From Herbiconiux sp. VKM Ac-1786 (GTDB lineage Bacteria > Actinomycetota > Actinomycetes > Actinomycetales > Microbacteriaceae), in the NCBI RefSeq assembly GCF_015350805.1, contig NZ_JADKSG010000001.1, positions 1,722,513 to 1,786,512 on the forward strand: a stretch of DNA of 64,000 nt, written 5' to 3'. The position numbers and the translations under genes are program-made. The stretch's first letter is position 1. Each line of letters starts with the position of its first letter. This document shows, piece after piece, positions 1 to 64,000 of the stretch. The notes beneath the pieces were generated by a model that saw only the letters and a program-made list of their open reading frames with translations, searched no databases and was not told where the DNA came from.

Positions 1-1
1 G

Positions 2-61
2 CTCTTCCTCGTCTTCGGCAAGCGCATCGTCAACTCCATCGGATTCACGGGGCTGAAATGA
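2..61 (+). CDS. Carbohydrate ABC transporter permease, C-terminal 19 residues (partial)
   Basis: The first bases encode the tail of a protein ending LFLVFGKRIVNSIGFTGLK and a TGA stop. The motif of a hydrophobic helix end followed by a short basic-to-polar tail ending in G-x-K is what MalG-type (CUT1) inner-membrane sugar permeases end with. The stop overlaps the ATG of the GH95 gene by the ATGA tetranucleotide, so the two are translationally coupled, and the matching binding protein lies at 3593-4939. The rest of the gene is outside the window, so the family call rests on the tail and the context. Confidence 0.7.
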   Translation, partial: LFLVFGKRIVNSIGFTGLK

Positions 62-2598
62 CCGAGCTCTCGCTGCACGAGCGCCCGCGCGCCGACGCGC
101 TGCGCCTCGGCTTCACCGAACCCGCCGCCGAGTGGGTCGAGGCCGCTCCGGTGGGCAACGGCCGCACCGGCGCCATGGTCTTCGGCGGGCGCTCGGGCAC
201 CCGGCTGCAGCTGAACGACTCCTCGGTCTGGTCGGGCACGCCGTCGGCCGGGTCGACGGCCCTCGACGAGCTGGTCGCGGGCGGTGCCGGTCCCGAGCGG
301 CTGGCCGAGGTGCGCGCCGCCATCGACCGCGGCGACTACCGCGAGGCCGAGCGGCTGCTCTACTCGTTCGAGGGGCCGTGGAGCCAGGAGTTCCTGCCGC
401 TCGGCGACCTCGTCGTGACCGAGCCGACGGATGCGCGGGCCGCGGGTTCGGGCGCCGCCGGCGCTGCCCACGCCGCTCGCCCCTACGCCCGCGAGCTCGA
501 CCTCGACGACGCCATCGTGCGCGAGCGGGCCGGCGTCGACGGATCGCGCACCACCCGCACCGTCTGGGCGTCCGCCCCCGCGGCCTGCGTGCTCGTGCAC
601 CTCGCCTACGACGAGCCGAGCGACGTGGTGCTCGAGCTCTCGACGCCGCTTCGGCTGGAGCGCACGATCGCGGGTGCGGACTCGGGTTCGGCGTCGCTCG
701 CCCTGGGCGTCCGGCTGCCGATCGACGGCGCCCCGCTGCACGAGGAGCTGGTCGCCGAACCGCTGGTCTACCGCGACGAGCGGCACGCCGGTGCCGCCGC
801 CTACGACCCCTACGCCGCGATCGCGGTGGCGGTGCGGAGCGACGGGGTCGCCACGGCGGACGGAACGGGCATCCGTCTCACCGGCGTGCGCCGGGCGCTC
901 GTCGCGATCGCCACCGACAGCACCGGCCGTCGCTGGTGGCAGGGCGACGGCTCCGACCTCACCGCCGCCGCGCGCCCGGCGCTGATCGCCGACACGCTGC
1001 GGCTCGCCGAGCGGGCCGCCGCGACCGCCCCGGCCGAGCTGCTCGCCGAGCACCTCGACGACGTGCGGCCGCTGCTCGGCGCCTCGACACTGCGCATCGG
1101 CGCCCGGCGCGCCGGGCTGTTCGACGTCGGCCGCGACGTGCTGCGCGGCGGCGACGACGCCCTCACGGCGACCGTGCTCACGCAGTTCGGGCGCTACCTG
1201 CTGGTCGCGGCCTCGCGCCCGGGCTCGCCGCCGGCGAACCTGCAGGGCATCTGGAACGACCAGCTGCGCCCGCCGTGGTCGTCGAACTACACCATCAACA
1301 TCAACACCGAGATGAACTACTGGGCCGCCGAGTCGAGCGGACTCGGCGTGTGCCACCGGCCCCTGCTCGACCTGGTCGAGCGGCTCTCGGTGACCGGGGC
1401 CGAGACCGCGCGCCGGCTCTACGGCACCCGCGGCTGGGTCGCCCACCACAACACCGATCCGTGGGGATACTCGCTGCCGGTCGGCGCCGGACATGGCAAC
1501 CCCTCCTGGGCAATCTGGATGATGGGCGGGCTCTGGCTCACCGACCACCTCTGGCAGCACTGGCGCTACTCGCTCGACGAGCGGTTCCTGCGCGAGCGGG
1601 CGTGGCCGGTGCTCGTCGGCGCGGCCGAGTTCGCGCTGGACTGGCTGGTCGAGGACGCCCGGACCGCTGACGGCGCCGACGGCGCCGGGGACGGCAACCG
1701 CGGGCTCCGCACCATGCCGTCGACCTCGCCCGAGAACCTCTTCCGCGGGCCCGACGGCCACGCCGAGTCGCTCGCGCAGTCCTCCACCATGGACATCGCC
1801 CTGATCCGGGCCCTGTTCGGACGCGTGACGGAGGCGGCCGGGGTGCTGGGGCTCGAGCATCCGGTGCTCGCCGAGATCGCCGCCGCGCTGCCCCGGCTCG
1901 TGGGGTTCGCGGCCACCGCGGACGGCCGGCTGCGCGAGTGGGGCGCCGACCTCGTCGAGGTCGACCCCGACCACCGGCACATGTCGCAGATGATCGCGGT
2001 CTACCCGCTCGGCCTGATCGACCCGGCCACCACACCCGAGCTGGCCGAGGCCGCCCTGGCGACCCTCGACCGGCGCGGCCCCGGCGCGATGGGCTGGTCG
2101 TGGGCCTGGAAGATCGCCCTGCGCGCCCGCCTCGGCGACGGCGAGACCGCCCGCGAGCTGCTGCGCGAGGCGAGCGCCCCGTTCGAGCGCGACCACCAGC
2201 GGCTCGCGCCCGTCGACGGCTCGGAGTGGGGCGGGCTGCTGCCGAACCTGTTCTCGACGCATCCGCCCGTGCAGCTCGACGGGAACTTCGGCTTCGCGGC
2301 CGCCGTGCGCGAGCTGGTGCTCGGCACGGCCGAGGGAGCGGTGCAGCTGCTGCCCGCCCTGCCCGAGGCGTGGGCCGACGGCGAGCTGCTCGGCGGGCGG
2401 CTGCCCGGCGCCCTCACGGTCGACCTCCGCTGGGCGCACGGTCAGCCGGTCGAGGTGGTCGTGCGGCGCCTGGCCGAGGCCTCCCCGCGCGTCGTCGACG
2501 TCGAGCTGCGGGGCCGGCGGATGCGCGTGCCGCTGGAGAGCCACGCGACCGTGCTCGACCTCTCCGCGCTCGTGCCGACCGGGGCGGGAGTGCGCTGA
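58..2598 (+). CDS. Glycoside hydrolase family 95 enzyme (alpha-L-fucosidase / alpha-L-galactosidase type)
   Basis: 846 residues, the full length of the family. The N-terminal beta-sandwich carries the family hallmark of an APVGNGRTGAMVFGG segment followed by LQLNDSSVWSG (about residues 30-65); the helical-barrel catalytic domain has NINTEMNYW at 414-422, TSPEN with Glu559, and QLDGNFG with Asp741. By comparison with the Bifidobacterium bifidum enzyme, Asn414 and Asn416 would assist the water, Glu559 be the acid and Asp741 a second key residue. No signal peptide is seen, so it probably acts inside the cell on oligosaccharides imported by the ABC system it is coupled to. GH95 members release alpha-1,2-fucose or L-galactose; which one cannot be told from sequence. 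Confidence 0.93.
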   Translation: MTELSLHERPRADALRLGFTEPAAEWVEAAPVGNGRTGAMVFGGRSGTRLQLNDSSVWSGTPSAGSTALDELVAGGAGPERLAEVRAAIDRGDYREAERLLYSFEGPWSQEFLPLGDLVVTEPTDARAAGSGAAGAAHAARPYARELDLDDAIVRERAGVDGSRTTRTVWASAPAACVLVHLAYDEPSDVVLELSTPLRLERTIAGADSGSASLALGVRLPIDGAPLHEELVAEPLVYRDERHAGAAAYDPYAAIAVAVRSDGVATADGTGIRLTGVRRALVAIATDSTGRRWWQGDGSDLTAAARPALIADTLRLAERAAATAPAELLAEHLDDVRPLLGASTLRIGARRAGLFDVGRDVLRGGDDALTATVLTQFGRYLLVAASRPGSPPANLQGIWNDQLRPPWSSNYTININTEMNYWAAESSGLGVCHRPLLDLVERLSVTGAETARRLYGTRGWVAHHNTDPWGYSLPVGAGHGNPSWAIWMMGGLWLTDHLWQHWRYSLDERFLRERAWPVLVGAAEFALDWLVEDARTADGADGAGDGNRGLRTMPSTSPENLFRGPDGHAESLAQSSTMDIALIRALFGRVTEAAGVLGLEHPVLAEIAAALPRLVGFAATADGRLREWGADLVEVDPDHRHMSQMIAVYPLGLIDPATTPELAEAALATLDRRGPGAMGWSWAWKIALRARLGDGETARELLREASAPFERDHQRLAPVDGSEWGGLLPNLFSTHPPVQLDGNFGFAAAVRELVLGTAEGAVQLLPALPEAWADGELLGGRLPGALTVDLRWAHGQPVEVVVRRLAEASPRVVDVELRGRRMRVPLESHATVLDLSALVPTGAGVR

Positions 2599-3554
2599 TG
2601 CTCGTCGACGCCCCGCTCGAGGTGCTGCGGGAGTACCGCAGCAGCCAGACCGTGCCCGAGGACTTCGACGAGTTCTGGGCGGGCACGATCGCCTCTGCCC
2701 GGGACACGGGCGGAACGGTCATCCGCACCCCCGTCGACACCGGCCTCGTGGGGGTCGACGTGTTCGACCTGACCTTCCCCGGCTTCGGCGGCGACCCCGT
2801 GCGCGCGTGGCTGCGACTGCCCAGGATGCGCGACCGCCCGCTGCCCGCCGTCGTGCACTTCACCGGCTACGGAGCCGGGCGCGGCGCCCCGATCGACGAC
2901 CTGCTGTTCGCGACCGCCGGCTACGCCCACCTCGTGATGGACACCCGCGGACAGGGCGACGGCGGTACGGTCGACCCCGGCTTCGAGCCGATCGCGCCCT
3001 CGGGCTTCCTGACCCGCGGCATCACCGACCCGCACTCCTACTACTACCGTCGTGTCTTCACCGACGCGGCGCGGGCGGTCGACGCCGTGCGCGGGCTCGA
3101 CGAGGTCGACCCCGACCGGGTCGCCGTCGCCGGCAACAGCCAGGGCGGCGGCATCGCGATCGCGGCGAGCGTGCTGTCGGAGGGCGTGCGGGCCGTGCTC
3201 GCCCAGGCCCCCTTCCTCGCCGACCTGCCCCGGGCCGTCGGCGCCACCGACCGCTACCCCTACCGCGAGATCGCCGACCTGCTCACCCGGGCCCGCCACC
3301 TCGAGGCGCCGGTGCTGCAGACGCTCGCCTATTTCGACACCGTCAACCTCGCCACCCGTGCCCGGGTGCCGGCCTGGTTCTCGGCCGGGCTGATGGACGA
3401 CATCACCCCGCCCTCCACCGTGTTCGCGGTCCACAACGCGTGGGCCGCCGAACGTCACATCGTCACCTGGCCGTTCAACGGCCACGACGCAGGCGGGTCG
3501 CACGACCTCGCGGGTGCCCTCCGGGTGCTCGCCGAGACCGTCGGCCGCGCCTGA
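2598..3554 (+). CDS. Carbohydrate esterase family 7 deacetylase (acetylxylan esterase / cephalosporin-C deacetylase type)
   Basis: 318 residues, alpha/beta hydrolase fold. It has the CE7-specific RGQG at 117-120, the nucleophile in GNSQGG (Ser181), the acid at Asp267/Asp268 in LMDDITPP and the base His296 in NGHDAGG. The start ATG overlaps the stop of the GH95 gene by one base (TGATG), so it is coupled. CE7 enzymes remove O-acetyl groups from short acetylated sugars in the cytoplasm; beside GH95 it would deacetylate the imported oligosaccharide before or after the glycosidase acts. No signal peptide is present. Confidence 0.9.
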   Translation: MLVDAPLEVLREYRSSQTVPEDFDEFWAGTIASARDTGGTVIRTPVDTGLVGVDVFDLTFPGFGGDPVRAWLRLPRMRDRPLPAVVHFTGYGAGRGAPIDDLLFATAGYAHLVMDTRGQGDGGTVDPGFEPIAPSGFLTRGITDPHSYYYRRVFTDAARAVDAVRGLDEVDPDRVAVAGNSQGGGIAIAASVLSEGVRAVLAQAPFLADLPRAVGATDRYPYREIADLLTRARHLEAPVLQTLAYFDTVNLATRARVPAWFSAGLMDDITPPSTVFAVHNAWAAERHIVTWPFNGHDAGGSHDLAGALRVLAETVGRA

Positions 3555-3592
3555 CACCTCACCGCCCTGCACATCATGATCGAAGAGGAACC

Positions 3593-4939
3593 ATGAGAAC
3601 GAGAAGACTGATCCCCGCCCTGGCCGTGCTGGCCCTGGCCGCACCGCTCGCCGCCTGCTCCGCGGGAGGAGGCGGGGGAGACTCCGCCGGCGGCACCGTG
3701 AACTGGTGGACCTGGGACGAGAAGCAGGCCGTGTCGTACAAGGAGTGCCTGGCCGGCTTCGAGGAGGAGAACCCCGGCGTCACCGTGAACATCTCGCAGT
3801 ACGGCGTCGATGACTACTTCACCAAGCTCACCGCCGGCTTCGTGGCGGGCAACGCGCCCGACGCCTTCCAGAACAGCGTGCAGTTCTTCGACGCCTACGC
3901 CAAGCAGGGGCAGCTCGAGCCGCTCGACGACTACATCTCGAAGAGCGACTACGACCTGGGCGTGTTCAACGTGGGCGTCGAGAACTGGAAGTACACCGAC
4001 GGCAAGCAGTACGCCCTGCCGCTGGACTGGGCAGCCAGCGCCATCTACTTCAACGAGGACATGGTCACCCAGGCCGGCTACACCGCCGACGACATCGCCT
4101 CGATGACCTGGAATCCCGACGACGGCGGCACCTTCGACCAGATCGCCACCCACCTGACGATCGACGAGAACGGCGTGCGCGGCGACGAGCCCGGCTTCGA
4201 CAAGACCAAGGTCGCCACCTACGGCGTCGGCAACCTCGGCACCGAGGACTACATCGGCCAGACCACCTGGAACCCGTTCATCTCGACCACGGGCTGGAAG
4301 ATCGGCGACCCGGCCGCCTGGGCCACGCAGTTCCGCTACGACGACCCCGAGTTCATCAAGACGATGGACTGGGTGCGCGGCCTCTCCGACCGCGGCATCG
4401 CGCCGAAGCTCGGCGAGTTCACGATCGGCGACACCGAGCAGCTCGGCTCGGGCAAGGTGGCCATGTCCTCGGGCGGATCGTGGTCGGCCAGCACCTTCGC
4501 CCAGCTGCCGGGCCTCGAGGTCGGCATCGCGCCGACCGTGCTCGGCCCCGACGGCACCACCCGCTCGATGATGTCGAACTCCAACGGCAACGAGATCTGG
4601 GCGGGCTCGAAGAACAAGGACAACGCCTGGAAGTGGATCTCCTACATGGGCTCCGAGGACTGCCAGACCAAGGCGGCGCTGCAGAGCGGCTCGTTCTTCC
4701 CGTCGATCCCCGGCGCCATGGACGCGGTCGCGGCCGACCAGCTGAGCAAGGGCGTCGACCTCGGCGTCTTCGTCGACGCGGCGAAGAACGGCTGGATCTA
4801 CCCGGCCTACCCCTCGGCCAACGGCTCCGAGATGGGCACGACGATCCAGCCGCTGATGGAGGCGTTCTTCACGCACGAGCGCGACGACGACGTCTTCCCC
4901 GAGATGGCGGCGACCTCGAAAGAGATCCTGGCCGGGTGA
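3593..4939 (+). CDS. Sugar ABC transporter substrate-binding lipoprotein (CUT1 type)
   Basis: 448 residues with an N-terminal lipoprotein signal (MRTRR, hydrophobic stretch, lipobox LAAC, Cys22) followed by a Gly/Ser linker and an SBP_bac_1-type domain rich in aromatic residues (NWWTWDEKQ, GSWSAS, W-rich ligand cleft). The chosen ATG follows a GAGGAA ribosome-binding site. It is the extracellular sugar receptor for the permease whose tail opens the window. It sits after the enzymes rather than in front of the permeases, which is less usual but seen in actinobacterial CUT1 operons. The ligand is presumably the substrate of the GH95/CE7 pair, an inference from operon context. Confidence 0.93.
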   Translation: MRTRRLIPALAVLALAAPLAACSAGGGGGDSAGGTVNWWTWDEKQAVSYKECLAGFEEENPGVTVNISQYGVDDYFTKLTAGFVAGNAPDAFQNSVQFFDAYAKQGQLEPLDDYISKSDYDLGVFNVGVENWKYTDGKQYALPLDWAASAIYFNEDMVTQAGYTADDIASMTWNPDDGGTFDQIATHLTIDENGVRGDEPGFDKTKVATYGVGNLGTEDYIGQTTWNPFISTTGWKIGDPAAWATQFRYDDPEFIKTMDWVRGLSDRGIAPKLGEFTIGDTEQLGSGKVAMSSGGSWSASTFAQLPGLEVGIAPTVLGPDGTTRSMMSNSNGNEIWAGSKNKDNAWKWISYMGSEDCQTKAALQSGSFFPSIPGAMDAVAADQLSKGVDLGVFVDAAKNGWIYPAYPSANGSEMGTTIQPLMEAFFTHERDDDVFPEMAATSKEILAG

Positions 4940-6126
4940 TCGCCACCGGCACGGGTGAGGATGCGCGGCTGACGCTGAGGACGCCGGCCTCGGTCGACAT
5001 CTTCACGCGCATCCTCACCCACGGTCCGATCGGCCGGATCGACGTCGGCCGGCAGACCGGCCTCTCGCAGGCGGCCGTCACCAAGACGGTGGCGCCCCTG
5101 CTCCTGGACGGCATCGTCGCCGTCGACCGCCCCCTGGCCGGCACCGTGCCGGCCGGGGCGGCGCCTGGCCGCCCGGTGCACCCCCTGCGGGTCGTGCCCT
5201 CGGCGCGGCTCGTGCTGGGGGTCAAGGTCAACCCCGACGAGGTGATCGGGGTGGCCACGGGGATGACGGCGGGCATCCTGCACGTGGTGCGGCGCCCGCT
5301 CGCCTCGACGTCGCCCGCCGCCGTCATCGGGGCGGTCGCCTCGGTCGCCGAGGAGCTCGGGCTGCTGCTCGGCGACCGGGCCTCCCGGCTGATCGGGCTC
5401 GGCGTCGCCGTGTCGGGCGACGTCGACACCGCGACCGGGATCGTGCGGGACTCACCGCTCCTCGGCTGGCGGGGCGTGCCGCTCGCGCATCCGCTCGCCG
5501 CCCGGCTCGGGGTGCCGGTGCGGGTCGACAACGACGTGCGCGCGCTCACCATCGCCGAGCACTGGTTCGGCGTGGGCCGCGACTCGGGCTCGTTCGCGGT
5601 CGTGACCATCGGCTCGGGCATCGGCTGCGGGCTCTACCTCAACGACGACGTGGTGTCGGGGGCGCACGGCGTGGCCGGCGAGCTCGGGCACCTGCCGCTC
5701 GCGTCGCTCGACGCGGTCTGCGTCTGCGGGCGGCGGGGCTGCGTCGAGGCGGTGGCCTCGTCGGGGGCCGTGCTGCGGGCGGTGCGGGCGGCGACGGATG
5801 CTCCGCTGCTCACCCTCGCCGAGGCCGCCGGCCTGGCGCGGGAGGGCGTGCCAGGCGCCGTGGCCGCCTTCGATCGCGCGGGCACCGCCATCGGCGCCGC
5901 GCTCGCCATCGTGGCGAACCTCACCGGGCCGGACACGGTGCTCGTGGCGGGCGAGGGCATGCAGGAGTTCGAGCTCTACGAGCGCACCATCCGCACGACC
6001 TTCGCGGCCCACGCCTTCGGGGCGGCGGCCGACTGCGTACTCGTCACACGGGCGCACACCTTCGAGGACTGGGCCCGCGGGGCGGCGGCCTCCCTCATCC
6101 GCGCGGCGGTCCGCCAGGAGTTCTGA
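4936..6126 (+). CDS. ROK family transcriptional regulator
   Basis: 396 residues from a GTG that overlaps the stop of the binding-protein gene (GTGA). Residues 1-70 form a winged helix (GPIGRIDVGRQTGLSQAAVTK), and the rest is a ROK sugar-kinase-like fold with a phosphate loop TIGSGIGCG (about 225-235) and the ROK zinc motif CVCGRRGCVEA (about 262-272). Such proteins are usually sugar-responsive repressors of their own transport operon; the position as last gene of the operon fits that. The typical GHxxC zinc histidine is present as GELGHLPL upstream of the cysteines. It could in principle be a kinase, but the DNA-binding domain argues for a regulator. Confidence 0.9.
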   Translation: MIATGTGEDARLTLRTPASVDIFTRILTHGPIGRIDVGRQTGLSQAAVTKTVAPLLLDGIVAVDRPLAGTVPAGAAPGRPVHPLRVVPSARLVLGVKVNPDEVIGVATGMTAGILHVVRRPLASTSPAAVIGAVASVAEELGLLLGDRASRLIGLGVAVSGDVDTATGIVRDSPLLGWRGVPLAHPLAARLGVPVRVDNDVRALTIAEHWFGVGRDSGSFAVVTIGSGIGCGLYLNDDVVSGAHGVAGELGHLPLASLDAVCVCGRRGCVEAVASSGAVLRAVRAATDAPLLTLAEAAGLAREGVPGAVAAFDRAGTAIGAALAIVANLTGPDTVLVAGEGMQEFELYERTIRTTFAAHAFGAAADCVLVTRAHTFEDWARGAAASLIRAAVRQEF

Positions 6127-6138
6127 CGGGGCGGGTGC

Positions 6139-6657
6139 TCAGCAGCCCGGGCCGCTGCCGAGCACCTCGGTGTCGAGCGGCCAGCGGATGTCGAGGACGT
6201 CGCCCGGCTGCACCGCGAGCGGGTCGGTGCAGGGGAAGTTGACGCGGACGACGTCGGCCGTCTGCAGCTGGAACCGCGAGGCGATCGCGAGGACGGTGTC
6301 GTTGTCCGTCACGGTGTAGCGGTACTCGTAGTCGTTGACCTGCTCGGCCGGTCCGTCCGCGTAGGGCGCGGGGCCCGTGTCCTCCACCCAGGGGGTGTTC
6401 GGGGTGTTGCCTCCGTCGGTCTGGCCGCCGGCATCGTTGGGCCGGGTCGGCGGCAGCGGTTCCGGGGGCGTCGTCGGAACCTCGGGAACCGGCGCAGGCT
6501 CTTCCGTCGGCTGCGGGGAGGGGGTCGGCGTGGCGGTCGCCGTCGTGACGACCGTGGCCGTGACCGTCACCGGCGCCGCCTGCGGCGACAGCAGCGTGCA
6601 TCCCGACAGGAGGACGACGCACAGCACGGCGCCTGCCGCAGGAAGTAGGCGAGTCAT
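6139..6657 (-). CDS. LysM-like lipoprotein
   Basis: 172 residues. A signal peptide ends in lipobox LSGC (Cys20), followed by a long Thr/Pro/Glu linker (about 30-105) and a C-terminal LysM-like module (about 110-160) with YTVTDNDTVLAIASRF and PGDVLDIRWP. It should be anchored to the outer face of the membrane, with the LysM part reaching into the peptidoglycan. A -10 box TAGCAT (6664-6669) ends exactly 6 nt before the ATG and there is no Shine-Dalgarno, which suggests a leaderless mRNA. It converges on the ROK gene with a 12-bp gap. Exact role unknown. Confidence 0.8.
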   Translation of the reverse strand: MTRLLPAAGAVLCVVLLSGCTLLSPQAAPVTVTATVVTTATATPTPSPQPTEEPAPVPEVPTTPPEPLPPTRPNDAGGQTDGGNTPNTPWVEDTGPAPYADGPAEQVNDYEYRYTVTDNDTVLAIASRFQLQTADVVRVNFPCTDPLAVQPGDVLDIRWPLDTEVLGSGPGC

Positions 6658-6686
6658 CCCCGAATGCTACCGACCCGACCGCCGCG

Positions 6687-7385
6687 CTACTCGACGGGTT
6701 GCGCCTGCGAGCGGGTCGGCAGGTGCGGGTCGACGCTGAGGAGGCGGCGCATCTCGGCCGGGAGGGTGGCAGCCGCGCGGTAACGGGCCATCAGCGCCGC
6801 GTTGGCCTCGTAGTTCGGGCCCTCGCGGAGCTCGGCCACGTGGTGCAGCGCGAAGACGCGGCCCTCGTGCCGGCGCGGCGGTTCGCCGAGCAGGGTCTCG
6901 TGGGCGACGTGCCAGGCCGCATCCTCGAAGCCCCAGCCGCGGAACCGCTCGTCCTGGCCGCCGTGGCTCGCCCAGGTGGCGGGCGTGGTGACGTAGACGC
7001 CCGAGCACGCGCCGCGCACGACCTCGTGGTCGCACTCGGCGAGCGGCACGCCGGCGGCGTGCTGCGCCGTGCCGGCCGCGCCGAGCCAGCGGTACTCGGT
7101 GTACGGGAGGTGCACCCGCCCCGAGGTGGCGGCCGCGGCGATCGCCTCGCGCAGCGCTCCGCCCTCGGGGATGGTGTCGGCGTCGCCGATCACGACGACC
7201 TCGTCGGGGTCGGCCAGCCGCCCCACGCCCAGGTTGCGGCAGCGCGCCAGGTTGAACACCTCGTCCTCGGAATCGACGATCAGCACCGGCACGTCGCCGA
7301 GCTCCTCGCGGTACCAGGCGACCACCGCGTCGAACGCGGCGAGGCGGGAGGGCTGCGGCCTCCACGGGATGACGATCGTAACCAT
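6687..7385 (-). CDS. Glycosyltransferase family 2-like protein
   Basis: 232 residues with a GT-A nucleotide-sugar fold: MVTIVIPWRP at the start, the metal-binding GDAD (Asp68-x-Asp70), and GWGFEDAAW in the acceptor half. No membrane segments, so it is probably cytosolic or membrane-peripheral. The ATG at 7385 has GGAGG touching it, too close to serve as a ribosome-binding site; instead a TATTGT -10 box lies at 7392-7397, exactly 6 nt upstream, consistent with a leaderless transcript. It diverges from the toxin-like gene at 7438. A processive or a galactosyltransferase-like role is possible; the donor and acceptor are not recognisable. Confidence 0.75.
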   Translation of the reverse strand: MVTIVIPWRPQPSRLAAFDAVVAWYREELGDVPVLIVDSEDEVFNLARCRNLGVGRLADPDEVVVIGDADTIPEGGALREAIAAAATSGRVHLPYTEYRWLGAAGTAQHAAGVPLAECDHEVVRGACSGVYVTTPATWASHGGQDERFRGWGFEDAAWHVAHETLLGEPPRRHEGRVFALHHVAELREGPNYEANAALMARYRAAATLPAEMRRLLSVDPHLPTRSQAQPVE

Positions 7386-7437
7386 CCTCCGACAATAAGG
7401 CCCCCCGCCCCCTCCTCGCGCCGAGTAAGGTGAGGAT

Positions 7438-7932
7438 ATGTCGTATCGCTCGAGGGGTCGGGACTCCATCGATCCCGCACCGGCGCGAACGCGCCCGTCG
7501 GCCGGCGATCCGCACGCGATCGCGTACTTCCGACGTCACCGTGACGACGATCCGGCGGAGTCGATTCCGGCCCGCGAGCAGATGGCGGGATGGCCGGTCG
7601 GAGTGAGGGCGAAGGTCGCCGCGGTGCTCGTCGCGGTTGCCGCCGCACCGCCATCGCGATTCTCCGGCGGCGGCTACTGGCAGGCGATGCACGGGGCGAT
7701 GTCGGGCTGGTTCGAGGTGCGGGTCGACGGGCCCGGGCGAGAGCACTTCCGCGTGTTCTGCCTGCTCGACCTGGAAGGGATCTCGCCGGCTGGGGACTCT
7801 GCCGGAGCGCGACTCGTCATCGTCGATGCGCGACGCAAGGCGTTCCGGACGACGCTCTCCGACGCGGACTACGAGCGGGTGAGGGCCCTCGGGCGTGAAT
7901 ACCTGCGCCGCAACCCGAGGAGCTGCGTGTAG
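7438..7932 (+). CDS. RelE/HigB-like putative toxin
   Basis: 164 residues. After a charged, probably disordered N-terminus (1-45) comes a compact domain with features of RelE/HigB-type or Gp49-like toxins: RAKVAAVLVAV helix, FSGGGYWQAMHG, GWFEVRVDG, HFRVFCLLD strand, and a basic tail with KAFRTTLSDADYERV. Such proteins are mRNA interferases neutralised by an HTH antitoxin. Its stop is 2 bp from the stop of an HTH gene on the other strand (7935-8276), so the pair is tail-to-tail instead of the usual co-directional operon. TAAGGT at 7426-7431 is 6 nt before the ATG. Function is inferred from fold-like motifs and the neighbour. Confidence 0.65.
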   Translation: MSYRSRGRDSIDPAPARTRPSAGDPHAIAYFRRHRDDDPAESIPAREQMAGWPVGVRAKVAAVLVAVAAAPPSRFSGGGYWQAMHGAMSGWFEVRVDGPGREHFRVFCLLDLEGISPAGDSAGARLVIVDARRKAFRTTLSDADYERVRALGREYLRRNPRSCV

Positions 7933-7934
7933 CG

Positions 7935-8276
7935 CTAGGCCGCAGGGGTGCGCATCGGTACCGTGATGGATTCGCGCTCCGCGGCCGTCAATGGTTCGAG
8001 GGTCAGGCGAAGTCCCAGGGCGCCGGCGAGCTCGGCCACGGTGCCGATGGTCGGGTTGACGTTCGGCGCCGAGAGCAGGCGACGCACGGCGGCTGCCGAC
8101 ATGCCCGTCGCGCGCGCGAGCCCCGCCTTCGAGAGCCCCTCGGTCGCCGCGGCGTCGTTGAGGGCGTTCACGATCGCGTCGATGGTGGCGATGCGGGCGG
8201 ATTCCGCCGCGTAGGCCCGCGCGTATTCGGGGTCTTCGAGGTCGGACCGAAGGTCGGACCAGAACTGCTCGGTCAT
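7935..8276 (-). CDS. HTH antitoxin-like protein (XRE/HigA type)
   Basis: 113 residues. An N-terminal helical part (FWSDLRSDLEDPEYARAYAA) is followed by a helix-turn-helix (GLSKAGLARATGMSAAAVRRLL, about 49-70) and NPTIGTVAELAGALGLRLTLEP, the layout of HigA/antitoxin-type XRE proteins. It converges on the toxin-like gene with a 2-bp gap, the two stops lying in the palindrome TAGCGCTA. Its own promoter reads as TATGTT at 8288-8293, overlapping a local inverted repeat, so autoregulation is plausible. An orphan regulator is the alternative. Confidence 0.7.
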   Translation of the reverse strand: MTEQFWSDLRSDLEDPEYARAYAAESARIATIDAIVNALNDAAATEGLSKAGLARATGMSAAAVRRLLSAPNVNPTIGTVAELAGALGLRLTLEPLTAAERESITVPMRTPAA

Positions 8277-8287
8277 GGTGTGAGCGT

Positions 8288-8310
8288 AACATAAAAGGTA
8301 CACCACGGTG
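8288..8310 (-). promoter_or_regulatory. Putative promoter and operator of the antitoxin-like gene
   Basis: On the minus strand TATGTT (8293 to 8288) can serve as a -10 box 11 nt before the ATG; there is no clear Shine-Dalgarno. Just upstream, CACC-AC-GGTG (8301-8310) is a short inverted repeat that could be the autoregulatory operator. Both are weak matches by eye. Confidence 0.35.
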
Positions 8311-8337
8311 CGACTTGATGCGGGATACGGTGGGCGG

Positions 8338-8907
8338 ATGGCGGCGGTCGTGAGCGTGGAGGCGGTGTTCGGGGCGGGCGTCGAGGCGGCCGTGCGGGGC
8401 GAGTGGGAGGCGCTCGCCGGTGCCGGGATGTCGAGCCTCGCGGGGCACACCTCGGCGAGCAACGCGCCGCACCTGACGTTCGCGGTGCGGCCCGCCGAGG
8501 GCGGGTTCGGGCCGTTCGCGCTGCCCGCGGCGGTGGCCCGGGCGCTGCCGCTGCCGGTAATGCTCGGGGCGCCGATGCTGTTCGGGGCGGGGGAGCGGCG
8601 GGTGCTCGTGCGGTCGGTGCTGCCGACCGCTGGGCTGGTGGCGCTGCACGCGGCGGTGCACGAGACGCTCGCATCAGGCGGGGGCGAGGATGCTCCGCAC
8701 ACGCGACCCGGGGAGTGGACGCCGCACGTCACGCTCGCCCGCCGCATCCGGCTCGAGCAGGTGCCCGCGGCCCTGGCGCTGCTCGGCGGCGACATCGCGG
8801 GCGAGATCGTCGGCCTTCGCCACTGGAACGCCGACACCGCCACGGTCACCCCGCTCCGCACGACGGGCGGCGCGGCGTTCGACGCCGGCGAGTTCACCCG
8901 TTCGTAA
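8338..8907 (+). CDS. 2H phosphoesterase superfamily protein (2'-5' RNA ligase-like)
   Basis: 189 residues with the two H-x-T motifs that define the superfamily: HLTF at His45 and HVTL at His130, placed in the two symmetric lobes. These histidines act as acid/base on cyclic phosphates or 2'-5' linkages of RNA or nucleotides; the true substrate of this subgroup is unknown. The ATG at 8338 is preferred over an in-frame GTG at 8308 because TACGGT (8326-8331) ends 6 nt before it, giving a leaderless mRNA. It diverges from the antitoxin-like gene. Confidence 0.75.
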   Translation: MAAVVSVEAVFGAGVEAAVRGEWEALAGAGMSSLAGHTSASNAPHLTFAVRPAEGGFGPFALPAAVARALPLPVMLGAPMLFGAGERRVLVRSVLPTAGLVALHAAVHETLASGGGEDAPHTRPGEWTPHVTLARRIRLEQVPAALALLGGDIAGEIVGLRHWNADTATVTPLRTTGGAAFDAGEFTRS

Positions 8908-8930
8908 CCGGAGGGTGCGAGCATCCGGTC

Positions 8931-9218
8931 ATGTCGACTTCTGAGCCCTTCCTGCCCGTCGGTGACCCGCGCGACGCCGAGGCCGACGAGGCCCTGCGCG
9001 AGCGCGATCTCGCGGGCGACCCGCAGGACGACACCGCGTCCGACGTCGACGACGAGGCGGCGGTGGCGGCGGTCGACGATCCCGACGCCGACCGCGCGGC
9101 CGGTGAGCAGCGGATGCACGCCGAGTCGACCCCGTTCCGCCGCCCCGAACCGGGCGAGCGTCTGAGCGCCGACGAGCTGGCCGCCGACCTCGGCGACGAC
9201 GCCGGCGACAGCGCCTGA
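8931..9218 (+). CDS. Small acidic hypothetical protein
   Basis: 95 residues, strongly acidic (many Asp/Glu/Ala, very few hydrophobics), predicted to be largely disordered, no membrane segment or known domain. The ATG follows the 2H phosphoesterase stop by 23 bp, with GGAGGG (8909-8914) a somewhat distant ribosome-binding site. Similar short acidic proteins are common in Microbacteriaceae and are not understood. Codon use matches its neighbours, so it is probably real. Confidence 0.6.
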   Translation: MSTSEPFLPVGDPRDAEADEALRERDLAGDPQDDTASDVDDEAAVAAVDDPDADRAAGEQRMHAESTPFRRPEPGERLSADELAADLGDDAGDSA

Positions 9219-9325
9219 GACCTTCGCGAATCGGAGCCAACTCTCGGTTCCGCGGCGTACCGTTGCTGCAACCGGAGCGGCTGCGCAGCAAACGGCCGTC
9301 GGTTCGTCGGAAGAAGTGATGCCAG

Positions 9326-10477
9326 ATGGCTCGTAACCAGAAGCGCTGGGCGGTCGCGATCGCGGCCCCTGCCGTCGTCGCCGTGGTCGTCGCGGGTGGG
9401 GTGCTCGCCACCTCCGCGTCGGCCGACCTGCCCGAGAAGACGCCAGAGCAGGTGCTCGAGCTGGCGGCTCAGGCCGACGTGCAGACGTTCTCGGGAACGG
9501 TCGAGCAGAGCTCCGACCTCGGTCTCCCCGACCTGTCGGGCTTCGGCGGCGCAGGCGCGGGCAGCGGCAGCGGCGGGTCCGGCAGCAGCAGCGACGGCAG
9601 CGGCACCGCCGCCGATCAGGGCCTCTCGCCCGAGTCCGCCCTCGAGCTCCTCACCGGCAGCCACGAGGCCCGCGTCTACGCCGACGGCTCCGACAAGCTG
9701 CGCGTGCAGGTGCTCGACCAGCTGGCCGAGCGCGACGTCGTGAAGAACGGCGACGACGTCTGGCTCTACGACTCCAGCGACGACTCGGCCGTGCACACGA
9801 CGCTGCCGGCGCGCGGCGACGCGAGCGCCGACGCCAGCTCCGGCGAGGCCACCCCCGGCGCCGTCCCCACCCCCGCCGACATCGCCCAGCGCTTCCTCGC
9901 CGCGGTCGACCCCTCCACCGACGTCTCGCTCGGCGCCGACACCACGGTCGCCGGCCGCGACGCCTACGACCTCGTGCTCACCCCGCGCACCGACGCCACC
10001 CTCGTCGGCTCGGTCTCGATCGCGGTCGACTCCGAGACCGGCATGCCGCTGCAGGTCGAGGTGCTGGCCCGCGGCGAGTCCAGCCCGGCCTTCGAGATCG
10101 GCTTCTCCGACCTCTCCCTCGACATCCCGTCGGCCGAGCTGTTCGACTTCACCGCCCCCGAGGGCACCACGGTGACCGAGAAGGCCCTGCCGACCAAGGG
10201 TGACGTGCCCGAGGCGTCGGCCGCGCATCCGGAGCCCGTCGTCACCGGCGAGGGCTGGGCCAGCGTCGTCGAGCTGCCGATCGGCACCGACACCGCCGAC
10301 CTCACCTCCTCGCCGATGTTCTCGCAGCTGACTACGAAGGTCGACGGCGGAAGCCTGCTGCAGACCACCCTCGTGTCGGTGCTCCTGACCGACGACGGCC
10401 GCGTGTTCGCGGGCGCCGTGCCGGCCGAGGCGCTGCAGAGCGCGGCCGCGGCGACCCCCGCCAGCCCGGCCGAGTGA
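9326..10477 (+). CDS. LolA-like secreted/membrane-anchored protein
   Basis: 383 residues. A basic N-terminus and a hydrophobic segment (about 8-33, ending in SASA) form a signal peptide or anchor. The extracellular part resembles the LolA/DUF2092-type half-barrel of actinobacterial outer-membrane-lipoprotein-sorting-like proteins (TPEQVLELAAQADVQTFSGT; GRDAYDLVLTPR; VDSETGMPLQVEVL), interrupted by a Gly/Ser-rich insert at about 75-100. The start ATG has GGAAGAAG 9 nt upstream. It overlaps the ABC ATPase start (GTGA), so the three genes 9326-12310 form one operon: a lipoprotein or lipid handling exporter in which this protein would receive or present the cargo. Confidence 0.75.
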   Translation: MARNQKRWAVAIAAPAVVAVVVAGGVLATSASADLPEKTPEQVLELAAQADVQTFSGTVEQSSDLGLPDLSGFGGAGAGSGSGGSGSSSDGSGTAADQGLSPESALELLTGSHEARVYADGSDKLRVQVLDQLAERDVVKNGDDVWLYDSSDDSAVHTTLPARGDASADASSGEATPGAVPTPADIAQRFLAAVDPSTDVSLGADTTVAGRDAYDLVLTPRTDATLVGSVSIAVDSETGMPLQVEVLARGESSPAFEIGFSDLSLDIPSAELFDFTAPEGTTVTEKALPTKGDVPEASAAHPEPVVTGEGWASVVELPIGTDTADLTSSPMFSQLTTKVDGGSLLQTTLVSVLLTDDGRVFAGAVPAEALQSAAAATPASPAE

Positions 10478-11466
10478 CCGCGGCGCCGGCCGCCATCCAG
10501 ACGAGCGGCCTGACGAAGCGCTTCGGCCGCCAGACGGTGGTCGACGGCGTCGATCTCGACGTCCCGGCCGGCGCGGTGTTCGGCTTCCTCGGTCCCAACG
10601 GCTCGGGCAAGACGACGACGATCCGCATGCTGCTCGGGCTGGCGAATGCGACGGCCGGCGAGATCACGGTGCTCGGCGAGCGGATGCCCGGCACACTCGG
10701 CACCGTGCTCCCCGACGTGGGCGCGCTGATCGAGGGCCCGGGCTTCTACCCCTTCCTCTCGGGCGCCGCGAACCTGGCCCGGCTCGACGCGGCCGACGGC
10801 TGGGCGCCGCGCGCGACCCGCCGCACCCGCGTGGCCGAGGCGCTCGACCGCGTCGGCCTCACCCAGGCCGGCGGCAAGAAGGTGCGCGCCTACTCGCTCG
10901 GCATGAAGCAGCGCCTCGGCATCGCGAACGCTCTGCTGATGCCCCGGCAGCTGATCGTGCTCGACGAGCCCACCAACGGCCTCGACCCGCAGGGCACCCG
11001 CGAGGTGCGGGGGCTCATCCGCTCGCTGGCCTCGACCGGCACGACCGTCTTCGTCTCGAGCCATCTGCTCGCCGAGATCGAGCAGATGTGCACCCACATC
11101 GGCGTGATGCGCGGCGGGCGCCTGGTGGCGCAGGGCACCATCGACGAGCTGCGCGCCGCCGGTCAGGCGACGCTGCACCTCACGGTGGCGGCTCCGGATG
11201 CGCGGCTCGCCGTGCGCACGCTGGCCCCCCTCGGCATCGTGGTGACGACGGCGGCCGCTCCCGAGGCGCAGGCCGCCGAGGTCGCCCCCGAGGCTGCCGG
11301 CGACACCGCCCTCGCGGCCCCGTTCCCCGACGGACTCCCGCCCGAGCACGTGGTGGCGGCGCTCGTCGGCGCCGGAGTGCGCGTGCGCGGGGTCGCCGTC
11401 GACCGCCCCTCGCTCGAGGACAGCTTCGTCGCCCTCACCGGGGAGGGCTTCGATGTCGTCCAGTGA
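10474..11466 (+). CDS. ABC transporter ATP-binding protein (ABC-2 exporter type)
   Basis: 330 residues from a GTG overlapping the previous stop. Walker A GPNGSGKTT at 40-48, signature YSLGMKQRL at 140-148 (LSGGQ family variant), Walker B LIVLDEPTNGLD at 160-171, and a switch His in VSSHLLAE. Beyond about residue 225 is an extra Ala/Glu-rich C-terminal domain ending in the DrrA-type LEDSFVALTGEGF. It energises the permease encoded by the overlapping next gene. Substrate unknown; DrrAB-like, antibiotic or lipid export are the usual roles. Confidence 0.93.
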   Translation: MTAAPAAIQTSGLTKRFGRQTVVDGVDLDVPAGAVFGFLGPNGSGKTTTIRMLLGLANATAGEITVLGERMPGTLGTVLPDVGALIEGPGFYPFLSGAANLARLDAADGWAPRATRRTRVAEALDRVGLTQAGGKKVRAYSLGMKQRLGIANALLMPRQLIVLDEPTNGLDPQGTREVRGLIRSLASTGTTVFVSSHLLAEIEQMCTHIGVMRGGRLVAQGTIDELRAAGQATLHLTVAAPDARLAVRTLAPLGIVVTTAAAPEAQAAEVAPEAAGDTALAAPFPDGLPPEHVVAALVGAGVRVRGVAVDRPSLEDSFVALTGEGFDVVQ

Positions 11467-12310
11467 CCCCACCGCGGCGACCGTCCGCTCTCCCCGCCGC
11501 GCGCTCGGCTGGGGCTTCTTCCTCAGCGAGCTCGGCGTCCTCTTCCGCCGGCGCCGCACCCAGGCCATGCTCGGCGCCCTGGCGGCCGTGCCGATCCTGA
11601 TCGCCGTGGCCATCCGGGTGACCGGCGGCGACGGCCGCGGCCCGGCGTTCCTCGACCGCATCAGCCAGAACGGCCTGTTCGTCGGCATGACCGCGCTCGT
11701 GGTCTCGATCCCGCTGTTCCTGCCGCTGACGGTCGGCGTGGTCGCCGGAGACTCGGTCGCGGGAGAGGCCTCCACCGGCACGCTGCGCTATCTGCTGGTC
11801 TCGCCGGTCGGGCGCATCCGGCTGCTCGTCGTGAAGTTCGCCTCGGCGGTGGTGTTCTGCCTCGCCGCGACCCTGACGGTCTCGCTCGCCGGCATCCTGG
11901 CGGGCGCCGTGCTCTTCCCGATCGGCCCGGTGACGCTGCTCTCGGGCAACACGGTCGACGTGGGCGAGGCGCTGCTGCGCGCCCTGCTCATCTCGGTCTA
12001 CGTGGCTCTCGGCCTCGTGGGCCTCGCGGCCATCGGCCTGTTCATCTCCACGCTGACGGATGCCCCGGTCGGCGCCATGGCCGCCACGGTCGTCGTGGCG
12101 ATCCTCTCGCAGGTGCTCGGCCAGCTCTCGCAGACCGAGCTGCTGCACCCGTTCCTGCCGAGCTACCACTGGCTCGACTTCGCCGACCTGCTGCGCCAGC
12201 CGATCGACTGGAGCTCGTTCGCCGGCAACGCCTGGCTGCAGCTGGCCTACGTGGCGATCTTCGGGACGCTCTCGTACGCCCGCTTCGCCACGAAGGACGT
12301 GCTCTCCTAG
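11453..12310 (+). CDS. ABC-2 type transporter permease
   Basis: 285 residues with six predicted membrane helices, a leading cytoplasmic segment (LSELGVLFRRRRTQAM) and the ABC-2 pattern of GDSVAGEASTGTLRYLLVSPV between helices 2 and 3. The ATG lies 14 bp inside the ATPase gene, so the two subunits are tightly coupled. It forms the membrane half of the exporter with 10474-11466, probably as a homodimer. Confidence 0.92.
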   Translation: MSSSDPTAATVRSPRRALGWGFFLSELGVLFRRRRTQAMLGALAAVPILIAVAIRVTGGDGRGPAFLDRISQNGLFVGMTALVVSIPLFLPLTVGVVAGDSVAGEASTGTLRYLLVSPVGRIRLLVVKFASAVVFCLAATLTVSLAGILAGAVLFPIGPVTLLSGNTVDVGEALLRALLISVYVALGLVGLAAIGLFISTLTDAPVGAMAATVVVAILSQVLGQLSQTELLHPFLPSYHWLDFADLLRQPIDWSSFAGNAWLQLAYVAIFGTLSYARFATKDVLS

Positions 12311-12358
12311 GAGCCGGGCCGGCCGGGCCGCCGCCGGTCGCGGACGCGGACGCGGGCG

Positions 12359-13351
12359 CTACGCCAGCGCCGGCACGCGTTCGCCCGCGGGCGGGTCGGC
12401 CGGGGCCGTACCGTCGCCGAAGGGCCGGCCGCCGAGCTCCTCGCGGTGGTGGGGAGTCAGCCAGCCCCGTGCATCCGGCCCCTTGGGGATGATGCCCGTC
12501 GGGTTGATGTCGCGGTGCACCACGTAGTAGTGCGCCTTGATCTGCGCGAAGTCGATGGTGTCGCCGAATCCCGGCGTCTGGAAGAGGTCGCGGGCGTAGG
12601 CCCAGAGCACCGGCATCTCGGCGAGCTTCTGCCGGTTGCACTTGAAGTGCCCGTGGTAGACGGCGTCGAAGCGGGCGAGCGTGGTGAACAGGCGCACGTC
12701 GGCCTCGGTGATCGTGTCGCCGACGAGGAAGCGCTGGCGCGACAGCCGGTCGCTGAGCAGGTCCAGCCGCTCGAACAGGGCGTCGTAGGCCCGCTCGTAG
12801 GCCTTCTGCGACCCGGCGAAGCCCGCGCGGTAGACGCCGTTGTTCACGTCGCGGAAGATCTCGGCGTTCAGGGCGTCGATCTCGTCGCGTAGGCGCTCGG
12901 GGTAGAGCTCGGGGGCACCCGGGCGGTGGAACTCCGTCCACTCGGTCGAGAAGTCGAGCGTGATCCGGGGGTAGTCGTTGGTCACGACCATCCCGCTCGC
13001 CACCTCGACGATCGCGGGCACCGTGATGCCCTTGGGGTAGTCGGGGAAGCGGGCGAAGTACGCCTCCTGCAGGCGTTCGATGCCGAGCACCGGGTCGCGG
13101 CCGTCGGGGTCGAGGTCGAAGGTCCAGCTGCGCTCGTCGTGGGTGGGGCCGGGCAGGCCGAGCGAGATGGCGTCCTCGAGGCCGAGCAGGCGGCGCACGA
13201 TCACCGTGCGGTTCGCCCACGGGCAGGCGCGGGCGGCGACGAGGCGGTAGCGGCCGGCCTCGACGGGCCAGCCGTCCCGTGCGTCCCGGGTGATCCGATC
13301 CTCGATGTAGGCGGTGTCGCGGGTGAACTCCCCGGGCTGAACGTAGCTCAT
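12359..13351 (-). CDS. Glutathionyl-hydroquinone reductase-like GST family protein (Xi class)
   Basis: 330 residues, the normal length for the family. The thioredoxin-like domain carries RACPWANR with catalytic Cys43, then the Xi-class helical domain (NNGVYRAGFAGSQKAYERAY; RFLVGDTITEADVRLFTTLARFD; DINPTGIIPKGPD). Family members reduce S-thiolated hydroquinones. Actinobacteria lack glutathione and use mycothiol, so the co-thiol here is probably mycothiol (inference). TAGGGT (13358-13363) ends 6 nt before the ATG, with no Shine-Dalgarno: leaderless. Confidence 0.9.
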   Translation of the reverse strand: MSYVQPGEFTRDTAYIEDRITRDARDGWPVEAGRYRLVAARACPWANRTVIVRRLLGLEDAISLGLPGPTHDERSWTFDLDPDGRDPVLGIERLQEAYFARFPDYPKGITVPAIVEVASGMVVTNDYPRITLDFSTEWTEFHRPGAPELYPERLRDEIDALNAEIFRDVNNGVYRAGFAGSQKAYERAYDALFERLDLLSDRLSRQRFLVGDTITEADVRLFTTLARFDAVYHGHFKCNRQKLAEMPVLWAYARDLFQTPGFGDTIDFAQIKAHYYVVHRDINPTGIIPKGPDARGWLTPHHREELGGRPFGDGTAPADPPAGERVPALA

Positions 13352-13740
13352 GCTCGAACCCTAGCCCCCGCGGCCCGTGCCGCCACCGACCGCCAGGAGT
13401 GCCTCAGTTTTCGATCAAGAACTGCCCAGTTCGAGGGCCGGATCCGAGGTCGATACGGCGTAATGGAAAAGCCGAAAGGCCTGGTCAGCACTAACGAACC
13501 CGGGGTGGGGGGAGGTGCCCGTGGGGGTCCGACGGGCCGATCCGGGGTCTCTGGACATCGTGTCGGGGCGTCGGTAACGTGCTCATCACCCCCGAAACCG
13601 GACGTGCCGCCCCATCACCCAGGGCGCCGTCCCCGGCATCTCCCCGGATGCCGACGAGGTGGTGTGGACGGCTCTTACCCTGGCAGACCCGATGCCGCTG
13701 TCCGCACCACCTCCCCTTCCGGGGCGATTACGCTTCTGGA
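13352..13740. other. 389-bp intergenic region without a convincing gene
   Basis: Between two divergent leaderless genes. It is less GC-rich than its surroundings and contains a near-palindrome GAACTG-CC-CAGTTC (13419-13432), a GCC-GAAA-GGC tetraloop hairpin (13471-13480), and runs of G and C around 13500-13610. Short open frames have no codon bias. It holds the TACGCT -10 box (13729-13734) of the MFS gene at its right end and the TAGGGT box of the GST gene at its left end. A structured RNA cannot be excluded; no known riboswitch, 6C RNA, RNase P or tmRNA motif was recognised. Confidence 0.5.
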
Positions 13741-14928
13741 GTGACACGCACCTCCGATCGTCCCCGTCTCGCCCGACTTCCGCGGGACGTGATGGTGCTC
13801 GGTGTCATCGCCTTCTTCGTGATGCTCGGCTTCGGCGTCGTCGTGCCCGTGCTGCCGGTGTACGTGCGGAGCTTCGGCGTCGGCTACCTCGAGGTCGGGG
13901 CCGTCGTGTCCGCCTTCGCCGTGATGCGCCTGGTGGCGAACCCGTTCGTGGGCAAGCTGATCGACCTGCTGGGTGAGCGCGTGGTGCTGGCGGTCGGCAT
14001 CGGCATCGTCGCCCTGTCGAGCGCTCTCGTGGGGCTCGCCGACAACTACCCCGCCGTGCTGTTGCTGCGCGGGGCCGGCGGCATCGGCTCGGCCATGTTC
14101 TCGGTGGCCGCGATGACGCTGCTGCTCGCCACCACCGAGCCCGCCGTGCGCGGCCGGGCGGTCGGCTTCTACCAGGGCGGGTTCCTGATCGGCGGGATGG
14201 CCGGTCCGGCCGTCGGCGGGCTGCTCTCGGGCATCTCGCTGCATGCCCCGTTCTTCTTCTACGCCGGGACGCTCGTGGTGGCCGGAGCCGTCGGGCTCGC
14301 CCTGCTGAAGCGCCGCACGCACGACCCCGACGTGGTGCCCGAGCCGCCGCGGCCCTTCCGGGAGGTGCTCCGCGACCGCGGCTACCAGTCGGCGCTGCTC
14401 GCGAGCCTCGCGCAGGGCTGGTCGGCGATGGGCGTGCGCAGCGCGCTCGTGCCCGTGCTGATCGTCGAGGTGCTGCACGAGAAGCCGGCGATCACGGGCA
14501 TCGCCTTCGCCGTGGCGGCGGTGGCGCAGACGCTGGCGCTCGCCCCGGCGGGCCGCTTCGTCGACACGGTGGGGCGGAAGCCCGCCATCATCGGCGCCTT
14601 CGCAGTGGGCGCGCTCGTGATGCTCGCCATCCCGCTCGTGTCGTCGATCTGGCTGCTGATCGTGCTGCTGTCGGTCTACGGGGTCGCGGCCGCCTTCATG
14701 GGCACCGCTCCGGCGGCGGCCGTCGGTGACGCGGCGGGGGCGCGCGGCGGCCAGCCGGTCGCGGTCTTCCAGGCGGTGGCGGATGCCGGTGCCATCGTCG
14801 GACCGCTGGCCGCCGGGCTGCTCGTCGACGCCTTCGGCTACGAGGCGGCCTTCGCCTCGGCCGCGATCCTGATGGGGGCGGCGGCTCTGTTCGCGCTGCG
14901 TATGCCCCGACGGGCATCCATCGCCTGA
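13741..14928 (+). CDS. Major facilitator superfamily transporter
   Basis: 395 residues, 12 predicted helices in two halves. Motif A appears as GKLIDLLGERVV in loop 2-3 and a second copy as GRFVDTVGRKPAII in loop 8-9. It belongs to the drug-efflux-like (DHA1) type by topology and length. GTG start: TACGCT ends 6 nt before it and there is no ribosome-binding site, so a leaderless mRNA is likely. Upstream in-frame codons from 13579 lack codon bias and were not used. Substrate unknown. Confidence 0.88.
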   Translation: MTRTSDRPRLARLPRDVMVLGVIAFFVMLGFGVVVPVLPVYVRSFGVGYLEVGAVVSAFAVMRLVANPFVGKLIDLLGERVVLAVGIGIVALSSALVGLADNYPAVLLLRGAGGIGSAMFSVAAMTLLLATTEPAVRGRAVGFYQGGFLIGGMAGPAVGGLLSGISLHAPFFFYAGTLVVAGAVGLALLKRRTHDPDVVPEPPRPFREVLRDRGYQSALLASLAQGWSAMGVRSALVPVLIVEVLHEKPAITGIAFAVAAVAQTLALAPAGRFVDTVGRKPAIIGAFAVGALVMLAIPLVSSIWLLIVLLSVYGVAAAFMGTAPAAAVGDAAGARGGQPVAVFQAVADAGAIVGPLAAGLLVDAFGYEAAFASAAILMGAAALFALRMPRRASIA

Positions 14929-14965
14929 CGGGACCGGATGGCGCCTCTCGAGTCGCCGCCGGAGG

Positions 14966-16858
14966 TCAGAGCGCGCGCAGCAGGAACTCGCGCATCCGCT
15001 CGATCAGGGCGAGGCGGGACGACTCCCGTCGGTACTCGTGCCCTTCGCCCGCGAGCTCGAGGTACTCGACGGGCCGCTCCAGCTCGCGCAGGGCCAGCAC
15101 GATCCGGTGCGCCTCGCCGATCGGCACGTTGGTGTCGAGCTCGCCGTGCACGACGAGCAGCGGCACGTCGATGCGCTCGGCCTTCCCGAGCGGCGAGATG
15201 GAGCGCAGGAATTTCTTGTCGTGGTCGGGATGCCCGTACTTCGTCACGGCGGCCGCGGCGATCCACGGCTCGGTCTCGGCGTAGAAGGTGAGCAGGTGCG
15301 ACATGCCGCAGATGTCGACGCCCGCGGCGAAGACCCCCGGCGTGAAGGCGAGGGCCGCGAGCGTGAGGTAGCCGCCGTAGGAGCGCCCGGTGACGGCGAT
15401 TCGGTCGGCCGAGGCGACGCCGATGCCGATCAGGTGCTGCGCCGCCGCCGTCACGTCGTCGAAGGCGCCCTGGCGCTTCTGCACGTCGTCGGCGTGCACG
15501 AACTCGCGACCGAAGCCGGAGGAGCCGCGCACGTTCGGGGCGAAGACGGTGATGCCCGCCGCCGCCATCACCTGGTGCTGCGGGCTGAAGGTGGGCCGCT
15601 CCTGCGACTCGGGGCCGCCGTGCAGGTGCAGCATGGCGCGACCGGGCGAGGCGGCCCCGGCCCCGGTGCCGGCCCCGGTGGCCCGGTACAGCCACCCCGT
15701 GATCTCGAGCCCGTCGAGCGACCGGAACCGCTCGAGGCTCGGCTGCACGAGCGGCACGGCGGGCAGCGCCGGCACGTCGCTCACCCGCGTCCAGGCGAGC
15801 GTCGCGGTGTCGAGGTGCCAGAGCTCCCGCGGTCGCAGCGGGCCCTCGACGGCGAGCAGCACGCTCGAGCCGTCGCGGCTGAGCACCGGGCTCGTCGCCA
15901 CCGCGCCGGGCAGCCCGGGCACCGGCACCGAGGTCTCCGTGTGCGTGTCGAACAGCTCGAGCTCGCTGCGCCCGGCCACGTTCCAGACGAGCAGCAGCAG
16001 CCGTCCGGCGTCGTCGCCGTCGAGCCCCTCGAGCTCGGCGTCGTCGCGGGCTGCCAGGGTGCGGGTCGGTCGCGACCAGTCATCGGGATCGACCGGTGCG
16101 GCCACGAGCTGCAGCCGGGGCAGCCCCACCTCGGTGGCGGCGTAGACGACGGCCGGCGCCGCCGCTCCGGGAGGGGAGGGCCGGATGAACGCCCGGTCGG
16201 TCGCCCCGCGCCCCGGATGCGGCAGAACGGGGTGGTCGGTGTCGGTCTCGCGGTCGACCACCACGCAGAACTCGTGCCCCCGGCGCCCGTCGCGCACCAC
16301 GAGCATCCGCTCGAAGGCCGAGAGGTCGAGCACGTGGATCAGCTCGCCCACCGCGAGCAGGTCGAGCTCCCCGGTGGAGGGGTCGGCGAGGTAGGCGCGC
16401 GTCGGTTCACCCACCTCGGTCGAGGGCACGGTGAGCACGACGCGGTGGCCGCTCCTCGTCCACGGCCCGAGCTCGACGTGCCGCTCGGGCGGGCCGGAGA
16501 TGCGCCGGGCGTCGCGGCCGTCGGGGCGCACCACCCAGACCTGGGTGCGCACGCCGCCGTCGGTCGCGACCGCGCAGGCGAGCCAGGCGCTGTCGGCCGA
16601 CCAGCTGACCGAGATCACGGGGTCGTCGGTGAAGCGGATGCGCGTGGCCGGCGCTCGCGGCCCCTCGAGCACCACGTCCTGCACCCACACCTCGGGCGCC
16701 CCGCCCCGGTCGCTGATGAACGCGACCCGGGCCGCGTCCGGCGTCATGGACGGGCCCCAGCTGCCCCACGCGCCCACAAGGGCCGCCGCGAGGCCGGCCG
16801 AGCCGCCGGATCCGCCGGGTCCGCTCGATCCGCCGGCGGCGGGAACCGCCCCCGTCAT
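14966..16858 (-). CDS. Prolyl oligopeptidase family (S9) serine peptidase
   Basis: 630 residues: an N-terminal seven-bladed beta-propeller (about 25-370, with repeated D-x-x-W/S strands such as VSWSADSAWLACAV) and a C-terminal alpha/beta hydrolase with GRSYGGY (Ser493), HGELDTNVP (Asp575) and GEGHEY (His607). No signal peptide, so cytosolic. The ATG overlaps the stop of the amidotransferase gene (ATGA), making it the last gene of a three-gene coupled operon. S9 enzymes cleave short peptides after Pro or acyl residues; in this operon a role in turnover or trimming of the peptide product is inferred, in the place that M42 peptidases take in the proteobacterial NAGGN clusters. Confidence 0.92.
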   Translation of the reverse strand: MTGAVPAAGGSSGPGGSGGSAGLAAALVGAWGSWGPSMTPDAARVAFISDRGGAPEVWVQDVVLEGPRAPATRIRFTDDPVISVSWSADSAWLACAVATDGGVRTQVWVVRPDGRDARRISGPPERHVELGPWTRSGHRVVLTVPSTEVGEPTRAYLADPSTGELDLLAVGELIHVLDLSAFERMLVVRDGRRGHEFCVVVDRETDTDHPVLPHPGRGATDRAFIRPSPPGAAAPAVVYAATEVGLPRLQLVAAPVDPDDWSRPTRTLAARDDAELEGLDGDDAGRLLLLVWNVAGRSELELFDTHTETSVPVPGLPGAVATSPVLSRDGSSVLLAVEGPLRPRELWHLDTATLAWTRVSDVPALPAVPLVQPSLERFRSLDGLEITGWLYRATGAGTGAGAASPGRAMLHLHGGPESQERPTFSPQHQVMAAAGITVFAPNVRGSSGFGREFVHADDVQKRQGAFDDVTAAAQHLIGIGVASADRIAVTGRSYGGYLTLAALAFTPGVFAAGVDICGMSHLLTFYAETEPWIAAAAVTKYGHPDHDKKFLRSISPLGKAERIDVPLLVVHGELDTNVPIGEAHRIVLALRELERPVEYLELAGEGHEYRRESSRLALIERMREFLLRAL

Positions 16859-18645
16859 CGGATGCCGTGCTCCTGCAGCCACATCTCGAGCAGCGCGAGC
16901 TGCCACAGGGCGTTCGAGCCCAGGGTCGTGCGGTCGGAGTTGGGGTCGGCGAGCATCCGTTCGACCCTAGCCGTGTCGAACAGCCCGCGCTCCCGGGCGG
17001 CCGGATCGTGCAGCGCCGCCCGCACGCGCTCGAGGTAGGGACCCTCGAGCTGCCGGATGGCCGGCACCGGGAAGTAGCCCTTGGTGCGGTCGATCACCGC
17101 GTCGGGCACGAGGCCCCGGCTGGCGCGCTTCAGCACCCCTTTCCCGCCGTCGGAGAGCTTCAGCTCCGGCGGGATCTGCGCCACCAGCTCGACGAACTCG
17201 TGGTCGAGGAACGGCACGCGCGCCTCGAGGCCCCACGCCATGGTCATGTTGTCGACCCGCTTCACCGGGTCGTCGACCAGCATGGTCATCGTGTCGTTGC
17301 GGAGGGCGGCGTCCACCGAGGTCTCGGCCCCGGGCCGCGCGAACTCGGCGGCGAGGAACGCCGTGGCGCTGTCGGGCCGGGTCGCATCGCGCCAGGCCGG
17401 GCCGAGCAGCTGCTGCAGCTCGGCCCAGGGCCGGTCGACGAAGACGCGCGAGTAGGCCTCGACGGCGCCCTCTCGCGGCACACCCGCGAGCGGCGGGTAC
17501 CAGTCGTAGCCGCCGAGCACCTCGTCGGCGCCCTGCCCCGACTGCACCACCTTGACCGACTTCGAGACGTCCTCCGAAAGCAGGTAGAAGGCGACGCAGT
17601 CGTGGCTGACCATCGGCTCGCTCATCGCCGCGACCGTGCCGTCGATGCCGGGCAGCAGGCGCGAGGAGTCGATCGAGATGCGGTGGTGGTCGGTGCCGAA
17701 GTGCCGCGCCACGAGGCTCGAGTACTCGAACTCGTCGCCCGACTCGCCGCCGGCCGAGTCGAAGCCGATGCTGAAGGTGGCGAGATCGGTCTGTCCGGCC
17801 TCCGCGAGCAGGGCCACCACCAGGCTCGAGTCGATGCCGCCCGAGAGCAGCACGCCCACGGGCACGTCGGCGACCATCCGCCGCTCGACCGCGGTGCGGA
17901 GGCTCGCGATCAGCGCCTCCTGCCAGTCTTCGTCGCTCCAGCCGGCCTTGTCGGGGTCGCGCTCGAAGGCGGGCTGCCAGTAGACGTGGTCGGATGCGCG
18001 GCCGTCGGGCTCGATCATCCGCACCGTCGCCGGCGGCAGCTTGGTCACCCCCGCGAGGATCGTGCGTGGCGCCGGCACGACCGAGTGGAAGCTGAGGTAG
18101 TGCTCGAGGGCAGTGCGGTCGATCGAGCTGTCGACGTCGCCCGACTCCAGCAGCGCCGGCAGCGTGGAGGCGAAGCGCAGCCGCCCGGGCCGCTCGTCGA
18201 GGTACAGCGGTTTGATGCCGAGGCGATCGCGGGCGAGCATCGCGCGGCCCGAGGCGTGCTCGACGACGACGAAGGCGAACATTCCGAGCAGGTGCTCGAC
18301 GCACTGCATGCCCCACTCGGCATACGCCTTGCCGATCACCTCGGTGTCGGAGGTGGAGAAGAAGCGGTGGCCCTTGCCCTCGAGCTCGGCGCGCAGCTGC
18401 CGGTGGTTGTAGATGCAGCCGTTGAACACCACGGTGAGGCCGAGTGGGGCGTCGACCATCGGCTGCGCGCCGGCGGCCGAGAGGTCGATGATGGAGAGCC
18501 GACGGTGGCCGAGGGCGACCCGGCCGTTCGACCAGAGCCCGGTGCCGTCGGGGCCGCGGTGCACCTGGCACGCGGTCATCCGGTCGACCGCGCCGAGGTC
18601 GGCGCTCCGGCCGTCGAAGCGCAGCTCGCCCGCGAGGCCGCACAT
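16855..18645 (-). CDS. N-acetylglutaminylglutamine amidotransferase-like protein (AsnB/AsnO family)
   Basis: 596 residues. Class II glutamine amidotransferase domain with Cys2 exposed after Met removal (MCGLAGELRFDG), HRGPDGTG and VVFNGCIYNHRQLR, then an asparagine-synthetase domain with the PPi-loop SGGIDSS (268-274). The start and overall sequence style (HRRLSIIDLSAAGAQPM; SDTEVIGKAYAEWG) match the amidotransferase that makes N-acetylglutaminylglutamine amide better than housekeeping AsnB. It lies 1 bp after the stop of the ligase gene and overlaps the S9 peptidase start. Predicted reaction: ATP- and glutamine-dependent amidation of a carboxyl group of a small peptide. The acceptor is not known here. 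Confidence 0.88.
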   Translation of the reverse strand: MCGLAGELRFDGRSADLGAVDRMTACQVHRGPDGTGLWSNGRVALGHRRLSIIDLSAAGAQPMVDAPLGLTVVFNGCIYNHRQLRAELEGKGHRFFSTSDTEVIGKAYAEWGMQCVEHLLGMFAFVVVEHASGRAMLARDRLGIKPLYLDERPGRLRFASTLPALLESGDVDSSIDRTALEHYLSFHSVVPAPRTILAGVTKLPPATVRMIEPDGRASDHVYWQPAFERDPDKAGWSDEDWQEALIASLRTAVERRMVADVPVGVLLSGGIDSSLVVALLAEAGQTDLATFSIGFDSAGGESGDEFEYSSLVARHFGTDHHRISIDSSRLLPGIDGTVAAMSEPMVSHDCVAFYLLSEDVSKSVKVVQSGQGADEVLGGYDWYPPLAGVPREGAVEAYSRVFVDRPWAELQQLLGPAWRDATRPDSATAFLAAEFARPGAETSVDAALRNDTMTMLVDDPVKRVDNMTMAWGLEARVPFLDHEFVELVAQIPPELKLSDGGKGVLKRASRGLVPDAVIDRTKGYFPVPAIRQLEGPYLERVRAALHDPAARERGLFDTARVERMLADPNSDRTTLGSNALWQLALLEMWLQEHGIR

Positions 18646-18646
18646 C

Positions 18647-21250
18647 TCAGTCGCTCCCCGGTGCCGCGGTGATCCAGGTGTCCTTCGACCCGCCGCCACG
18701 GGAGGAGTTGACCACCATGCTGCCGGCCGGGGCCACCCGGGTCAGCGCGAGATCGGCGACCTCCAGCCCGTACTCGCCCTCACCGGTGGCGTAGACGAAG
18801 ACGCGCAGGTCGACGTGCCGGGGTTCGAGGGCCGCGCCGGGCACGCCGGCCGCCTCGGCCCCGGGCATCGGCGGGGCGCCGTCGGCGAAGGTCGGGTGCG
18901 ACGACAGCGGCACGACCTCCTGCGCCACCCAGGTCTCGGGGTCGGCGGCGATCGCGGCCCGCCGCTCGGCCACCGCGGCGGCACCGGCCGCGGGTCCGAT
19001 CAGCACACCCTCGCCCCCGTGCCCGTCGACCGGCTTCGTGACGAGCTCGCCGACCCGTTCGAGCACGGTGCGCCGCTCGGCCTCGTCGCTCGTGCGGTAG
19101 GTCGGCACCTGCTCGAGCAGCGGCCGCTCGTCGAGGTAGTAGGCGATCAGAGCGGGCAGGTGGCAGTACATCGCCTTGTCGTCGGCGATGCCGTTGCCGG
19201 GGGCGTTGGCGAGGAAGACCCGGCCGGCGGCGGCCACGTCCAGGATGCGTGCCCCGATCGGTTCGCCGTCGACGGCGGCGTCGGGCAGCTCGACGTCCAG
19301 GCGCAGGTAGAGCGCGTCGAGCACGGTGCCGTCGGCCGCGACGACGACCCGGCCGTCGCGCACCGCGAGCTCGGACAGTTCGAGGAGGGCGAGGCCGGAG
19401 GTCTCGGCGAGCATCCGGTGCTCGAACCAGGCGCCGCTGGCCGGGCCGCTCGACACGAGGGCGGCGGCCGGCACCCGGTGCGAGTCGGCCGCGAGACCGG
19501 CGGCGACGCGACCGCCGGCGAGCAGCGTGCGGCGCAGCGAACCGAAGACGCGCTCGGGATCGAGCATGGCCTCGGGGCGGGGAGCCCCGTCGGCGACCTC
19601 GTCCATCAGCCGCCGGATCGCGACCGCGTAGGCGGCGCCGCTGGGATTCCGCACGTTGTCCTCGAGCACGCGCCAGCCGCCGAACTCGTTGCGCACGAGG
19701 TCGAAGCCGAACACGGCCGAGCGGGTGACGTCGGCCGGGAGGGCGCGGGCCGCGGGCATCCAGCCGGGGCTGCCCTCGATGACCGCGCGGGGGATGACGC
19801 CGTCGTCGACGATGCGCTGCTCGCCGTACACGTCGCGGAGGAACGCCTCAATGGCCCGGGCGCGCTGGGTCAGGCCGGCTGTGATCTGGGACCACTCGTG
19901 GGCGTTGATCACGCGGGGCACGAGGTCGACCTCGAAGGGGCGCTCCTCGCCGTCGACGCGGAAGGTGAGACCGTGCTCGCGCGTCCAGTCGCGGGCCGCC
20001 GAGCGGGCCGAGTCGACCTTCTCGGGGCTGAGGCCCTCGAAGTAGGCGATCAGCTGCTCGTAGGCGGGGCGGGGCCGCGAGCCGGGGCCGACCGCCTCGT
20101 CGCCGGCCCGGGTGCGGTAGGTGCGCAGGGCGGGCACGGCGGGCGGGATGCCCCCGGCCGGGCCGTGCGTCTCGTCGACCACGAGCTTCACCACGGCGTC
20201 GATGTCGCCGCGCTCGGCGAAGGCCGCGCGCTGCCGGTCGGCGGAGTTGCCGCGGGCGAGCAGCGTCTCGGCGAGGCCGACGACCTCCTCGTAGTCCCCT
20301 AGCTCCTCGAGCTGCGGGCGCAGCCGCCGGATGAGGTGCCGCACGGCGTGCGCGGCGGCGGTGGGGCGCGGATGCGGGCCGTCGTCGAGCAGGTCGCCCG
20401 ACAGCCCGCCGCGGGCCGCCTGCCACATGGCCGCGCGGTGGATGGGCGCCGGCACCGGGTGGTAGGGTCGGCCCTGCTCGATGTCGACCTCGGCGGCGCG
20501 CACGGCGGCGCGGAAGAGCCCGGCGATCAGCACCGCGTCGTCGACGATCGGGCAGGCGTCGCAGACCCGCAGCTCGAGCGTCGGGGCGTGCGAGGAGGGG
20601 CGCACCTCGAAGTAGGCCATCTTCGAGTCGGCGATCACCCCGGTGGCGATCAGGTCGGCGAGCAGTTCGTCGTACTCGGCGGCCGAGCCGAGGTCACCGG
20701 TGGCGCCGGCACTCGGCCAGCGCTGCCAGATGATCGAGCGGATGCTCGAGTAGCCGGTGTCGAGGCCGTTCCAGTACGGGGAGCTCGCCGAGATCGCGAG
20801 CAGCACGGGCAGGTCGCGGGACACCCGCTGGGCGATGTCGACGGCGAGGTCGCGGTCGCTCACCCCGACGTGGATCTGGGTTCCGCAGATCAGCTGCTCG
20901 TCCACCAGCAGGCGGTACTGCTCCTGCATCCGGCCGTAGCGTCCGGTCGTGGTCAGCTCGAAGTCGGCGAACTCCGAGCGGGGGGCCGTGCCGACGCAGG
21001 CGATGCCGACGCCGTCGGGGGCCGCCGCCTCGATCACGCCCCGGCGCAGCCGCAGGATCTCCTGACGCAGTCCGTCGAGGGTCGAGACCACGTCGGTGTT
21101 CGTCTCGACGGTGGTGCGCTGGATCTCGGCGGAGTAGTTCTCGGCCGGCAGCCTCGACAGGATCTGCGGCGCACGGGCCGACAGCTTCCCGCTCTCGAGA
21201 TCGATGAGGTGGAGCTCTTCTTCCGCACCAAGCGTCAACTCCGCTGCCAT
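18647..21250 (-). CDS. Fusion of GCS2-type carboxylate-amine ligase and circularly permuted ATP-grasp
   Basis: 867 residues. Residues 1-370 are a glutamate-cysteine ligase family 2 (YbdK-like) domain: TLGAEEELHLID, CGTQIHVGVSD, YFEVRPSSHAPTLELRVCD. Residues about 400-860 are a circularly permuted type 2 ATP-grasp: EVDLVPRVINAHEW, FDLVRNEFGGWRVLEDNVRNPSG, FLANAPGNGIADDKA, ELVTKPVDGHGGEGV, DLRVFVYATG. Both are peptide-bond-forming ligases that activate carboxylates with ATP. It is the first gene of the operon with the amidotransferase and S9 peptidase; TAGGGT (21257-21262) ends 6 nt before its ATG (leaderless). The pair of ligase domains suggests it makes a gamma- or alpha-linked di- or tripeptide; substrates not inferable. 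Confidence 0.9.
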   Translation of the reverse strand: MAAELTLGAEEELHLIDLESGKLSARAPQILSRLPAENYSAEIQRTTVETNTDVVSTLDGLRQEILRLRRGVIEAAAPDGVGIACVGTAPRSEFADFELTTTGRYGRMQEQYRLLVDEQLICGTQIHVGVSDRDLAVDIAQRVSRDLPVLLAISASSPYWNGLDTGYSSIRSIIWQRWPSAGATGDLGSAAEYDELLADLIATGVIADSKMAYFEVRPSSHAPTLELRVCDACPIVDDAVLIAGLFRAAVRAAEVDIEQGRPYHPVPAPIHRAAMWQAARGGLSGDLLDDGPHPRPTAAAHAVRHLIRRLRPQLEELGDYEEVVGLAETLLARGNSADRQRAAFAERGDIDAVVKLVVDETHGPAGGIPPAVPALRTYRTRAGDEAVGPGSRPRPAYEQLIAYFEGLSPEKVDSARSAARDWTREHGLTFRVDGEERPFEVDLVPRVINAHEWSQITAGLTQRARAIEAFLRDVYGEQRIVDDGVIPRAVIEGSPGWMPAARALPADVTRSAVFGFDLVRNEFGGWRVLEDNVRNPSGAAYAVAIRRLMDEVADGAPRPEAMLDPERVFGSLRRTLLAGGRVAAGLAADSHRVPAAALVSSGPASGAWFEHRMLAETSGLALLELSELAVRDGRVVVAADGTVLDALYLRLDVELPDAAVDGEPIGARILDVAAAGRVFLANAPGNGIADDKAMYCHLPALIAYYLDERPLLEQVPTYRTSDEAERRTVLERVGELVTKPVDGHGGEGVLIGPAAGAAAVAERRAAIAADPETWVAQEVVPLSSHPTFADGAPPMPGAEAAGVPGAALEPRHVDLRVFVYATGEGEYGLEVADLALTRVAPAGSMVVNSSRGGGSKDTWITAAPGSD

Positions 21251-21336
21251 GGGCTCACCCTACGAGGGTCTCCGGCCCGCGGACCGAATCGTCGACTGAT
21301 CGAAACATGGGGCCTTCCGGGACGGAGACGCTGTAG

Positions 21337-21368
21337 TAGCGTTGAACAACGTGCAGTCCAGCTGAACA
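21337..21368 (+). promoter_or_regulatory. Promoter region with TGAACA direct repeats
   Basis: TAGCGT (21337-21342) is a candidate -10 box. It abuts TGAACA (21343-21348), inside GTTG-AA-CAAC, and a second TGAACA follows 20 bp downstream (21363-21368). Spacing of two helical turns on one face suggests an operator for a dimeric repressor of the 21383 gene. Similar TGAACA words occur near other promoters of this block. Confidence 0.4.
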
Positions 21369-21382
21369 AATGGAGCAGATCA

Positions 21383-22408
21383 ATGTCGATCGACACCCCC
21401 CGCATCGCCTTCGTCGGCACCGGCGCCAACGGCGCGGCGATCGCCGCCGACCTCACCCGCGCCGGCCACGACGTCACCTTCATCGAGCAGTGGCCGGCGC
21501 ACGTCGCGGCCATGCGCGAGCACGGCATCACCGTGAAGATGCCCGACCGCACCGAGAACACGGCGGTGACGGCCTACGACCTGTTCGAGGTCGCCACCCT
21601 GCGGGAGCCCTTCGACCTCGTCTTCATCGTCGTGAAGGCCTACGACACCCGCTGGGCCTGCGAGCTGATCAAGCCGCTGGTGAAGCCGGACGGCCTGGTC
21701 GTCGGGCTGCAGAACGGCATGTCGGTCGACGACATCGCCGACGTGATGGGCCCGGAGCGCGCGGTCGGGGCCGTGATCGAGGTGGCGTCGAACATGTGGG
21801 AGCCGGGCGTCTGCAACCGCGAGACCCCGCCCGAGGAGGCGTGGTTCGCGATCGGGGGCATCCACCCGGCCGTGATCGGGCGGGAGCAGGAGGTCGCCGA
21901 GGTGCTGCGGCACGCCGGAACGGTCGAGATCTCCGACGACATCCGCTCCTCCAAGTGGGGGAAGCTGATCGTCAACGCGGCCGAGCTGGTGCCCTCGGCG
22001 ATCCTCGACCTCGAGCTCGCGAAGGCCATCCAGGTTCCCGGCATGTACGAGTTCATGCTGCGCTGCGGCACCGAGGCGGCCCGGGCGGCCGTCGACTCCG
22101 GCTCCGCCCTGCGGCCGATCTTCGGCATGACCGACGCCGACCTCACGAACCCCGAGGTCTTCGCCGAGCAGCTGTTCGAGCAGGTGCTGCGGCGCTTCTC
22201 CTCGCCGACCACGCGCACGACGTCGCTGCAGGACTGGATGAAGGGGCGCCGCAACGAGGTGCACGAGATCAACGGCCTCGTCGTCGACGTGCAGCGCGAG
22301 CGGGGCGGCAGCGCTCCGGCGAACGAGCGCGTGGTCGAGCTGGCCCGGCGGATCGAGGCGGGCGAGCTGGAGCGCTCGCCGGAGAACATCGCCCTGCTGC
22401 TCGCCTGA
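21383..22408 (+). CDS. Ketopantoate reductase family oxidoreductase
   Basis: 341 residues. Rossmann N-terminus with IAFVGTGANGAAIA (8-21), an NADP-style dinucleotide fold, and the ApbA/PanE C-terminal helical domain with SSKWGKLIVNAAEL carrying the family Lys and Asn. GGAG lies 7 nt before the ATG. PanE reduces 2-dehydropantoate, but relatives that act on other 2-oxo acids with a bulky substituent are common, and no other pantothenate gene is near. The context (acyl-CoA ligase next, 2-oxoacid dehydrogenase downstream) suggests a catabolic dehydrogenase of a branched hydroxy/oxo acid, an inference. Confidence 0.85.
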   Translation: MSIDTPRIAFVGTGANGAAIAADLTRAGHDVTFIEQWPAHVAAMREHGITVKMPDRTENTAVTAYDLFEVATLREPFDLVFIVVKAYDTRWACELIKPLVKPDGLVVGLQNGMSVDDIADVMGPERAVGAVIEVASNMWEPGVCNRETPPEEAWFAIGGIHPAVIGREQEVAEVLRHAGTVEISDDIRSSKWGKLIVNAAELVPSAILDLELAKAIQVPGMYEFMLRCGTEAARAAVDSGSALRPIFGMTDADLTNPEVFAEQLFEQVLRRFSSPTTRTTSLQDWMKGRRNEVHEINGLVVDVQRERGGSAPANERVVELARRIEAGELERSPENIALLLA

Positions 22409-22412
22409 GGTC

Positions 22413-22444
22413 GTGACGCCCTGACGCCGTGACGCCCTGACGCC
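22413..22444 (+). repeat. 16-bp perfect tandem duplication
   Basis: GTGACGCCCTGACGCC occurs twice head to tail, and each unit is itself two 8-mers with the core TGACGCC, so four TGACGCC words lie in 32 bp just after the stop of the reductase gene. It looks like slippage in a spacer. No hairpin is formed. Confidence 0.85.
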
Positions 22445-22469
22445 CGGGCGCGTGGGCCAGACTGGATCC

Positions 22470-24179
22470 ATGAACCCGACCGAGAGCTTCCGGGCCGCCC
22501 GCGACACCCTGCTCGCGCACCGCACCGACGTGGCCGCCGCCCGCGCCGCCTTCCGCTGGCCCGACGTCGGCCCGCACTTCAACTGGGCCGTCGACTGGTT
22601 CGACGAGATCGCGATCGGCAACGACCATCCGGCGCTGCACATCGTCGAGGAGGACGGCAGCGAGACCGTCGTCAGCTTCGACCTCATGCGCGCCCGCTCC
22701 GACGAGGTCGCCGCCTGGCTGCACGGCGAGGGCGTCGAGCAGGGCGACCACGTGATGCTCATGCTGGGCAACCGGGTCGAGCTGTGGGAGTCGATGCTCG
22801 CCGTGATGAAGCTCGGCGCGGTCATCCTGCCCACCACCACCCTGCTCTCACCGGCCGACCTCGCCGACCGGATCGAGCGCGGCGGCATCGCGCACGTCAT
22901 CGTCGACGTCGCCGAGGTCGCCAAGTTCGACGAGGTCGAGGGCGACTTCACGCCGATCGTCGTCGGCGCCGACCCCGAGGCGGTGCCCGAGGGCTGGATC
23001 GACTACGCCGAGTCGGTCGACGCCCCCGGCATCAGCCCGACCGTGGTCGTCGACTCGGGCGACCCGTGCCTGATCTACTTCACCTCGGGCACCACCTCGA
23101 AGCCGAAGATGGTGGTGCACAGCCACGAGTCCTACCCGGTGGGCCACCTGAGCACCCTGTACTGGCTCGGCGTGCAGCCGGGCGACACGCACCTCGCGAT
23201 CAGCTCCCCGGGCTGGGGCAAGCACGCCTGGAGCTGCTTCTTCGCCCCGTGGAACGCCGAGGCCACGGTCTTCGTCTACAACTACGGTCGCTTCGACGCG
23301 GCCGCCCTGCGCGCCCAGCTCGATCGCGCGGGCGTCGACACCTTCTGCGCCCCTCCGACGGTGTGGCGGATGCTCATCCAGAGCGAGCTCGGAAAGAAGC
23401 CGCGGGCGCTGACCGAGATCCTCTCGGCCGGCGAGCCGCTGAACCCGGGCGTCATCAAGGCGGTCGAGGACGCGTGGGGCCTGACCATCCGCGACGGCTA
23501 CGGCCAGACCGAGACCACCGCGATCATCGCGAACCCGCCCGGGGCTCCGGTGGTGCCCGGGGCGATGGGCCAGGCCCTGCCGGGGGTCGCGATCGCGATC
23601 GTCGACCCGGTCTCGGGCGAGCCCTCCCCGGCCGACGACGGGGTGCAGCTCGGCGAGATCTGCCTCGACCTCACCCAGGAGCCCGCGAACCTGATGTCGG
23701 GCTACTACGGCGACGAGGAGCGCACGGCCGCCGCGCGGGCCGACGGGTACTTCCGCACCGGCGACGTGGCCGAGCGCGCCGGAAACGGCACCATCACCTT
23801 CGTCGGCCGCACCGACGACATCTTCAAGTCCTCCGACTTCAAGATCTCGCCGTTCGAGGTCGAGAGCGCGCTGCTGCAGCACGCGGCCGTGGCCGAGTCG
23901 GCGGTGGTGCCGGCTCCGGATGACCTGCGGCACAGCATCGTCAAGGCCTACGTGACCCTCGCCGCCGGCTGGGAGCCGAACGCCGAGACCGCGGCGGCGA
24001 TCTTCGCCCACTCCCGCGAGACGCTGTCGTCGTTCGAACGGGTGCGGCGGGTGGAGTTCGCCGAGCTGCCGAAGACCATCTCGGGCAAGATCCGCCGGGT
24101 CGAGCTGCGGCAGCGCGAGGACGAGGCCTTCGCGCGCGGCGAGGAGCTCGCGGAGGAGTTCCGCGAGGACCGGCTCTAA
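22470..24179 (+). CDS. AMP-dependent acyl-CoA synthetase/ligase
   Basis: 569 residues, ANL superfamily. P-loop YFTSGTTSKPK (203-213), YGQTET (344-349), YFRTGD, and the C-terminal catalytic Lys540 in TISGKIRR. The N-terminal layout (FNWAVDWFDEIA) resembles medium-chain or acetyl/propionyl-type synthetases. It converts a free carboxylic acid to its CoA thioester, probably the entry or exit step of the catabolic block. The stop TAA overlaps the stop of the convergent MarR gene. CAGACT lies 6 nt before the ATG, a weak -10 match. Confidence 0.9.
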   Translation: MNPTESFRAARDTLLAHRTDVAAARAAFRWPDVGPHFNWAVDWFDEIAIGNDHPALHIVEEDGSETVVSFDLMRARSDEVAAWLHGEGVEQGDHVMLMLGNRVELWESMLAVMKLGAVILPTTTLLSPADLADRIERGGIAHVIVDVAEVAKFDEVEGDFTPIVVGADPEAVPEGWIDYAESVDAPGISPTVVVDSGDPCLIYFTSGTTSKPKMVVHSHESYPVGHLSTLYWLGVQPGDTHLAISSPGWGKHAWSCFFAPWNAEATVFVYNYGRFDAAALRAQLDRAGVDTFCAPPTVWRMLIQSELGKKPRALTEILSAGEPLNPGVIKAVEDAWGLTIRDGYGQTETTAIIANPPGAPVVPGAMGQALPGVAIAIVDPVSGEPSPADDGVQLGEICLDLTQEPANLMSGYYGDEERTAAARADGYFRTGDVAERAGNGTITFVGRTDDIFKSSDFKISPFEVESALLQHAAVAESAVVPAPDDLRHSIVKAYVTLAAGWEPNAETAAAIFAHSRETLSSFERVRRVEFAELPKTISGKIRRVELRQREDEAFARGEELAEEFREDRL

Positions 24180-24622
24180 CGCCGGGTGCGCCCGTCGGGG
24201 CCGCCCGGGGCCGGTGCCTCGAGCAGCGCCCGCGCGAACGGAGCCAGCCCGGGCGACGCCTGGGCGAGGGCGAAGGCCCGCTCGATCGCGGCGGCGTGCA
24301 CGGGCCGGGCGCGATCCAGCAGCAGTCGCCCCGCCTCGGTGAGCTCGAGCGCGACGCCGCGGCGATCGTCGGGGCTCGGCCCGCGGCGCACCAGCTGCCG
24401 TTCCTCGAGCCGGTTCACCAGCCGGGTGGTGGCGCTCCCGGTCAGCACGGCGACCTCGCTCGCCACCTGCATGCGGAGCGGATGGGCGTCGGGTGCCCCG
24501 ACGGCGTCGAGCACCCGGTACTCCACCACCGACAGGCCCACGCTCCGGGCGAGCGCCTGCTCGAGCTCGGCCTCGACGCACGCGTGCAGCGCGGCGAGGC
24601 CCTGCCAGGCGCGCTCGCTCAC
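24176..24622 (-). CDS. MarR family transcriptional regulator
   Basis: 148 residues: winged helix with GLSVVEYRVLDAV, MQVASEVAVLTGSATTRLVNRLEERQLVRR and the wing DDRRGVALELTEAG. Binds DNA as a dimer and is released by a small phenolic or acyl ligand in relatives. Its GTG overlaps the stop of the GntR gene (GTGA), so the two regulators are coupled. Targets are unknown; the convergent acyl-CoA ligase and the upstream VOC/E1 promoter are the nearest candidates. Confidence 0.9.
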   Translation of the reverse strand: MSERAWQGLAALHACVEAELEQALARSVGLSVVEYRVLDAVGAPDAHPLRMQVASEVAVLTGSATTRLVNRLEERQLVRRGPSPDDRRGVALELTEAGRLLLDRARPVHAAAIERAFALAQASPGLAPFARALLEAPAPGGPDGRTRR

Positions 24623-25296
24623 GCGAACAGCTCCGGGTGCTTCACGAGCTCGAGCCGGGTGCGCCGGATATGGGTGACCAGCACCCGCTCGGCGTCATCC
24701 GGATCGCCGCGCCGCAGGCAGTCGACCAGCAGGTGGTGCTCGAGGTGGGTCACGCCGATGCCCGAGACGCCGACGAGCGTGGCGTAGGCGCGGCGGTAGT
24801 GCTGGGTGGTGTTCCAGAGCCGGTGGATGATCTGCCAGAGCTCGCCGGTGGCCGCGCCGGCGTAGCTCAGCAGATGGAACTCGCGGTCGTCGGCCATGAA
24901 GGCGTCGACGTCGGTGTTGGCCTCCATCCGATCCGCCAGCTCGGAGAGCCGGTCGAGCTGCTCGGCCGAGAGGTGCTCGAGGCTCCGGCGCAGCAGCAGA
25001 GGCTCCAGCCGCTCGCGGATCGAGTACGCCTCGACGCACTCCTCGAGGCTCAGCCGCGAGACCCAGGCGCCCGAGTTCGCGACCAGGGTGACGAGACCGT
25101 CGGCGGCGAGCATCCGGATGGCCTCGCGCGCGGGGATGCGGCTCGCCCCGAAGCGCTCGGCGAGGTCCTCCTGCCGCAGTCGCGTGCCGGGCGCCAGCGT
25201 GCCGCCGAGGATCTCGCGGCGGAGGCTCTCGGCGATGCGGTGGCTCGCGACGTTGTCGCGGTACGCGGAGTCGCGGGTGACGCTGGTGTCGGTCAT
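24619..25296 (-). CDS. GntR family transcriptional regulator, FCD subfamily
   Basis: 225 residues: winged helix (about 15-85, LRQEDLAERFGASRIPAREAIRMLAADGLV) and an all-helical FCD ligand domain (about 90-215) with the metal-ligand pattern D-x3-H in DDREFH, then HLEHH and THIRR. Such proteins respond to small organic acids. TGGATCCA-type palindromes, the kind bound by FCD regulators, lie in the 25844-25980 promoter region. TAGTAT ends 8 nt before the ATG. It probably represses the divergent E1-E2 operon and the VOC gene in front of it. Confidence 0.9.
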   Translation of the reverse strand: MTDTSVTRDSAYRDNVASHRIAESLRREILGGTLAPGTRLRQEDLAERFGASRIPAREAIRMLAADGLVTLVANSGAWVSRLSLEECVEAYSIRERLEPLLLRRSLEHLSAEQLDRLSELADRMEANTDVDAFMADDREFHLLSYAGAATGELWQIIHRLWNTTQHYRRAYATLVGVSGIGVTHLEHHLLVDCLRRGDPDDAERVLVTHIRRTRLELVKHPELFA

Positions 25297-25318
25297 CGCC
25301 TCGAATACTAACCGCGGG

Positions 25319-25843
25319 TCATTCCGCCGGGCGAGCGGGGTGCCACAGGCGCACCTCCGCCTCCTGCTCGTACTGCTTGCCGTGCGGGTAGCTGACGAGC
25401 TCGAACTGCATGCCCCAGGGGCTGAGGAAGTAGACCCAGCGCTGGCCCTCCGAGGCGTTGCGGCTCGCGGTCGGTGCACCGAGCACCCGGATGCCCGCCT
25501 CCTCCAGCGCCGCCACGGCCACGTCGAGGTCGTCGACGTAGAACGCGACGTGGTGACCCCCGAGGTCGCTGTTGCGCGGCTGGGGCCGCTGGTCGGCGGC
25601 GGGCTCGTACTCGAAGACCTCGAAGTTCGGGCCGTGGCCAGAGCGGTAGAAGCGGATCTCCCGCACCACGCTCCGCGGGTCGACGTTCAGGTGCTCCCGC
25701 ATCCAGTCGTCGTCGCGGCGCATCGCGGGCAGCGTGTAGACGTGCGTGCAGCCGATCACGTCGACGAAGAAGCGGTGCGCCTCCTCGAGGTCGGGAACGG
25801 TGAAGCCCAGGTGCTCGGCACCTCGGAGTCCGGGTAGGGCCAC
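25319..25843 (-). CDS. VOC (glyoxalase/extradiol dioxygenase-like) family protein
   Basis: 174 residues from a GTG with GAGGAGG 5 nt upstream; further upstream in-frame starts would run through the operator region and were rejected. Two beta-alpha-beta-beta-beta modules with metal-ligand candidates in AEHLGF, NFEVFEY, GGHHVAF and QFELVSYP. These could bind Fe or Mn for a dioxygenase, isomerase or epimerase step on a small acid. It diverges from the E1-E2 operon and shares its operator region, so it is presumably part of the same pathway. The reaction is unknown. Confidence 0.85.
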   Translation of the reverse strand: MALPGLRGAEHLGFTVPDLEEAHRFFVDVIGCTHVYTLPAMRRDDDWMREHLNVDPRSVVREIRFYRSGHGPNFEVFEYEPAADQRPQPRNSDLGGHHVAFYVDDLDVAVAALEEAGIRVLGAPTASRNASEGQRWVYFLSPWGMQFELVSYPHGKQYEQEAEVRLWHPARPAE

Positions 25844-25860
25844 GGTCGCCTCCTCGCGAT

Positions 25861-25872
25861 CAATGTATCCAG
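25861..25872. promoter_or_regulatory. Imperfect GntR-type operator
   Basis: CAATGTATCCAG, read from the other strand as CTGGATACATTG, matches the half-sites of the perfect palindrome 42 bp away (TGGAT-x-CA core). It lies 18 bp upstream of the VOC start and would block its transcription. Confidence 0.5.
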
Positions 25873-25909
25873 TAGCCACGATAGCCGCGCTCGATTGTCG
25901 GCGGAAGGC

Positions 25910-25938
25910 TTGCAATGGATCCATTCGGGATCTAGTCT
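25910..25938 (+). promoter_or_regulatory. Promoter of the E1-E2 operon with embedded palindromic operator
   Basis: TTGCAA (25910-25915), 17-bp spacer and TAGTCT (25933-25938) make a good sigma-70-like promoter. The perfect 12-bp palindrome AATGGATCCATT (25914-25925) overlaps the -35 box and spacer, an ideal position for a repressor. The form is typical of FCD-type GntR proteins, one of which is encoded next door. Confidence 0.65.
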
Positions 25939-25980
25939 GCTGAGCAACCGGCTTCACCCCCGTGCAAAGGAGCACCTGCA

Positions 25981-28221
25981 ATGCCTCGCGAGAAACGCCT
26001 CCAGCCCGGCTCCCCCTGGGTCGAGCTGAGCACGACCGCCGCCGACTGGAAGGCCGCCGATCCGGCTCTCCTCGACACGATGCTCGGTCAGCTGCACCTC
26101 ATCCGCGCCTTCGAGGAGGCGGTGCTCGAGCTCGCCGGTGCCGGGCTCGTGCACGGCCCCGCGCACTCGAGCATCGGCCAGGAGGGCGGCGCGGTCGGAT
26201 CCATCGTCGGGCTGCGCTCGAGCGACGGCGTGAACGGCTCGCACCGCGGGCACCACCAGTTCCTCGCCAAGGCGCTCGCGCACGTCGCCCCCGAGGGGCT
26301 CGACCCGACGGCGCTCGTCACCCCCGCGGTGCAGGACGTGCTGCAGAGGACGCTCGCCGAGATCCTCGGCCTCGCCCAGGGCTACTGCCGGGGGCGCGGC
26401 GGATCGATGCACCTGCAGTGGCACGAGGCGGGAGCGCTCGGCACGAACGCGATCGTCGGCGGAGGGGTGCCGATGGGCGCCGGGAACGCCTGGGCGCAGA
26501 AGCACGCGGCCGAGGCACAGGCGGGCTCCGGCTCGTCCGACGCCGACGCCGACGCCGCCGGCGGCTCCGACCTCACCGTCAGCTACTTCGGCGACGGCGC
26601 CGTGAACATCGGCTCGGTGCTCGAGTCGATGAACCTCGCCGCCGCGTGGAAGCTGCCGTTCTGCTTCTTCATCGAGAACAACCTCTACGCCGTCTCCACG
26701 CACGTCAGCGAGGTGACCGCCGAGCCGCGGCTCTCGGCCCGAGCGCTCGGCTTCGACATCCCCGCCTGGCGGGTGGACGGCATGGATCCGCTGGCCGTGC
26801 ACCTCGCGATGGAGCGGGCGAGCGAGCGGATGCGCGCCGGCGACGGCCCCGCCGTGATCGAGGCCGAGGTCTACCGCTACTTCCACCAGAACGGCCCGTA
26901 CCCGGGCAGCGCCTTCGGCTACCGCAGCAAGGAGGAGGAGCAGTCCTGGCGCGACCGCGACCCACTGCTCCGGATGGCGCGGGAGCTCACCGCCCTCGGC
27001 CGGATCGACGAGGACGGGCTCGCCGCCGTGCGCCGCCAGGCCCAGGAGGCCGTGCGCCTCGCGGTCGACGCCCTGACCGAGCCCGACCCCGACGGCAAAC
27101 CGGGGGTGACGCGCATCCGCCCCGAGCTCTGGCCCGACCCGGGCTTCGTGGACGTGGGCATCCGCGGCGACCTCTCGGAGATCGCCGACGCCGACACGCT
27201 CGAGCAGGCCGACTACACGGGCGGCACCACGAAGGGCAAGTTCGTCGACGCGGTGGCCGCGGTGATGGACCGCCGGATGGGCGAGGACGACCGCATCGTC
27301 GTGCTCGGCGAGGACATCCACCGCCTGAAGGGCGGCACGAACGGCGCCACCAAGGGCCTGTCGGAGAAGTACCCCGGGCGCGTGCTCGGCACCCCCATCA
27401 GCGAGAACGCCTTCGCCGGCCTGGGCGGCGGGATCGCCCTCGACGGCCGCTACCGGCCCGTCGTGGAGTTCATGTACCCCGACTTCATGTGGGTCGCCGC
27501 CGACCAGGTGTTCAACCAGATCGGCAAGGCGCGGCACATGTTCGGCGGCGACAACCCGGTGCCGCTCGTGCTGCGCACCAAGATCGCCATGGGCTCGGGC
27601 TACGGCTCGCAGCACCTGATGGACCCGGCGGGCATCTTCGCCACGAGCCCCGGCTGGCGCATCATGGCCGCCTCGACGCCCTTCGACTACGTCGGGCTGA
27701 TGAACGCGGCCCTCGCGATCGACGACCCGGTGCTGATGATCGAGCACGTGGACCTCTACGCCGAGTCGGGCGAGATCCCGGACGACCTCGACCACCAGAT
27801 CCCGTTCGGGAAGGCCGCGGTGCGGCGCTCGGGCTCCGACGTCACCGTGATCAGCTACCTGTCGATGGTCGGCGAGAGTGCCAAGGCCATCGAGCAGACG
27901 GGCATCGACGCGGAGCTGATCGATCTGCGCTTCCTCGACCGTGCTTCGCTCGACTGGGACACCGTGGGCGAGTCGATCCAGAAGACCAACGCCGTGCTGA
28001 TCGTGGAGCAGGGCGCTCAGGGTACGTCCTACGGTGCGTGGCTCGCCGACGAGATCCAGCGCCGGTACTTCGACTGGCTCGACCAGCCCGTGCAGCGGGT
28101 CACCGGCTCCGAGGCCTCGCCGAGCATCTCCAAGGTGCTCGAGCGGGCCGCCATCGCGAAGGCCGACGACGTGGTCGTCGGGCTCGAACGGGTGCGCGCC
28201 GCATTCGGGAAGGGGGCCTGA
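25981..28221 (+). CDS. 2-oxoacid dehydrogenase E1, fused alpha and beta subunits
   Basis: 746 residues. The alpha half (1-390) has QLHLIRAFEEAV, GSHRGHHQFLA, and the thiamine diphosphate motif GDGAVNIG (204-211) ending in ENN; the beta half starts near residue 415 (KGKFVDAVAAVMDRR) with VLGEDIHRLKGGT, PISENAFAGLGGG and a transketolase C-terminal domain. In most organisms these are two genes (acetoin, branched-chain or pyruvate type). It decarboxylates a 2-oxoacid (or acetoin) and passes the acyl group to the lipoyl of E2 encoded 1 bp later. AAAGGAG is 8 nt before the ATG. Substrate cannot be fixed; no E3 gene is in the window. Confidence 0.9.
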   Translation: MPREKRLQPGSPWVELSTTAADWKAADPALLDTMLGQLHLIRAFEEAVLELAGAGLVHGPAHSSIGQEGGAVGSIVGLRSSDGVNGSHRGHHQFLAKALAHVAPEGLDPTALVTPAVQDVLQRTLAEILGLAQGYCRGRGGSMHLQWHEAGALGTNAIVGGGVPMGAGNAWAQKHAAEAQAGSGSSDADADAAGGSDLTVSYFGDGAVNIGSVLESMNLAAAWKLPFCFFIENNLYAVSTHVSEVTAEPRLSARALGFDIPAWRVDGMDPLAVHLAMERASERMRAGDGPAVIEAEVYRYFHQNGPYPGSAFGYRSKEEEQSWRDRDPLLRMARELTALGRIDEDGLAAVRRQAQEAVRLAVDALTEPDPDGKPGVTRIRPELWPDPGFVDVGIRGDLSEIADADTLEQADYTGGTTKGKFVDAVAAVMDRRMGEDDRIVVLGEDIHRLKGGTNGATKGLSEKYPGRVLGTPISENAFAGLGGGIALDGRYRPVVEFMYPDFMWVAADQVFNQIGKARHMFGGDNPVPLVLRTKIAMGSGYGSQHLMDPAGIFATSPGWRIMAASTPFDYVGLMNAALAIDDPVLMIEHVDLYAESGEIPDDLDHQIPFGKAAVRRSGSDVTVISYLSMVGESAKAIEQTGIDAELIDLRFLDRASLDWDTVGESIQKTNAVLIVEQGAQGTSYGAWLADEIQRRYFDWLDQPVQRVTGSEASPSISKVLERAAIAKADDVVVGLERVRAAFGKGA

Positions 28222-28222
28222 G

Positions 28223-29596
28223 ATGGCGACGATCATCCGCATGCCCAGTGTTCTGGCGGGCTCCGAGGAAGCAGCGATCGCGAGCTGGCTCGTGACGCCC
28301 GGGCAGACCGTGGCGGTCGGCGACCCGTTGGCCGAGATCGAGACCGAGAAGGCAGTCGTGGAGTACAACTCCGAGGACGCCGGCGTGGTCGGGCGCGTGC
28401 TGCTCGAGCCCGGCGAGGCCGGGGAGATCGGGGCACCGATCGCGGTGCTGATCAGCGAGGGCGAGACCGACGCCGACATCGACGCGGCCCTCGGGCAGGC
28501 GCCGGCGGCGGCGGTCACCGGGCCCGACTCGGCGCCGGATGCGACCGAGCGCGACCCCGACGGCGGCACGCCCGTGGTCGAGGCCGAGTCGCTCGAGGCG
28601 GCGGCCGAGGAGGCCGCGCCCGCGGCCCCCAGCATGCCCGCTGCGGCTTCCCCGGCGTCGGAGGAAGCACCTCAGGGTGACTCCGCGCGCCTGTTCGTGA
28701 GCCCGATCGCGCGGAAGCTGGCGAAGGAGCGCGGACTCGATCCGGCGGCGATCACCGGCACGGGCCCCGGCGGCCGCATCGTGCGGCGCGATGTCGAGGA
28801 CGCCGTGGTGCCCGCAGGAGTGGCCTCAGGGGCGGTGCCCTCGGCGGCCGCACCGGCTGCGGCCTCCGCCCCGGCGGCGGAACGCGCATCCGTCGCCCCG
28901 GAGACCACGTCGCCCGACGGCGTCGAGCTCGTGCCGCACACCGCGATGCGCAAGGCCATCGCCCGGCGGCTCACCGAGAGCAAGTCGACCGTGCCGCACT
29001 TCTACCTCACGGCGGAGTGCCGGGTCGACGAGCTGCTCGCCCTGCGCGCCCGGGTCAACGAGACCTCGAGCGTGCGCGTCTCGGTGAACGACTTCGTGCT
29101 GAAGGCGGTGGCCGCCGCGTTCCAGGCGGTGCCCGAGGCCAACGTCACCTGGAGCGACGAGGGGATGCGCGTGCATCCCTCGGTCGACATCGCCGTCGCC
29201 GTGGCCACCGACGGCGGCCTCGTCACCCCCGTGGTGCGCGGGGTCGACGCGCGCAGCCTCAGCTCGGTCAGCACGGCCGTCGCCGACCTGGCCGGCCGGG
29301 CGAAGGCGAAGAAGCTCAAGCAGAGCGAGCTCGAGGGCGGCAGCTTCTCGGTGTCGAACCTCGGCATGTACGGCACGCTGGAGTTCGCGGCGATCCTGAA
29401 CCCGCCGCACTCGGGCATCCTGGCCGTGGGAGCCGCGACGCCGCAGCCGGTCGTCGTGGACGGCGAGCTGGCGGTCGCGACCGTGATGCGCTGCACGCTG
29501 TCGGTGGATCACCGGGCGGTCGACGGGGCGCTCGCCGCGCGTTGGCTGGCGGCGTTCCAGCAGGCGGTCGAGAACCCGCTGTCGATCCTGGTCTGA
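28223..29596 (+). CDS. Dihydrolipoyl acyltransferase E2 component
   Basis: 457 residues: a lipoyl domain (1-80, IETEKAVVEY with Lys43 to be lipoylated), an Ala/Glu/Pro linker, a peripheral-subunit-binding domain (about 155-190, FVSPIARKLAKERG, GPGGRIVRRDV), a second linker and the catalytic domain with DHRAVDG (429-435). It accepts the acyl group from the fused E1 and forms the acyl-CoA. One lipoyl domain only. It follows E1 by a single base. E3 must be supplied from elsewhere in the genome. Confidence 0.93.
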   Translation: MATIIRMPSVLAGSEEAAIASWLVTPGQTVAVGDPLAEIETEKAVVEYNSEDAGVVGRVLLEPGEAGEIGAPIAVLISEGETDADIDAALGQAPAAAVTGPDSAPDATERDPDGGTPVVEAESLEAAAEEAAPAAPSMPAAASPASEEAPQGDSARLFVSPIARKLAKERGLDPAAITGTGPGGRIVRRDVEDAVVPAGVASGAVPSAAAPAAASAPAAERASVAPETTSPDGVELVPHTAMRKAIARRLTESKSTVPHFYLTAECRVDELLALRARVNETSSVRVSVNDFVLKAVAAAFQAVPEANVTWSDEGMRVHPSVDIAVAVATDGGLVTPVVRGVDARSLSSVSTAVADLAGRAKAKKLKQSELEGGSFSVSNLGMYGTLEFAAILNPPHSGILAVGAATPQPVVVDGELAVATVMRCTLSVDHRAVDGALAARWLAAFQQAVENPLSILV

Positions 29597-29613
29597 GCCA
29601 GGCTCTGCGGAAC

Positions 29614-29646
29614 CGGCGGGGCGGGCGGTCGCCGGTCGCCCCGCCG
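29614..29646 (+). terminator. Putative bidirectional terminator hairpin
   Basis: CGGCGGGGCG (29614-29623) pairs with CGCCCCGCCG (29637-29646) around a 13-nt loop, midway between the convergent E2 and XRE-cupin genes. There is no U-run, as usual in actinobacteria. Confidence 0.5.
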
Positions 29647-29656
29647 ACCGCCGGCG

Positions 29657-30415
29657 TCAGGCCAGGCGGTCCATCGCCTGCAGCACGTCGACGGCCGACG
29701 CGAGGTTCTCGCCGGCGCGCTCGGGCTGGCCCGACGGCGCCATCTCCTGCGAGAACTCGCGGCGCCCGACGACGAACCAGAGGCCCTTCGCGGGCACCGA
29801 ACCCTCGTTGAGGTAGAGGTGCGGGCGCACCGAGTCGAAGCTCAGCGAGTCGCCCGCGCGCAGCACGAAGGTGTCGAAGTCGAGCTTCACGGTGAGCTCG
29901 CCCGAGAGCAGATAGGCGTACTCGACGCCGCTGTGCCGCATCATGCGGCCCTCGATCGAGCTCGACGCCCCCGGCTCGTAGGTGACGAGCAGCGGATCGA
30001 CCGCGCCGTCGCGGCTCGCGGCGAGACGCTCCCAGCGCACGCCGTTCTCCATCTCGAGCACCGGGTTGTCGGTGCCGCGCTGGAGCGGCGGCACGGCGAT
30101 GCCCAGGTGCTCCACGTTCAGCGGGAGTGCCGGCGGGGCATCGGCCGGCACGGGCGCGGGCGAACCGGCGGGCGAGCCGACGGGCGCCGCCGGAGCCGGG
30201 GCGGAGCCACGGGCGCTGCCGGCCATGAGGTCGTCGAACGACATGCCGAGGTGGTTCACGAGCGCGTAGAGCGTGCTGACCGAGGGCTGGGTCTTGCCGG
30301 TCTCGACCTGCGAGATCAGGCTCGCCGACACCCCGAGGGCGGTGGCGACGCTGCGGAGGCTGAGGCCCTGGGAGATGCGCGCCGCGCGGAGGCGGGGGCC
30401 GATGTCGTCAGTGAT
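29657..30415 (-). CDS. XRE family regulator with C-terminal cupin domain
   Basis: About 252 residues. HTH at about 8-60 (LRAARISQGLSLRSVATALG; SASLISQVETGKTQPSVSTL), an Ala/Pro linker, then a cupin (LSGELTVKLDFDTFVLRAGDSLSFDSVRPHLY). These regulators bind a small ligand in the cupin and control nearby catabolic genes. The start is a puzzle: no ATG, GTG or TTG is in frame between the last possible upstream stop-free noncoding stretch and the HTH; the GAGGAG ribosome-binding site (30428-30423) is placed 7 nt before an ATC codon (30415), which is used here as the start. Diverges from the SDR gene. Confidence 0.75.
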   Translation of the reverse strand: MTDDIGPRLRAARISQGLSLRSVATALGVSASLISQVETGKTQPSVSTLYALVNHLGMSFDDLMAGSARGSAPAPAAPVGSPAGSPAPVPADAPPALPLNVEHLGIAVPPLQRGTDNPVLEMENGVRWERLAASRDGAVDPLLVTYEPGASSSIEGRMMRHSGVEYAYLLSGELTVKLDFDTFVLRAGDSLSFDSVRPHLYLNEGSVPAKGLWFVVGRREFSQEMAPSGQPERAGENLASAVDVLQAMDRLA

Positions 30416-30513
30416 GGTCGCACTCCTCGCTCGCGGACTTGTGCAGCAAGAGTATACGACCGGCCTCCGCTCGGACGAGCGCTTTCGCGCACCGGCTCGA
30501 CGAAGTGTGTTGC

Positions 30514-30546
30514 TATGGTGAACACTGTGACAAGCTAGACTGAACA
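30514..30546 (+). promoter_or_regulatory. Promoter region of the SDR operon with TGAACA repeats
   Basis: TATGGT (30514-30519) and TAGACT (30536-30541) are both possible -10 boxes. TGAACA occurs at 30519-30524 and again at 30541-30546 (22 bp apart), and GTGTT-N9-AACAC (30507-30525) is a local inverted repeat. Candidate operator of the XRE-cupin regulator or of a block-wide regulator. Confidence 0.4.
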
Positions 30547-30563
30547 CCGAAGGGGACGAATCA

Positions 30564-31352
30564 ATGGCGAATCGTGTATCGGACACCGTGGCGGTGGTCA
30601 CCGGAGCCGGCAGCGGCATGGGCCGGGGCATCGCCCGTGCGCTGGCGCTGGAAGGCGCATCCGTCGTCATCGCCGACCTGAACGGGGAGGCCGCCGAGGC
30701 CACCGCGCAGGCGCTGCGCGACGAGGGCTTCGCGGCCGCGGGTGTGCGCGCCGACGTGTCGAAGCGGGACGAGGTGCGCAGAGTCGTCGAACGCACCGTC
30801 GCCGAGTTCGGCCGGCTCGACGTCTGGTTCAACAACGCCGGCTTCAACGCGCCGATGAAGTTCCTCGACGTGACCGAGGAGAACTGGCGCTCGATCATGG
30901 AGGTCAACGCCCTCGGCGTGCTGATCGGCACCCAGGAGGCCGCGAGGCAGATGATCGCCCAGGGCGGAGGCGGCAAGATCGTCAACACCACGTCGATGGC
31001 CGGTCGCCAGGGCTTCCCGGCGTTCGCCCCCTACTCCGCGGCCAAGGCCGCCGTCATCTCGCTCACCCAGTCCGCGGCCAAGGCCCTGGCCGAGCACGAC
31101 ATCACCGTCAACGCCTTCGCCCCGGGGGTCGTCGACACCCCGCTCTGGGTGAAGCTCGACGAGGACCTGCTCGCCATCGGCGAGACGAAGACGGCCGGCG
31201 GGGCCATGGACGAGTTCGCCGCGGGCATCATCCGCGGCCGCACGGCCACCGTCGACGACATCGTCGGAACGGCGCTCTATCTCGCGTCGTCCGACTCCGA
31301 CTACCTCACCGCCCAGGTGATCATGATCGATGGAGGGATGGTCCTCGTATGA
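30564..31352 (+). CDS. Short-chain dehydrogenase/reductase
   Basis: 262 residues, classical SDR: TGAGSGMG cofactor loop (12-19), NNAG, and the YSAAK active site (Tyr157, Lys161). IADLNG at the end of strand 2 indicates NAD preference. Related enzymes oxidise secondary alcohols such as 2,3-butanediol, sugars or steroids. It starts an operon with the M24 protein (ATGA overlap) and the beta-hydroxyacid dehydrogenase. Substrate unknown. Confidence 0.92.
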   Translation: MANRVSDTVAVVTGAGSGMGRGIARALALEGASVVIADLNGEAAEATAQALRDEGFAAAGVRADVSKRDEVRRVVERTVAEFGRLDVWFNNAGFNAPMKFLDVTEENWRSIMEVNALGVLIGTQEAARQMIAQGGGGKIVNTTSMAGRQGFPAFAPYSAAKAAVISLTQSAAKALAEHDITVNAFAPGVVDTPLWVKLDEDLLAIGETKTAGGAMDEFAAGIIRGRTATVDDIVGTALYLASSDSDYLTAQVIMIDGGMVLV

Positions 31353-32824
31353 CCACACAGCTCGACGGCACCCACGCCGGAACCGACAGCGGCGGCGCCC
31401 GTTCCCCGCTGCAGCCGCCGGCCGGCGGCTACGCCACCATCCCCACCGCCACCCGCGGCACCAACGCGGTCGACTGGGAGCAGCGGATCGACTTCGACCG
31501 CCTGCGCAGCGAGCGCCTCGCCCGGCTGAAGGCCGAGCTCGCCCGCAGCGAGCTGGGGGCGGTGCTCGCGTTCGACTTCTCGAACATCCGCTACATGACC
31601 TCGACCCACATCGGCACCTGGGCGATGGACAAGCTGATCCGGTTCAGCCTGCTCACCCGCAACACCGACCCGATCATGTGGGACTTCGGCTCGGCGGCGA
31701 AGCACCACGGGCTGTTCAACCCGTGGCTCGACACCACGACGGCCGAGGCCGACGCCGATCCGCACGCCCCCCATCATGGTGCGGTGCGACCGCGGGCCGA
31801 GAGCGGTTCGCGGGCCGGCATCTCGACCCTCCGCGGCGCGTTCAGCCCCGACGCCGAGATCGCCGACCGGGTCGCGTCCAAGATCAAGCGCGAGCTCGAG
31901 AAGTTCGGCGTGGCCGATCAGCCGCTCGGAGTGGACGTGATCGAGCTGCCCGTGCTGTTCGCGCTGCAGAAGCAGGGCATCCGCGTGGTCGACGGCCAGC
32001 AGCTGTTCATGGAGGCCCGGCGCATCAAGACCGCCGACGAGATCGGCCTGCTCACCCAGGCGGCCTCGATGGTGGATGCCGCCTACGAGGACCTTTACGA
32101 GTTCCTGCGGCCGGGCGTGCGCGAGAACGAGGCCGTCGGGCTCGTCTCGAAGAAGCTCTACGACCTCGGCTCGGAGTACGTCGAGGGCGTCAACGCCATC
32201 TCGGGGGAGCGCTGCTCGCCGCATCCGCACGTGTTCTCCGACCGGCTGATCCGGCCGGGCGACCCGGCGTTCTTCGACATCCTGCACAGCTTCAACGGGT
32301 ACCGCACCTGCTACTACCGCACCTTCGCGGTCGGTTCGGCCTCGTCGGCGCAGCGCGACGCGTACAAGCGGGCGCGCGAGTACATGGACCGGGCGATCGC
32401 GTTGGTGCGCCCGGGTGCGACGACGGCTGACATCGTGAAGGTGTGGCCGACGGCGCAGGAGTTCGGCTTCCCCGACGAGGAGGCCGCGTTCGCCCTGCAG
32501 TACGGGCACGGCGTGGGCCTGTCGATCTGGGAGAAGCCGATCTTCTCGCGGCTGGTCTCGCTCGAGCACCCCGAGGAGCTGAAGGAGGGCATGGTCTTCG
32601 CCCTCGAGACCTACTGGCCGGCCGCCGACGGGTGGGGCGCCGCGCGCATCGAGGAGGAGGTCATCGTGACCGCCGACGGGTGCCAGGTGATCACCAAGTT
32701 CCCCGCCGAGGACCTGCTCGTGGCCGGCAAGCGGTACTTCACCGTGGGCGGCAGCCTGCCGACGCTGCGCGACTCGCAGTCGCACCTGAACACGGCGGCC
32801 GGGCGCGGGGAGCCGGGGGCGTGA
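31349..32824 (+). CDS. M24 (pita-bread fold) family protein with altered metal site
   Basis: 491 residues: N-terminal creatinase-like domain (FDFSNIRYMTSTHIGTW), then a C-terminal M24 fold. Of the five metal ligands of methionine aminopeptidases, Asp310, His387, Glu420 and a Glu in RIEEEV are present, but the second Asp (11 residues after the first) is Cys321 in YRTCYYRTF, and the second active-site His is Trp394 in GLSIWE. That argues against a normal two-metal peptidase and for a creatinase-like or amidohydrolase activity on a small nitrogen compound. Coupled to the SDR by ATGA and to the next gene by GTGA. Confidence 0.85.
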   Translation: MTTQLDGTHAGTDSGGARSPLQPPAGGYATIPTATRGTNAVDWEQRIDFDRLRSERLARLKAELARSELGAVLAFDFSNIRYMTSTHIGTWAMDKLIRFSLLTRNTDPIMWDFGSAAKHHGLFNPWLDTTTAEADADPHAPHHGAVRPRAESGSRAGISTLRGAFSPDAEIADRVASKIKRELEKFGVADQPLGVDVIELPVLFALQKQGIRVVDGQQLFMEARRIKTADEIGLLTQAASMVDAAYEDLYEFLRPGVRENEAVGLVSKKLYDLGSEYVEGVNAISGERCSPHPHVFSDRLIRPGDPAFFDILHSFNGYRTCYYRTFAVGSASSAQRDAYKRAREYMDRAIALVRPGATTADIVKVWPTAQEFGFPDEEAAFALQYGHGVGLSIWEKPIFSRLVSLEHPEELKEGMVFALETYWPAADGWGAARIEEEVIVTADGCQVITKFPAEDLLVAGKRYFTVGGSLPTLRDSQSHLNTAAGRGEPGA

Positions 32825-33741
32825 GCGACGCGGGCGCTTCGGGCCCGGGTGCTTCGGCCGCGGGCGGGCGGGTCGGCTTCGTCGGCCTGGGCTCGATGGG
32901 CTCGGCGATGGCCGGGCGGCTGCTCGAGCAGGGCCACGAGGTCGTGGTCTGGAACAGGTCTCCGGATGCGGTCGCCGACCTCGTCTCCCGGGGTGCCGTC
33001 GAGGCCGCCTCCGTGGGCGAGGCGCTGGCCGTCGGCACGGTGTTCTCGATGCTCTCGAACGAGTCCGTCGTCTTCGACCTGTTCGACGACGAGGCCCTGG
33101 CCTCCGCGCCCGACGGCGCGCTGCACGTCAACATGGCCACCGTCGGAGCGGCGGCGGCCACCCGCCTCCGCGAACGGCACCGGGCCGCGGGGGTCGCCTA
33201 CGTCGCCGCGCCCGTGCTCGGCCGCCCGCCGGCGGCGGCCTCCGGGGCGCTCACCGTGCTCGCGGCCGGCGACCCCGCCGACGTCGAGCGCGCCCGCCCC
33301 GTGCTCGAGGCGCTCGGCCGGCGCGTCTGGCCCATCGGCGACGACCCGAGCCAGGCGAACGTGGTGAAGATCGGCGTCAACTACCTGATCATCCACGCGC
33401 TGCAGGCGCTCGCCGAGTCGATCACGCTGCTCGAGGCCCGCGACGTCGACACCGGAATGTTCGTCGAGCTGCTCGGCGACAGCCTGTTCCCCGGGGTCGT
33501 GTACTCCGGCTACGGCGGGGCGATCGCCCGCGGCAGCTACACGCCGGCGGGCTTCACGACCGAGCTCGGGTTCAAGGACCTGATGCTCGCGCTCGACGCG
33601 GCCCGGGCATCCGGAGTCTCGTTCCCCTCGGAGAGCGCCCTTCGCGGGGTCTTCGAGAAGGCCCTCGACGACGGGCAGGCCGAGCTCGACTGGGCGTCGA
33701 TCGCCGAGGTGACCCGGGGCCGCACCCGCCCGGTCGGGTAG
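32821..33741 (+). CDS. Beta-hydroxyacid dehydrogenase family oxidoreductase (3-hydroxyisobutyrate dehydrogenase-like)
   Basis: 306 residues from a GTG overlapping the M24 stop. After a Gly/Ala-rich lead comes VGFVGLGSMGSAMAG (Rossmann), NRSPDA (NADP-leaning), and the catalytic Lys in NVVKIGVNY. The family oxidises hydroxyisobutyrate, tartronate semialdehyde, phosphogluconate and related acids; some are imine reductases. It lacks the strict DAPVSGG of true 3-hydroxyisobutyrate dehydrogenase, reading AAPVLGRPPAA instead, a spelling shared with other subgroups. Its substrate is presumably made by the SDR or M24 protein. Confidence 0.88.
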   Translation: MSDAGASGPGASAAGGRVGFVGLGSMGSAMAGRLLEQGHEVVVWNRSPDAVADLVSRGAVEAASVGEALAVGTVFSMLSNESVVFDLFDDEALASAPDGALHVNMATVGAAAATRLRERHRAAGVAYVAAPVLGRPPAAASGALTVLAAGDPADVERARPVLEALGRRVWPIGDDPSQANVVKIGVNYLIIHALQALAESITLLEARDVDTGMFVELLGDSLFPGVVYSGYGGAIARGSYTPAGFTTELGFKDLMLALDAARASGVSFPSESALRGVFEKALDDGQAELDWASIAEVTRGRTRPVG

Positions 33742-33742
33742 G

Positions 33743-33761
33743 CGTCTGCCGACAGCAGACG
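33743..33761 (+). terminator. Putative terminator hairpin after the SDR operon
   Basis: CGTCTGC and GCAGACG form a 7-bp stem with loop CGACA, starting 2 bp after the dehydrogenase stop. No U-tract; modest strength. Confidence 0.45.
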
Positions 33762-33800
33762 GCCTCCCCGTGGCCCAGTGAGCCGGCGTACCGTCGGGGC

Positions 33801-34496
33801 ATGGACCTGATCTTCGTGCACGGCGCCCTGGTGCGCGACGGCGAGTGGTGGTGGCGGCCGACGGCGCGCCTCCTCGAGGAGCGGACGGGCATCCGGAGCC
33901 GAGCTCTCGCCTTGCCCTCGTGTGGAGAGCAGCATGAGGGGGCTCGCGGGCTGGTGGCGGATGCCGCCGCCCTCCGCCGCGCCCTCGACGACGTCGACCG
34001 CGCCGTCGTGGTCGGCCACTCCTACGGCGGCACCGTCATCACCGAGGCCGGACACCACCCCGCGATCGCGCACCTGGTGCTGATCTCGTCGTATCTGCCG
34101 GAGGTGGGCACCACCCAGGCGTCGATCCTGGCCGACGAGCCCGACCCGGTCGCGATCGCCCCCGTCGGCGACGGCTCCCTCGCGCTGGACGGCTACGACG
34201 AGGCGGCGTTCGGTGCGCGGTTCCTCCAGGACGGCACGCCCGAGCAGCAGCGCGAGGCGTTCGCGCGCCTCGCGCGCCAGCACGTCGAATCATTCGTCAC
34301 GCCCACCACGCAGGCCGGCTGGCAGGGCGTCGACTCCACCTACCTCGTCTGCGCCGACGACCGCAGCACCACGCCCGCCCTGCAGCGGACGCACGCGGCC
34401 CGTGCGACCCGCGCGATGGAGCTGCCGACGGGCCACCACCCGTTCCTGACCCGCCCCGACCTCGTCGCCGAGGCCGTCGCCGAGCTCGCGGGCTAG
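33801..34496 (+). CDS. Alpha/beta hydrolase
   Basis: 231 residues with FVHGALV oxyanion loop, nucleophile elbow GHSYGG, acid in VCADD and base in TGHHPF. It resembles salicylate-esterase/EstC-like or methyl-ketone hydrolases of this length. TACCGT (33789-33794) ends 6 nt before the ATG: probably a separate leaderless transcript. Its stop shares the CTAG tetranucleotide with the convergent VOC gene. Substrate unknown. Confidence 0.88.
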   Translation: MDLIFVHGALVRDGEWWWRPTARLLEERTGIRSRALALPSCGEQHEGARGLVADAAALRRALDDVDRAVVVGHSYGGTVITEAGHHPAIAHLVLISSYLPEVGTTQASILADEPDPVAIAPVGDGSLALDGYDEAAFGARFLQDGTPEQQREAFARLARQHVESFVTPTTQAGWQGVDSTYLVCADDRSTTPALQRTHAARATRAMELPTGHHPFLTRPDLVAEAVAELAG

Positions 34497-34939
34497 CGGG
34501 GCGACTGCCAGAGCTCCAGCTGGATGCCGTCGGGGTCGCGGAAGTACGCCCACCGCGACCCCGCCAGCGGCCCCTCGTCGATCGTGTTCGGCGGGCTGCT
34601 GAACACGGCGCCCTTGGCCGAGAGCTCCGCGACCGCCGCGTCGAGATCGTCGACCTCGAAGCAGACGTGGGCGGCCCCGACGTCGCAGTTGCGCCGGTCG
34701 AAGTCCTCGCCCACGGGCTCCTGGTACTCGAGGAACTCGATGCGGGTCGAGCCGACGGTGAGCATCGAGAAGGTCAGCCGCGCATCCGGAACCTGCACGC
34801 CGCGAGCGAGCTCGGGCCCCGCCCCGTGGTTCACCGGCCCCGGGGTCAGGCCGAACATGTCGCCGTACCAGGCGCGGGACGCCTCGAGGTCGCGCACCGT
34901 GATGCCGACGTGGTGCACGCCGTCCAGGACGAAGGTCAT
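34493..34939 (-). CDS. VOC family protein
   Basis: 148 residues, two modules with HHVGITVRDLEAS, RIEFLEY, AHVCFEVDDLDAA and IQLELWQ; the H/E/H/E set fits a metal-dependent lyase, epimerase or dioxygenase. AGGAG lies 7 nt before the ATG. Diverges from the alcohol dehydrogenase pair, so it is probably co-regulated with them. It resembles methylmalonyl-CoA epimerase/lactoylglutathione lyase types, but the reaction is not assignable. Confidence 0.88.
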   Translation of the reverse strand: MTFVLDGVHHVGITVRDLEASRAWYGDMFGLTPGPVNHGAGPELARGVQVPDARLTFSMLTVGSTRIEFLEYQEPVGEDFDRRNCDVGAAHVCFEVDDLDAAVAELSAKGAVFSSPPNTIDEGPLAGSRWAYFRDPDGIQLELWQSPR

Positions 34940-35008
34940 CGTCGACTCCTCTGCTTCGGGTAGTGTCACTGAACAGCCTCGCTTAACGGAGGCGCACATC
35001 GCTAGCGG

Positions 35009-35053
35009 TTGGCGAAAGTTCTCGACCGGTGTGTACAGTAATGATGAACTTTC
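35009..35053 (+). promoter_or_regulatory. Promoter of the alcohol dehydrogenase pair flanked by an 8-bp inverted repeat
   Basis: TTGGCG (35009-35014), 19-bp spacer, TACAGT (35034-35039). GAAAGTTC (35014-35021) and GAACTTTC (35046-35053) are perfect inverted repeats 32 bp apart (three helical turns), bracketing the -10 box. A dimeric or looped repressor site is likely. Confidence 0.5.
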
Positions 35054-35075
35054 CGACGACGCAAAGGAGCTGAGG

Positions 35076-36143
35076 ATGCGGGCAGCCGTCTTCCACGCCG
35101 CACAGGACATCCGGGTCGAAGAGGTGGCCGAGCCGAACGGCGCCGGCCCCGGCGAGGTGCTCCTCCGCCCCTTCTGGTGCGGCGTCTGCGGCACCGACCT
35201 GCACGAGTACGCGATGGGCCCGATCGTCATCCCGGCCACGCCGCACGCGCTCACCGGGGCCACCGCCCCGCAGATCCTCGGCCACGAGTTCTCGGCCGAG
35301 GTGGTCGAGGTGGGTGCCGGCGTCACGAACGTGCGGGCCGGCGACCGCGTCTCGGTGATGCCGCTGCTCTCCTGCGGCACCTGCTACTACTGCCGCCGCG
35401 CCCTCAACCACCTCTGCCAGCGGATGGCCTGCATCGGCCTGAGCTTCGCCTGGGGCGGCATCGCCGAGCTGGCGGTCGTGCCGGCCACCCACGTCAGCGT
35501 GCTCCCGGATGCGGTCACCGACCTCCAGGGCGCGCTCGTCGAGCCCGGCGCCGTCGCGGCCTACGGCGTCGACACCGCGCAGGTGCGCCCGGGCGACACC
35601 GTGCTGATCACCGGAGCGGGCCCCATCGGTGCCCTCGCCGCCCTTTACTCCTCGTCGCTCGGCGCCTCGGTCTTCATCTCGGAGGTCAACCCGCACCGCG
35701 CCGAGTTCGCGCGGAACCTCGACGTGGGAGAGGTGCTCGACCCCACCGCGATCGACGTGCCCGCCTACCTCAAGGACCGCACGGAGGGCGTCGGCGTCGA
35801 CGCCGTGGTGGAGTGCTCGGGCAACGAGCGCGCCCTGCAGGCGGCGCTCGCCTCGGTGCGCTCGGCCGGACGCATCTCGCAGACCGGGCTGCACACCAAG
35901 GCGGCGTCGATCGACCCGATGGTGCTCTCCGAGCACGACATCACGCTCGCCGGCACCTGGTGCTACCCCGTGACCGACTGGCCCCGCATCATCGATCTGA
36001 TCGCCCGGGGACGCTACCCGGTCGAGAAGGTCGTCAGCGCCCAGGTGCAGATGGACGACGTCGTGCAGGGCTTCGAGACCCTGCTCTCGCCCCGCGGCGA
36101 CCAGGTGAAGGTGCTCATCCAGGCCGGAAAGGGAACGCGATGA
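35076..36143 (+). CDS. Zinc-dependent alcohol dehydrogenase, 2,3-butanediol dehydrogenase-like
   Basis: 355 residues of the MDR family. Catalytic zinc ligands Cys38 (GVCGTDLHEY) and His70-Glu71 (GHE), full structural-zinc set Cys100, Cys103, Cys106, Cys114, and the cofactor loop GAGPIGALAA. The GVCGTDLHEY and GPIVIP insert are typical of (R,R)-butanediol dehydrogenases. AAAGGAG precedes the ATG by 6 nt; upstream in-frame codons antisense to the VOC gene were rejected. It overlaps the next dehydrogenase by ATGA. A diol or secondary alcohol is the probable substrate. Confidence 0.9.
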   Translation: MRAAVFHAAQDIRVEEVAEPNGAGPGEVLLRPFWCGVCGTDLHEYAMGPIVIPATPHALTGATAPQILGHEFSAEVVEVGAGVTNVRAGDRVSVMPLLSCGTCYYCRRALNHLCQRMACIGLSFAWGGIAELAVVPATHVSVLPDAVTDLQGALVEPGAVAAYGVDTAQVRPGDTVLITGAGPIGALAALYSSSLGASVFISEVNPHRAEFARNLDVGEVLDPTAIDVPAYLKDRTEGVGVDAVVECSGNERALQAALASVRSAGRISQTGLHTKAASIDPMVLSEHDITLAGTWCYPVTDWPRIIDLIARGRYPVEKVVSAQVQMDDVVQGFETLLSPRGDQVKVLIQAGKGTR

Positions 36144-37132
36144 AGGCCCTGCAGTTCGTCCAGGAGGACAGCGCCGCCGTGCGCGAGCTCGACGTGCCCG
36201 CCATCGCCGCCGACGAGGTGCTGATCGCCTCCCGCCGGGTCGGCGTCTGCCACTCCGACATCGAGCTGCTCGAGGGCCGGTACATCATCCCGTTCGAGTA
36301 CCCGGTGATTCCGGGGCACGAGTGGTCGGGCGAGGTGGCCGCGGTCGGCTCGGCCGTGACCGAGTTCGCCGTGGGTGACCGGGTCGTGGGGGAGTGCGTG
36401 ATCGGCGACGACCACTTCGGCTTCTCGATCTCGGGCGCCGCTGCCGAGTACTTCGTGGCCAAGCCCGCGTGGCTGCACCGGCTTCCCGCCGAGCTGTCCT
36501 GGGCGGCCGGAGCCCTCGTCGAGCCGTTCAGCGTCGCGTACTACGCGCTGATGCGGGTGGGCAACGTCAACGGCAGCGACGTGCTCGTCGTGCTCGGCGC
36601 CGGCCCGATCGGCCTGGCCGTGACCGCCGCCGCGGCCGCGCTCGGGGCCACCACGCTGGTCGTCGAGCCCTCGGAGGAGCGCCGCGCCGTCGCGGTCGCG
36701 CTCGGGGCCGTCGAGGCCGTGCATCCTGATGACGCCGCCGCCACCCTCGACCGACTGTCGGGTTCCCGGGGCGCCGACGTCGTGGTGGAGTGCTCGGGGC
36801 GGCCCGAGGTGATGGCGACGGCGCTCGAGCTGGCCGCCTTCCGCGGGCGGATCGCGTACATCGGCATCGACGTGGGGCGCTCGGCGCCGGCGCCGCTCGG
36901 GCTGATCCAGTCGAAGGAGCTCACGATCACCGGCTCGATCGGCTCGCCCGGGGTCTGGCCGCAGACCCTCCGCTTCCTGGCGAGCTCGGGCATCGACCTG
37001 TCGCCCCTGATCACCCACGTCTACGGCATCGACGAGGCGACGGATGCGGTGGCCACCGCTCGCGCCCAGAGCGGCGTCATCAAGGCCCACGTGGAACTCT
37101 CGGCGCCGGCGCCGGTGGCTCCTTCGGCCTAG
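36140..37132 (+). CDS. MDR family alcohol dehydrogenase lacking the structural zinc lobe
   Basis: 330 residues. Catalytic zinc residues are present (Cys37 in GVCHSDIE, His60-Glu61 in PGHEWSG) and LGAGPIGLAVTAAAA binds the cofactor, but the four-cysteine structural zinc loop is replaced by VGECVIGDDHFGFSISG. Sorbitol-dehydrogenase-type MDR enzymes show the same loss. Translationally coupled to the preceding dehydrogenase, so the two probably act in sequence or as isoenzymes on a polyol. The stop shares CTAG with the convergent VOC gene. Confidence 0.88.
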   Translation: MKALQFVQEDSAAVRELDVPAIAADEVLIASRRVGVCHSDIELLEGRYIIPFEYPVIPGHEWSGEVAAVGSAVTEFAVGDRVVGECVIGDDHFGFSISGAAAEYFVAKPAWLHRLPAELSWAAGALVEPFSVAYYALMRVGNVNGSDVLVVLGAGPIGLAVTAAAAALGATTLVVEPSEERRAVAVALGAVEAVHPDDAAATLDRLSGSRGADVVVECSGRPEVMATALELAAFRGRIAYIGIDVGRSAPAPLGLIQSKELTITGSIGSPGVWPQTLRFLASSGIDLSPLITHVYGIDEATDAVATARAQSGVIKAHVELSAPAPVAPSA

Positions 37133-37548
37133 GCACCTTCGGTGCCGGGCCGGGCCGCGGCGCCGGTCGGCTGCGCGAGCTGGACGAGGTTGCCGCAGGT
37201 GTCGTCGAGCACGGCGACGATCACCGGGCCGTAGTCAGTGGGCGGCTGCGTGAACGTCACGCCGAGCGCCGTCAGGCGGTCGTGCTCGGCCCGCACGTCG
37301 TCGACCCCGAGCTGGCAGAACGGGATGCCGTCGGACGCCAGCGCCTCGGTGAACGGCCCCACCGCCGGGTGGCCCTTCGGTTCGAGCGACAGCTGCGTGC
37401 CGTCGGGCCGATCGGGGTCGACCACGGTCAGCCACCGGTGCTCGCCGAGCGGCACGTCGGCGGCCACGGCGAAGCCGAGCGGGCCGGTGTAGAAGTCGAG
37501 CGCCCGCTGCTGGTCGTCGACGAAGATGCTCACGGTCTGGATTCTCAC
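37129..37548 (-). CDS. VOC family protein (bleomycin-resistance/glyoxalase-like)
   Basis: 139 residues from a GTG overlapping the ArsR stop (GTGA). One VOC pair with TVSIFVDDQQRALDFYTGPLGF, WLTVVDP, GTQLSLEP and CGNLVQLAQP; the first ligand position is Val/Ser instead of His, so it may not bind metal. ArsR-VOC pairs are a frequent actinobacterial arrangement, in which the VOC protein is induced together with its regulator. Role unknown. Confidence 0.88.
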   Translation of the reverse strand: MRIQTVSIFVDDQQRALDFYTGPLGFAVAADVPLGEHRWLTVVDPDRPDGTQLSLEPKGHPAVGPFTEALASDGIPFCQLGVDDVRAEHDRLTALGVTFTQPPTDYGPVIVAVLDDTCGNLVQLAQPTGAAARPGTEGA

Positions 37549-37826
37549 GGGAGGGCCTTCCGGTCGGGCCACCGCTCGGCGATCTGCGTCAGCGGCGACG
37601 TGTCGATGGTGTGCAGTTTGTACCGGCCCCGGCGCTCGGTGAGCACGAGACCGGCCTGTTCGAGCACGTCGAGATGCTGCGAGACGGCCTGGCGTGACGG
37701 GGTCAGACCGTGCCGCATCGCGAGCGTGCTGCAGAGCTCGAACAGGGTCTGCTCGTCGCGCTCCAGCAGCACGTCGAGCAGGGTGCGCCGGGTCTCGTCG
37801 GCGAGGGCCTTGTAGACATCGGTCAC
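37545..37826 (-). CDS. ArsR family transcriptional regulator
   Basis: 93 residues: winged helix with ADETRRTLLDVLLER, SRQAVSQHLDVLEQAGLV and the wing RRGRYKLHTID. No metal-binding cysteine pair in the usual helices, only Cys32, so it is probably not an arsenic sensor but a SdpR/aromatic-responsive-type member. GTG start directly after a TATGGT -10 box with 6 nt between: leaderless. A perfect palindrome fills the promoter spacer, so it should repress itself and the coupled VOC gene. Confidence 0.9.
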   Translation of the reverse strand: MTDVYKALADETRRTLLDVLLERDEQTLFELCSTLAMRHGLTPSRQAVSQHLDVLEQAGLVLTERRGRYKLHTIDTSPLTQIAERWPDRKALP

Positions 37827-37832
37827 GGGATG

Positions 37833-37862
37833 ACCATAGGCAAGTGTTCACTTGCCTGTCAA
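37833..37862 (-). promoter_or_regulatory. ArsR promoter whose 18-bp spacer is a perfect palindromic operator
   Basis: On the minus strand: perfect -35 TTGACA (37862-37857), then GGCAAGTG-AA-CACTTGCC (37856-37839) with two 8-bp arms, then TATGGT -10 (37838-37833), then 6 nt to the GTG. A bound dimer would occupy the whole spacer and exclude RNA polymerase. Confidence 0.8.
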
Positions 37863-37895
37863 GAGGTTTGCAGTCCGAGGTGGCGTCGCCGCTGC

Positions 37896-38531
37896 TCAGC
37901 CCGTGGGCGGGAGGTCGCCCGCGAGGTCGACCGATTCGGTCTCGGCGTTCCAGGTGAAGGTCGCGGTGGCGCGGCCCGCGGCGTCGGCGTTGGCCTCGTC
38001 GCCCTGGGGGAAGCGGTAGGTGACGGCGATGGCGTCGTCGGCGGTGCGTTCGACCGAGGGCGTGAAGCCGTAGGCCTTCGAGGTGGCCGTGCCGAGGTAG
38101 CTGCCGTCGTGGAACAGGAGCACCGCCGTGGGCGAGCTGACCGTGGCGTACTCGAGGGTGACGAGCGACCAGGAGAGGTCGGCGCAGGGGTCGTAGCCGG
38201 AGTAGTCGGCGTTCGCCGCGTCCCAGACGGCGCCCTCGAGACCGGCGGGGGCGGGCAGCGCGGCGATACCCGAGGCGGCGGCCTCCTGGCCGCTCGCCGG
38301 GCCGCACGCCGCGGGTTCGGGCGTGGGTGCCGCCGTGGGAGTGGGGCTCGGCGCGGGCGCGGGGGCGGACGGCGTCGTCGCGGGGGTGGGCGTGGAGCCG
38401 GCTTCGGTGCTCGCGGTGTCGGCCGTGCATCCGGCGGTCGCGGCCACCGCCAGCACCACCACCGGCAACCACCCGGCCCGGCGCACCCCCCGTCTCGTCG
38501 TCGCGGTCGTGGGCATCGTCGCTCGTCGCAT
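37896..38531 (-). CDS. LppP/LprE family lipoprotein
   Basis: 211 residues. Basic N-terminus, hydrophobic segment (20-34) and Cys35 in ATAGC, a somewhat weak lipobox; a Thr/Pro-rich linker; then an LppP/LprE-like domain with CGPASGQEAA, DPCADLSWSLVTLEYAT, SPTAVLLFHDGSYLGTAT and ATATFTWN. GGAGG upstream of the ATG. Mycobacterial relatives are surface lipoproteins of unknown role. A paired Cys in CADL and CGP probably forms a disulfide. Confidence 0.85.
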   Translation of the reverse strand: MRRATMPTTATTRRGVRRAGWLPVVVLAVAATAGCTADTASTEAGSTPTPATTPSAPAPAPSPTPTAAPTPEPAACGPASGQEAAASGIAALPAPAGLEGAVWDAANADYSGYDPCADLSWSLVTLEYATVSSPTAVLLFHDGSYLGTATSKAYGFTPSVERTADDAIAVTYRFPQGDEANADAAGRATATFTWNAETESVDLAGDLPPTG

Positions 38532-38668
38532 CACCCCACCCTCCTCCAGATGCGCGCCCGCGTCGAGGGTGCGCGCTGCGTCGGCGGTTCTCCGCACGGC
38601 ATTCGGCGGTTCCCGTGCGGGCGTGGGCGCGGTCCCGGTCGTGGGCTCGGTCGCGGTCGCAGTCGCGG

Positions 38669-39436
38669 CTACGGGAGGGTCAGGATCTCGGGGCCGTCGT
38701 CGGTGATCGCGATCGTGTGCTCGCTGTGGGCGGTGCGGCTGCCGGTGGCGCTGCGGAGCGTCCAGCCGTCGGGATCGGTGACCAGGCGGTCGGTGCCGAT
38801 CATCGCCCAGGGTTCGAGCGCGAGCAGCAGGCCGGGGCGGAGGCGATAGCCGCGGCCGGGCCGGCCGGTGTTCGCGACGTGCGGATCCTGGTGCATGGTC
38901 GAGCCGACGCCGTGCCCGCCGAACTCGGTGTTCACGGGGTAGCCGGCCTCGGTGAGCACCGTGCCGATCGCATGCGAGAGGTCGCCGATGCGGGCACCGG
39001 GCACGGCGGCCGCGATCCCGGCGGCCAGCGCCCGCTCGGTCGCGTCGATCAGCGCGACGCTCTCCGCCGGGCGTGCCTCACCGACCAGGAAGCTGACGGC
39101 GGAGTCGGCCACGATGCCGTCGAGCGAGACCGCGAGGTCGAGCGTGAGGAGGTCGCCGTCGGCCAGGACGTGCGCCGAGGGCATCCCGTGCAGCACGGCG
39201 TCGTTCACCGAGGTGCAGATCCAATGCGCGAAGGGGCCCCGGCCGAACGAGGGCGCGTAGTCGACGTAGCACGACTCGGCACCTGCCTCGAGGATCAACT
39301 CGCGAGCCCAGCCGTCGATCTCGAGCAAGCCGGTACCGACGGATGCCCGCCCCCTCAGCTCCCGCAGGATGCTCCCCACCAGTGCCCCCGTGGCCCGCGC
39401 CCGCGGCAGTTCGCTTGCGTTCAGTATCTCGATCAT
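38669..39436 (-). CDS. map: Type I methionine aminopeptidase
   Basis: 255 residues with all five metal ligands: Asp100, Asp111, His175, Glu208 and Glu239, plus the ICTSVNDAVLHG segment and His182. Removes the initiator methionine from nascent proteins; it is in the cytosol. The context is not the usual adk-map-infA ribosomal operon, so this is probably a second, accessory enzyme. It diverges from a small XRE regulator, with 14-bp direct repeats in the shared promoter. GAGG is 5 nt before the ATG. An upstream TTG at 39451 is possible. Confidence 0.9.
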   Translation of the reverse strand: MIEILNASELPRARATGALVGSILRELRGRASVGTGLLEIDGWARELILEAGAESCYVDYAPSFGRGPFAHWICTSVNDAVLHGMPSAHVLADGDLLTLDLAVSLDGIVADSAVSFLVGEARPAESVALIDATERALAAGIAAAVPGARIGDLSHAIGTVLTEAGYPVNTEFGGHGVGSTMHQDPHVANTGRPGRGYRLRPGLLLALEPWAMIGTDRLVTDPDGWTLRSATGSRTAHSEHTIAITDDGPEILTLP

Positions 39437-39454
39437 GCGTCCTCGTTCCAATAA

Positions 39455-39477
39455 CTATCCCGGTAATACTATCCCGG
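39455..39477. promoter_or_regulatory. Direct-repeat operator between map and the XRE gene
   Basis: CTATCCCGG occurs at 39455-39463 and 39469-39477, a 14-bp period that includes flanking ACTATCCCGG. The copies lie between the two divergent starts and next to the TAGGAT -10 box of the XRE gene (39485-39490), a natural site for that regulator. Confidence 0.55.
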
Positions 39478-39496
39478 CTTACGATAGGATCGAGGC

Positions 39497-39766
39497 ATGG
39501 TCCGGCTGCCGCTCACTCCCGCCGAGGTCGAGCGCGGGCGCCGGCTCGGTGCCCTGCTGCGGCGGGCCCGCGGCGAGCGGCCGTTGCTGGAGACGGCGCT
39601 CGACGCCGGGGTCTCGCCCGAGACCCTGCGCAAGATCGAGTCGGGACGGGTCGCGACGCCGGCCTTCTCGACGATCGCGGCCATCGCCGGCGTGCTCGGC
39701 CTCTCGCTCGACGAGGTCTGGGGCGAGATCTCGCCGCGGGTCGAGCGGCCCTCGCTCGCGTCCTGA
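39497..39766 (+). CDS. XRE family transcriptional regulator
   Basis: 89 residues, almost all a single HTH: LGALLRRARGERPLLETALDAGVSPETLRKIESGRVATPAFSTI is split here as the helices at about 18-60, with SPETLRKIESG as the recognition part. TAGGAT ends 6 nt before the ATG. It diverges from the methionine aminopeptidase gene and probably controls it; this XRE/map pairing recurs in actinobacteria. It is not a toxin-antitoxin partner as far as can be seen. Confidence 0.9.
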   Translation: MVRLPLTPAEVERGRRLGALLRRARGERPLLETALDAGVSPETLRKIESGRVATPAFSTIAAIAGVLGLSLDEVWGEISPRVERPSLAS

Positions 39767-39775
39767 GCGGAGCGG

Positions 39776-40255
39776 TCAGCGCAACGGCAGCTCGTAGTGG
39801 CGGTATTCCTCGTCGGGCTGCCAGCCGAGCGCCTCGTAGAGGCGCTGCGCCGTGACGTTCGTGTGCGCCGTCGACAGCTCCAGGCGCGCCGCGCCGGACG
39901 CCTCGCCGAACTCCCGGGCCGCCTCGAGGAGGGCGGTGGCGACGCCTTCTCCCCGCGCATCCGGAGTCACGAAGAGGTCGTACAGCACCACGATCGGGGC
40001 CAGCTCGAGCGAGCAGAACGAGGGGTAGAGCTGACTGAAACCGAGCAGCCGGCCGGTGCGCCCGTCGGCGTCGGGCCGGTGGGCGACGAGCACGGTGGAG
40101 GTGCCGGTGCGCATCCGCTCGTCGAGCCAGGCGCGGGCCGCTGCCGGGTCGCTCGGCAGGCCGTAGAACACGCGGTAGGCGTCGAAGAGCGGGGCCACCG
40201 CGTCGAGATCGGCGACGGATGCGCGGCGCACCTCCACCGCCACCGCGTCGTTCAT
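39776..40255 (-). CDS. GNAT family N-acetyltransferase
   Basis: 159 residues, full GNAT fold: VRRASVADLDAVAPLFDAYR at the start, LYDLFVTPDARGEGVATALL as the acetyl-CoA loop (R/Q-x-x-G-x-G/A form RGEGVA), ARLELSTAHTNVTAQRLYEALGW at the end. Acetylates an unknown amine. Its ATG overlaps the DUF808 stop. Ends 10 bp from the XRE gene, convergent. Confidence 0.9.
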   Translation of the reverse strand: MNDAVAVEVRRASVADLDAVAPLFDAYRVFYGLPSDPAAARAWLDERMRTGTSTVLVAHRPDADGRTGRLLGFSQLYPSFCSLELAPIVVLYDLFVTPDARGEGVATALLEAAREFGEASGAARLELSTAHTNVTAQRLYEALGWQPDEEYRHYELPLR

Positions 40256-41154
40256 CGCCCGGACGTGCTGCCGTGGGCCTTCGAACCGCCCGGCAGCACC
40301 CGGCGCACGAGCATCACGACCCCCACGACGAGGAGCCCCAGCACCAGGCCGAAGACGGCCGAGCAGGCGGTCTCGACGATCCACACCACGACGGGCCCGG
40401 CCGCCTCGATCGAGTGCGTGATCGCGTGCACGACGTCGTGCGGGCCGTGCCAGAACGTCTCGGCGAGGTTCTCGATCACGAGGTGCCCACCGACCCAGAG
40501 CATCGCGACCGTGCCGACGATGCTGATCACGCGGAACACCGCCGGCATCGACGCCACGATGCGCGCCCCGGTGCGGCGCACGCCCCGCGACGGGTTCTTC
40601 ATCAGCCGCAGCCCGACGTCGTCGATCTTCACCAGCAGCGCCACCGCGCCGTAGACGAGGGCGGTCATGCCGAGGCCGATCACGGCGAGGGCGCCGAGGG
40701 TCATCCAGATGCCGAGCGCGGGGTCGAGGCTGTCGAGCGCGATCAGCATGATCTCGGTGCTCAGGATGAGGTCGGTGCGGATCGCCCCGAACACCAGCTT
40801 CTTCTCGTCGCGGGCCTCGGTCTCGCCGGCGTCGTGGTGCAGGCCGAACCACTCGAGCACCTTCTCGGCGCCCTCGAAGCAGAGGTACGTGCCGCCGATG
40901 ATCAGCAGGAACGGCAGCACGAACGGCGCGAACGCCGACAGCAGCAGCGCGATCGGGATGATGATCACGAACTTGTTGACGAGGCTGCCGAGCGCGATCT
41001 TCCACACCACGGGCAGCTCGCGCGCGGGCGTCAGGCCCTGCACGTACTGCGGCGTGACGGCGGCGTCGTCGATGACGACCCCCGCGGTCTTCGCGCTCGC
41101 CTTCAGCGCGGCCGTCAGTATGTCGTCGACCACCGCCAGCAACCCGACCGACAT
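40252..41154 (-). CDS. DUF808 family membrane protein
   Basis: 300 residues with about six membrane helices (IIIPIALLLSAFAPFVLPFLLI; WMTLGALAVIGLGMTALVYG; VVWIVETACSAVFGLVLGLL), opened by the family signature GLLAVVDDILTAALKASAKTAGVVIDD and carrying KIALGSLVNKF and FEGAEKVLE. Matches E. coli YedI type proteins. The function of the family is unknown. GGAGGGG before the ATG. Confidence 0.9.
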   Translation of the reverse strand: MSVGLLAVVDDILTAALKASAKTAGVVIDDAAVTPQYVQGLTPARELPVVWKIALGSLVNKFVIIIPIALLLSAFAPFVLPFLLIIGGTYLCFEGAEKVLEWFGLHHDAGETEARDEKKLVFGAIRTDLILSTEIMLIALDSLDPALGIWMTLGALAVIGLGMTALVYGAVALLVKIDDVGLRLMKNPSRGVRRTGARIVASMPAVFRVISIVGTVAMLWVGGHLVIENLAETFWHGPHDVVHAITHSIEAAGPVVVWIVETACSAVFGLVLGLLVVGVVMLVRRVLPGGSKAHGSTSGR

Positions 41155-41233
41155 CGACCCCTCCTCGCCGGCCCCGCCCCACGGCGACGCCGCCCCCCAC
41201 GCTACCGGCTGCGCCCGCGGTCGGGCACGCCCG

Positions 41234-41261
41234 CTACCCGCTACCCGCTACCCGCTACCCG
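41234..41261. repeat. Heptanucleotide tandem repeat (CTACCCG x4)
   Basis: Four perfect copies of CTACCCG, running over the stop codon of the DUF1016 gene (each copy provides a TAG on the minus strand). A slippage tract; no evidence of function. Confidence 0.9.
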
Positions 41262-42280
41262 CTGCGCCCGCCGCCGGCCTCCGCGATCCGCACCAGGGCG
41301 TCCTCGCTGGGCAGCGACGCCTGCACCGCCGCGGCCAGCTCGTACCGTGACACGGCCAACGGCTGCGCCGCCCCGGCGAGCGCGTACCGCACGACTGTCT
41401 CGTTCTTCTCGCTCACGAGCAGCATGCCCACGGTCGGCTGATGCTTGCCCGGGTCGCGCAGTCGATCGTCGACGAGCGCCACGTAGAAGCCCAGCTGCCC
41501 GGCATGCCGCGGGTCGAATCTCGTCGTCTTCAGTTCCACGACGACATAGCGCAGCTGCTGCACGTGGAAGAAGAGCAGATCGACGTAGAAGTCGTCGCCG
41601 TCGATCTCGAAGTGCACCTGTCGCCCGACGAAGGAGAACCCCGGGCCGAGTTCTCTCAACGTATCGATGATCCGCTCGACCAGACGGTCTTCGAGCTGCC
41701 GCTCGCTGGTGTCGGCGTCGATGGCGAGGAAGCCGAGAGTGAAGGGGTCCTTCGTGATCTGCTGCGCGAGCTCGGAGTCCGAGCGTTCGAGCGAGGCGGC
41801 GAAGTTGGACGGAGAGGCCCCCTCGCGATCCCGAAGCCGGGTCGAGATCTGGTGGGCCAGAACCGACCTCGTCCAGCCGTGCTCCAGGTCGCGATCGGCG
41901 TACCAGTCGCGGTCGTCGGGCCCCGGCAGCCGGGTCAGCAGCTCGATGATGTGGCCCCAGGGCAATTGTGCAACGGAGCGTTGCACAATTAGGCCGCGGT
42001 CGGGCCAGGCTTCGGCGAACGACCGCATGTAGCGCAGATTGCGGCGCGAGAAGCCCTTGGTCTCGGGGAACTCGGCGCTCAGATCCCGGGCCAGCCGCTC
42101 GACGACCTTGCTGCCCCAGTCGGCGTTCGCGGCTCGCTCCGCGAGCACCGCGCCGATGTCCCAGTACAGGAGCACCATTGCGGTGTTCGCGTGCCGCTGC
42201 ACCTCGTAGCGCGCCTCGTGGACGCGACGCTTCAGTGCGAGCAGAGCATCGGAATAGCCGCCGACCTTGAGTTCTGACAT
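41255..42280 (-). CDS. DUF1016/YhcG-type PDDEXK nuclease domain protein
   Basis: 341 residues. N-terminal helical domain (VLLYWDIGAVL; GFSRRNLRYMRSFAEAWP; LPWGHIIELL) and C-terminal PDDEXK nuclease fold with the D...E-x-K set in FYVDLLFFH and YVVVELK, then PRHAGQLGFYVALVD. Family members occur in defence and mobile contexts; here it stands alone. TAACAT ends 6 nt before the ATG: leaderless. A perfect 12-bp inverted repeat lies inside the gene at 41964-41990. The absence of a partner methylase or toxin is noted; transfer is possible. Confidence 0.88.
   Translation of the reverse strand: MSELKVGGYSDALLALKRRVHEARYEVQRHANTAMVLLYWDIGAVLAERAANADWGSKVVERLARDLSAEFPETKGFSRRNLRYMRSFAEAWPDRGLIVQRSVAQLPWGHIIELLTRLPGPDDRDWYADRDLEHGWTRSVLAHQISTRLRDREGASPSNFAASLERSDSELAQQITKDPFTLGFLAIDADTSERQLEDRLVERIIDTLRELGPGFSFVGRQVHFEIDGDDFYVDLLFFHVQQLRYVVVELKTTRFDPRHAGQLGFYVALVDDRLRDPGKHQPTVGMLLVSEKNETVVRYALAGAAQPLAVSRYELAAAVQASLPSEDALVRIAEAGGGRSG
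41964..41990. repeat. Perfect 12-bp inverted repeat inside a coding region
   Basis: AATTGTGCAACG (41964-41975), spacer GAG, CGTTGCACAATT (41979-41990). It encodes LIVQRSVAQL of the DUF1016 protein using codons that are rare here (ATT, CAA, GTT, GCA, TTG). The structure is far more regular than protein coding demands. Confidence 0.9.
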
Positions 42281-42315
42281 ATCGTCATGTTACAAGGCGG
42301 TCGGCCACGGGAGGG

Positions 42316-43392
42316 TCAGGCCGTGAGGCGGGGGTAGTCGGTGTAGCCGGCCGCGCCCGAGGCGTAGACGGTGGCCTGGTCGGGGGTGTTCTCGGGGTGG
42401 GCGCCGCGCCAGCGCTCCACGAGGTCGGGGTTCGCGATGGCGGCGCGGCCCACCGCCACGGCGTCGGCCAGGTCGTCGGAAACCAGGGCGTGGGCCTCGT
42501 CGCGCGAGGTCATCTCCGAGAATCCGCTGTTCACCACGAAGACGCCGCCGAAGGCCGAGCGCAGCGACTGCACGAGCTCGTCCGAGGGCGAGCCGTGCAG
42601 GATGCTCAGGTACGCGAGCCCGAGCGGCGCGATGCCCGAGACGAGCGCCGTGTAGGTGGCGCGCACGTCGTCGGCGTCGGTCTCGAGCACGTCCTGGATG
42701 TTGTGCGACGGCGAGATGCGGATGCCCACCCGCCCGGCCCCGACCTCGGCCGCCACGGCCGTCGCCACCTCGATCACGAACGCGGCCCGAGCCGCCGGCG
42801 ATCCGCCGTAGGCGTCGGTGCGCACGTTCGACACGGGCGAGAGGAACTCGTGCAGCAGGTAGCCGTTGGCCGCGTGAAGCTCGACCCCGTCGAAGCCGGC
42901 GTCGATCGCGCGGCGGGCGGCGGCCACGAACTCCGCGCGCACGGTGGCGAGCTCGTCCACGGTCAGCGCGTGCGGCAGCCCATACGGCGCCTTCGACCCG
43001 TCGGGCCCGTGGGTCTCGCCGTCGATCGCGATGGCGCTCGGCGCCACGATCCGCGGCGTGCCCGTGATGGCGGTGTTCGTGACGCGGCCGCCGTTCATCA
43101 GCTGCATCACGATGCGCCCCCCGGCCTCGTGCACGGCCGCGGCCACGTGCCGCCAGCCCTCCTGCTGCTCGTCGGTGACGATGCCGGGCTGCCCCGGGTA
43201 GGCCCGCGACTCGGCGCTCGGGTAGACGCCCTCGCTGATGATCAGCCCCATGCTCGCCCGCTGCGCGTAGTGCTCCGCGATCAGATCGGTGGGCACGCCG
43301 TGCTCGTCGGCCCGCAGTCGGGTCATCGGCGCCATCACGACGCGGTTGGGCAGCTCGAGATCGCCGGCGGTGAGAGGGGTGAACAGCTTCAT
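42316..43392 (-). CDS. Alkene reductase, Old Yellow Enzyme family
   Basis: 358 residues, FMN-dependent TIM barrel. PLTAGDLELPNRVVMAPMTRLRA at the start, QLMNGGRV, VELHAANGYLLHEFLSP with the substrate-binding His-x-x-Asn and catalytic-type Tyr, and VNSGFSEMT / AVGRAAIANPDLVERW for the phosphate. NADPH-dependent reduction of activated C=C bonds or nitro compounds, cytosolic. GGAAGG lies 5 nt before the ATG. It diverges from a TetR gene, the usual regulator arrangement for this family. Confidence 0.93.
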   Translation of the reverse strand: MKLFTPLTAGDLELPNRVVMAPMTRLRADEHGVPTDLIAEHYAQRASMGLIISEGVYPSAESRAYPGQPGIVTDEQQEGWRHVAAAVHEAGGRIVMQLMNGGRVTNTAITGTPRIVAPSAIAIDGETHGPDGSKAPYGLPHALTVDELATVRAEFVAAARRAIDAGFDGVELHAANGYLLHEFLSPVSNVRTDAYGGSPAARAAFVIEVATAVAAEVGAGRVGIRISPSHNIQDVLETDADDVRATYTALVSGIAPLGLAYLSILHGSPSDELVQSLRSAFGGVFVVNSGFSEMTSRDEAHALVSDDLADAVAVGRAAIANPDLVERWRGAHPENTPDQATVYASGAAGYTDYPRLTA

Positions 43393-43552
43393 GAGGGCCT
43401 TCCGGGTGGTTCGCGGTCGAGCGGATGCCCGTCCGCAGCATCGCAGGGCGCTCCCGCGCCCCTCACCCGAACCGTCCCCCCTCCCGGGCGATTCCGACGT
43501 TCAGGGCTTTCCCACCTGGGCCCGCCGCTAGGCTGACGGAGGAGGGTGCAGC

Positions 43553-44191
43553 GTGAGCAGGATCGAGATTCAGCGCCAGGCCGTGATGGCGCGGCTGGCG
43601 ACCGCGGCCCGGGTGCCGCTGGCCGAATCCGGAGGCGTCACCCCGCAGCTGATCGAGGACGTCTGCCGCCAGGTCGGCGTGCACCCGCACTCGTTCCGGG
43701 CCCTGTTCCCCGACGACGACGCCTTCCTCGACGCGGTCACCGACCAGCTCGTCGAGGACTGCGCGGCGCGACTGCGCGGCGGGGTCGCCGCGTTCGAGCC
43801 GAGCGCCGAGGCGGCCGGGGGGTCCTCTGTCGCCTTCGCCGAGGCGGCCGTGGCGCTCGCCGACTCCTGGCCGCTCGACCGTGACGGCATGCTGATCCGC
43901 GCCGACCGCCGGGCCAGGGCCCTGCGCCGCAGCGACGGGGGCAGCGCCGTGCTGAAGGCCGAGAAGCTCTTCCTCGACGCCCTCGTCGACGTGCACTCCG
44001 AGCTGATGGCGAAGCTCGGCCGCCGCTTCGCGGGCTCCCCGGTGCGCTCGGTGCGGGTCATCCTCGACACCTACGAGCGCGCCTTCGAGACCTGGCTGCT
44101 CACCGGCGCCGACACCGCCGGCTTCCACTCCTCGCCCTACGTGCAGCGCACCCTGCCGACGCTGCTCGAGAACATGAGCGAGCCGGTCTAG
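43553..44191 (+). CDS. TetR family transcriptional regulator
   Basis: 212 residues from a GTG with GGAGGAGG about 7 nt upstream. HTH at about 30-55 in degenerate form (TPQLIEDVCRQVGVHPHSFRALFPDDDAFLDAV), then an all-helical ligand domain. The N-terminal HTH is less conserved than in standard TetR, but YRAFxxxxD layout is kept. Divergent to the Old Yellow Enzyme gene, so a likely repressor of it. A weak GGGGC-GGCAA-GCCCC hairpin follows at 44221-44235. Confidence 0.8.
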   Translation: MSRIEIQRQAVMARLATAARVPLAESGGVTPQLIEDVCRQVGVHPHSFRALFPDDDAFLDAVTDQLVEDCAARLRGGVAAFEPSAEAAGGSSVAFAEAAVALADSWPLDRDGMLIRADRRARALRRSDGGSAVLKAEKLFLDALVDVHSELMAKLGRRFAGSPVRSVRVILDTYERAFETWLLTGADTAGFHSSPYVQRTLPTLLENMSEPV

Positions 44192-44310
44192 AGGGCCCGC
44201 GATCATGCCCTGATCGCCCCGGGGCGGCAAGCCCCTTCCATCGCGCCCGGATGCGTGTAGACGGAGAAGAGGGCCATCTCGGCCCCTCTCCCGGAAGGAA
44301 CGCCATCCCT

Positions 44311-45441
44311 GTGTCGACCCCGCGCCCCCTCCGCATCGGGTGGTACGTCCACCACCGCGGCGCGGGCCACCGGATGACGGCCGGCTCCGTCATCCCCCTG
44401 CTCGACGCCGAGGTCACGGTGTTCACCTCCGCCGCCGGCCCCGTCGCGTCACCCCGTGCCCGCACGGTGCACCTGCCGCTCGACTCGACGCCGCCCGCCG
44501 CGGTCCCCGCCGGCCCCGTGCACATCGGCGGCGGCCGCACCGCCCACGGCCGCCTGCACTGGGCGCCCACCGACTCCCCGGGCCACACCGACCGCCTCGC
44601 CACGATCGCCGCCTGGGTCGCCGCGACCCGCCCCGAGCTGTTCGTGGTCGACGTCTCGGCCGAGATCGCGGCCTTCGTGCGCCTGCTCGGCGTGCCGGTC
44701 GTGAGCTTCACGCTCCCCGGCCTCCGCGACGACCCCGCGCACCGCCTCGCCTACGAGCTCTCCGACGCCGTGATCGCCCCCTGGCCCGCCGCCTTCGGTC
44801 CGACCGCCGGCTCCGTGCCCGCCGACCGCCTCCACCGCGTCGGCGCCCTGAGCCGCTTCGCCCCCGACGACCCGGGCCGCGCGACCGACGGCACCGCGAC
44901 CGACAGCCCCGCGACCGACCACCCCACGACCCACCACCCCGAGGCCGCCCGCCCCACCGCCCCCGAGGTGCTCGTCCTCCACGGCGCCGGCGGCCGAGGC
45001 GACGACCCGCTCGACACGGCCGCGAAGGGCCTCGAGGCGGCCGGCCACCCCGTGCGCCACCTCCGCGACGCCGGCCCCGCCGAGGTCTGGGCCGCCCTCC
45101 GCGCCGCCCCGCTCGTGCTCTCCCACTGCGGCTCGAACGCCGTGGCCGAGATCGCCGCCGCCCGCCGCCCCGCCATCCTGGTTCCGGATGCCCGCCCCCA
45201 CGCCGAGCAGGAGCACCTCGCCGAGGCGCTGACGAGGGCCCCGCTGCCTTGCGTCGTCGTCGCCCCCGCCGACCTCGCCCGCACGGACTGGGCCGCCGCC
45301 CACCGCACCGCCGTCGCCCTCGACGGCACCGCCTGGCGGCTCTGGAACGACGGAGGTGCCGCCTCCCGCATCGCGGAGCTCCTGCAGCGGCTCGCCACCG
45401 CTGCCGCGGCCGGGCCAGAGCGCATCGGCACCGCCGCGTGA
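44311..45441 (+). CDS. Glycosyltransferase, GT28/MurG-like
   Basis: 376 residues, GT-B fold. N-terminal IGWYVHHRGAGHRMTAGS is the MurG-like glycine loop, and the C-terminal SHCGSNAVAEIAAARRPAILVP with PHAEQEHLAEAL is the donor-binding GGxxxxxE-like site. GTG chosen because GGAAGGAA is about 11 nt upstream; an ATG at 44251 has no ribosome-binding site. A 60-bp pentapeptide repeat lies in the interdomain linker. First of three coupled glycosyltransferase genes. Confidence 0.85.
   Translation: MSTPRPLRIGWYVHHRGAGHRMTAGSVIPLLDAEVTVFTSAAGPVASPRARTVHLPLDSTPPAAVPAGPVHIGGGRTAHGRLHWAPTDSPGHTDRLATIAAWVAATRPELFVVDVSAEIAAFVRLLGVPVVSFTLPGLRDDPAHRLAYELSDAVIAPWPAAFGPTAGSVPADRLHRVGALSRFAPDDPGRATDGTATDSPATDHPTTHHPEAARPTAPEVLVLHGAGGRGDDPLDTAAKGLEAAGHPVRHLRDAGPAEVWAALRAAPLVLSHCGSNAVAEIAAARRPAILVPDARPHAEQEHLAEALTRAPLPCVVVAPADLARTDWAAAHRTAVALDGTAWRLWNDGGAASRIAELLQRLATAAAAGPERIGTAA
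44881..44940 (+). repeat. Four 15-bp tandem repeats coding pentapeptides
   Basis: Units share GCGACCGAC at the start and encode ATDGT, ATDSP, ATDHP and TTHHP in the linker between the two GT-B domains of the 44311 gene. A likely slippage-driven linker expansion. Confidence 0.9.
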
Positions 45442-46316
45442 TCGCCCTGATCACCGCGGTGGCGGGCCGCCGTCGGCACCTCGCCCGCCAGGAGGAGTGG
45501 CTGCTCCGTCGCCGGCGAGCAGGGACCGTGCGGGTGGTCGTCGCCATGGACGACGAGCCGATCGAGACGCCGAGCGCCCCCTCCGCCACCGTGCTGCGCG
45601 TGATCGAGCCCGGCGGCCCCCTCCCGCTCGCGGCCGCCCGCAACGCGGGGGCCGAGGCCGCCATCGCCGCCGGCGCCGAGCTGCTCGTCTTCCTCGACGT
45701 CGACTGCCTTCCCCGCCCGGGCCTCGTCGAGGCCTACGCCGACGCCGCCCGCGAACGGCCCGACGCGCTGCTCACCGGCTCGGTCGCGTACCTCCCCGAG
45801 GGCGTCGACTACGCCCGCCCCGCGACCTTCGAGGCGGTCGGGACGGTGCACGGCTTCCGCCCGAGGCCCGAGCCGGGCATCCGGGAACCCGCCGCCCACG
45901 AGCTGTTCTGGTCGCTGTCGTTCGCCTGCACCCCGGCGACCTGGCGCCGCATCGGCGGCTTCGACGAGGGCTACCGCGGCTACGGCGGCGAGGACACCGA
46001 CTTCGGCTTCGCCGCCCGGGCCGCCGGCGTCGAGCTGCTCTTCGTCGGTGGCGCCGAGGCCGACCACCAGCACCACCCGGTGAGCGATCCGCCCGTCGAG
46101 CACCTCGACGACATCCTGCGGAACACCGACCGCTTCACCGCCCGGTGGGGCGTCGTGCCGATGCGCGGCTGGCTCGACGCCTTCGCCGAGCTCGGTCTCG
46201 TCAGCCATGACCCCGTCACCGACCGCTACGCCCGAACGCCCGAGCCGCATCTCCTCACCGCCCGCACCGCGCCCGCCTCCGCGGGCCGCCCCGACACCCG
46301 AACGGACGCCGCATGA
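45438..46316 (+). CDS. Glycosyltransferase family 2 protein
   Basis: 292 residues from a GTG overlapping the previous stop. VIALITAVAGRRRHL at the start, FLDVDCLPRPGLV carrying the D-x-D, and GGFDEGYRGYGGEDTDFGF as the typical GT2 E-D catalytic segment. Cytosolic; no membrane helices. Coupled on both sides (GTGA, ATGA), so it acts with the GT28 and GT4 enzymes on one glycan or metabolite. Confidence 0.9.
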   Translation: MIALITAVAGRRRHLARQEEWLLRRRRAGTVRVVVAMDDEPIETPSAPSATVLRVIEPGGPLPLAAARNAGAEAAIAAGAELLVFLDVDCLPRPGLVEAYADAARERPDALLTGSVAYLPEGVDYARPATFEAVGTVHGFRPRPEPGIREPAAHELFWSLSFACTPATWRRIGGFDEGYRGYGGEDTDFGFAARAAGVELLFVGGAEADHQHHPVSDPPVEHLDDILRNTDRFTARWGVVPMRGWLDAFAELGLVSHDPVTDRYARTPEPHLLTARTAPASAGRPDTRTDAA

Positions 46317-47542
46317 GAATCGCCATCCTGTGCCACCTGCACCACCCCATCGCCGAGCCGTTCCAGGGCGGCACCGAGGCCCACACGGCGATGCTCGCCG
46401 ACGAACTGGTGCGCCGCGGCCACGACGTGACGCTCTTCGCCAAGGAGGGCTCCCGCACCTCGGCCGCGCTGCACCCCCTGGTGCCGGGCGACTTCGAGTT
46501 CGTCTTCGCCGCCACCCCTCTGGTGCGCCGGCAGCAGGCCGGCTTCCTCGCCGAGGCCAGCCAGCACAGTCTCGACCTGATCGCCGCCGGCGACTGGGAC
46601 GTCGTCATCAACAACTCCCTGAGCAGCCTGCCGTACCGGGGCCTCCGCGACCTCCCGATGATGACCGTGCTGCACACCCCGCCGACGCTCGACGACGTGA
46701 ACGCCCTGGTCGACGCCCCCGGCTGGTCGCCGTCCCCCCTGCACTCCTACGTCGCCGTCTCGCCGCGGAACGCCCGGGCGTGGGCGCCGCGCCTGCCGGG
46801 CGTGCTGAGCATCCCGAACGGCATCCCACTCGAGCGCTGGCGCGTCGACGTGCCGCGCGAGCAGCGCCTGGCCGTCTGGGCCGCCCGCATCACGCCCGAG
46901 AAGGGCCTGCACATCGCCATCCCCGCGGCGCGCGAGGCGGGCTTCCGGATGCGCGTGGCCGGCCCGATCGCCGACCCCCGCTACTTCGCGGAGGAGATCG
47001 AGCCCTTGCTCGGCGACGACGTCGAGTACGTCGGCCACCTGGGTCACGACGCCCTGCCCGCCTTCTACGCCGCCGGATCGGTCTTCGTGGCGAGCCCCGT
47101 CTGGGAGGAGCCGTTCGGCCTCTCGGTCGTCGAGGCGCTCGCCTCGGGCACGCCGGTCGCGACGCTGCCGCACGGTGCCGTGCCCGAGCTCGTCGCCCCG
47201 GGCGCGGGCACGGTGCTCGGCCTGGTGCGCCCCGCGGCCGGCGCGGTCGCCGTCGACGACGCACCCGTCTCGCTGGCCGCGGCCATCCGGGCCGCCGCGG
47301 CGGTCGACCCGGCGGTCGCGCGGGCGCAGGCGGCGCGGTTCTCGCTCAGCGGCATGATCGACGCCTACGAGACCGAGCTGGAGCGGCTGCTCGAGCGGCG
47401 TCGCGACGGGGTCGCCTCAGTCCAGGGGCGGGTACGCCGAGCGGATGCGCGCGGCGATCGCACCCGTCATGCTGCTGATGCGCCAGTGCTCGTCGACTCC
47501 GTCGGGGGCGGCGAGGGCCGGCTGGTCGCGGTAGGCGGCTGA
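46313..47542 (+). CDS. Glycosyltransferase family 4 protein
   Basis: 409 residues, GT-B. PFQGGTEAHTAMLADELVRRGHDV opens the N-domain, ARITPEKGLHIAI and EEPFGLSVVEALASGTPVAT (E-x7-E) mark the donor site. The fold ends at about residue 365; the last 40 residues (QGRVRRADARGDRT onwards) look like antisense readthrough of the neighbouring minus-strand gene, so the original stop may have been lost. ATG overlaps the GT2 stop. Confidence 0.9.
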   Translation: MRIAILCHLHHPIAEPFQGGTEAHTAMLADELVRRGHDVTLFAKEGSRTSAALHPLVPGDFEFVFAATPLVRRQQAGFLAEASQHSLDLIAAGDWDVVINNSLSSLPYRGLRDLPMMTVLHTPPTLDDVNALVDAPGWSPSPLHSYVAVSPRNARAWAPRLPGVLSIPNGIPLERWRVDVPREQRLAVWAARITPEKGLHIAIPAAREAGFRMRVAGPIADPRYFAEEIEPLLGDDVEYVGHLGHDALPAFYAAGSVFVASPVWEEPFGLSVVEALASGTPVATLPHGAVPELVAPGAGTVLGLVRPAAGAVAVDDAPVSLAAAIRAAAAVDPAVARAQAARFSLSGMIDAYETELERLLERRRDGVASVQGRVRRADARGDRTRHAADAPVLVDSVGGGEGRLVAVGG

Positions 47543-47743
47543 GATCTCCGAGGCGTAGCGGGCGGCCTCGTCGGGCGTGGGGGTGGTGCACAGGCGCCGC
47601 TCGTCGAACGCCACCGGGAGGTCGTCGCGCCGCGATCGGATCTCGCGCAGCACCAGCACCGTGCCGGTGAGGAAGATCTGGTCGGACACGTCCATCCGCC
47701 GCAGCCAGGGCGCGAGCTCGGTGCGCGGCGGTTCGGTGGACAC
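47417..47743 (-). CDS. Conserved-looking hypothetical protein
   Basis: 108 residues, start GTG with TAGCTT 7 nt upstream (leaderless). DVSDQIFLTGTVLVLREIRSR, PVAFDERRLCTTP and DEHWRISSMTGAIAARIRSAY read like an ordinary small cytosolic protein with no known domain. Its 3' end overlaps the GT4 gene by 126 bp on the opposite strand. No function can be offered. Confidence 0.65.
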   Translation of the reverse strand: MSTEPPRTELAPWLRRMDVSDQIFLTGTVLVLREIRSRRDDLPVAFDERRLCTTPTPDEAARYASEISAAYRDQPALAAPDGVDEHWRISSMTGAIAARIRSAYPPLD

Positions 47744-47827
47744 AGTGCAGAAGCTAGTGCAGAACGGGTGGGACTGCGACTCCCAAGCCGGGGAGCGGCC
47801 ATCCGGAACGACTGCTCGCGGTCGCCG

Positions 47828-48115
47828 TCAGGCGCGGTGCTTGGCGAGGAAGGTGTCGCGGATGTCGCGTGCGGCGGCCTCGCCCTCCTCGGTGAACTCG
47901 TACAGCCGCCGGGGCGGGCTCTCGCGGCTGCCGAGCTCCTCCCAGGTCGACCGGATCCAGCCCTGGCGCTCCAGCCGGTCGAGGATCGGGTAGACCGTGC
48001 CCGAGGGCCGGCCCGACTCCTTCACGATGCGCAGGCCCCAGATGGGCTCGGTGCCGCCGAGCATCGCCGTCAGCACGTCGACGGTCGGAGCGGTCACTCG
48101 CTGCAGCGGTTGCAT
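47828..48115 (-). CDS. PadR family transcriptional regulator
   Basis: 95 residues, winged helix: APTVDVLTAMLGG, IWGLRIVKESGRPSGTVYPILDRLERQGWIRSTWEE and the wing PPRRLYEFTEEG. A PadR-s1 (short) member, normally a repressor of phenolic-acid or efflux genes; target unknown. TACATT ends 6 nt before the ATG at 48115: leaderless. In-frame extension upstream to 48166 is unlikely. Confidence 0.92.
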   Translation of the reverse strand: MQPLQRVTAPTVDVLTAMLGGTEPIWGLRIVKESGRPSGTVYPILDRLERQGWIRSTWEELGSRESPPRRLYEFTEEGEAAARDIRDTFLAKHRA

Positions 48116-48198
48116 GGGCCCAATGTAGCGAGGCGTCGCCGTCGGCCACAACGAGTCGCCGCGCATCCGTCACCCCGGATCGCGCGGAGCGGGGGCGC

Positions 48199-48864
48199 TC
48201 ACGCGGCGGGGGCCACCCGGGTGACCAGGGCGCCGACGCGTTCGCGCAGGGAGCGGACGGTGCGGTCGAAGGCCGAGTCGCTGCCGTCGGCCGCGGGATC
48301 GGGCAGCGACCAGTGCAGGTCGTCGGCGCCGTGCAGCTGCTCGTGCGCGGCATCGCAGACGCTGATCACGAAGTCGCCCTCGCCGACCACGTCGTCGACG
48401 TGCCGGGGCACCGAGTGCGGGTCGAGGATCAGCCCGTGCCGCTCGGCCGCCGCCACGGCGCCGGGGTTCACGACCGCGGCGGGCCGCATGCCGGCCGAGA
48501 CGGCGGGGATCGAGCTGACCGTGCGCCAGACGGCCTCGGCCAGCTGCGAGCGGGCGGAGTTCGCCGTGCAGACGAAGACGACCCGGCCGGTGAGCGTGAG
48601 GAGCCCGGGCATCAGCGAGTCGAACGCCGACTGCACGAGGTGCAGGTAGGTGCGGCGGCCGTCGAACTCGGAGCGGGTGCGGGTGAGGATGCCCGCCTTC
48701 TCCAGCACGCGCACGTGATGGGCCACGAGATTGGAGGGGACGCTGAGTGCGGACTGGATCTCGGTCGACGACAGATCGCCCAATACGAGGAGGTCGACGA
48801 TCCACAGCCGCGTCGGATCGGAGAGCGCTGCGAACACCGCAGCCCGCTGCTTCAGATCGATCAT
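48199..48864 (-). CDS. ArsR regulator fused to arsenate reductase-like phosphatase
   Basis: 221 residues. Residues 1-85 are an ArsR winged helix (FAALSDPTRLWIVDLLVLGDLSSTEI, SNLVAHHVRVLEKAGIL); 93-221 are a low-molecular-weight phosphatase/arsenate reductase fold with the P-loop VCTANSARSQLAEAVW (Cys99, Arg105, Ser106) and SVCDAAHEQ as the acid. The P-loop has the C-x5-R spacing. ArsR-ArsC fusions are known in actinobacteria; the regulator part probably controls arsenic or phosphate-analogue genes not in the window. No arsB or acr3 is nearby. Confidence 0.9.
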   Translation of the reverse strand: MIDLKQRAAVFAALSDPTRLWIVDLLVLGDLSSTEIQSALSVPSNLVAHHVRVLEKAGILTRTRSEFDGRRTYLHLVQSAFDSLMPGLLTLTGRVVFVCTANSARSQLAEAVWRTVSSIPAVSAGMRPAAVVNPGAVAAAERHGLILDPHSVPRHVDDVVGEGDFVISVCDAAHEQLHGADDLHWSLPDPAADGSDSAFDRTVRSLRERVGALVTRVAPAA

Positions 48865-49015
48865 CGCTTCAAACAACTTCCATTGAGTCAATCGCTGCTG
48901 ACCCAATCATGGTAGGCAGGACGGAGAACGGCTCGCGAGCGACAGTCAGACGATTGTCAGGAGATCGTCGTTCCCCATCATCGTGCCCCCCGGCGCAGAC
49001 GAAAGGACCATCTCA

Positions 49016-49273
49016 ATGGGTATCGGAACCGGCATCGCGCTGTTCGTGATCGGGGCCATCCTGGCCTTCGCCGTCAACGTCGACCTGGGCGGGTTCGTCA
49101 ACCTCGCCCTGATCGGCTACATCCTGATGGGGGCCGGCGTCGTCGTGTTCCTGATCAGCCTCGTGCTCATGCTGCGTCGCCGCTCCTCGGTGTCGACCAC
49201 CCGCTCGGCCGTCGACCCGGCCAGCGGCGAGCAGGTCACCCGCCGCACCACCGACAGCGACCCGCTCGTCTGA
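49016..49273 (+). CDS. DUF6458-type small membrane protein
   Basis: 85 residues, two membrane helices (4-22, 28-51) joined by NVDLGGFVNL, then an Arg-rich positively charged stretch and a soluble tail. GAAAGGA lies 9 nt before the ATG. A conserved small actinobacterial membrane protein of unknown role. Followed 82 bp later by a second tiny membrane protein. Confidence 0.8.
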   Translation: MGIGTGIALFVIGAILAFAVNVDLGGFVNLALIGYILMGAGVVVFLISLVLMLRRRSSVSTTRSAVDPASGEQVTRRTTDSDPLV

Positions 49274-49355
49274 GGACGGCCCCACCCCGTACGCCCACGA
49301 GGCGTCGAAAACGAGGCCGCGATCCTGCGGCCCTCACCCCTACAAAGGAGAACTC

Positions 49356-49520
49356 GTGAACATCCTCGTCATCATCATCGCCGTCATCGCCGTCATCCTG
49401 CTGTTCACGGGCGGGTTCGTCTCGTCGCTGAACTTCCTTCTCTACGTCGGCGCCATCCTGCTGGTGCTCGCCATCATCGTGTTCCTGGTGCGCTTCCTCA
49501 CCGGCAACCGCCGCGTCTGA
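49356..49520 (+). CDS. 54-residue hydrophobic membrane peptide
   Basis: GTG start with AAAGGAG 6 nt upstream, 54 codons, almost wholly hydrophobic with two helices (ILVIIIAVIAVILLFTG and FLLYVGAILLVLAIIVFLV) and a basic end RFLTGNRRV. Same polarity and general design as the preceding DUF6458 gene and followed by a strong hairpin, so it is probably transcribed with it. No family assignment beyond resembling small hydrophobic proteins of actinobacteria. Confidence 0.75.
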   Translation: MNILVIIIAVIAVILLFTGGFVSSLNFLLYVGAILLVLAIIVFLVRFLTGNRRV

Positions 49521-49531
49521 TCCCACCGACT

Positions 49532-49566
49532 CGAAGGCCGGCTCCGCCCCACGGAGCCGGCCTTCG
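49532..49566 (+). terminator. Strong intrinsic terminator hairpin
   Basis: CGAAGGCCGGCTCCG pairs perfectly with CGGAGCCGGCCTTCG (15 bp) around loop CCCCA, 12 bp after the small-peptide stop and between convergent genes. No U-run, so it may act in both directions as a GC-rich bidirectional terminator. Confidence 0.85.
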
Positions 49567-49588
49567 GCGTTCCCGGGCATCCGTCTCG

Positions 49589-50524
49589 TCAGGCCCAGGA
49601 GCGCGCCGAGCGGGCCGCCCAGTACTGCGATGCCGGTTCGGCCAGGGCGGAGAGCCGCTCCTCGTCGAGCTCCGGCACCCGCGCCACGGTGCCCGCCCGC
49701 AGCTGCGCTCTCGTGACCGCCCCGCTCAGCACGATGTCGGCCCACGGATGCGCGACCGCCGCCCCCACGGCGAGACCCTCGAGCGACTGCCCGTCGGCCT
49801 CGGCCGCGGCGAGCGCCTCGGCCGAGCCCTCCGCCGCGGTGAGCCGGCCGTTCGCCAGCACCTCCTTCACGACGACGAGCCACCGGGCCCCGTTCGCGGC
49901 CTCGAGCGCCGGAGCGGCCGAGGGCTCGAGCAGGTTCCAGGTCGCCTGGACGGCCGAGAACGGCGAGTCCCGGAGCGCCAGGGCGCGCTCGATCACCTCG
50001 CCCTGCGCGGGTCCGCTGGTCGAGAAGCCGATCCGCACGCCCTCGGCGGAGAGCTCCCTCAGCCGGTCGAGCAGCGCCCGGTCGGTCAGGGCGGGGCTGT
50101 CGGGCGTGACCGAGTGCACGAGGTACACGTCGGGGGCGGTGCCGAGCGCGTCGAGCGTCTCGGGCCACTGCCGGTCGAGCATCCGGAGGCTGTGCTCCTT
50201 GCGCTCGTGCACGGGCGCGTCGACCTGCCAGTCGCCGAGGTACTCGTAGCCCCACTTCGAGCCGATGGTGAGCTCGTCACGGCGACCCGGATGCGCGGCG
50301 AGCCACGAACCCAGGAACTGCTCGGCCCGGCCGTACGAACGGGCCGCGTCGAGGTAGCGGATGCCGAGGAACCAGGCGGCGTCGAGCAGGGAGTGGGCCC
50401 GTTCGCGCATCACCTCGACCGACCGGGACTCGGCGGGGCCGAGGTCGGCGGCGCGGCCGGCGGTGATGTAGGCGGGGCGCCCGACCGCGGCGAGACCGAG
50501 GCCGAGGCGGGATTCGAGCGTCAC
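49589..50524 (-). CDS. Aldo/keto reductase
   Basis: 311 residues, TIM barrel. Catalytic tetrad readable as Asp/Tyr in YLDAARSYGRAE, Lys in GSKWGYEY and His in YLVHSV. NADPH-dependent reduction of an unknown carbonyl. GTG overlaps the stop of the 50521-50904 gene (tail of that gene, GTGA), so the two are coupled. The C-terminal part has an unusually Ala/Glu-rich helix. Confidence 0.88.
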   Translation of the reverse strand: MTLESRLGLGLAAVGRPAYITAGRAADLGPAESRSVEVMRERAHSLLDAAWFLGIRYLDAARSYGRAEQFLGSWLAAHPGRRDELTIGSKWGYEYLGDWQVDAPVHERKEHSLRMLDRQWPETLDALGTAPDVYLVHSVTPDSPALTDRALLDRLRELSAEGVRIGFSTSGPAQGEVIERALALRDSPFSAVQATWNLLEPSAAPALEAANGARWLVVVKEVLANGRLTAAEGSAEALAAAEADGQSLEGLAVGAAVAHPWADIVLSGAVTRAQLRAGTVARVPELDEERLSALAEPASQYWAARSARSWA

Positions 50525-50904
50525 TCGGCGGCGGTCTCGCCCGCCGGCACCGGCCCGAGCGAGTGGAGGTGCTCGAGGGAGCGGCGCTCGAGGTAGGCGC
50601 AGAGCTCGGCCGCGGCGGCGAGCTCCTCCGAGAGCGCCACGACGTCCTCGGTGCTGAGGGCCAGGTCGCGGTCGCGGGCGGCGAAGGTCACCTCCCAGTG
50701 GGGATCGCCGAGGGCGACGGGCTGCATGTAGACGTCGGTGGTGGCGTTCCGCAGGGCGATGACGACGAGACCGGTGTCGGAGCCGTCACTGCCGTCCTGC
50801 ACGGCGACGTCGGCGTACTCGGCGATGCGGGGGCCGCCCGACGTCGACCCGGGTCGGTACTCGCTCAGCCACGACTCGAGCACCTCTTTGCTGCGGAACG
50901 GCAC
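50521..50904 (-). CDS. Hypothetical protein, coupled to the aldo/keto reductase
   Basis: 127 residues, mixed alpha/beta, with EYADVAVQDGSDGSD, LVVIALRNATTDVYMQPVAL, HWEVTFAARDRDLAL and helix VALSEELAAAAELCAYLERRSL. GTG with GAGGAG 8 nt upstream. No signal peptide or membrane segment; no family recognised. Translational coupling suggests a linked role with the reductase. Confidence 0.7.
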   Translation of the reverse strand: MPFRSKEVLESWLSEYRPGSTSGGPRIAEYADVAVQDGSDGSDTGLVVIALRNATTDVYMQPVALGDPHWEVTFAARDRDLALSTEDVVALSEELAAAAELCAYLERRSLEHLHSLGPVPAGETAAE

Positions 50905-50972
50905 CTCGGACTCCTCCTGCTCCTCGGCCTGCTCCGAGGCCGGAGCGACGAGCCCAGCCTAGCGATCCCGGG

Positions 50973-51443
50973 TCATCCCGTGACGGGGAACGACCGTCCG
51001 GCCGCGTCGGCGAGATCGGCCAGCACCCGTTCGACGAGGGCGGCCGCCGCGGGGGCGAGACGGGCGGCCACCGCCAGCTCGGGAAGGTGCGCGCGGTCGT
51101 GGCGGTCGGTGAACTCCCGCCCCTCGGGGGTGAGGGCCAGCGTGAGCCCGCGCCGGTCGGTGCTGCTCGCCGAGCGGTCGACGTAGCCGAGCCGCACGAG
51201 CTTGTCGACCAGGGCGGTGATCGAGGCGCTCCGCAGGTCGAGACGGGAGGCCAGCTCCTTGGGGGTGAGGGAGCCGCCGCGCTCGCCCTCGGCGCGCAGC
51301 TCGAGCAGCGCGTTCCAGGCGCTGTCGGAGAGCTCGGTCTCGGTGCGGATCAGCCGGCGCAGTGCGCTGCGTGACGCCAGGTACTCCTCGAGGGCATCGA
51401 GCACGTCGCCCGAATCGAGCAGCTCGGCACGATCGTCCAGCAT
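50973..51443 (-). CDS. MarR family transcriptional regulator
   Basis: 156 residues: dimer helix SRSALRRLIRTETELSDSAWNALLEL, HTH TPKELASRLDLRSASITALVDKLVRLGYV, wing STDRRGLTLALTPEG. ATG at 51443 lies after a weak GGAGGG at 14 nt; a leaderless origin is possible. It has no obvious target; the 51626 gene diverges from it. Confidence 0.9.
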   Translation of the reverse strand: MLDDRAELLDSGDVLDALEEYLASRSALRRLIRTETELSDSAWNALLELRAEGERGGSLTPKELASRLDLRSASITALVDKLVRLGYVDRSASSTDRRGLTLALTPEGREFTDRHDRAHLPELAVAARLAPAAAALVERVLADLADAAGRSFPVTG

Positions 51444-51625
51444 CTCGGCGATACGATCCCTCCTCGAACGGCTCCGGCCCCGTCGGCCCGACCCTGAGCA
51501 CCCTACGCCGTCGTGGACGATCGGAGGAGGCGTCCGTCGGCGAAGTGGGGCATGATGGCGGCGATGCGGTCGCCGGGCCCACCCGAGAGCGGGTGCTCGC
51601 CGGGCCGCGAGAAACGGATGCACCG

Positions 51626-51952
51626 ATGACGAACCCCGCCGCCTTCGACGACGTGACCCGCGCCCTCCTGGCCGACCCCGACGACGACGTGACGCTGGAG
51701 GGCACGACCCTGCTGGTGAAGGGAGCCGTCTTCGCGGCCCTCGACGGCGAGCTGCTCGTCGTGGCGCTTCCGGCGCATCGCGCCGACGACCTCGTGGGCC
51801 GCGACGTGGCCGCGCCCGCCGAGGCGCCCTCGGCCGCTCCCGCGGGCGTCGCCGGCCGCTGGGTCGGCATCGCCGACAGCCAGAACTGGGTCGAGCTCGC
51901 CACCGAGGCGCACCAGTTCGTGGGCGAGCCCGCGGTGGGCGGCGACTCCTAG
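51626..51952 (+). CDS. Hypothetical protein (MmcQ/TfoX-like small domain)
   Basis: 108 residues: TTLLVKGAVFAALDGELLVVALPAHRADDLVGRDVA and WVGIADSQNWVELATEAHQFVGE, with an Ala/Pro insert in between. The arrangement of a short alpha/beta domain reminds of TfoX-N or MmcQ-type DNA-binding-like domains, but the match is weak. The stop shares CTAG with the convergent MFS gene. Function unknown. Confidence 0.65.
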   Translation: MTNPAAFDDVTRALLADPDDDVTLEGTTLLVKGAVFAALDGELLVVALPAHRADDLVGRDVAAPAEAPSAAPAGVAGRWVGIADSQNWVELATEAHQFVGEPAVGGDS

Positions 51953-53265
51953 CGGGTGGTGCGGATCATCCGCGGGCCCGCCCAGAGGATGAGCACCAGC
52001 ACGAGCCCCACGAATCCGAGCAGCACCGGCACGAGCGGCAGCGCGAGCAGGGCGGCGCCGACGGCCAGCGGCGGCACGGTCATCCCGGCGAAGGCCAGCA
52101 GGAAGATGCCCGAGGTGATCTCGCTGCGGTTGCCACCCGTGGCGAGCGACCCGGCGGTGGCCAGGGCGCCGCGGAAGACGAGGCCGACCCCGGCACCGGC
52201 CGCCACGCCCCCGCCGACGAAGAGCACGGTCGCCGCCGCGGCGTCGCCCGCCGCCCCGGCCACGAGCGCCGCGGCACCGAGGGCGAGCAGCCCGCCGGCC
52301 ATGCCGACGACGCCGAGGACCAGCTGGCGCCGGGTCGACAGCCGTGAGAAGACGATCTGCGCGAGCGCCGCGGCCCCGAACACCGAGAACGAGACGACGC
52401 CGGCGACGAGGTGGTCGGTCTGGTGCAGCAGCTGGGCGAGGAAGGTCGGGGCGACCGAGCCGAACAGGCCGGTGATCGCGAACGCGGCGAACCCGCCGAG
52501 CCCCGCCGCCCAGTACGCCCCGCGGCTCTCGGCCGGCACGCGCACCCGCTGGGGGCGGTAGGCCGCCGGAGCGGTCGGCGGCGTGACCGTCTCGGGCACG
52601 AAGGCGTAGGCGAAGCCGACGGCCACGAGCGCCGCGGCGAAGACGAGGTAGGGCGTCACGAGCGGAGCCCCGACCCACTCGGCGAACACGCCGCCGATCA
52701 GCGGTCCGAGCGCCAGGCCGCCCATGTTGGCGACGCCCGCGATGGTGGCGGCGAAGCCGATGCCGGCTCCCGGCCGGGCGATGCGCCGCAGATCGGCGAG
52801 GTGGGCCGTGGCGGTGGCGGTGAGCACTCCGATGCCGAGCCCGGCGACGAAGCGGGCGACGACGAGGCCCACCGCATCCGGCCACACGACGAACAGCACG
52901 GCCGCCACGAGCTCGATCGCCGCGGCCGTGAGGATGACCCGCCGACGGCCGAGCCGGTCGCTGAGGTGACCGGCCAGGTAGAGCGCGAGCATCACCCCGG
53001 TGGAGTAGGCCGCGAAGACGATCGTGATGACCACGGTGGGGAAGCCGTCGCGCTGCTGGTACAGCGCGTACAGCGGCGTCGGCACCGTGTTGAAGGCCAT
53101 CATCACGAGGAAGGCGACGGCGGTCACCCAGAAGCCGGCGGCGTGCGGCAGCCGCAGCTGCCCTCGGCCTCGCCCCGGCCCTCGTGGAGCGGTGTCGGCG
53201 GCAGCGGCAGCGGTGGCGGGAACGGGGACGGAGGCGGTGCGGGGCTCGGAGAGCAGTGCGGTCAT
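51949..53265 (-). CDS. Major facilitator superfamily transporter
   Basis: 438 residues, 12 helices. Motif A GHLSDRLGRRRVI in loop 2-3, ARFVAGLGIGVLTATATAHLADL in helix 4-5, and a long disordered N-terminus of about 40 residues. Drug/metabolite efflux type. Divergent from the LysR gene, so probably under its control. Ligand unknown. Confidence 0.9.
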   Translation of the reverse strand: MTALLSEPRTASVPVPATAAAAADTAPRGPGRGRGQLRLPHAAGFWVTAVAFLVMMAFNTVPTPLYALYQQRDGFPTVVITIVFAAYSTGVMLALYLAGHLSDRLGRRRVILTAAAIELVAAVLFVVWPDAVGLVVARFVAGLGIGVLTATATAHLADLRRIARPGAGIGFAATIAGVANMGGLALGPLIGGVFAEWVGAPLVTPYLVFAAALVAVGFAYAFVPETVTPPTAPAAYRPQRVRVPAESRGAYWAAGLGGFAAFAITGLFGSVAPTFLAQLLHQTDHLVAGVVSFSVFGAAALAQIVFSRLSTRRQLVLGVVGMAGGLLALGAAALVAGAAGDAAAATVLFVGGGVAAGAGVGLVFRGALATAGSLATGGNRSEITSGIFLLAFAGMTVPPLAVGAALLALPLVPVLLGFVGLVLVLILWAGPRMIRTTR

Positions 53266-53334
53266 GATTCGAGGATGCTCCCGCGCTGTCATCGTGTCCA
53301 ACGAATTATGCTGCAAAGTCTCATCGATCAGCTC

Positions 53335-53340
53335 TATGAT
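53335..53340 (+). promoter_or_regulatory. -10 box of the LysR gene
   Basis: TATGAT ends 7 nt before the ATG at 53348. Good match to the actinobacterial -10, with no Shine-Dalgarno in the remaining leader. Confidence 0.6.
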
Positions 53341-53347
53341 CGGGTGC

Positions 53348-54244
53348 ATGGAGACGCGCCTGCTGGAGTACTTCGTGACCGTGGCAGACGAGCTCAGCGT
53401 CACCCGCGCGGCCGAGCGGCTGTTCGTGGCGCAGTCGACCGTCTCGGCGGGCCTGCGCAGCCTCGAGGGCGAGCTCGGCGTCGCCCTGTTCGAGCGCACC
53501 ACCAAGTCGGTGCGCCTGCTCGCCGCGGGCGAGGTGCTGCTGCCGCTCGCCCGGGCGCTGATCGACGACGCCGAGGAGCTGCGGCGGGCGGCCACCGAGT
53601 CGGGCAGCGGCTTACGCGGGCGGGTGCGCATCGGCACCTTCACCGGCATGCAGCTGCTCGACCTCCCCGGGGTGCTCGGGCGCTTCCGGCGCGAGCATCC
53701 GCTCGTCGACATCCAGCTGGTGTCCTCGCCCGTCGGATCGACCGGGCTGGCCGACGACCTCGGGCACGGCCGGCTCGACCTCGCGTTCCTGGCGGTGCCG
53801 GCGCCGCCGACCCTCGACGCCTGGCCCATCGCGACGTTCGACTTCGTGGCGCTCGTGCCCGAGCGGCACCCGCTGGCGACGCGCGCCTCCGTGTCGCTCG
53901 CGCAGCTGGCCGGGGAGGAGTGGGTCGACGTGCTGCCGGGCTACGGCAACCGCCTGCAGCTCGACTGGGCCCTCGCCGACCGCGGCCTCGCGCGGCACCT
54001 CGCCGCCGAGCTGCCCGACCTGCCGAGCGTGGCGCCGTGGGTGGCCGCGGGCTTCGGTGTGGCCGTGGTGCCCGACGTGATCGAGGCGAGCGGATGCGCG
54101 CGCCTGCCGCTCAGCGATCCGCCCCCGCCGTGGGTGGTGTCCCTGGCCGTGCGGCGCGGGGCGTCCCGGCGGCCGCTGATCGCCGCACTGGCCCAGGTGC
54201 TGCGCGCCCCCGGGGACGACGAGGCGCCCCGCCTCACCGACTGA
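53348..54244 (+). CDS. LysR family transcriptional regulator
   Basis: 298 residues: HTH at 1-65 (LLEYFVTVADELSVTRAAERLFVAQSTVSAGLRSLEGELG split across the helices), then the periplasmic-binding-like effector domain (VRIGTFTGMQLLDLP; VALVPERHPLA; GFGVAVVPDVI). TATGAT ends 7 nt before the ATG: leaderless. Divergent to the MFS gene, the classic LysR/transporter pair. AT-rich T-N11-A-like words lie in the 82-bp intergenic region. Confidence 0.93.
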   Translation: METRLLEYFVTVADELSVTRAAERLFVAQSTVSAGLRSLEGELGVALFERTTKSVRLLAAGEVLLPLARALIDDAEELRRAATESGSGLRGRVRIGTFTGMQLLDLPGVLGRFRREHPLVDIQLVSSPVGSTGLADDLGHGRLDLAFLAVPAPPTLDAWPIATFDFVALVPERHPLATRASVSLAQLAGEEWVDVLPGYGNRLQLDWALADRGLARHLAAELPDLPSVAPWVAAGFGVAVVPDVIEASGCARLPLSDPPPPWVVSLAVRRGASRRPLIAALAQVLRAPGDDEAPRLTD

Positions 54245-54288
54245 ACGGGGACGCGGGGCGCCGGGCGCCGGAGCGCCTGAGCCGGGGC

Positions 54289-54561
54289 TCAGTAGGTGGT
54301 GGTGCCCATCATCGACATCGAAGCGACGACCGACAGGATGCCGATGATCAGCCCGACCACGAAGAGCACGGCGCCGATGATCACGCCCGCGAGCGCGGGG
54401 GTGTTCTTGTAGCCGGCCTTCTTGGACTGGCTCAGCGCGATCGCCGAGATGATCAGGCCGATCAGGTTGAAGAAGATGGCGACGATCAGGCCGACGATGC
54501 CGAGGGTCTTGCCCGGGTAGTCGGTGCCGGCGGGGGCGGCCTGGGGTGCGGATGCGGTCAT
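54289..54561 (-). CDS. DUF4190-type small membrane protein
   Basis: 90 residues: short Ala/Pro lead, helix GKTLGIVGLIVAIFFNLIGLIISAIALSQ, loop KKAGYKNTPALAG, helix VIIGAVLFVVGLIIGILSVVASM. The SQSKKAGYKN loop is typical for DUF4190. GGAGGG about 10 nt before the ATG. Function unknown; membrane-bound. Confidence 0.85.
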   Translation of the reverse strand: MTASAPQAAPAGTDYPGKTLGIVGLIVAIFFNLIGLIISAIALSQSKKAGYKNTPALAGVIIGAVLFVVGLIIGILSVVASMSMMGTTTY

Positions 54562-54669
54562 GGTGTGATTCCCTCCAGAAAACAACGGTTCCTCAAGAAG
54601 GTACTGGGTCCGGTGCCGGAACGGGAGTCCCGGTGGCCGAATCGGGTCGGATGCGGGAGGCTGAAGCCC

Positions 54670-55599
54670 GTGAAGAGCCAGCGCATCGCCCGTACCGACC
54701 TGTCCGTCTCCGCCGTCGTCCTCGGGCTGATGCGCATCGCCGAGCTCGACGACGAGGAGATCCGCACCCTCGTGGGTGCCGCCCGGGACGCCGGGATCAC
54801 GATGTTCGACCACGCCGACATCTACGGCGGCGAGCGCCACGGCAGCGAGCGTCGCTTCGGCGACGCCGTCTCGTTCTCGCCCGCCGAGCGTGAGCAGGTC
54901 GTCGTGCAGTCGAAGGTCGGCATCCGCGACGGCTACTTCGACTTCTCGACCGAGCACATCCTGACCACGGTCGACGAGTCGCTCGCCGCACTCCGGCTCG
55001 AGCACCTCGACCTGCTGCTGCTGCACCGACCCGACGCGCTGGTCGAGCCCGAGGAGGTCGCCGCGGCCTTCGACGCGCTCGAGAGCTCGGGCAAGGTGCG
55101 GTACTTCGGTGTCTCGAACCACACGCCGGGCCAGATCGACCTGCTCACCCGCACGGTGCGCCAGCCCCTCGTCGTGAACCAGGTGCAGCTGAGCCTCACC
55201 CACGCGCCGATCATCGCCCAGGGCGTCGCCGCGAACATGGTGCGCCTCGACCAGTCGATCGACCGCGACCTCGGGATGCTCGACCACGCCCGCCTGCACG
55301 ACATCACCCTGCAGGCGTGGTCGCCCTTCCAGAAGGGCTTCTTCGACGGGGTGTTCCTCGGCGATCGCGAGCACTTCGCCGAGCTGAACGACGTGCTCGA
55401 CGAACTGGCCGCGGCCTACGGCGTGACGCCGATGGCCATCGCGACGGCCTGGATCACCCGGCACCCCGCCGGCATCCAGGTCGTGCTCGGAACCACGAAC
55501 CCGGGTCGCGTCACCGACGCGGCCGCGGGCGCCGACGTCGTGCTGACCCGCCCGGAGTGGTACCGGCTGTTCACGGCCGCGGGCCACGCCCTCCCCTGA
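54670..55599 (+). CDS. Aldo/keto reductase (YcsN-like)
   Basis: 309 residues. FDHADIYGG with the catalytic Asp and Tyr, VVQSKVGI (Lys), LLLLHRPDAL (His), and the NADP-binding end VLGTTNPGRV. A short loop pattern matches the YcsN/YdhF oxidoreductase group. GTG start with GGGAGG about 11 nt upstream. Its 3' end overlaps the minus-strand 55571 gene by 29 bp. Substrate unknown. Confidence 0.9.
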   Translation: MKSQRIARTDLSVSAVVLGLMRIAELDDEEIRTLVGAARDAGITMFDHADIYGGERHGSERRFGDAVSFSPAEREQVVVQSKVGIRDGYFDFSTEHILTTVDESLAALRLEHLDLLLLHRPDALVEPEEVAAAFDALESSGKVRYFGVSNHTPGQIDLLTRTVRQPLVVNQVQLSLTHAPIIAQGVAANMVRLDQSIDRDLGMLDHARLHDITLQAWSPFQKGFFDGVFLGDREHFAELNDVLDELAAAYGVTPMAIATAWITRHPAGIQVVLGTTNPGRVTDAAAGADVVLTRPEWYRLFTAAGHALP

Positions 55600-55768
55600 G
55601 CCGCGCGGCCAGCCAGGCCTTCAGCCGGGCGGTGTGGCGGTCGGTGAACTCGTTCGAGAGCGCCAGGGTCTCGGCGCCGAGGTCGCCCCCGTGCACGATC
55701 GTCTCGAGGGCCTGCAGGGCGCGGCGCTCCTGCTCGTCGGCCAGCCGTCTCCGCTCCGCGTCGTCCAT
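55571..55768 (-). CDS. Small hypothetical protein
   Basis: 65 residues, helical and charged: MDDAERRRLADEQERRAL, ETIVHGGDLGAETLALSNEFTDRHTARLKAWL. TAGGGT ends 7 nt before the ATG (leaderless), which supports it being real. Overlaps the aldo/keto reductase by 29 bp at its 3' end. No known family. Confidence 0.55.
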   Translation of the reverse strand: MDDAERRRLADEQERRALQALETIVHGGDLGAETLALSNEFTDRHTARLKAWLAARLRGGRGPRP

Positions 55769-55872
55769 GCAGCACACCCTACGTCCGGGCCGCCGGATTC
55801 CGACAACCAGTCGGGCCGACGGGGCACCGCTCGCCCTATACCTGGAGGAACCGATCGTTCGAAGGAGGCACC

Positions 55873-56400
55873 GTGACCGAAGCCCCGCCCCGTCGTCGGC
55901 ACGACGAGCTCGACGGCCTGCTCGGCGCGCTCGACGGCATCCCGGTGATCGTGCACGACCGGTATCTCACCGTCGTCGGCGCGACCCGGCTGGCCCGAGC
56001 CGTCTCGCCCTTCTTCCGCGAGGGCGTCAACCTGGCGCGGGCGGCCTTCCTCGACGACTCCGTGGTCGAGAGCCAGACGGCGTGGCCCGAGTTCGCCGAG
56101 CACGTCGCCGCGACCCTCCGTGTCGAGCTCGACCGGCATGACGCCGATCCCGAGTTCCGGCGGCTCGTCGGCGAGCTCTCGGCCCGGAGCCGGGCGTTCG
56201 CGCGCGCCTTCGCCGACGATTCGGGCCGGCAGCGGCCGAGCGGCTCGTGGGTCTTCGGCGCCGACTCGCCCGAGCCCTTCACGCTCGCGTTCCACCGGCT
56301 CGAGCTGCCGGATGCCGGCGACACCGTGCTCGTCTGGCGACCCGACGGGCCGGCGGCCGAGCGGGCCCTGGCGGCGATCGCGCAGACGCTGCCGCGCTGA
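55873..56400 (+). CDS. MmyB-like ligand-binding domain protein without an HTH
   Basis: 175 residues. The full length is a MmyB-type PAS-like ligand domain (GIPVIVHDRYLTVVGATRLA, VNLARAAFLDD, WPEFAEHVAATLRVELDRHD, LVGELSARSRAFARAF), as is normally found C-terminal to an XRE HTH. No HTH precedes it and none is coded in the 104 bp upstream. GAAGGAGG lies 4 nt before the GTG. It may be a stand-alone lipid or fatty-acid sensor, or a decoy partner for an XRE protein. Confidence 0.85.
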   Translation: MTEAPPRRRHDELDGLLGALDGIPVIVHDRYLTVVGATRLARAVSPFFREGVNLARAAFLDDSVVESQTAWPEFAEHVAATLRVELDRHDADPEFRRLVGELSARSRAFARAFADDSGRQRPSGSWVFGADSPEPFTLAFHRLELPDAGDTVLVWRPDGPAAERALAAIAQTLPR

Positions 56401-56409
56401 CGCGCCGGG

Positions 56410-57318
56410 CTACCGGGTCTGCGGGTTCTGCCCCCACACGGTCGTGCCGTCGGGCAGCCAGCTGGCCTCGACGTCGACGAAGCTCTGCGGAAGCTGGTCG
56501 CCCTGCGAGGGCCGCCCCGTCACCGCGATCGAGCCGCGGATCAGCAACCCCGTCGCCGGGAAGCGGTCGGGGGGCACGCAGTTCGCGGTGTAGGTGCCGT
56601 TGTCCTGCACCAGCACGATGCAGACGTCGTCGTCGATGTCGCGCGCGACGTAGAGCGGGGTGTCGGCCATCGACAGCGTGCGCAGCGTCTCCTCGCGCAG
56701 CTGCACCGCGTAGAGCACGGGCGGCTGGTCGGCCGGCTGGGACGGCCGGTCGAAGATCGCGAGGGCACCCGAGGCGTCGGCGAACGGCGCTCCGCTCCCC
56801 GCCCCGAGCCCGGGCAGACCGCCTCCCGAGACGGCGGCCAGGGTGAACCCGGCGGCCCCGCCCACCAGGGCGAGCACGAAGCCCGCGGCGGCCACGGCGG
56901 CGAGCCGGCGCCGCCCCCGGTGGGGGCGCAGGGCGCCGCTGCGGTCCTCCTCGGGTTCCACGTCCTCCCCGGCGTCGTCCGGGCCAGGCGATCCCACGGC
57001 GCTCGCCGCGGTCACGGCCCGGTCGATCGCCCGCCGCTCCTCGTCGAGGGCCGCATCCAGCTGCGCGAGCTCGGCGGCCGCACGATCCGCGCGCGGCACG
57101 GCGTCGGCGCTGCCCTTGGCCGCGGGCGCGAACGCGATCCGCTGCAGCTCGGTGCGGCGCGCGGCGGGCGACTCCACCCCGGCCGGCGTCGGCGATCCCG
57201 GATGCTCGCGCCACCACAGCGCGTCGAGCACGTCGTGCGCGCCGTCGTACCCCCGCGCCACCCGCTCGCGGAACTCCGGGTCGCGCCGGGCCCGCAGGTA
57301 CTCGCTCGGAGCCGCCAT
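56410..57318 (-). CDS. Single-pass membrane protein with extracytoplasmic domain
   Basis: 302 residues. An N-terminal cytosolic region with WWREHPGSPTPAGV, a coiled-coil-like AELAQLDAALDEERRAI, an Arg-rich anchor and one membrane helix (about 139-164), then a Gly-rich linker and an extracellular beta-domain (VLYAVQLREETLRTL, LYVARDIDDDVCIVLVQDNGTYTANCV, two cysteines likely bridged). Looks like an anti-sigma or adhesion-type protein, but it lacks a zinc-finger anti-sigma motif. GGAGG before the ATG. Confidence 0.8.
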   Translation of the reverse strand: MAAPSEYLRARRDPEFRERVARGYDGAHDVLDALWWREHPGSPTPAGVESPAARRTELQRIAFAPAAKGSADAVPRADRAAAELAQLDAALDEERRAIDRAVTAASAVGSPGPDDAGEDVEPEEDRSGALRPHRGRRRLAAVAAAGFVLALVGGAAGFTLAAVSGGGLPGLGAGSGAPFADASGALAIFDRPSQPADQPPVLYAVQLREETLRTLSMADTPLYVARDIDDDVCIVLVQDNGTYTANCVPPDRFPATGLLIRGSIAVTGRPSQGDQLPQSFVDVEASWLPDGTTVWGQNPQTR

Positions 57319-57440
57319 GCTCCACCTCCTCGTCGAAGGGTATGCCCCCTCGAGCATTCGTCGCCGCCCCGTGCGCCGATTGGCCCGGCCCGCCCCGGCC
57401 CGCCTCGTCGCGCCGCGGGCACCGGGCTAGGGTCGGGGGC

Positions 57441-58457
57441 ATGGACCCCGTCGACGCCCTCACCGAGACCGCGTTCCTGCTCGAGCGGGAGCTCGCGCCG
57501 GGCTTCAAGGTCAAGGCGTTCCGCCGGGCCGCGGCGGTGGCGGGGGAGTTCTCGCCCGAGGAGCTCGCGGCACGGGCATCCGACGGCCGTCTGGCCCGCA
57601 CGAAGGGCATCGGCGACCGCTCGCTCGAGATCGTGCTGCAGGCGCTGGAGGGCCGCGTGCCCGACTACCTCGAGGCGCTGCGCGCGCGCACCGGCGAGAA
57701 GCTCGGCCCCGAGGCGAAGGCGCTGCGCGCGCAGCTGCGCGGCGACCTGCACGCGCACAGCGACTGGTCGGACGGCACCACCGACATCCCCTCGATGGCC
57801 GCCGCCTCCCGTGCGCTCGGGCACGAGTACCTCGCGCTCACCGACCACTCGCCGAGCCTGAAGATCGCGCACGGCCTCACCGCCGAACGGCTCGAGGCCG
57901 AGCTCGAGGTGGTCGCGTCGGTGAACGCCTCGGGCGACGACGGGTTCCGGCTGCTCGCCGGCATCGAGGTGGACATCCTCGCCGACGGCGCCCTCGACCA
58001 GGAGCCGGCGCTGCTCGACCGGCTCGACGTGGTGGTGGCGAGCGTGCACTCCAAGCTCCGCGACGAGAAGGGGCCGATGACGGCACGGATGCTCGCCGCG
58101 ATCCGCTCCGGCCGCGCCGACGTGCTCGGCCACTGCACGGGCCGCCTCGTGCAGGGCTCCCGCGGCACCCGGCCGCAGTCGGAGTTCGACGCCGACGCCG
58201 TCTTCGCGGCCTGCGCCGATGCCGGGGTCGCCGTCGAGATCAACTCCCGGCCCGAGCGGCAGGACCCGCCCGACGAGCTGATCGCCCTCGCGCTCGAGGC
58301 GGGCTGCCTGTTCAGCATCGACTCCGACGCGCACGCGCCCGGCCACCTCTGCTTCATCGACCTCGGTGCCGAGCGCGCGGCGACGGCGGGCATCCCGCCG
58401 GAGCGCATCGTGACGACCTGGCCGCTGTCGCAGCTTCTCGCCTGGACCTCCCGCTGA
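57441..58457 (+). CDS. PHP domain phosphoesterase (PolX-type C-terminal) with N-terminal helix-hairpin-helix region
   Basis: 338 residues. Residues 1-95 resemble the PolX fingers with a helix-hairpin-helix in LARTKGIGDRSLEI. The PHP domain has DLHAHSDWSDG (His104, His106), LTDHSPS, GIEVDIL, HSKLRDEKG, LGHCTG and DSDAHAPGH, giving a three-metal site. Hydrolyses phosphoester bonds of DNA ends or histidinol-phosphate-like small molecules. TAGGGT ends 7 nt before the ATG: leaderless. No polymerase domain is present. Confidence 0.92.
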   Translation: MDPVDALTETAFLLERELAPGFKVKAFRRAAAVAGEFSPEELAARASDGRLARTKGIGDRSLEIVLQALEGRVPDYLEALRARTGEKLGPEAKALRAQLRGDLHAHSDWSDGTTDIPSMAAASRALGHEYLALTDHSPSLKIAHGLTAERLEAELEVVASVNASGDDGFRLLAGIEVDILADGALDQEPALLDRLDVVVASVHSKLRDEKGPMTARMLAAIRSGRADVLGHCTGRLVQGSRGTRPQSEFDADAVFAACADAGVAVEINSRPERQDPPDELIALALEAGCLFSIDSDAHAPGHLCFIDLGAERAATAGIPPERIVTTWPLSQLLAWTSR

Positions 58458-58472
58458 CGGCAGGACCTCCCG

Positions 58473-59552
58473 CTAGGGGAGGATGCGGGACGCCCGGTAG
58501 CGCTCGACCTTGTCGAAGAAGCTCGCCGGGGTGGTGCGGAAGCCGAGGAACCCCGCCTCGCGGCTCTTGTTCATGCTCGTGAAGCACTCGAGGTTGCGGC
58601 CGAGGTCGCCGTCGGTGTGCCACCAGCTCGCCAGCCGCGACACGTCGGCCTCGGCGAGTCCGTGCTCGGCCGCGATCTCCCGCCACACCTCGTCGGCGTG
58701 GCCCATCCGGCCCTCGAGGGGTGCCGGCTCGGTGTCGAAGCCCTCCCAGGCCACGCCGAAGTGCTCGGCGATCCGCGGCCACAGGGTGCGCCAGCGGAAC
58801 ACGTCCCCGTTCGCGATGTTGAAGGCCTGGTCACGGCCGGCCGGGTCGGTCGCCGCCCAGACGAGCTGCTCGGCCAGCAGGTCGGAGTCGGTGACGTCGG
58901 TGACCCCGTTCCACTGCGTCGCGGAACCCGGGAAGCGGAACGGCTCGCCCGTGCGGGCGCAGATGGTCGCGTACACCGAGAGGGTGAGCGCCATGTTCAT
59001 GGCGTTGCCCACGGCGTAGCCGAAGACGGTGTGGGCGCGGTGCACGCTCCAGCCGTAGCCGTGCCGGGCGGCGCCGGCGAACAGCTCGTCCTCCTGCGCG
59101 TAGTAGAAGTTGGGGCTGTCGAGGCGCTCCGACTCCTCCTCGAAGGGGGTGTCGGCCATCACACCGGTCGCATAGTCGTCGAACGGCCCGAGGTAGTGCT
59201 TCAGCCCGGTGAGCAGGGCCACGTGCTGCACGGTGCCGCCGGCCGCGGTCGCGTCGATGACGTTCCGCACGATGGCCGAGTTGACCTCGATGTTCTGCGC
59301 CTCGCTCGGCTGCCGCATCCAGGCGGTGATGAAGACGAGCTCGGGACGCACCTCCGACAGGGCGGCGGTCAGGCCGGCGGCGTCGAGCAGGTCGGCGGCG
59401 ATCGGCTGCACGCCCGGCACGGGGGCGGTCGCCGAGCGCGAGACCCCGAAGGTCTCGAAGCCCTGCTCGAGGAGCAGCCGGCAGAGGGCCTGCCCCGCGA
59501 TCCCGGTCGATCCGATCACCAGCGCGCGGCGCCCGGTTCCAGCAGTTGACAT
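58473..59552 (-). CDS. PRISE-type NAD(P)-dependent oxidoreductase (5-beta-reductase/iridoid synthase-like SDR)
   Basis: 359 residues, extended SDR. Rossmann ALVIGSTGIAGQALC (near 10-24), SRSATAP in place of an acidic NAD end, TGLKHYLGPFDDY and NFYYAQEDEL, the pattern of PRISE enzymes that reduce enones or act on terpenoid carbonyls. AAAGGG is 6 nt before the ATG. Divergent from the sugar ABC operon, a pairing that suggests co-regulation with it. Substrate unknown. Confidence 0.85.
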   Translation of the reverse strand: MSTAGTGRRALVIGSTGIAGQALCRLLLEQGFETFGVSRSATAPVPGVQPIAADLLDAAGLTAALSEVRPELVFITAWMRQPSEAQNIEVNSAIVRNVIDATAAGGTVQHVALLTGLKHYLGPFDDYATGVMADTPFEEESERLDSPNFYYAQEDELFAGAARHGYGWSVHRAHTVFGYAVGNAMNMALTLSVYATICARTGEPFRFPGSATQWNGVTDVTDSDLLAEQLVWAATDPAGRDQAFNIANGDVFRWRTLWPRIAEHFGVAWEGFDTEPAPLEGRMGHADEVWREIAAEHGLAEADVSRLASWWHTDGDLGRNLECFTSMNKSREAGFLGFRTTPASFFDKVERYRASRILP

Positions 59553-59701
59553 CGTCGTCCCTTTCGTCGGTCTGTTCAGAGCCAATGTACACTTCTGCTT
59601 CACGCGGCCACGAGCGGATGCGGCGGAGTTCGGCCAAGATCGCCGAGAACAGGCCGAATTGCTCCAATAGTTATCAAAAGCAGTTGTGAACGCTTGGCCG
59701 C

Positions 59702-59719
59702 GAGTGTAAAGCTATACTC
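59702..59719 (+). promoter_or_regulatory. -10 box of the ribose-type ABC operon inside an inverted repeat
   Basis: TATACT (59713-59718) lies in GAGTGTA-AAGC-TATACTC (59702-59719), a near-perfect inverted repeat with one mismatch in seven. The -35 is unclear. A regulator bound here would cover the start point. Confidence 0.5.
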
Positions 59720-59772
59720 AACGACGAGCCCGACGAGGGGTTCCTCGGCAGCCCACCCACCAGGGAGACAGT

Positions 59773-60786
59773 ATGAGCGCAACGGAGCGACGGCAACCCG
59801 CCCTGACCAGTTCGCGCTGGTCGATCTCGCGGGGCCTCGTCACGGTGGGCATCGCGGTGATCGCCCTGTTCGTGGTGAGCGCGCTGTTCGCCCCGTCGAG
59901 CGTCTCGCAGGGTGCCGTGCTGGGCATGCTGCCCTTCGCCGCCGTGCTCTCCTGCGTCGGCCTCGGCCAGATGCTCGTGGTGCAGCAGGGCGGTATCGAC
60001 CTGTCCATCCCGGGTGCGGTGTCGCTGTCGATCGTGGTCGTCAGTCGCATCCCGAACGGTGACGACTCGCTGCTCGTGCCGGCCGTGCTGCTCGCCGTCG
60101 GCCTGGCCGTGCTGGCGGGCATCCTGAACGGCCTGCTGATCGGGCGGCTCGGGCTGAACGCGATCATCGCGACGCTCGGCACGAACGCCCTGCTCTTCGC
60201 CGTGGTGCTCGGCATCTCGGGCGGCAGCCCGACCACGACCACCCGGCTGCTCCGCGACGTGGCCGGCGGCCTCAGCTTCGGCATTCCGAACTCGGTGTTC
60301 TTCGCGCTCGCGGCGTTCCTCCTCGTCACCGTGCTGGTGAAGAAGACGGTGGCCGGGCGGCGGTTCGAAGCCGTCGGCGCGAATCCCGTCGCCGCTCGGG
60401 CCACCGGACTGCGCGTGCGCACCCACCAGGCGGCGGCCTACGTCTGGGCCCAGCTGCTGTACTGCCTCGCAGGCATCCTGCTGGCCGGCATCACGGCGCA
60501 GCCCACCGCGTTCCAGGGGAACGCGTACCTGATCCCCGCCGTGGCCGTGGTGGTCCTCGGCGGGACCAGCCTCCTCGGCGGTCGCGGCTTCCCGCTCGCG
60601 ACCGTCGTGGCGGCGGTCTTCCTCAGCCAGCTCGACCAGTTCGTGCTGGCGGCGGGCGTGCCCTTCGCGGTGCGCTCGATCATCCAGGCCGCGGCGCTCG
60701 CCGTCGGCGTGGCGCTCTACACCATCGACTGGGCCGGCCTCCGCGCACGGCTCGGCTCCCGGCAGCGCGTCGGCGCGGCCGCCTGA
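59773..60786 (+). CDS. Ribose-type (CUT2) ABC transporter permease
   Basis: 337 residues with about nine membrane helices. LGQMLVVQQGGIDLSIPGAVSL and LGGTSLLGGRGFPLATVVAAVFL are the RbsC-type signature segments. First gene of an operon with a binding protein and an ATPase-permease fusion. GGGAGA precedes the ATG. The partner ATPase carries its own permease domain, so this permease probably forms a heterodimer with it. Confidence 0.92.
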   Translation: MSATERRQPALTSSRWSISRGLVTVGIAVIALFVVSALFAPSSVSQGAVLGMLPFAAVLSCVGLGQMLVVQQGGIDLSIPGAVSLSIVVVSRIPNGDDSLLVPAVLLAVGLAVLAGILNGLLIGRLGLNAIIATLGTNALLFAVVLGISGGSPTTTTRLLRDVAGGLSFGIPNSVFFALAAFLLVTVLVKKTVAGRRFEAVGANPVAARATGLRVRTHQAAAYVWAQLLYCLAGILLAGITAQPTAFQGNAYLIPAVAVVVLGGTSLLGGRGFPLATVVAAVFLSQLDQFVLAAGVPFAVRSIIQAAALAVGVALYTIDWAGLRARLGSRQRVGAAA

Positions 60787-60857
60787 TCACCCCGACACAC
60801 CCCAACCCGAGAATCACCCGCGGCAGAGGCGCCGCGCACAGTGAGAGGAACCATCCC

Positions 60858-61967
60858 ATGGCCATCCGCAAACGAATCGCACTGACCGCGGCGAGCATCG
60901 GCGTGCTCGCCCTCGCGCTCACCGCCTGCAGCTCGGGCGCCCCGTCGTCCAACGACACCGTCACCACCGGAGCCCCGGTCGCCGGCGCCCCCGACTGGTG
61001 CGGGCCGAACGAGATCACCCTCGGCCTGCTCGACGGCTTCGGCGGCAACAGCTGGCGCAAGGTCACCACCGCAGCCGGCGCCGACGAGGTCGCCAAGTGC
61101 CCGAGCGTCACCGGCTACGAGTACGCCGACGGCCAGGGCGACACGCAGAAGTCGATCGCCGACATCCAGGGCATGGTCGCCAAGGGCGTCAACGCGCTCG
61201 TCGTGTTCCCGGATGCGGGCGAGGCCATGCTGCCCGCGCTCCGCAGCGCCTACCAGGCCGGCGTCGTCACGGTTCCCTACCGCGTGAACCCGGGCGGCGA
61301 GGACGGCGTCGACTACGACGCCTGGATCGGCGCCGACTTCACCACCGACGGCGAGAACTGGGGGACGTGGATCAAGACCAACTTCCCCGACGGCGCCAAG
61401 ATCCTCTTCCTCTCCGGACCCAAGGGCAACAGCCAGGGCGAGGACGAGCTCGACGGCATGAACTCGGTGCTCGGCGACGGCGGCGAGTACGAGTTCATCG
61501 GAGAGACCCCGTTCGAGCCGACCAACTGGGACCCGGCGGTCACCCAGCAGGTGCTCACCAGCGCCATCGCGAAGAACCCGGAGATCGACGTGATCGTCTC
61601 CGACTTCGGACCGTCGCTCGTCGGCGCCCTGCCCGAGTTCACCAAGAGCGGCCGCTCCATCCCCGCCCTGGTCGCCTCGGACGGCAACGTGCTCGGCTGC
61701 TTCTGGAAGGACAACCAGGAGGCGAACCCCGACTTCAAGATGATGACGGTCGCCACCGGCAACGACAACGTGCGCCTCGCCGTGCAGTACGCGGTGGCCA
61801 AGGCGACCGGCGGAGTGCTCCCCGACACCACGACCTTCGACGCCCCGGTGTTCGAGGACTCGGTCTCCGGCACCCCGAACCCCGTCGAGTGCGAGGCCGA
61901 CCTGCCCGGTGACATCTTCCTCTCCGCCGAGATGTCGCCCCAGGACCAGGCCGACCTCCTGAAGTAG
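60858..61967 (+). CDS. Sugar ABC transporter substrate-binding lipoprotein (CUT2 type)
   Basis: 369 residues. Lipoprotein signal with LTAC (Cys24), then a periplasmic-binding fold of the ribose/galactose group: GLLDGFGGNSWRKVTTAAG, GMVAKGVNALVVFPDA, VSDFGPSLVGALPEF. AGAGGAA about 5 nt before the ATG. A 12-bp stem hairpin follows the gene, separating it from the ATPase and probably letting the receptor be made in excess. Ligand unknown. Confidence 0.93.
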   Translation: MAIRKRIALTAASIGVLALALTACSSGAPSSNDTVTTGAPVAGAPDWCGPNEITLGLLDGFGGNSWRKVTTAAGADEVAKCPSVTGYEYADGQGDTQKSIADIQGMVAKGVNALVVFPDAGEAMLPALRSAYQAGVVTVPYRVNPGGEDGVDYDAWIGADFTTDGENWGTWIKTNFPDGAKILFLSGPKGNSQGEDELDGMNSVLGDGGEYEFIGETPFEPTNWDPAVTQQVLTSAIAKNPEIDVIVSDFGPSLVGALPEFTKSGRSIPALVASDGNVLGCFWKDNQEANPDFKMMTVATGNDNVRLAVQYAVAKATGGVLPDTTTFDAPVFEDSVSGTPNPVECEADLPGDIFLSAEMSPQDQADLLK

Positions 61968-61971
61968 GAGC

Positions 61972-62000
61972 CGGGCCGGCCCCCGCACGGGGCCGGCCCG
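61972..62000 (+). terminator. Intra-operon hairpin (attenuating terminator)
   Basis: CGGGCCGGCCCC pairs with GGGGCCGGCCCG (12 bp, loop CGCAC), 4 bp after the binding-protein stop and 48 bp before the ATPase start. No U-run. Fits partial termination or mRNA 3'-end protection. Confidence 0.7.
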
Positions 62001-62048
62001 TCCCCGCACCGACCGCTTCACGCACGCATCGATCGCAAGGGCATCCCC

Positions 62049-64000
62049 GTGGACACACAACTGCACGACGTCGACACCACCGTCGCCGTCCTCTCGCTGA
62101 CCGGCATCTCGAAGTCGTACTCGGGCGTCGCGGCGCTGACCGACGTCTCGCTCGAGGTGCTGCCGGGCGAGGTGCATGCGCTCCTCGGGGAGAACGGTGC
62201 CGGCAAGTCGACGCTGATGAACGTCGCCTCCGGCACCGTCCAGCCCGACGGCGGCCGCATCAGGGTCAACGGCGAGGAGATCGACGGCCTCAGCCCGGCG
62301 CTCGCCGCGAAGCTCGGCATCGCGATCGTGCACCAGCACCCGGCGGTGCTGCCCGACATGACCATCCTCGAGAACCTGCGGGTGGCGCTGCCGCCCTCGG
62401 TGTTCGAGGGCAAGGGGCCGATCGAGGAGTACGCGACCCGGCTCATCCGCGAGTCGGGCCTCACCGCCCACCTCGGCGACCGGGTCGAGACGCTCAGCGT
62501 GGCGCAGAAGCATCTGCTCGAGATCACCAAGGCGCTGGCCCTCGAGCCGCGCGTGCTGGTGCTCGACGAGCCGACGGCCCCGCTCGGGCAGGACTCGGTC
62601 GACCTGCTCTTCGCCCGGGTGCGCGAGACCGTCGCCCGCGGCACCGCGGTGGTCTACATCACCCACCGCATGGCCGAGGTGCGCCAGCTCGCCGACCGGG
62701 TGACCGTGCTCCGTGACGGACGGCTGCGCGGCATCGCCCGGGTCGACGAGGTCACCGACGACGAGCTGCTGACCATGATCGTCGGCCGGCAGATGGAGTC
62801 GACCTTCCCGCCGAAGTACACGGCGACCGAGGGCGACGAGACGAACCTCGTGCTGAGTCACCTGACGGGCGACGGCTTCGTCGACGTCTCGGCCTCCGTG
62901 CGGCGGGGCGAGATCCTCGGCATCGCGGGCGTCGTCGGCAACGGTCAGAGCGAGCTGCTCCGGGCGCTCGCCGGCCTCGACGGGTTCACCGGCCGGGTCG
63001 CGGTCGGCGGGCGCGAGCTCTCGGCCTCGCAGCTGCTCGGCCGCACCGCCTACATGCCCTCCGACCGGCACAGCGAGGGTCTGATGATGACCCTGACCGT
63101 GCGAGAGAACGCCGCCATCTCGGCCCTCAAGCGCTTCAAGCGCTGGGCGCTGGTCAGCCGTCGCGACGAGGTGACCACGGTCGGTGCGACGCTCGACTCC
63201 CTCTCGGTCAAGGCGTCGTCGATGGATGCGGTTGTCTCCTCACTCTCGGGCGGCAACCAGCAGAAGGTCGTGATGGCCCGGGCGCTGCTCTCCGAGCCGT
63301 CGATCGTGATCGCCGACGAGCCCACCCAGGGCGTGGACGTCGGGGCTCGGCTGGAGATCTACCGCATCCTCCGCGAGGTGTCGGCCTCGGGCATCCCGGT
63401 CGTCGTCGCCTCCTCGGACGCGAAGGAGCTCGAGGGCCTCTGCGACCAGGTGATCGTGATGTCGCGCGGCAACGCCGTCGGCACCCTCGCCGGCGAGGAC
63501 ATCACCGAGACGCGCATCGTGCAGACGGCGGTCACCTCCACCGCGCACACCGCCAACACGCAGCTGGCGACCGAGAAGGTCGCGCGCTCGACGCCGCTGC
63601 GCCGCTTCATCCAGGGCGACTACGCGCCGTCGGCGTTGCTCGTGGCCGTGATCGCGGTGCTCGGCGCCTTCATCTTCAGCCAGAACGTGCGCTACCTGTC
63701 CGACTTCAACATCTTCTCGGTGCTGATGCTCGTCAGCGCCCTCGGCTTCATCGCGCTCGGGCAGACGATCTCGCTGCTGATCGGCGGCATCGACCTCTCG
63801 GTCGGTCCGCTGGCCGGCTTCCTGGTGGTGGTCGGGTCGTTCTTCGTCAACGACGGTCAGCCGTTCGGGGTGATGGGCCTCGGCATCCTGCTGATGTTCG
63901 TGCTGGCGGTGGCGACCGGTCTCGTGAACGGCTCGCTCATCCGCTTCGGGAAGTTCACGGCCATCGCGGCGACGCTGACGCTCTACATCGCGCTGCAGGG
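62049..64000 (+). CDS. Ribose-type ABC ATPase fused to a permease (RbsA-RbsC fusion), 5' part
   Basis: GTG start, open to the window edge (at least 650 codons). Two ABC domains: Walker A GENGAGKST at 47-55 with SVAQKHLLE in the signature place and VLVLDEPTAPLG, then a second domain with a degenerate Walker A (VVGNGQSELL), LSGGNQQKV at 399-407 and VIADEPTQGVDVG. Near residue 512 the reading frame continues through a basic linker (STPLRRFIQGDY) into membrane helices of an RbsC-like permease (ALLVAVIAVLGAFIF; LGQTISLLIGGIDLSVGPLAGF) with no stop. RbsA and RbsC are normally separate; the fusion is unusual. No clear Shine-Dalgarno. Confidence 0.92.
   Translation, partial: MDTQLHDVDTTVAVLSLTGISKSYSGVAALTDVSLEVLPGEVHALLGENGAGKSTLMNVASGTVQPDGGRIRVNGEEIDGLSPALAAKLGIAIVHQHPAVLPDMTILENLRVALPPSVFEGKGPIEEYATRLIRESGLTAHLGDRVETLSVAQKHLLEITKALALEPRVLVLDEPTAPLGQDSVDLLFARVRETVARGTAVVYITHRMAEVRQLADRVTVLRDGRLRGIARVDEVTDDELLTMIVGRQMESTFPPKYTATEGDETNLVLSHLTGDGFVDVSASVRRGEILGIAGVVGNGQSELLRALAGLDGFTGRVAVGGRELSASQLLGRTAYMPSDRHSEGLMMTLTVRENAAISALKRFKRWALVSRRDEVTTVGATLDSLSVKASSMDAVVSSLSGGNQQKVVMARALLSEPSIVIADEPTQGVDVGARLEIYRILREVSASGIPVVVASSDAKELEGLCDQVIVMSRGNAVGTLAGEDITETRIVQTAVTSTAHTANTQLATEKVARSTPLRRFIQGDYAPSALLVAVIAVLGAFIFSQNVRYLSDFNIFSVLMLVSALGFIALGQTISLLIGGIDLSVGPLAGFLVVVGSFFVNDGQPFGVMGLGILLMFVLAVATGLVNGSLIRFGKFTAIAATLTLYIALQ

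Follow-up and report, generated by a model that had tools for sequence, protein, structure and literature searches.

An actinobacterial operon joining a GCS2/ATP-grasp ligase to a NAGGN-family amidotransferase and an S9 peptidase, and its possible gamma-glutamyl peptide amide product

Introduction

What does an operon make that holds the amidotransferase of a known osmolyte pathway between two genes of other families? The question is raised by three genes in a 64,000-nucleotide stretch of the genome of Herbiconiux sp. VKM Ac-1786 (the window, by which we mean the whole of the DNA analysed). The pathway in question leads to N-acetylglutaminylglutamine amide (NAGGN); it was reportedly set out by Sagot in 2010, and the substrate of its amidotransferase family is said to be a small dipeptide. 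Both points are restated in the accessible portion of PMC5563000. NAGGN is a known actinobacterial product, since Micromonospora provocatoris makes it, as found by NMR, and both asnO and ngg are attributed to this organism (PMC8146288, available in part).

Results

The three genes lie on the minus strand in the order ligase (gene 1, positions 18647-21250, 867 residues), amidotransferase (gene 2, 16855-18645, 596 residues from its ATG) and peptidase (gene 3, 14966-16858, 630 residues from its ATG). Gene 1 joins a GCS2 domain (PF04107) to a circularly permuted ATP-grasp domain of type 2 (PF14403), gene 2 belongs to the NAGGN (trio) amidotransferase family (TIGR03104) and gene 3 to the S9 peptidases (PF00326); the domain searches of genes 2 and 3 were run on slightly longer open reading frames of 614 and 646 residues that begin at upstream GTG codons. 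A single base separates the TGA stop of gene 1 from the ATG of gene 2, and genes 2 and 3 overlap in an ATGA, so that the three translationally coupled genes described by a sequence-only reading of the window (a 1-bp gap, then an ATGA overlap) are borne out by reading frames, domains and junctions. That they form a real module is practically certain, because the domain scores far exceed the curated cut-offs and the gene order recurs in other families. Close spacing is not universal: of 50 fusion loci, 24 have at most 20 bp from ligase stop to amidotransferase start, and in Pseudonocardia the two genes stand 1.6-2.4 kb apart at two loci (L141, L157). For S9, whose starts are guessed, 43 of 55 loci offer a possible start codon no more than 20 bp from the stop codon of the amidotransferase.

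A candidate leaderless -10 element, TAGGGT (21257-21262, minus strand), sits six bases ahead of the gene 1 start codon. It follows the pattern TANNNT, which we take to be that of a leaderless -10 element and which recurs at equal distance in 11 of 12 aligned upstream regions from Microbacteriaceae, as read by eye. A sigma-70 consensus scan upstream of gene 1 gave no match; a shared osmotic promoter was set aside on this result and on the upstream alignment, which yields just the TANNNT near the start.

The amidotransferase of gene 2 (PF13537, PF13522 and PF00733) scores 945.3 bits on TIGR03104 (N-acetylglutaminylglutamine amidotransferase; curated equivalog cut-off 570.1), 429.3 on the broad model TIGR01536 (cut-off 267.1) and 281.9 on the AsnB model NF006949 (cut-off 499), in agreement with the earlier assignment to the NAGGN (trio) type. 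Two actinobacterial AsnB-type proteins used as controls (best model TIGR01536) reach 315.8 and 319 on TIGR03104, under the cut-off. Gene 2 is 59% identical to a Sinorhizobium meliloti 1021 pSymB protein that scores 1037 on the same model and that we take to be the characterised asnO.

An amidotransferase tree was built from 83 rows with 5 AsnB rows as outgroup, after a partial amidotransferase (L151) and a partial AsnB (L220) had been dropped; it is a quick tree with long outgroup branches, which leaves the branching order among the clades unsettled. Three clades are resolved, a ligase-linked clade of 61 rows (SH-aLRT 98), an ngg-linked clade of 17 (88) that takes in S. meliloti and Azospirillum, and a third of 5 (92), of which 3 rows lie near a divergent GCS2. 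Three of the 61 ligase-clade amidotransferases (L094, L096, L098) have an S9 gene and no close ligase nearby. One group of loci (f21) is read as Frankiaceae because a named Pseudofrankia (L152) nests within it.

Between the ngg-linked (17 rows) and ligase-linked (61 rows) clades the amidotransferase changes little. The glutaminase Cys2 is near-invariant in both, as are 197 of the 596 positions, 45 of them with residues that never occur in the five AsnB rows, and at the 85% level just 4 positions (115, 530, 572 and 576) show fixed differences. Since so few positions differ, the same kind of carboxyl end is probably amidated in both clades, and the nearly unchanged sequence suggests that the accepting end may again be a C-terminal glutamine. 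There is good reason to expect that the peptide product of gene 1 is what gene 2 amidates.

Within gene 1 the GCS2 domain occupies residues 7-280 (20411-21232, minus strand; PF04107, 167.7 bits) and the circularly permuted ATP-grasp domain residues 445-840 (18731-19918, minus strand; PF14403, 344.6 bits). The GhExE-type Mg/ATP motif, as defined for GCS2 enzymes in the available part of PMC2588565, reads GAEEE at residues 8-12, and GxExE occurs within the first 40 residues of every one of the 78 ingroup rows and of four of the five outgroup rows. With this motif, and with PF04107 and TIGR02050 (258.6 bits) over their cut-offs, gene 1 belongs among the GCS2 carboxylate-amine ligases; it also passes the cut-off of the subfamily model NF010041. 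In the NCBIfam search it misses equivalog cut-offs, e.g. NF010040 and NF010043, and the EgtA model TIGR03444 is absent from its matches. Its sequence relatives in the PDB are 3n6x, 1tt4 and 1r8g, the GCS2 domain showing kinship with the YbdK structures and the ATP-grasp half with 3n6x, conserved motifs being aligned. The structure model of gene 1 is moderate (pLDDT 71.6, pTM 0.52), and its Foldseek matches to eukaryotic-type glutathione synthetases, glutamate-cysteine ligases and bifunctional glutathione synthetases (3ln7, 3ln6) are taken as supportive only.

Gene 1 therefore invites comparison with two known enzymes. It shares with YbdK/EgtA-type carboxylate-amine ligases the GCS2 domain, the GhExE motif and scores above the TIGR02050 and NF010041 cut-offs, but differs from them in being fused to an ATP-grasp domain and encoded beside an amidotransferase. 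With the bifunctional glutathione synthetases (GshF/GshAB), whose presumed domain-family make-up is the basis of our comparison, it shares the fusion of a gamma-glutamyl ligase domain to an ATP-grasp domain and the matches to 3ln7 and 3ln6; the domains of gene 1 are, however, GCS2 and CP_ATPgrasp_2, an amidotransferase follows, and the ATP-grasp part is missing in two lineages. Its layout is thus that of a tripeptide synthetase in which gamma-Glu-X is the product of the first domain. Gamma-glutamyl amides are established products of GCS2 enzymes, according to the available part of PMC2588565, and a gamma-glutamyl linkage in the product is likely; the substrates of a GCS2 enzyme cannot be read from its sequence.

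The lineages without the ATP-grasp half show which part of the ligase is constant. GCS2-only clusters appear at two places inside the ligase-linked amidotransferase clade, and a search of eight genomes with such clusters (G018, G057, G112, G123, G191, G016, G087 and G151) for PF14403 found none in seven and, in G191, one such protein elsewhere in the genome. Because seven of the eight have no PF14403 protein at all, the ATP-grasp half is dispensable in these two lineages and GCS2 chemistry is the common core. A genome with an amidotransferase and no close ligase (G173) also gave no PF14403 protein.

The distribution of these genes was surveyed in 197 genomes of the class, where TIGR03104 (E <= 1e-150) was found in 59, the NAGGN synthetase model TIGR03103 (E <= 1e-60) in 33 and both in 32, the two matches in these 32 lying within about 200 bp of each other. 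The 59 carriers comprise 32 with the amidotransferase beside a NAGGN synthetase, 24 beside a GCS2 ligase and 3 (G139, G173, G190) beside S9 alone; neighbourhoods were examined for all 27 carriers without the synthetase, whose amidotransferases all sit in the ligase-linked clade, and for 15 of the 32 with it. Typed loci amount to 84 rows, including named genomes and Microbacteriaceae loci.

The three genes stay together in relatives, a point on which the sequence-only reading had asked to be checked. A ligase survey of named genomes gave, among its best 80 loci, 35 that cover both ligase domains. Of these 35, 27 keep all three genes together, 30 have the amidotransferase downstream of the ligase (two after a gap of 1.6-2.4 kb) and five have no amidotransferase (L127, L130, L154, L156, L159). 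Among 150 Microbacteriaceae genomes the amidotransferase is present in 16 (17 copies), a full-length ligase in 15 and the GCS2 part alone in 3, and the amidotransferase directly adjoins the ligase in 13 of the 15 with the full-length ligase (exceptions G287 and G339). Operon carriers among the matches listed are named Microbacteriaceae, Micromonosporaceae, Pseudonocardiaceae, Streptosporangiaceae, Frankiaceae, Mycobacteriaceae and others. Because several relatives keep the ligase without an amidotransferase (L127/L251, L130, L252, L156), the two are not strictly interdependent; in a GCS2 tree, loci that lack an amidotransferase are interspersed with loci that have one, a pattern best read as repeated loss. 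In G287, of the same genus, the GCS2 part of the ligase is identical to that of Herbiconiux moechotypicola (L127).

Gene 3 (PF00326, 150 bits) is composed of a beta-propeller and an alpha/beta hydrolase. The columns of Ser493, Asp575 and His607, presumably the triad by reference to the S9 family, are invariant in 20 rows and, together with model and fold, place the protein among serine peptidases. The acylaminoacyl peptidase 5l8s, also of family S9, is its closest solved relative in sequence and fold (TM 0.86/0.90; model pLDDT 88.4), but identity is 22% in the structural alignment and gene 3 is encoded in a peptide-synthesis operon. S9 adjoins 52 of 59 GCS2-linked rows, with a GNAT instead in 4 and a contig end at or near the amidotransferase in 3. 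M42 adjoins 13 of 17 ngg-linked rows (one being the query's own locus) and 0 of the 59 GCS2-linked rows in tblastn with one Azospirillum M42 protein. Since S9 stays by the ligase where the amidotransferase is absent (L109-L112, L154, L159), it probably acts on the ligase product.

Set beside the asnO-ngg(-M42) clusters of S. meliloti, Azospirillum and Micromonospora, the operon has the same TIGR03104 amidotransferase (59% identity to that of S. meliloti) and, as in the NAGGN cluster of Azospirillum (L209), the plan of ligase, amidotransferase and peptidase. It differs in that the acetyltransferase/ATP-grasp protein ngg is replaced by GCS2 plus circularly permuted ATP-grasp, and M42 by S9. The proposal that the NAGGN logic is kept with other first and last parts thus holds, with the GCS2/ATP-grasp ligase and S9 standing against ngg synthetase and M42. 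As a NAGGN biosynthesis cluster the operon was rejected: the source genome has no match to TIGR03103 at E <= 1e-60, gene 1 carries other domains, and where an M42 peptidase was looked for as a NAGGN cluster part, gene 3 is a PF00326 S9 protein.

The ligase-clade amidotransferase occurs in 27 and the NAGGN synthetase in 33 of the 197 genomes with an overlap of 0 (P 0.005 under independence, relatedness ignored). Strict mutual exclusion of the two systems was nevertheless discarded, being broken by one genome (G064) that has a NAGGN synthetase and a ligase/S9 pair with no amidotransferase, and by a full-length NAGGN synthetase in 1 of 16 named ligase-operon genomes searched. Mycobacterium sp. 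1164966.3 (G350) has a full-length NAGGN synthetase with no amidotransferase within 15.7 kb around it, and the sole TIGR03104 protein found there is that of the ligase operon; the gene set of this one draft genome fits a shared acceptor and proves nothing.

The Frankiaceae loci carry an additional gene. Among 15 Frankiaceae-clade rows, S9 and a GNAT are both near the amidotransferase in 8, and a GNAT without S9 in 4; in the rows read, S9 is placed between amidotransferase and GNAT. For Frankia of Casuarina, PMC5563000, in the portion available, describes an 'asnO-ngg' cluster with a dipeptidase between the genes and a putative Ngg of <15% identity to known ones; we infer that in that source the name ngg was given to the GNAT or to some other neighbouring gene, and that the ligase went unrecognised. 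FRAAL1888, called NAGGN-related, is reported to be induced by PEG (PMC5768760, available in part); we could not tie the gene to the ligase operon. With one query, neither the source operon nor any non-Frankiaceae operon proved to have a relative of the Frankiaceae GNAT beside it, and BLASTP of this GNAT against one NAGGN synthetase gave no significant match (best E 0.34). The GNAT was therefore rejected as a core part, being found (one query) only in Frankiaceae-clade loci. At L156 a small GNAT follows the ligase.

Discussion

We lean towards a pathway in which the operon makes and turns over a small gamma-glutamyl peptide with an amidated C-terminus, on the NAGGN plan with other end parts. 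The substrates, product and osmotic role that we infer for it are as follows. By family chemistry, the GCS2 domain would use ATP to activate the gamma-carboxylate of Glu and couple it with an amino acid, of which Gln is the likeliest. The ATP-grasp half, its predicted fold akin to eukaryotic-type glutathione synthetase, may append a further residue; it is dispensable, as two lineages do without it. The amidotransferase, in a step well supported by homology, would hydrolyse Gln, activate the C-terminal carboxylate of the peptide and amidate it, and S9 would hydrolyse the ligase product and return its amino acids when the peptide is no longer needed. In a product of the gamma-Glu-Gln-NH2 type the charges of a single amino group and a single carboxylate would cancel, giving a zwitterion well suited to the part of a compatible solute; no N-acetylation would be needed, because the unacetylated gamma-glutamyl peptide amide would already be net neutral. 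That the product is exactly gamma-Glu-Gln-NH2 is a possibility we regard as rather doubtful, and the chances of an osmolyte role seem about even. In the Frankiaceae clade, where a GNAT is near 12 of 15 operons, an acetylated product would be in keeping with that gene; we count this against the unacetylated reading.

Much of the same evidence might be taken to mean that the operon makes NAGGN itself, gene 1 being a non-homologous replacement of the NAGGN synthetase and acetylation the work of another gene. The almost unchanged amidotransferase, the absence of any genome among the 197 with both a NAGGN synthetase and a ligase-clade amidotransferase, the Frankiaceae GNAT genes (12 of 15 operons) and the one Mycobacterium genome with an orphan synthetase and only a ligase-clade amidotransferase would all agree with it, but GCS2 chemistry forms gamma-glutamyl bonds rather than the alpha-peptide bond from N-acetyl-Gln to Gln, the GCS2-only clusters have no second ligase of the GCS2 or PF14403 types, and no relative of the Frankiaceae GNAT stands by the source or the non-Frankiaceae operons (one query; L156 has its small GNAT), so that we hold NAGGN itself to be unlikely. 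To the same degree unlikely is a tripeptide amide resembling glutathione that would serve in redox balance or detoxification and not as an osmolyte. The parallel between the GCS2/ATP-grasp fusion and the bifunctional glutathione synthetases among its Foldseek matches speaks for such a product, as does the NCBIfam name of the GCS2 part, glutamate--cysteine ligase; yet the model over its cut-off is that of a broad subfamily, equivalog cut-offs being missed, the fused ATP-grasp half is missing in the GCS2-only clusters (7 of 8 such genomes without PF14403), and the amidotransferase is of an osmolyte family.

Two further readings move the operon away from small solutes. One would have a protein or a cell-wall peptide, not a free small metabolite, as the target of the three gene products, as might be suggested by the Pup ligase PafA being among the GCS2 relatives (PMC2588565 and PMC3511204, both available in part); it is very unlikely, given the small dipeptide substrate of the amidotransferase family (PMC5563000, in its available portion) and the lack of an obvious substrate gene in our neighbour clustering, which used a crude gene caller on ORFs >90 aa, so that a small precursor could escape it, and left most clusters unannotated. 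The other, which would place the operon in amino-acid metabolism with gene 2 as the asparagine synthetase of the cell, we find scarcely credible. Gene 2 is the sole PF00733 protein found in the genome and exceeds the broad TIGR01536 cut-off (429 vs 267), but its TIGR03104 score is far above this and far above that on NF006949, the AsnB rows form the outgroup of the amidotransferase tree, and the genome encodes a non-discriminating AspRS (TIGR00458, 378.6; cut-off 368.4) and GatB (418; cut-off 314.8), which indicate that Asn-tRNA is made without free Asn. Because of these two proteins free Asn is probably not the purpose of the operon, and a housekeeping AsnB was rejected as the identity of gene 2.

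Returning to the gamma-glutamyl peptide amide, we searched for precedents. No literature was found that links the amidotransferase with a carboxylate-amine or glutamate-cysteine ligase, nor any on a carboxylate-amine ligase in Streptomyces salt stress, and for gamma-glutamylglutamine as a compatible solute the search returned only plant and soil metabolomics, in sources available in part. The work of Iyer et al. from 2009, which is said to concern amidoligases, may list the ligase/amidotransferase neighbourhood.

We tentatively suggest, at somewhat less than even chances, that the operon represents a second class of NAGGN-type pathway in Actinobacteria, in which a glutathione-synthetase-like gamma-glutamyl ligase would feed the shared amidotransferase to give zwitterionic gamma-glutamyl peptide amides as compatible solutes, the amidotransferase being the constant core and the ligase (ngg, or GCS2 with or without ATP-grasp) and the peptidase (M42, S9, once M20) being interchangeable. 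Since 27 of the 59 TIGR03104 carriers have no NAGGN synthetase at E <= 1e-60, the prediction of NAGGN from the TIGR03104 gene alone is unsafe in actinobacteria. If the suggested class is real, it would add a new class of small solutes to common soil lineages, among them Frankiaceae, Pseudonocardia, Actinoplanes, Microbacteriaceae and some Streptomyces.

Variant gene arrangements around the ligase and amidotransferase

The ligase gene is found outside the complete operon in several settings. Ligase fusions of 839-881 residues with no adjoining amidotransferase or S9 peptidase occur at four loci, the window's own genus among them (L251:8010-10655 in genome G287, L130:9001-11619, L252:8001-10565 and L156:8992-11511); one stop was counted inside the search match to the G287 ligase, yet the open reading frame is 881 residues long. 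The ligase occurs with S9 but with the amidotransferase not adjacent in four genomes of group f32 (L109-L112), as well as in a Corynebacterium MAG and Dietzia maris (L154, L159). In genomes of the Pseudofrankia type, the gene after the amidotransferase, where S9 would be expected, encodes a GNAT acetyltransferase (L083:6431-6907, L084:6453-6926, L088:6431-6907 and L152:13979-14440). Both S9 and a member of this GNAT family lie nearby in eight further Frankiaceae-clade rows. Among the best 80 loci listed, the sole full-length ligase locus labelled Pseudomonadota (L148, a Nevskia MAG) groups with Mycobacterium in both trees, and its label is therefore probably a binning error.

One member genome of the family to which the window belongs (G198, L247:7983-12629) shows a third kind of layout around the TIGR03104 amidotransferase: an M20 dipeptidase, a divergent GCS2 ligase and the amidotransferase form a tight gene run. 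The tree places this amidotransferase outside the ligase-linked clade. Full-length NAGGN synthetase genes lacking a nearby amidotransferase are present in Mycobacterium sp. 1164966.3 (L259:6962-8746, genome G350) and in genome G064 (L108:7839-9698), in the latter of which no TIGR03104 match was found at E <= 1e-150.

The window's genome encodes a second protein of the circularly permuted ATP-grasp type, which has no GCS2 match (G000:C1:1258992-1260356), and such proteins are also present in many genomes of the class.

Putative promoter of gene 1

The hexamer TAGGGT (window 21257-21262) lies six bases 5' of the gene 1 ATG, and by eye TANNNT occurs at equal distance from the start in 11 of 12 aligned relatives. 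The position and recurrence of this motif suggest that gene 1 is transcribed as a leaderless mRNA.
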